Shown here piece after piece: positions 1 to 14,354 of a DNA stretch of 14,354 nt. This DNA is from an uncultured candidate division Zixibacteria bacterium (GTDB lineage: Bacteria > Zixibacteria > MSB-5A5 > GN15 > FEB-12), in the NCBI GenBank assembly GCA_913009765.1, contig CAJVYT010000062.1:1-14354 (forward strand), read 5' to 3'. The notes below the pieces were generated by a model. The model searched no databases. It was given only the letters and a program-made list of their open reading frames with translations, and was not told the DNA's origin. The stretch's first letter is position 1. Each line of letters opens with the position of its first letter. A program made the translations under genes and the position numbers.

Positions 1-92
1 AATATGTGAAAGAGAGTAGGATATGCCAAGATAGGAGCCTTTCATAGAATCGTGTTTATTATCAACTTTTCTTGGTTTATTTTTTTTTTTTT
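1..92. other. Probable non-genomic contig end (post-adapter read sequence)
   Basis: This stretch sits outside an Illumina adapter and ends in a run of 13 T (80-92) directly against it. Read on the minus strand, the order is insert, adapter, A-run, then unrelated sequence, which is what a read that runs past the end of its adapter looks like. I see no gene or motif in bases 1-79. Whether they are base-call noise or an unrelated joined fragment cannot be decided from the sequence. Confidence 0.8.
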
Positions 93-158
93 CAAGCAGA
101 AGACGGCATACGAGATATATCAGTGTGACTGGAGTTCAGACGTGTGCTCTTCCGATCT
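93..158 (+). other. Illumina TruSeq P7 index adapter contamination
   Basis: Positions 93-116 match the Illumina P7 flow-cell sequence (CAAGCAGAAGACGGCATACG followed by AGAT). Positions 125-158 match the TruSeq index-read primer, starting GTGACTGGAGTTCAGACG and ending GCTCTTCCGATCT. The eight bases between, ATATCAGT, reverse-complement to ACTGATAT, which I recall as TruSeq index 25. This is library adapter left in the assembly. Genomic sequence begins at about 159. Confidence 0.98.
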
Positions 159-160
159 TA

Positions 161-268
161 CTGCTCATAGATAAAAACGGTATAATTCAGTTTATTGATT
201 CTCTCGATTTCAATCTATTACCTGATAATGAAAAATTATTTAAAGCACTTGCGAATTTGTCAATTTAA
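161..268 (+). CDS. C-terminal fragment of a probable redoxin (AhpC/TSA or thioredoxin-like)
   Basis: An open frame enters from the adapter junction and runs 35 codons to TAA (266-268). It reads LLIDKNGIIQFIDS, followed by a helical tail with the order DNEKLFKALANL. An 'IDKxGxI' strand followed by an 'E.LLKAL..L' helix is the usual C-terminus of AhpC/TSA and thioredoxin-fold proteins. The 5' part, including the active site, is lost to the contig end. The next gene, 46 nt downstream, is a peroxiredoxin, so two redox genes may lie in tandem. The family call rests on a short segment and is tentative; the reading frame is more certain than the name. Confidence 0.5.
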   Translation: MLIDKNGIIQFIDSLDFNLLPDNEKLFKALANLSI

Positions 269-288
269 TACGTATTGTTCGTTATAAT
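257..288 (+). promoter_or_regulatory. Possible sigma70 promoter before the peroxiredoxin gene
   Basis: A perfect -10 hexamer TATAAT lies at 283-288, 26 nt before the ATG at 315. The best -35 match, TTGTCA at 257-262, is 20 nt upstream, longer than the usual 16-18. The region is AT-rich, so a chance match is possible. It overlaps the end of the upstream gene. Confidence 0.35.
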
Positions 289-314
289 TTAATTATTAAT
301 ATAAGGAATACTAC

Positions 315-749
315 ATGATTAAAATAGGTATTAAAGCTCCTGCGTTTAAGCTAAACTCTTCAGATGGAAAAATGTTTTCATCAGAGGATATAAAAGGTCG
401 TTTTGCCGTTGCCGTATTTTACCCTAAAAACAACACCCCCGGCTGAAACCGACAGCTTGCTGCTCTGGAAGAGTGCCGGACTAAATTTGAAAAGTTAGAT
501 ACTGTTGTCTTTGGAATTAATCCTGCCTCGGTAACATCTCATCAAAATTACTGTTCTAAAAAAGGATTTAATTTTCCTATTTTATCAGACCCCGCAGAAA
601 AAGTTACTTCAAAATTTAAGTGTCAAAAACCGACGGGTAAAGGGGTTTTGAGAACTGTATATGCAATGAACCGTGAGGGTAAAATTATCTATGCAGAACG
701 GGGTATGGGTGATTTTGGAGATATTCTTGATATTATCAAAACACAATAA
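315..749 (+). CDS. bcp: Selenocysteine peroxiredoxin Q (Bcp family), TGA read as Sec
   Basis: This is a thiol-type peroxidase of the PrxQ/Bcp family, expected to reduce peroxides in the cytoplasm using a thioredoxin-like donor. The frame spans 144 codons with one internal TGA (444-446, residue 44). Both sides align with the family: an N-terminal IGIKAPAF strand, VAVFYPKNNTPG, the TGA, NRQLAALEE, then SHQNYCSKKGFNFPILSD and RTVYAMNREGKI. The TGA falls exactly at the peroxidatic position of TPGC, giving TPGU; Thr41 and Arg113, the usual active-site partners, are present. Cys80 is 36 residues on, the spacing of the resolving cysteine in the alpha-3 class of PrxQ; the +5 cysteine of E. coli Bcp is absent. 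AAGGA at 303-307 supports the ATG. Length is close to the family norm (about 150-155). A SECIS-like hairpin follows the TGA. Decoding needs selABCD elsewhere in the genome, which is not visible here. A nonsense mutation is the alternative. Confidence 0.85.
447..479 (+). promoter_or_regulatory. Candidate bacterial SECIS hairpin for UGA recoding
   Basis: Directly after the TGA, 461-466 pairs with 470-475 (UGCUCU with AGAGUG: four Watson-Crick pairs plus two G-U wobbles) around the apical loop GGA (467-469). CCG (449-451) can pair with CGG (477-479) as a lower stem. The loop starts 20 nt after the TGA and opens with G. Both fit the published bacterial SECIS model, as I recall it: a loop 16-37 nt from the UGA and a G among its first two bases. 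The element lies inside the coding region, as in other bacterial selenoprotein genes. A small competing hairpin (CAGC/GCTG, 453-462) exists, so a fold prediction would help. Confidence 0.6.
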
Positions 750-817
750 ATAATATATTTAAGTTGAATAATTTAGTAGTTTTATTACCTTTAAGCCCAT
801 TGTAACTTGTATTTCAA

Positions 818-842
818 GACCCTTTGAGTCCGCTCAGGGTGA
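818..842 (-). repeat. CCCTGAGCGGAGTC-type repeat, copy 1 (inverted)
   Basis: On the minus strand this reads CACCCTGAGCGGACTCAAAG and continues GGGTC. It is the inverted partner of the copy at 868-894: bases 824-837 and 874-887 can pair with 12 of 14 positions matched. It lies in the glnS leader. Confidence 0.7.
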
Positions 843-867
843 TTTGAAAGATGATGGCTTGTAATTT

Positions 868-894
868 GTCGTACTGAGCGGAGTCGAAGTATGC
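868..894 (+). repeat. CCCTGAGCGGAGTC-type repeat, copy 2
   Basis: The core CTGAGCGGAGTCGAAG (874-889) is identical to the core of the copy at 7928-7953. Its outer arms differ (GTA/TAC instead of CCC/GGG) but still pair, so hairpin potential is kept despite sequence change. It ends about 30 nt before the glnS start codon. Confidence 0.7.
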
Positions 895-925
895 ACCAAA
901 AAAGATTTAAAATAAGGTTGACAAA

Positions 926-2614
926 ATGACTACTGAAAATGAAAATAATTCAAAAACAGAAACTAAAGATTTTATCCGCACTATAATCGATCAACATAAT
1001 AAAAGCGGTCGCTTTAATAAAATTGTGCATACTAGATTCCCTCCTGAACCAAACGGCTATCTGCATATTGGTCATGCAAAAGCTATCTGTATTTCATTTG
1101 GTATTGCCGAAGAATACGGCGGTGTGACAAATCTTCGTTTTGATGATACCAATCCAACCAAAGAAGAAACCAAGTACGCCGAAGCTATTATGCGTGATAT
1201 TAAATGGCTTGGTTTTGACTGGGGGGACAGACTCTTTCACGCATCTGATTATTTCGACCAACTCTATGATTGGGCAGTGCTGCTTATTAAAAAAAGTGTT
1301 GCATTTGTTGATGACCTTTCAGCAGAGGAAATGCGTGAGTATCGCGGTACTCTTACAGAAGCCGGCAAAGAATCGCCGTATCGAAACCGTTCAATTGAGG
1401 AAAATCTTGACCTGTTTGATAAAATGAAAAATGGGGATTTCCCTGACGGTGCCAAAACCCTTCGGGCAAAAATTGATATGGCATCAGGAAATATGAATAT
1501 GCGTGACCCGGTTATGTACCGAATTATGCGGGCAACGCATCATCGTACCGGCGACAAGTGGTGTATCTACCCGACCTATGACTGGGCTCATGGACAGTCT
1601 GATTCTATTGAGAAAATTACTCACTCGTTGTGTGACTTATCGTTTGAAGATCACCGTCCCCTTTATGATTGGTTTTTAGACCGGCTTGAAGTGCATCACC
1701 CTCAACAGGCAGAGTTCGCCCGCTTGAATATAAATTATACTATTACCAGTAAACGGAAACTTCGGCAGCTTGTTGAAGAAAATATTGTCGATGGATGGGA
1801 TGACCCTCGTATGCCGACACTTTCCGGGCTGCGTCGGCGGGGCTACACTCCAACAGCAGTACGAACATTTATAAACAAATTAGGTATATCTAAAAAAAGA
1901 GATACGGTTGCCGATATAGCTCTTTTAGAACATGGGTTGCGGGATGAGTTAAACAAATCATCTAAAAGACTAATGGCAGTTATCAAACCATTAAAAGTTG
2001 TCATTACAAATTATCCTGACGGTAAAATTGAAGAGTTTGATGCTGTGAATAATCCTGAAGATGATTCTGCCGGTTCAAGAAAAGTATATTTCTCTAAAGA
2101 AATATATATAGAACAGACTGATTTTGTCGAGGTTGCCCCTAATAGAAAATATTTTAGACTTGCCCTTGGTAAAGAAGTCAGGTTAAAACATACTTATTAT
2201 ATCACTTGCGATGAAGCTATAAAAGATGATGACGGTAATATTGTAGAACTTCGCTGTACCTATGACCCTGAATCAAGAGGGGGATCATCGCCTGACGGTA
2301 GAAAAGTGCGTGGAACTTTGCACTGGGTTTCGACACATGATGCTGTTGATGCTGAGGTGCGTTTGTATAATCATCTTTTTACAAAAGAAACACCGGATGA
2401 AGATGATAACTTTATTGAAAATATAAATCCTGAATCGTTAGAAATTATGACTGAGTGTAAAGTTGAGCCTTCTTTAAAAAAACTCAAAACGGGTGAAAAT
2501 TGTCAGTTTCTTCGGCATGGATATTTTTGTTTAGATTCTAAATACTCAACAAATGGGGAACTTGTCTTTAATCGTTCTGTTACATTAAAAGACAGTTGGA
2601 CAAAGAAAAAGTAA
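926..2614 (+). CDS. glnS: Glutaminyl-tRNA synthetase
   Basis: A cytoplasmic class I aminoacyl-tRNA synthetase that charges tRNA-Gln with glutamine. The N-terminal Rossmann domain carries the class I signature [14 protein letters not shown], with HIGH at residues 47-50. The KMSKS-type loop appears as ITSKRKL around residues 273-279, close to the VMSKRKL form of other GlnRS proteins. Also typical are LRFDDTNP near residue 70 and the block [17 protein letters not shown] that follows the KMSKS loop. The beta-barrel anticodon-binding half follows to residue 562, so the protein is full length (E. coli about 554). AAGG at 914-917 supports the ATG. A bacterial GlnRS means this lineage can charge tRNA-Gln directly. 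It is the first gene of a packed group with the ferredoxin reductase and nadA; its leader contains an inverted repeat pair. Confidence 0.97.
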
Positions 2615-2622
2615 ATGTTATT

Positions 2623-3690
2623 ATGAGTATTATTATACCTGATAAAAATATATATGATGTAACTTTTATAGGTGCCGGACCTGTTGCTCTCTATGGAATG
2701 TACTATGCCGGACTCAGACGTACAAAATCAAAAGTAATTGATATGCTTGGTGAAGTAGGCGGCGGATTGATGGCTCTCTATCCCGAAAAGTATATTTATG
2801 ATGTTGCCGGATTCCCTAAAATCTTAGCAAAAGATTTAGTAAAAGGACTCAAAGAACAGGCTGTTCAATACGACCATGAAATATGCCTTGAAGAAAAAGT
2901 GCTTGGTGTAGAAAAAAAATCGGACGGGTTAATTAAACTGACTACTTCAAAAGGTGAACATTTATCTAAAACTGTGGTTGTCTGTGCAGGCATGGGAGCG
3001 TATATCCCCAAAAGACTGGATATACCAAATGTAAAAGAACTTGAAGGTGCCGGAGTTTATTATTTTATCAGACGTCTTAAGGATTTTGCGAAAAAAAATA
3101 TATTAGTGGTTGGCGGTGGTGATTCTGCATTTGACTACTCTATGATGCTTGAACCAATTGCTGAGTCTATTACACATATACACCGTAACGATTTTTTTGC
3201 CGCTCATGAAGCGTCAGTTGAAAAAGTTATGCAGTCCTCAGTCAGAATGAAATTCCCATTTTGGGAAATTAAGCAGATTGAGGGAGATGACTGGGTTCGC
3301 CATGTTACCCTTGTGCAGACCCAAACGGGTGAAACCGAGCGTATGGATGTTGATGCTATTATATTTAATATCGGTTTTTTGACTAATATGGGTCCAATTC
3401 AGGAATGGGGGCTTGAAATTGATAAAAATTCTATTGCAGTTGACTCTCGGATGCGTACTAATATAGACGGGGTTTTTGCTGCCGGTGATGTTGTTACGTA
3501 TGACGGCAAATTAAAATTGATTTCAACAGGATGTGGTGAAGTTGCTGTTGCGGTTAATAATGCTAAAAACTATATTGACCCAAAAGCAAAGGTTAGCCCC
3601 GGACATTCAACCGATAAACATGTGATGACTCTCCGAAAGATTTCTCGTGAGAAGAAAAAAGCTCAAATGGAAAATAAGGAAGAATCTTAA
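2623..3690 (+). CDS. Ferredoxin--NADP+ reductase, thioredoxin-reductase-like (YumC type)
   Basis: A flavoenzyme that moves electrons between NADPH and ferredoxin or flavodoxin. The FAD-binding motif is FIGAGPVALYG (residues 15-25), followed by the family block LYPEKYIYDVAGFPK and KDLVKGLKEQ. A second dinucleotide motif, VVGGGDSAFDY, begins near residue 162, and a C-terminal GVFAAGDVVTYDGKLKLI segment closes the FAD site. There is no CxxC redox pair, which separates it from thioredoxin reductase, and the 355-residue length fits YumC-type enzymes. I chose ATG 2623, eight bases after the glnS stop, because the residues from there fit the family N-terminus. An in-frame TTG at 2596 would overlap glnS and add nine unlikely residues. 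nadA starts two bases after this gene, so co-transcription is likely. Confidence 0.93.
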   Translation: MSIIIPDKNIYDVTFIGAGPVALYGMYYAGLRRTKSKVIDMLGEVGGGLMALYPEKYIYDVAGFPKILAKDLVKGLKEQAVQYDHEICLEEKVLGVEKKSDGLIKLTTSKGEHLSKTVVVCAGMGAYIPKRLDIPNVKELEGAGVYYFIRRLKDFAKKNILVVGGGDSAFDYSMMLEPIAESITHIHRNDFFAAHEASVEKVMQSSVRMKFPFWEIKQIEGDDWVRHVTLVQTQTGETERMDVDAIIFNIGFLTNMGPIQEWGLEIDKNSIAVDSRMRTNIDGVFAAGDVVTYDGKLKLISTGCGEVAVAVNNAKNYIDPKAKVSPGHSTDKHVMTLRKISREKKKAQMENKEES

Positions 3691-3692
3691 AA

Positions 3693-4772
3693 ATGTATTT
3701 CTCCCTCCCCAAAGAATACCGCGAAGCGACCAATGACGAGTTAGTCAATCGGATAAATACAGCTCGAGAAAAACTTGGTTCAAAATTGACAATTTTGGCT
3801 CATCATTATCAAAGAATGGAAGTGGTAGCAATGGGCGATCACATTGGTGACTCTTATGGATTGTCAAAAATTGCCGCTGAGCAAAAAGATGTTGAGTACA
3901 TTGTTTTTTGCGGAGTGCATTTTATGGCAGAATCTGCAGATATCTTAACCGATGACTCCAAAACGGTTTTTCTGCCGAATCCTCTGGCAGGCTGTCCGAT
4001 GGCGGATATGGCAGAAATGGCTGATGTTTTGGAAGCATGGGAATATTTAGAAGAGTTTGGCGGTGAAGATAAAATTATGCCTATTTCATATATGAATACT
4101 GCTGCCGGTCTGAAAGCATTCACCGGAAAACATGGCGGATTAATTTGCACTTCATCAAATGCCCCGGGTGCGTATAAATATGGTTTTGAGAATAAAGAAA
4201 AATTATTTTTCTTCCCGGATGAACATCTTGGTTATAACACCGGAATCAATTTTGGTATAAAATCTGATGAAATGATTCTTTGGGACTTTTCAAGAGAAAG
4301 AGGCGGACTGACAGAAGATCAAATTGCAAAAGCTAAAGTTATCTTGTGGAAAGGTCACTGTCATGTGCATACCAATTTTAAGCCTGCTCATGTGGAAAAA
4401 TTCCGTCAGGATTTTCCCGACGGCAAAGTTATTGTCCACCCCGAATGCCCTCATGATGTCGTAAAATTAGCAGATGCTGCCGGTTCCACAAAATTTATTG
4501 TAGATTACTGTCAAAATGCACCGGCGGGTTCTACTATTGCTATCGGGACAGAGTTGAATTTGGTAAATCGAATGGCTAAAACGTTTTTAGATAAACAAAT
4601 TGTTGAACTTTCCGGAGAGACATGTGCTGTTTGTGCCAATATGTATCGAACGACTCTCAATGATCTTGCCTATACACTTGAAAATCTCGATGATATAAAG
4701 CCGATACGAGTGACGGAACCTACTAAAAGCGACGCACTTACAGCTCTTCAGAAAATGCTCGCCGTCGGCTGA
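3693..4772 (+). CDS. nadA: Quinolinate synthase A
   Basis: Makes quinolinate from iminoaspartate and dihydroxyacetone phosphate in de novo NAD synthesis, using an oxygen-sensitive 4Fe-4S cluster. Family motifs run in order: ILAHHYQRMEV, DHIGDSYGLSK, FCGVHFMAESADIL, PNPLAGCPMADM, GLICTSSNA, FFPDEHLGYNTG, KGHCHVHTNF, VHPECPHDVV and TCAVCANMYRTTLNDL. The likely cluster ligands are Cys101 (AGCP), Cys223 (GHCHVH) and Cys314 (CAVC); Cys311 is also possible. The 359 residues are slightly longer than the E. coli enzyme, with extra sequence around 165-210. The stop is TGA, which shows that TGA normally terminates in this genome. No nadB or nadC is nearby. The cluster it needs could come from the SUF system at the right of the window. 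Confidence 0.96.
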   Translation: MYFSLPKEYREATNDELVNRINTAREKLGSKLTILAHHYQRMEVVAMGDHIGDSYGLSKIAAEQKDVEYIVFCGVHFMAESADILTDDSKTVFLPNPLAGCPMADMAEMADVLEAWEYLEEFGGEDKIMPISYMNTAAGLKAFTGKHGGLICTSSNAPGAYKYGFENKEKLFFFPDEHLGYNTGINFGIKSDEMILWDFSRERGGLTEDQIAKAKVILWKGHCHVHTNFKPAHVEKFRQDFPDGKVIVHPECPHDVVKLADAAGSTKFIVDYCQNAPAGSTIAIGTELNLVNRMAKTFLDKQIVELSGETCAVCANMYRTTLNDLAYTLENLDDIKPIRVTEPTKSDALTALQKMLAVG

Positions 4773-4793
4773 TTGTATTTTAACCTAAAGATG

Positions 4794-4824
4794 TTGACTC
4801 AACAGGTAAAAATGTATATATATT
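4794..4824 (+). promoter_or_regulatory. Likely sigma70 promoter for the E2-lipB-fabL group
   Basis: TTGACT (4794-4799) is followed after 17 bases by TATATA (4817-4822); a shifted TATATT at 4819-4824 matches the consensus better with a 19-base spacer. It lies in the 134-base gap after nadA, about 85 nt before the E2 start. Inverted repeats ACCTAAA (4783-4789) and TTTAGGT (4832-4838) flank it and could be an operator, though seven bases can pair by chance. Confidence 0.55.
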
Positions 4825-4906
4825 GCCTATGTTTAGGTCGGTAAGGCTTTTTGGATTAAGAAGTTATTATTTGTAAAAATTTTAGTTATTGAAGGAATAT
4901 TTAGAT

Positions 4907-6265
4907 ATGGCATTAGATGTATTAGTACCTCAGATGGGTGAATCGGTTTTAGAAGGAACCATTCTCGAATGGAAAGTTAAAGTTGGTGACAAGATAAAAT
5001 TGAACCAACCGTTAGTTGAATTGATGACTGATAAAGTAAATATCGAAATACCTGCTGAAGCAGAAGGTATTATTACGCATCTATATGTGAAAGAAGGCGA
5101 CGTTGTTCCGGTGGGAACTCGTATTGCTGTTATTGATGACGGTTCCGGAGATTCTGCTCCTGCTTCAAAACCTGAAAAAGAATCAACACCTGCCGCATCA
5201 AAAGCTCCGACAACTGCCTCTACACAAACCACTGCTTCTGTCTCTGTCAAAGCAACTGCTGATGTCGGCAAAGGCAAGATGTCGCCAAAAGTACGTATGA
5301 TGATTCGTGAATATGGATTAGACTTTTCATCTATTGTCCCAACCGGCAAAGAAGGCAGAGTTACTGTCGATGATGTCTTACGCACAGTCGAAACTCGGTC
5401 AACATCGGCGGGTTATACCTTAGGTCCTATACCTGCTCCTCCTGCTCCAATGCAGGCTGTCTCAGCAGCGACTACTCCAACTTCTGAACCTAATAAACTT
5501 TCTACTCCGGCAGAACCGCTTGTGAAAGTAGAAATCCCGACCTTTGAACCTCTTCCGATAAATCTTCGTGAAACTCGTAAACCGGTTGAAGGTATCCGCA
5601 AAGTTATTTCTGACCACATGATTAAATCTGTCCGAACTTCACCTCACGTTACTACTTTTGAAGATATTGATTTAACAGAATTGGCAGCATATCGTAAAGA
5701 AATCAAAACATCATTCAAACAAACCTATGGTGCCAATATTACATATCTGCCGTTTATAGTAAAAGCAGTCTGTACCGCATTAAAAGAATTTCCCAAAATG
5801 AATGCTTCAATGACGGAAAAAGAAATTATTATAAAAAATTATTATAATATTGGTATTGCTGTTGCTCGTGAAGAGGGGCTTATTGTACCTGTTATCAAAG
5901 ATGCCGATAAAAAGACTCTTGTCGAACTCGCTGTTGAAATCAATGATTTGGGCAATAAAGCACGTACGAATCAGTTACTTCCCGATGATGTCGCCGGTGG
6001 TACGTTTTCATTAACAAATGCAGGAATGTTCGGTGCAACAGCATCCACACCGATTATAAATCAACCTCAGGTTGCTATCTTAGGTATTCATGCTATCGTG
6101 AAAAAGCCATGGGTTGTGAATGACGAAATCGTTGTGCGTTATATCTCAAGCTTTGGACTCTCTTTTGATCATCGTTTAATTGACGGACATATAGCTGTTC
6201 AATTTTTGCATCGTGTTCATGAATATTTAGCTGATACCAGAAGATTGTTGCTGCAATTAAGGTAA
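4907..6265 (+). CDS. Dihydrolipoamide acyltransferase, E2 of a 2-oxoacid dehydrogenase complex
   Basis: The core subunit that takes an acyl group from E1 onto its lipoyl arm and passes it to CoA. Residues 1-77 form a lipoyl domain with the modified lysine in ELMTDKVNIEIP (Lys43). A flexible linker rich in Ala, Ser, Thr and Pro follows (about 83-120), then a peripheral-subunit-binding domain (KMSPKVRMMIREYGLD to GRVTVDDVL, about 124-163), a second Pro/Ala-rich linker, and the catalytic domain from about residue 225. The active site SFDHRLIDGH gives His422 and Asp426; TPIINQPQVAILGIHAI is typical. ATG 4907 is chosen because AAGGA (4892-4896) lies just before it; an upstream in-frame TTG (4889) would swallow that site. 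Substrate class, pyruvate or branched-chain, cannot be decided: E1 and E3 are not in the window. lipB follows after 10 bases. Confidence 0.93.
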   Translation: MALDVLVPQMGESVLEGTILEWKVKVGDKIKLNQPLVELMTDKVNIEIPAEAEGIITHLYVKEGDVVPVGTRIAVIDDGSGDSAPASKPEKESTPAASKAPTTASTQTTASVSVKATADVGKGKMSPKVRMMIREYGLDFSSIVPTGKEGRVTVDDVLRTVETRSTSAGYTLGPIPAPPAPMQAVSAATTPTSEPNKLSTPAEPLVKVEIPTFEPLPINLRETRKPVEGIRKVISDHMIKSVRTSPHVTTFEDIDLTELAAYRKEIKTSFKQTYGANITYLPFIVKAVCTALKEFPKMNASMTEKEIIIKNYYNIGIAVAREEGLIVPVIKDADKKTLVELAVEINDLGNKARTNQLLPDDVAGGTFSLTNAGMFGATASTPIINQPQVAILGIHAIVKKPWVVNDEIVVRYISSFGLSFDHRLIDGHIAVQFLHRVHEYLADTRRLLLQLR

Positions 6266-6275
6266 TACATTTTTC

Positions 6276-6977
6276 ATGACTTCGGGAAATAGAAAATTTA
6301 ATGGTTGGCTGCTTGATTTGGGTCGGGTCGATTATGAGCGTGTACTTGATTGGCAGAGAAAATTAGTAAAACTTCGTAAAGATGGTATGGCACGTGATAC
6401 TCTCATTTTAGTAGAGCACCCGCCGGTTATTACTATCGGAAAAGACGGTCATCCCGAAAATTACAATCATGTAAAAATAAAGCCTATTCCTATTGAACGG
6501 GGTGGTGATGTTACCTATCATGGTCCCGGTCAATTGGTTGTTTATTTTATTTGTAATTTGACCCGTCGAGGTAAAGATATGCATCTCTTTATTGATAAAC
6601 TGCAAGATGGTATTATAAGTGCCTTTAAAGAATATGGGGTAGAGGCTCGTAAAGACAGCACTAATACTGGGGTATGGGTGGGTGATAAAAAAATTGTATC
6701 GCTCGGTGTAGCTGTCAAACAATGGATTACATTTCACGGCGTAGCTGTAAATCTTAATACAGATTTGTCAGAGTTTGAGCAGATTAACCCATGCGGGTTG
6801 ACATCCGATGTGATGTCGTCACTTTCTCATCTGATAGGTAAAGAAATAGATTTAAAGAAATTTGGTGAAATTATTGTTGGTAAATATTCAGAAATTTTTG
6901 ATACTGTATTTTACCAAATTAAATTAGAAGAAATTGCCGAGGATATTGAATCCCAATCAGGCAGTAATGTAATATAA
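6276..6977 (+). CDS. lipB: Octanoyl-[acyl-carrier-protein]:protein octanoyltransferase
   Basis: Transfers octanoyl from octanoyl-ACP to the lipoyl-domain lysine of E2 and similar proteins, the first step of lipoate assembly before LipA inserts sulfur. The signature RGGDVTYHGPGQLVVYF is present near residue 75. The catalytic pair is visible: Lys139 in KKIVSLGV and Cys173 in INPCGL, 34 residues apart exactly as in E. coli LipB (Lys135 and Cys169). Length 233 is normal. AAGG at 6259-6262, within the end of the E2 gene, is the best ribosome-binding site for the ATG. It lies directly after a lipoyl-carrying E2, which is its expected substrate. No lipA is present here. Confidence 0.95.
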   Translation: MTSGNRKFNGWLLDLGRVDYERVLDWQRKLVKLRKDGMARDTLILVEHPPVITIGKDGHPENYNHVKIKPIPIERGGDVTYHGPGQLVVYFICNLTRRGKDMHLFIDKLQDGIISAFKEYGVEARKDSTNTGVWVGDKKIVSLGVAVKQWITFHGVAVNLNTDLSEFEQINPCGLTSDVMSSLSHLIGKEIDLKKFGEIIVGKYSEIFDTVFYQIKLEEIAEDIESQSGSNVI

Positions 6978-6995
6978 AAAAGAGATTGAGGCAGT

Positions 6996-7748
6996 ATGGA
7001 GAAGGAACTCAAAGGAAAAGTAGCATTTGTTTCCGGGGGAACAAAAGGAATTGGAAAATCTATTGCTTTAGGGCTTGCTGAAAAAGGTGCCCACGTTGTT
7101 GTAAACTATTTTCGCTCTCGTTCAGCAGCAAACGAAACAGTTAAAGAAATTGAAGCGTATGGGGTTGAGTCTTATGCTCATCGAGCCAACATGGGTAACC
7201 ATGAACAGATTCCGGCTATTTTTGAAGGTATCAAAGAACGGTTTGGTAAACTTGATATTTTAATTTCCAATGCTGCTCTCGGACTGTTTACCAATATGCT
7301 TGATATTGATGACAAGTCATGGGATTTATCTATGCACACCAATGCCAGAGCATTTTTAAATTCGGTGCAGTTAGCATCTGCAATTATGCCTGACCATTCT
7401 CGGGTTATTACTCTGTCATCGTTAGGTTCTATCAGATACATACCAGGGTATGCATCGATAGGTGTCTCAAAAGCAGCTATTGAAAATATGGTCAAATACA
7501 TGGCGGTCGAATTGGCTCCCAGAAAAATTACTGTCAACTGTGTCTCCGGCGGTTTTATTGATACAAATGCAATGAAATCATTTCCTAACTATGATCAAAT
7601 GCTGAAAGAAGTTGTTGAAAGGACTCCTTTCAAACGGATGGGTACTGCAAAAGAAGTCGGCGATGTTGTCTGTTTTTTAGCAGGTCCAAAAGCAACATGG
7701 GTTACCGGACAGACTATCATTGTTGACGGTGGCTATACTTTGATGTAG
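6996..7748 (+). CDS. fabL: Enoyl-[acyl-carrier-protein] reductase III (FabL-type SDR)
   Basis: Reduces the enoyl-ACP double bond, the last step of each fatty-acid elongation cycle, with NADPH as usual donor. It has a short-chain dehydrogenase fold: nucleotide-binding GGTKGIG (14-20), ISNAA near 90, a C-terminal GQTIIVDGGYTLM. Features shared with Bacillus FabL rather than FabG are SSLGSIRY, VSGGFIDTNAMKSFPN, and Tyr152 and Lys159 spaced as Y(x)6K instead of YxxxK. Length 250 equals FabL. GAGG at 6986-6989 supports the ATG. It is the third gene after E2 and lipB; its pathway supplies the octanoyl-ACP used by LipB. A FabL-like reductase of other function is possible, but the residue pattern is specific. 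The stop is TAG, and no clear terminator follows. Confidence 0.87.
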   Translation: MEKELKGKVAFVSGGTKGIGKSIALGLAEKGAHVVVNYFRSRSAANETVKEIEAYGVESYAHRANMGNHEQIPAIFEGIKERFGKLDILISNAALGLFTNMLDIDDKSWDLSMHTNARAFLNSVQLASAIMPDHSRVITLSSLGSIRYIPGYASIGVSKAAIENMVKYMAVELAPRKITVNCVSGGFIDTNAMKSFPNYDQMLKEVVERTPFKRMGTAKEVGDVVCFLAGPKATWVTGQTIIVDGGYTLM

Positions 7749-7869
7749 GTATTTTATTGTCGTCATATAAATTTTTTATAAGAGTAAAAAAAACAGACCT
7801 TAATCCCCTCTTAAAAGAGTCGAAATCACAATTATACAAACATTAAAAACAGTATGAGCTCGGGTGCCT

Positions 7870-7885
7870 CCACCGCTTGCGGTGG
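7870..7885. repeat. Short hairpin CCACCGC-TT-GCGGTGG
   Basis: A perfect 7-bp GC-rich inverted repeat with a two-base centre in an otherwise AT-rich region. No T-run follows, so it is not a canonical terminator. Confidence 0.7.
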
Positions 7886-7927
7886 GTAGAATAACTTATT
7901 ATAAAACCTTCCATCTTATCACCGAGT

Positions 7928-7953
7928 CACCCTGAGCGGAGTCGAAGGGTCAG
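7928..7953 (+). repeat. CCCTGAGCGGAGTC-type repeat, copy 3
   Basis: This is the most complete copy, with the core CCCTGAGCGGAGTCGAAGGG at 7930-7949. Its ends pair (ACCCT 7929-7933 with AGGGT 7946-7950). Related copies are at 818-842, 868-894 and 9080-9102. I recall similar sequences as frequent interspersed repeats in environmental bacterial genomes. Confidence 0.75.
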
Positions 7954-8025
7954 TTCAAAATGGGTTCGTTTCGCATATATAAGGAACCTACAGACTGCGG
8001 AATTGGTGAGAAAAGTAATTAATTT

Positions 8026-8048
8026 TAACTGACAGCCCCTGTCAGTTA
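8026..8048. repeat. Perfect 10-bp hairpin with CCC loop
   Basis: TAACTGACAG (8026-8035) pairs fully with CTGTCAGTTA (8039-8048) around CCC. It is the strongest single hairpin in the island. It is flanked by T-rich sequence on both sides but lacks a clean U-tract, and lies about 280 nt after fabL, so a terminator role is possible but unproven. Confidence 0.7.
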
Positions 8049-8062
8049 GATATTTTGTGGGC

Positions 8063-8082
8063 GGCAGACGCCCTCGTCTGCC
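8063..8082. repeat. Hairpin GGCAGACG-CCCT-CGTCTGCC
   Basis: A perfect 8-bp stem with a four-base loop. The motif CCTCGTCTG is repeated immediately after it (8083-8091), so one arm is partly duplicated. It lies 14 bases after the preceding hairpin. Confidence 0.75.
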
Positions 8083-8092
8083 CCTCGTCTGG

Positions 8093-8112
8093 ATTCCCTT
8101 TTCCAAGGGAAT
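8093..8112. repeat. Hairpin ATTCCCTT-TTCC-AAGGGAAT
   Basis: A perfect 8-bp stem flanked by TGG and GACA. The frame TGGATTCC...GGAATGACA recurs in variant form at 8615-8633 and, more loosely, within the 67-bp repeats, suggesting a common repeat family with a variable centre. Confidence 0.7.
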
Positions 8113-8193
8113 GACATCACCATTTTCCCTACAATATTTCCCTAAAAAACTAACTCCTCTTCATTAATAAAATCACCTTTCAAGAGGAAAATT

Positions 8194-8571
8194 ATGACCT
8201 TATCAAAACAAACCAAAGCCAACCGAGAGAACGCCAAACAATCAATCGGACCTACAACCGAACATAGAATCGACTATGATCTCCTAATTGAAGATCTTCG
8301 TTCCGAACTCAATCCACAATCTTTTTTCCAAGAATACCTTATCAAAAAAATTGCCAACTGTCTCTGGCGTACTCAGCGTGCCGCCTTCGCCGAAACCGCC
8401 CACATCAATGGACAACTTAACAACCTCGATGAAAAAATTGAAAGAGAACTACGCTGCCATTCCTATAAAAAGAAAAAAATAACGCTATTTCAAAAAACGA
8501 ACCCATTTTGCTGTAACTCAAACATATTTATGACTTTACGGCGAAAAAGTTGTTTTAATAAATGTGGATAA
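8194..8571 (+). CDS. Small repetitive-family protein, internally shortened; function unknown
   Basis: I do not recognise a function. The N-terminus, KANRENAKQSIGPTTEH, and the segment LIEDLRSELNPQ...LIKKIANCLWRTQRAAFAETA resemble a family of about 200-residue proteins that occur in many copies in some environmental genomes, of the form NRxNAQKSTGPxTxEGKA...NALKHGL...LLxxLRAEL...LVExIAxxxWRLRRA. Here GPTTEH joins almost directly to the LRSEL part, so the middle block with NAxKHGL is missing without loss of frame. The C-terminal third (after about residue 90) is Lys- and Cys-rich and includes KTNPF; it may be decayed sequence. It has no signal peptide or membrane segment. RBS AAGAGGA (8181-8187) precedes the ATG. 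It sits alone in a repeat island. It may be a pseudogene or a degenerate repeat-associated ORF. Confidence 0.45.
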   Translation: MTLSKQTKANRENAKQSIGPTTEHRIDYDLLIEDLRSELNPQSFFQEYLIKKIANCLWRTQRAAFAETAHINGQLNNLDEKIERELRCHSYKKKKITLFQKTNPFCCNSNIFMTLRRKSCFNKCG

Positions 8572-8614
8572 CTTTTTATGTGCATCTCATAATTTAATTA
8601 TTACTACTTACTCC

Positions 8615-8633
8615 ATTCCGTCGGAGACGGAAT
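8615..8633. repeat. Hairpin ATTCCGTC-GGA-GACGGAAT
   Basis: A perfect 8-bp stem with a three-base loop, followed by CCAG. It shares the ATTCC...GGAAT frame with the hairpin at 8093-8112 but in the opposite sense at its flank (CCAG instead of CTGG). Confidence 0.7.
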
Positions 8634-8675
8634 CCAGTGCAGAACCGTATTAAGGAAATTTATAAAAAGTATTGT

Positions 8676-8742
8676 AGGTCGAAACCCCTGCGGTTCCGAC
8701 ATTATACTGGACTCCGTGTCAAGCACGGAGAGGAGTTCAGAA
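8676..8742 (+). repeat. 67-bp direct repeat, copy A
   Basis: It is 62 of 67 bases identical to copy B at 8942-9008. It contains two hairpins: GTCGAAACC with GGTTCCGAC (one mismatch), and CTCCGTG with CACGGAG around TCAAG. An outer pairing CTGGACT/AGTTCAG encloses the second. A decayed relative of the second hairpin follows at about 8748-8772 (CCGCA-TCAAG-TACGG). Confidence 0.85.
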
Positions 8743-8868
8743 GATTTGATTCCGCATCAAGTACGGCATGATATTGGGGGAAGTTTGGATGAGATAGGAA
8801 CGAGTTGTGAATGTCAATGTGTGTGTTGGAATGACATTTTTGGAAATATGTTTTTATAATTGTCATTT

Positions 8869-8887
8869 CCCCTCTTTTTAAGAGGGG
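8869..8887. repeat. Hairpin CCCCTCTT-TTT-AAGAGGGG
   Basis: A perfect 8-bp stem; a degenerate copy is at 7805-7819. Downstream on the plus strand comes TCGGGGGTG and then a T-rich run (8896-8908). The 9-base gap between stem and T-run makes it a poor match to an intrinsic terminator, though some activity on the plus strand is conceivable. Confidence 0.65.
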
Positions 8888-8941
8888 TCGGGGGTGTTTT
8901 TGTTTTTTATTCAGCACTCGACAAATATCGCATAGCATAGC

Positions 8942-9008
8942 AGGTCGAAACCCCTGTGGTTCCGACATTCTTCTGGACTCCGTGACAAGCACGGAGAGGA
9001 GTTCAAAA
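8942..9008 (+). repeat. 67-bp direct repeat, copy B
   Basis: It is the second copy of the repeat at 8676-8742, 266 bases downstream in the same orientation. The five differences are one in the first hairpin's loop region, two in the linker between the hairpins, one in the TCAAG/ACAAG loop and one near the end, so both stems are untouched. Confidence 0.85.
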
Positions 9009-9079
9009 TATTCGGTAAAGAGGATATGAGATGCTGCCATTAAGGTGGGATCACAGGGCTTCTGACCTGCGATAATTAG

Positions 9080-9102
9080 CCGAGCGGAGTCAAAGGGTCA
9101 GG
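9080..9102 (+). repeat. CCCTGAGCGGAGTC-type repeat, copy 4 (diverged)
   Basis: CGAGCGGAGTCAAAGGGTCAGG corresponds to CTGAGCGGAGTCGAAGGGTCAG of copy 3. The left arm is degraded (GCCG instead of ACCCT). It lies 17 bases from the sufT stop codon. Confidence 0.65.
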
Positions 9103-9118
9103 ATGGACAGATTACTTT

Positions 9119-9436
9119 CTACCAGATGCCGAGGATATCTTTGGCTGAGTCGGAACACATTTCTTCAGGGTTCCAAGTTGGAGACCAAACAAGTTTGACT
9201 TCGACATCTTTGACATCATCGTTAATTTCTTCAACTGCTCTGTGAGTCATCGAAACCAGCATCTCGCCATACGGACAGGCAGGGGTTGTGAGAGTCATCT
9301 TAACAGTGACCTTGCCGATTTCTTCTTCAAGTAAAACATCATAGACCAACCCGAGGTCTACAATACTGATTCTGATTTCGGGGTCTTGAACCGGTTTGAG
9401 TGCTTCTAAAACTTCTTGTTTTGTTGGGAACGCCAT
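9119..9436 (-). CDS. sufT: SufT-like DUF59 (MIP18/PaaD family) Fe-S maturation protein
   Basis: A small cytoplasmic protein of the DUF59 family, implicated in iron-sulfur cluster maturation or transfer to clients; its exact biochemical role is unsettled. The 105 residues show the family layout: KPVQDPEIRISIVDLGLVYDV at 14-34 (with DPE at 18-20), the conserved cysteine in TPACPYGEM (Cys54), and the C-terminal WSPTWNPEEMCSDSAKDILGIW block, with a second cysteine (Cys93). It is the last gene of the SUF operon, 12 bases after sufU, with TAGGA about 10 bases before the ATG. The stop is TAG. It could equally be named a PaaD-like or YitW-like protein; its position after sufSU favours SufT. Confidence 0.9.
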   Translation of the reverse strand: MAFPTKQEVLEALKPVQDPEIRISIVDLGLVYDVLLEEEIGKVTVKMTLTTPACPYGEMLVSMTHRAVEEINDDVKDVEVKLVWSPTWNPEEMCSDSAKDILGIW

Positions 9437-9448
9437 TTTTGTTTTGTC

Positions 9449-9931
9449 CTACTCTTCGTCTTCAGTTGGAACTGTGAATGATTCCGGTTTTTTACTGTGT
9501 TCAAATTTGTCAACACCCTCAATGAGAGTTACCCATGCAAGTAACGCACATTTGATACGTACCGGGAACTGTCTGACACCTTTGAGAGAATCAAGGTCGC
9601 CAATATCTTCAGTGATTTCTGAATCCTCACCTTTGAGCATTTTTTTTATTTGTTCAGAAATCTTTTTCACTTCATCAAGTGATTTGCCTTTGATATATTC
9701 GGCAAGCATCGACCCCGATGCCACCGATATGGCACATCCTTTGCAGTTGACATGTACATCCTGTACATTATTCTGTTTGTCAACTTTGAGTTCCATCGTC
9801 AGTTCATCACCGCATGAAGGGTTGTGACCGTCCGATGCTATATCTATTTTATCAAGCGGTTTTTTTCCGCGTGGTGCTTTATAGTGATCGAGAATAATTT
9901 CCCGATACATATCATCTAAATTTTCACTCAT
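9449..9931 (-). CDS. sufU: SufU, zinc-dependent sulfurtransferase partner of SufS
   Basis: Accepts persulfide sulfur from SufS and passes it towards the SufBCD scaffold. It is an IscU-like fold of 160 residues. The zinc and sulfur ligands are all visible: Cys40 and Asp42 in NPSCGDE, Cys66 in CKGCAIS, and Cys128 in RIKCALLAW. The 61-residue stretch between Cys66 and Cys128, longer than in IscU, is the mark of SufU. An extra Cys63 makes a CxxC. The acidic tail after about residue 148 is poorly conserved in the family. Its start overlaps the end of sufS by eight bases, which implies translational coupling; AGGAG lies 11 bases before the ATG, inside sufS. Confidence 0.95.
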   Translation of the reverse strand: MSENLDDMYREIILDHYKAPRGKKPLDKIDIASDGHNPSCGDELTMELKVDKQNNVQDVHVNCKGCAISVASGSMLAEYIKGKSLDEVKKISEQIKKMLKGEDSEITEDIGDLDSLKGVRQFPVRIKCALLAWVTLIEGVDKFEHSKKPESFTVPTEDEE

Positions 9932-11183
9932 GTCCGAAATATCTCCTCATGGCAATCAGGGCATCATGTAGTGCATCAATATCAGCTTCATCATTATAAA
10001 TATACAAAGAAGCTCTCGCTGTGGCAATAGTTCCCATTCTTTTCATCAAAGTTTGAGCACAATGATGTCCGGCTCTGATAGCAACACCTTTGGAGTCGAG
10101 AAATGTAGAAATATCGTGTGGATGTAAATCCTTATCGGTAAATGAGACTGCTCCGCCCCGATTGAGAGTATTGTTTGGACCTTGAATTTTTAAGCCGTTG
10201 ATTTGGGTCAGTTTGTCGATAGCATACGCAGTAAGTTTTGTCTCATAGGCGTGAATATTGTCCATGCCGATATTTTCTAAATAGGTAAGGGCGGTATCAA
10301 AAGTAACCACTCCGGCAATGTTTGGAGTGCCGGCTTCAAATTTGTGAGGTAGTTCAGCCCATGTAATACGGTCAAATGAAACTTCTGAAATCATTTCACC
10401 ACCCATGTTAAACGGCGGCATTTTATCGAGAATATATTCTTTACCATAGAGAACACCAACACCGGTCGCTCCGAGCATTTTATGGGCTGAAAAAGCAAAG
10501 AAATCAACATCCATATCGAGTACATCAATTGGTATATGTGGAGCCGATTGGGCTCCGTCGGCTAAAATAACAGCACCATGTTGATGAGCAACTTGAGCAA
10601 TCTCTTTAACAGGGTTCACAGTACCTAAAACATTTGACATGTGAGTTACTGAAACAATTTTTGTCTTTTCAGTGATAATAGTATCAATATCTGTTAAGTC
10701 AAGGCGACCGTCATCGGTGATAGGGATACGTTTGATAATAGCATTTTTACGTTTAGCAAGCATGACCCATGGGACAAGATTGGCGTGATGTTCCATATCG
10801 GTTAAAACAATTTCGTCACCTTCGGAGATATTTGCTTCTCCCCATGTGTAGGCAACTAAATTGATAGATTCGGTAGTTCCGGAAGTGAAAATAACCTCGG
10901 AAGTTTTTACTCCACCTATGAACTTGGCAACATGTGACCGAGTTTTTTCGTAGGCACTTGTTGCTTCTTCAGCAAGAGTGTGCAGACCTCGGTGGATATT
11001 TGAGTTTATCCTGTTATAATAATCAGCATGTGCATTTATTACTGCAATAGGTTTTTGTGTCGAGGCACCGGAGTCAAGATATACTAACCTATGACCGTTG
11101 ATTTCTCTTTGTAATATTGGGAAATCATTTTTTATTTTTTGAACGTCAAAAACAAAATCATTTTTTGTTGTTTTAGTATTCAT
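9924..11183 (-). CDS. sufS: Cysteine desulfurase SufS (class II)
   Basis: A PLP enzyme that converts cysteine to alanine and leaves a persulfide sulfur for iron-sulfur cluster assembly. The 419 residues match group II desulfurases. PLP-site motifs are TSGTTESIN (100-108), TDMEHHANLVPW (128-139), ADGAQSAPH (208-216) and FSAHKMLGATG, where Lys235 should form the Schiff base. The catalytic cysteine is Cys375 in RAGHHCAQTLM, on a short loop as in SufS rather than the long loop of IscS. It starts seven bases after the Rieske gene and overlaps sufU by eight. Its stop is TGA, again showing ordinary termination at that codon. Isopenicillin-epimerase-like aminotransferases share the fold, but the cysteine and operon settle the assignment. 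Confidence 0.97.
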   Translation of the reverse strand: MNTKTTKNDFVFDVQKIKNDFPILQREINGHRLVYLDSGASTQKPIAVINAHADYYNRINSNIHRGLHTLAEEATSAYEKTRSHVAKFIGGVKTSEVIFTSGTTESINLVAYTWGEANISEGDEIVLTDMEHHANLVPWVMLAKRKNAIIKRIPITDDGRLDLTDIDTIITEKTKIVSVTHMSNVLGTVNPVKEIAQVAHQHGAVILADGAQSAPHIPIDVLDMDVDFFAFSAHKMLGATGVGVLYGKEYILDKMPPFNMGGEMISEVSFDRITWAELPHKFEAGTPNIAGVVTFDTALTYLENIGMDNIHAYETKLTAYAIDKLTQINGLKIQGPNNTLNRGGAVSFTDKDLHPHDISTFLDSKGVAIRAGHHCAQTLMKRMGTIATARASLYIYNDEADIDALHDALIAMRRYFGHE

Positions 11184-11190
11184 GTGCTTC

Positions 11191-11505
11191 TCAATCTATA
11201 GATATATAAATTTCATCATTTTCAATTTTTAGTTCAAACGTTTCTATTCCAACAACAGCAGGGGGAGCTTTCACATCACCTGACTTGCAGTCAAATTTTG
11301 CACCATGTCTTGCACAAACGATATGTCCATCAGAATCAATATGTCCATCTGAAATTGGAGCAGAATCGTGGGAGCAGACATTCTCGACGGCATAGAACCC
11401 TTGTTCGGTATGGCAGATGACAATATTCTCAAAATTAAGCGAAAAAGATTTCATCTTACCAAGAGGAATATCGTTTATATGAGCTATTTTTTTAAAGTTT
11501 GCCAT
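11191..11505 (-). CDS. Rieske-type [2Fe-2S] ferredoxin embedded in the SUF operon
   Basis: A 104-residue soluble Rieske protein of the kind that serves non-haem oxygenases as electron carrier. The two ligand boxes are complete: Cys44-x-His46 in VCSHDSAP and Cys64-x-x-His67 in CARHGAKFD, which bind the 2Fe-2S cluster. There is no membrane anchor or signal peptide, unlike the Rieske subunit of bc1 complexes. Its ATG touches the sufD stop (TAAATG) and sufS follows after seven bases, so it is an integral operon member. No oxygenase is nearby. Similar ferredoxins are known to me in suf operons of Actinobacteria. A role in delivering electrons for cluster assembly or sensing redox state is inference from position. 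The stop is TGA. Confidence 0.93.
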   Translation of the reverse strand: MANFKKIAHINDIPLGKMKSFSLNFENIVICHTEQGFYAVENVCSHDSAPISDGHIDSDGHIVCARHGAKFDCKSGDVKAPPAVVGIETFELKIENDEIYISID

Positions 11506-12822
11506 TTAAATATTTTCCAGTCTTTTGGTAACAAACTCAGATATTTTTTCTTTTAAATCCGCAGGAACTTGTTTCAAAGTTGCTTCTACAAATCCGCTGA
11601 CAATCATACGGGTTGCTTCTGTTTTGTTTATTCCACGACACTTAAGGAAGAAAATCATTTCGGGGTCGATAGGTCCGATAGTAGCACCATGGGAGCAGAT
11701 GACATCTTCATTTAAGATCTCAAGCTCAGGAATAGTTTCAACTTTACATCCTTTGGTTAAAAGAAGGTTTCTATTCTCCTGATACGCCTCACAGGTTTTT
11801 GCTTCATTTTCGATTTTAATAAGTCCGGTGTAGGCAGAGTTTGCCTTATCTTTTAAAACGACTTTAAAGTTTATATCGGAGGTTGTTTTGCCTGCGATGT
11901 GATGATGCAAAGTATGATTGTCATAATGCTGGCGACCGCCTCCAAAAAGCAGACCGTACATTTTGCTGTCAGCACCTGTACCATTGAGAGTAACACCAAA
12001 ATTTTGTTTTGAAACAGCAGCACCAAAGGCAAGGGGGACTGTCAATACAGAGGCGTTTTGTTCTGCTTTTGCTCTATGAGAGAGATATACTTTTGCCCCT
12101 TCACCGTTTCTTTGCAAAGAGATATATCTGGTACGGCTGTCGACATCTCCAAAGATTTCAACGGCGGAGTTTGTGAGACTCATGTTGTCACTTTGTTTTT
12201 CTGAACCGCCGGAGTATTCATCAATGATTGTAACTTCAGAATTCTTCCCCACAACAACTAACAGGCGGGGGAACTGTGCTGAATTATCCAAACCGGATTC
12301 ACGAAGTAAGTGAATTGGTTTTTCAACAGATTTGCCGTCAGGGATATAAATGAAGATCCCATCGTTCCATAAGGCAGAGTTCATTGCTTCAAATTTACCG
12401 GTGTTGCTGTTTACCTGTGCATATAAATGTTTGTTTACAATGTCAAAATGAGATTCAACAGCATCGGAAAGTTTTGAGATGATAATACCATCTGCTGTTA
12501 ATTTGTCATTAATATGAAATGCAATGTCACGACCTGCTTTGTCTAATACAAATGCCGATGAGTGACCGTCTTTGAACAAAGCAAGTTCTGATTTGATAAC
12601 TTCATCAAAATTATCTCTAAAGACTGCATCAGTAACTTGAGCTTTATCAACAACAAATTTTGTCGGGTCAGTATATCGCCAAAGATGAAGTCCTCGGCGG
12701 GGGATAGGAGTGTTGTTGTAGCTTTTTTTTGAAGCAGTTCGTTTATCTTGCAGCCACTTCGGACCGCGTTTGAGTTCCGGTGTCATTTCCGGAATTATAA
12801 AATCTTGGTTTTGTATCTTCAT
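11506..12822 (-). CDS. sufD: Fe-S assembly scaffold protein SufD
   Basis: SufD pairs with SufB and two SufC ATPases to form the scaffold on which clusters are built; it is also linked to iron acquisition for the scaffold. The 438-residue protein has a helical N-terminus with RRGLHLWRYTDP near residue 42, a right-handed beta-helix core (SVEKPIHL..., SEVTIIDEYSGG), and the C-terminal signature CSHGATIGPIDPEMIFFLKCRGI followed by EATRMIVSGFVE. HHHIAGKTTSDINFKVVL is typical of the core. It starts four bases after sufB stops. Similar length and the C-terminal block distinguish it from its paralogue SufB, which has the [10 protein letters not shown] form. Confidence 0.95.
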   Translation of the reverse strand: MKIQNQDFIIPEMTPELKRGPKWLQDKRTASKKSYNNTPIPRRGLHLWRYTDPTKFVVDKAQVTDAVFRDNFDEVIKSELALFKDGHSSAFVLDKAGRDIAFHINDKLTADGIIISKLSDAVESHFDIVNKHLYAQVNSNTGKFEAMNSALWNDGIFIYIPDGKSVEKPIHLLRESGLDNSAQFPRLLVVVGKNSEVTIIDEYSGGSEKQSDNMSLTNSAVEIFGDVDSRTRYISLQRNGEGAKVYLSHRAKAEQNASVLTVPLAFGAAVSKQNFGVTLNGTGADSKMYGLLFGGGRQHYDNHTLHHHIAGKTTSDINFKVVLKDKANSAYTGLIKIENEAKTCEAYQENRNLLLTKGCKVETIPELEILNEDVICSHGATIGPIDPEMIFFLKCRGINKTEATRMIVSGFVEATLKQVPADLKEKISEFVTKRLENI

Positions 12823-12826
12823 ATAA

Positions 12827-14260
12827 TTAACCTATAGAGCCTTCCATTTCAAGTTCAATTAAACGATTTAATTCAACCGCATACTCAAGAGGGAGTGCTT
12901 TTGTAAATGGTTCCATGAACCCGTTTACAATGAGTAGTCGAGCTTCATCTTCTGTGAGTCCTCGGGAAGTGAGGTAGAAGAGCTGTTCTTCGGCAACTTT
13001 TGATACGCGGGCTTCATGTTCAACTCGTACTTGTTCGTTGTCGATTTCCATTGTTGGGTATGTGTCAGAACGGGCATTTTCTCCTATAAGTAACGCATCG
13101 CATTCAACCGAAGCTTTTGCACCTGTAGCGTTTTTGTGAATTTTAACCATTCCGCGATATGTCGCTCTGCCGTTATCTTTTGAAATAGATTTTGATGTAA
13201 TCCGTGATGATGTATTTGGGGCGGCATGTATCATTTTTGCTCCGGCATCCTGATGTTGGTCAATACCTGCAAAAGCAACAGAAAGCATTTCACCTTTGGC
13301 ACCTTCGCCTAAGAGCTGAACACATGGGTATTTCATCGTTAAACGAGAACCTAAATTGCCGTCGACCCATTCAATAGTTGAGTTTTTGTAAGCTGATGCT
13401 CTTTTGGTTACTAAGTTGTAAATATTCCGCGACCAGTTTTGAATTGTAGTATAACGGATATAAGCATCATCTAAAGCTTTTAATTCCACAACTGCTGTGT
13501 GGAGGGAATTGGTTGAGTAGACCGGAGCAGTACATCCTTCGATATAATGAAGTCTGGCACCTTCGTCTGCGACTATGAGAGTTCTCTCAAACTGTCCCAT
13601 ATTTTCAGCGTTGATTCTAAAATAGGCTTGAAGAGGGATACCTACATCAATTCCCTTTGGTACATAAATAAATGAACCACCCGACCATACTGCTGTGTTT
13701 AAGGCAGCAAATTTATTGTCTGTGGAAGGTATTACCGTACCAAAATGTTCTCTGACTATTTCAGGATATTCACGAAGAGCGGAATCCATGTCCAAAAAGA
13801 TAATTCCTTTTTTCTCTAAATCTTTTTGCATAGAGTGATAAACAACTTCCGATTCGTATTGAGCAGACACACCACCGAGGAATTTCTTCTCAGCTTCGGG
13901 GATACCGAGTTTATCAAAAGTTTTTTTAATATATTCAGGGACATCATCCCAATCATCTTTTTTAGCTTCAATCGGTTTCATGAAATAATAAATATCATCA
14001 AAATCAATTTCTTTAAGTATTTCGGCATTGCCCCATTTCGGCATTTCTTTTTTATAGAAAACTTCAAGAGCTTCATGGCGAATTTCCGCCATCCATTTCG
14101 GCTCTTTTTTCATTTTAGAAATCATCTCAACTACTTCATGATTGATTCCTTTGGTACCTTTGTGAAAATAATCAACAGGATCATGAAAGCCGTACTTTGA
14201 CTCGTAGTCTTCATTTAGCTTTGAAAGCTCTTGATTTTGTTTATTGAGTGATTCAGACAT
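12827..14260 (-). CDS. sufB: Fe-S assembly scaffold protein SufB
   Basis: The main scaffold subunit of SufBC2D, which assembles and releases iron-sulfur clusters. The 477 residues are normal for SufB. Diagnostic segments are [74 protein letters not shown] and [19 protein letters not shown]. The segment [10 protein letters not shown] has no cysteine where, as I recall, E. coli SufB carries one implicated in sulfur relay; many SufU-type systems appear to share this. The start is supported by GGAG seven bases before the ATG, inside the end of sufC. Genes run sufC-sufB-sufD, so the operon's promoter lies beyond the right edge. Confidence 0.97.
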
Positions 14261-14262
14261 AT

Positions 14263-14354
14263 TTAGACTCCAGTTTTTTCCTCGTTAAGCCATTCATACC
14301 CGGAATCTTCTAATTTTAATGCAAGCTCAGGTCCGCCGGACATCACAAACTTTC
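14263..14354 (-). CDS. sufC: SufC ATPase, C-terminal fragment
   Basis: The last 29 codons and TAA of a gene that continues past the right edge. The frame reads [22 protein letters not shown] and then a short acidic tail. SGGPELA.KLE..GY.W is the recognised C-terminus of SufC, the ABC-type ATPase that drives SufBD rearrangement. It ends two bases before the sufB start codon. The nucleotide-binding motifs are outside the window. Confidence 0.88.

Follow-up and report, generated by a model that had tools for sequence, protein, structure and literature searches.

The gene at positions 315 to 749 of the window, which is the whole 14,354-nucleotide stretch of DNA analysed here from an uncultured candidate division Zixibacteria bacterium, is predicted to encode a PrxQ/BCP-type peroxiredoxin (Prx) with selenocysteine (Sec) as its peroxidatic residue, a reading to which we assign a probability of about 0.95. 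It is based on sequence evidence: the reading frame, a UGA that is conserved, selection on the sequence beyond it, the active-site residues, a hairpin signal among orthologs, and the Sec machinery of relatives. From these we infer Sec insertion itself and, as discussed below, both the U44-C80 bond and the identity of reductant and substrate. The features of the region are as follows.

93..158, forward strand: Illumina P7, 8-base index and read-2 adapter (exact match), an assembly artefact located at the end of the contig
161..268, forward strand: 3' end of an upstream AhpC/Prx1-like peroxiredoxin, the tandem partner, truncated by the adapter
315..749, forward strand: predicted Sec-containing PrxQ/BCP-type peroxiredoxin gene, 144 codons plus TAA (from frame, Pfam, orthologs, and tree)
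444..446, forward strand: UGA putatively read as selenocysteine (U44), the peroxidatic residue of PxxxTxxU (P37, T41, U44)
459..476, forward strand: SECIS-like hairpin, GC-(bulged U)-GCUCU, loop GGA at 467-469, AGAGU-GC, with a UGA-loop spacing of 20 nt
552..554, forward strand: codon of Cys80, which lies 36 residues past U44, aligns with C84 of Xanthomonas campestris PrxQ, and is a candidate resolving cysteine

Reading frame and conservation of the UGA

The frame runs from ATG to TAA on the forward strand, and its sole internal stop is the TGA at codon 44 (PKNNTPG[TGA]NRQLAALEE), which bears out the first-pass annotation's description of a 144-codon PrxQ/Bcp frame broken just by TGA at 444-446. 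A search of the translated frame against peroxiredoxin families, which that annotation had called for, matched Pfam AhpC-TSA over residues 4-126 of the read-through frame (E 5.9e-29), and Redoxin also matched across almost the entire frame. The flanks had been called family-like: this holds for the AhpC-TSA match on both sides of the TGA and fails in detail, as the residue after U44 is Asn (TPGUN) instead of the usual Thr and the Cys five residues on is absent. The Cys of homologs aligns with the TGA, as had been claimed for the family, and an in-frame UGA aligned with a Cys of homologs is one of the marks by which a bacterial selenoprotein is recognised.

The protein also combines the AhpC/TSA fold with the catalytic P, T, C/U, and R of PrxQ/BCP proteins. 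The top NCBIfam model for the read-through protein is thioredoxin-dependent thiol peroxidase (PRK09437, NF006960), with a score of 67.3 bits that lies below the equivalog cut-off of 140 bits; we therefore class the protein as PrxQ/BCP-like by its fold, active site, and spacing, and not as that equivalog. An Rfam scan of the window gave no family at gathering scores and just two sub-threshold snoRNA matches inside the gene.

Scanning a named genome collection with exact peptide patterns identified two loci, both in metagenome-assembled genomes titled Candidatus Zixiibacteriota and 76% (L001) and 75% (L002) identical to the window protein, with TGA at the same codon. In Candidatus Zixiibacteriota, the phylum of these closest relatives, 122 of the 132 genomes searched in six frames gave matches. 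The best 15 (118 to 238 bits, 42-76% identity) have one stop each, a TGA at the position of codon 44. In the next-best match (G071, L034/L094; 95 bits) an in-frame deletion removes the whole active-site segment, which is either a real loss or an assembly error. Viral contigs yielded no relative; 18 phage records have a match, with identities of 22-38%.

By codon comparisons, the region past the TGA is under purifying selection. There, dN and dS between the window and its relatives are 0.144 and 1.97 (G002), 0.145 and 2.36 (G001), 0.214 and 2.63 (G060), and 0.245 and 1.73 (G059), the dS values of 1.73-2.63 being close to saturation. Single-stop frames are the usual appearance of a pseudogene or a sequencing error, and an assembly artefact, the Illumina adapter, is present in the window at 93-158. 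However, this artefact is confined to the first ~158 bases and the peroxiredoxin gene is outside it; the TGA is common to the 15 best orthologs, which come from different genomes, and beyond it dN falls far short of dS. The stop is thus neither a sequencing error nor the sign of a pseudogene, and we give a nonsense mutation almost no weight.

If the TGA were reassigned, for example to Trp (code 4 or 25), it would be an ordinary codon, and four database proteins of the clade described below (P0002-P0005) indeed have Trp at this position. The contigs behind these forms are short (725-1279 bp), though, and their Trp is probably a TGA that a gene caller translated as Trp. Trp would abolish the peroxidatic residue, where the clade member P0006 has Cys, and of the 12 other genes that were checked in the window, those for NadA, SufS, and Rieske end with TGA, in keeping with the first-pass count of at least three true TGA stops; reassignment is highly improbable. 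Termination at the TGA, with a separate downstream protein of 80-98 aa made from an internal start, would agree with the form in which 12 of the 24 database proteins are written (P0007-P0010, P0012, P0015, P0017-P0021, and P0023), as fragments of that length beginning past the TGA. But the downstream part lacks the active-site loop, start positions vary among the fragments, and the frame upstream of the TGA is conserved as well (dN 0.15-0.39, dS 0.95-1.81), which makes true termination very unlikely. Such fragments are a usual annotation artefact of selenoproteins (PMC1088965), and the prediction that gene callers would split the gene proved correct. One fragment (P0010) is labelled Calditrichaeota by its source, and names vary between sources.

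Selenocysteine machinery and the SECIS-like hairpin

The machinery for Sec insertion was counted in the genomes of relatives. Among the 15 gene-bearing genomes, SelA is above cut-off in all, SelB in 14 (the exception is G061), and tRNA-Sec above the Rfam cut-off in 14 (the exception is G019); ARAGORN reports a tRNA-SeC with anticodon tca in both closest relatives. Across the 132 genomes of the phylum, 106 have tRNA-Sec, 113 SelB, and 116 SelA, and because the machinery is thus near-universal its co-occurrence with the gene is consistent with Sec and non-discriminating. In 14 control genomes, SelA is above cut-off in one, SelB in two, and tRNA-Sec in five, so that the tRNA-Sec model alone is unspecific. 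The selA match of a close relative (G002:C64:9741-11075) contains one in-frame TGA.

A model of bacterial SECIS elements specifies an apical loop of 3-9 nt, a stem of 4-16 bp, a G within the first two loop bases, a UGA spacing of 16-37 nt, and a minimum free energy of at most -7.5 kcal/mol (PMC13188914). The window hairpin fits this model with a GGA loop, a stem of 5-7 bp, and a 20-nt spacing. A 63-nt fold that includes it reaches -8.9 kcal/mol, but by itself it is weak: the best strict form has -2.7 kcal/mol, and the form with the bulged U (459-476) has -4.2. Against a null in which codons were redrawn synonymously from each gene, the window hairpin alone is not significant (the fixed stem gives P 0.073 and the best hairpin P 0.185). 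Other foldings favour different structures (438-500, z -0.99; 444-488, z -0.71), and over the 16 orthologs, the window included, the mean codon-null z of the fold is just -1.07.

The orthologs together carry a clearer signal. In the +20 helix, which was picked after the sequences had been seen and is compared among rows related by descent, 77 of 112 cells are paired against 62.4 (sd 3.2) in the codon null, and contiguous stems add up to 67, compared with 35.9 (sd 4.3), with none of 2000 redraws as high in either case. The covariation score of this helix is 0.306 against 0.197 in shuffled alignments (2/500), and slid versions score at most 0.192; its four both-side pair changes are not unusual (93/500 shuffles). 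Eight of the 16 form a helix with at least six contiguous pairs (window, G002, G001, G060, G059, G052, G055, and G042), most of these relatives with a stronger hairpin than the window's copy, and the other eight do not form the +20 helix. Of the 16, 15 have an uninterrupted hairpin that qualifies at -2 kcal/mol or below, compared with 30% of 1440 control positions, and 10 have one at -5 kcal/mol or below, compared with 10.6% of control positions. Synonymous conservation, scanned in up to 101 overlapping 12-codon stretches, is maximal in the stretch from codon 42, both among the five closest orthologs and among all 16.

Five genomes (G028, G027, G030, G029, and G019; L022 and L025-L028) have an alternative hairpin 37 nt after the UGA that replaces the one at +20. 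Its loop is GGUUC in three of them, and its stem sum over the five is 27 against 5.7 (sd 3.3) in the codon null (0/2000). Covariation over all 16 rows lends this hairpin no support (score 0.069, against slid versions of up to 0.189). The SECIS hairpin is apparently shifted in these five genomes. A 5-bp hairpin in shifted register (-7.2 kcal/mol) is present in G061, and G065 and G067 have neither the +20 nor the +37 element as a strong hairpin.

Active site, proposed cycle, and known relatives

The structure of the read-through protein was predicted with confidence (pLDDT 96.1, pTM 0.90); the top-ranked PDB matches of the model are BCP/PrxQ proteins, and AhpE structures are also among the closest. 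In a 22-row alignment, where U was written as C in the 16 Sec rows, T41 and R113 are invariant and P37 nearly so. Together with residue 44, these form the peroxiredoxin catalytic set. In the classic BCP type, the resolving Cys lies five residues past the peroxidatic one, in helix 2; the window protein has Ala49 there. Cys80 is conserved in eight of the 16 Sec orthologs, and the remainder have Ala (six), Ser (one), or Val (one). In six of the eight orthologs without Cys80, the stretch that was translated contains no further Cys (the exceptions are G052 and G042).

Among the known proteins nearest to the window enzyme is PrxQ of X. campestris (PDB 5iiz, 5ima, and 5iph), which shares its fold (TMq 0.86-0.87) and has Cys84, presumably its resolving Cys, aligned with Cys80 and likewise 36 residues past the peroxidatic residue. 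It differs in having Cys48 where the window protein has Sec, and identity is ~29%; entry 5iph is titled a C84S mutant. Given that the +5 Cys is absent and Cys80 occupies the position of Cys84, we propose that the window enzyme likely runs a U44-C80 selenenylsulfide cycle. SelB bound to the hairpin just 3' of the UGA would bring Sec-tRNA(Sec) to codon 44. The U44 selenolate, positioned by P37, T41, and R113, would attack H2O2 or an organic hydroperoxide and be oxidised to selenenic acid, with which Cys80 of helix 3 would form a selenenylsulfide that thioredoxin or a similar dithiol could reduce. Orthologs that lack Cys80 would presumably follow a one-Sec cycle, with an external thiol resolving the selenenic acid. 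AhpE of Mycobacterium tuberculosis (1xxu, titled 1-Cys peroxiredoxin) may serve as a model for these orthologs: its fold is similar (TMq 0.92), but it is a Cys peroxidase with 24% identity.

Sec peroxiredoxins are an established family, found here also in a group of uncultured relatives. Those of COG1225 (Bcp), with the motif TxxU, are tabulated in PMC9312934, the Sargasso Sea set holds 43 Sec Prx genes (PMC1088965), an early-genome table lists 12 (PMC1794560), and the motif has been given as PxxxTxxU (PMC13188914). The window protein resembles them in being of COG1225 type with Sec at the peroxidatic position of PxxxTxxU, but differs in its TPGUN motif and in the missing +5 resolving Cys. Another Sec peroxiredoxin, that of Eubacterium acidaminophilum, was reportedly described by Sohling et al. 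2001, and we take NCBIfam PrxU (NF040737) to represent it. The catalytic Sec in a peroxiredoxin is common to both, but with 30.7 bits against the PrxU cut-off of 270 the window protein does not belong to that equivalog.

Searching the literature for Zixibacteria or Zixiibacteriota with selenocysteine or seleno found, among the text that the search covers, no selenoprotein paper for the phylum; the sole match for Zixibacteria with selenocysteine lists a Zixibacteria bin and does not contain the word peroxiredoxin. Judged by titles and abstract openings, the matches for PrxQ with selenocysteine include nothing on such a Sec PrxQ.

The predicted selenocysteine clade and its gene neighbourhood

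A tree of 39 proteins combines the 16 Sec rows with 12 of the 24 database proteins and with 11 of the weaker, Cys-type matches at the 14 loci L035-L048. It leaves out the 12 fragment proteins, as well as L036, L044, and L047, which had been dropped beforehand. A clade of 21 (support 98/96) unites the 16 Sec rows with the four Trp forms and the Cys form P0006; the 18 proteins outside it are ordinary Cys ones, among them the Cys PrxQ paralogs of Zixiibacteriota itself. P0006 is nested within the Sec clade (96/49, the second value being weak), a placement that suggests a change from Sec to Cys. The first-pass proposal that Sec stands in for the catalytic Cys hence draws support from this nested ortholog, from the TGA of 15 orthologs and the purifying selection past it, from the relatives' machinery, and from the ortholog hairpin signal.

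An AhpC/Prx1-like peroxiredoxin precedes the gene, directly or with an intervening GlnS, in all 16 regions compared (those of the 15 gene-bearing genomes and G071). In the window its 3' end is preserved at 161-268, with 73% identity (33 aa) to the upstream peroxiredoxin of G002 and 81% (31 aa) to that of G001. This tandem partner has the motif TPVC or TLVC in G001, G002, and G061, and TPVU in G065 and G067, which would thus carry two adjacent Sec peroxiredoxins. The TPVU paralog is found in nine more genomes outside the 15. Overall, 11 of the 13 genomes examined have a Prx1/AhpC-like protein with TPVU, the in-frame TGA falling at the peroxidatic position (L090, L091, L095-L098, L100, L101, and L103-L105); in G081 and G080 (L099 and L102) the six-frame search shows one TGA and the TPVU motif scan found no match. 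By its motif, the TPVU protein is a predicted second Sec peroxiredoxin of the phylum.

The genes downstream, of which the subset varies, encode an FNR-like flavoprotein (10 of the 16 regions), NadA, E2, LipB, and an SDR protein. A thioredoxin reductase-like flavoprotein is encoded at 2596-3690 of the window and adjoins the Sec peroxiredoxin in several relatives. The idea that the FNR-like flavoprotein is a thioredoxin reductase working directly with the peroxiredoxin was considered and dropped, given a TIGR01292 score of 160.3 against a cut-off of 343.45 and no CxxC by eye; the product of 2596-3690, in which no CxxC is visible, is probably a ferredoxin-NADP reductase. Two open reading frames between the SDR gene and the SUF cluster, at 8194-8571 (forward strand) and 8702-9040 (reverse strand), have no Pfam match.

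We tentatively put forward, at rather less than even odds, a wider picture of a near-wholly Sec clade in which the tandem peroxiredoxin is sometimes a Sec protein (TPVU), half of the members lack Cys80 (six of them one-Sec), and the SECIS element moved from +20 to +37 in five genomes. If true, this would be a worked example of SECIS relocation within an orthologous coding sequence, and the clade would suit the study of SECIS repositioning under protein-coding constraint. Because gene callers split the gene at the TGA, records of this antioxidant enzyme from an uncultured phylum show a fragment of 80-98 residues or, probably, a protein with an active-site Trp. With members that have Sec and Cys80, Sec without Cys80, and a Cys form, the clade would offer a natural series on the benefit of Sec to peroxiredoxins.
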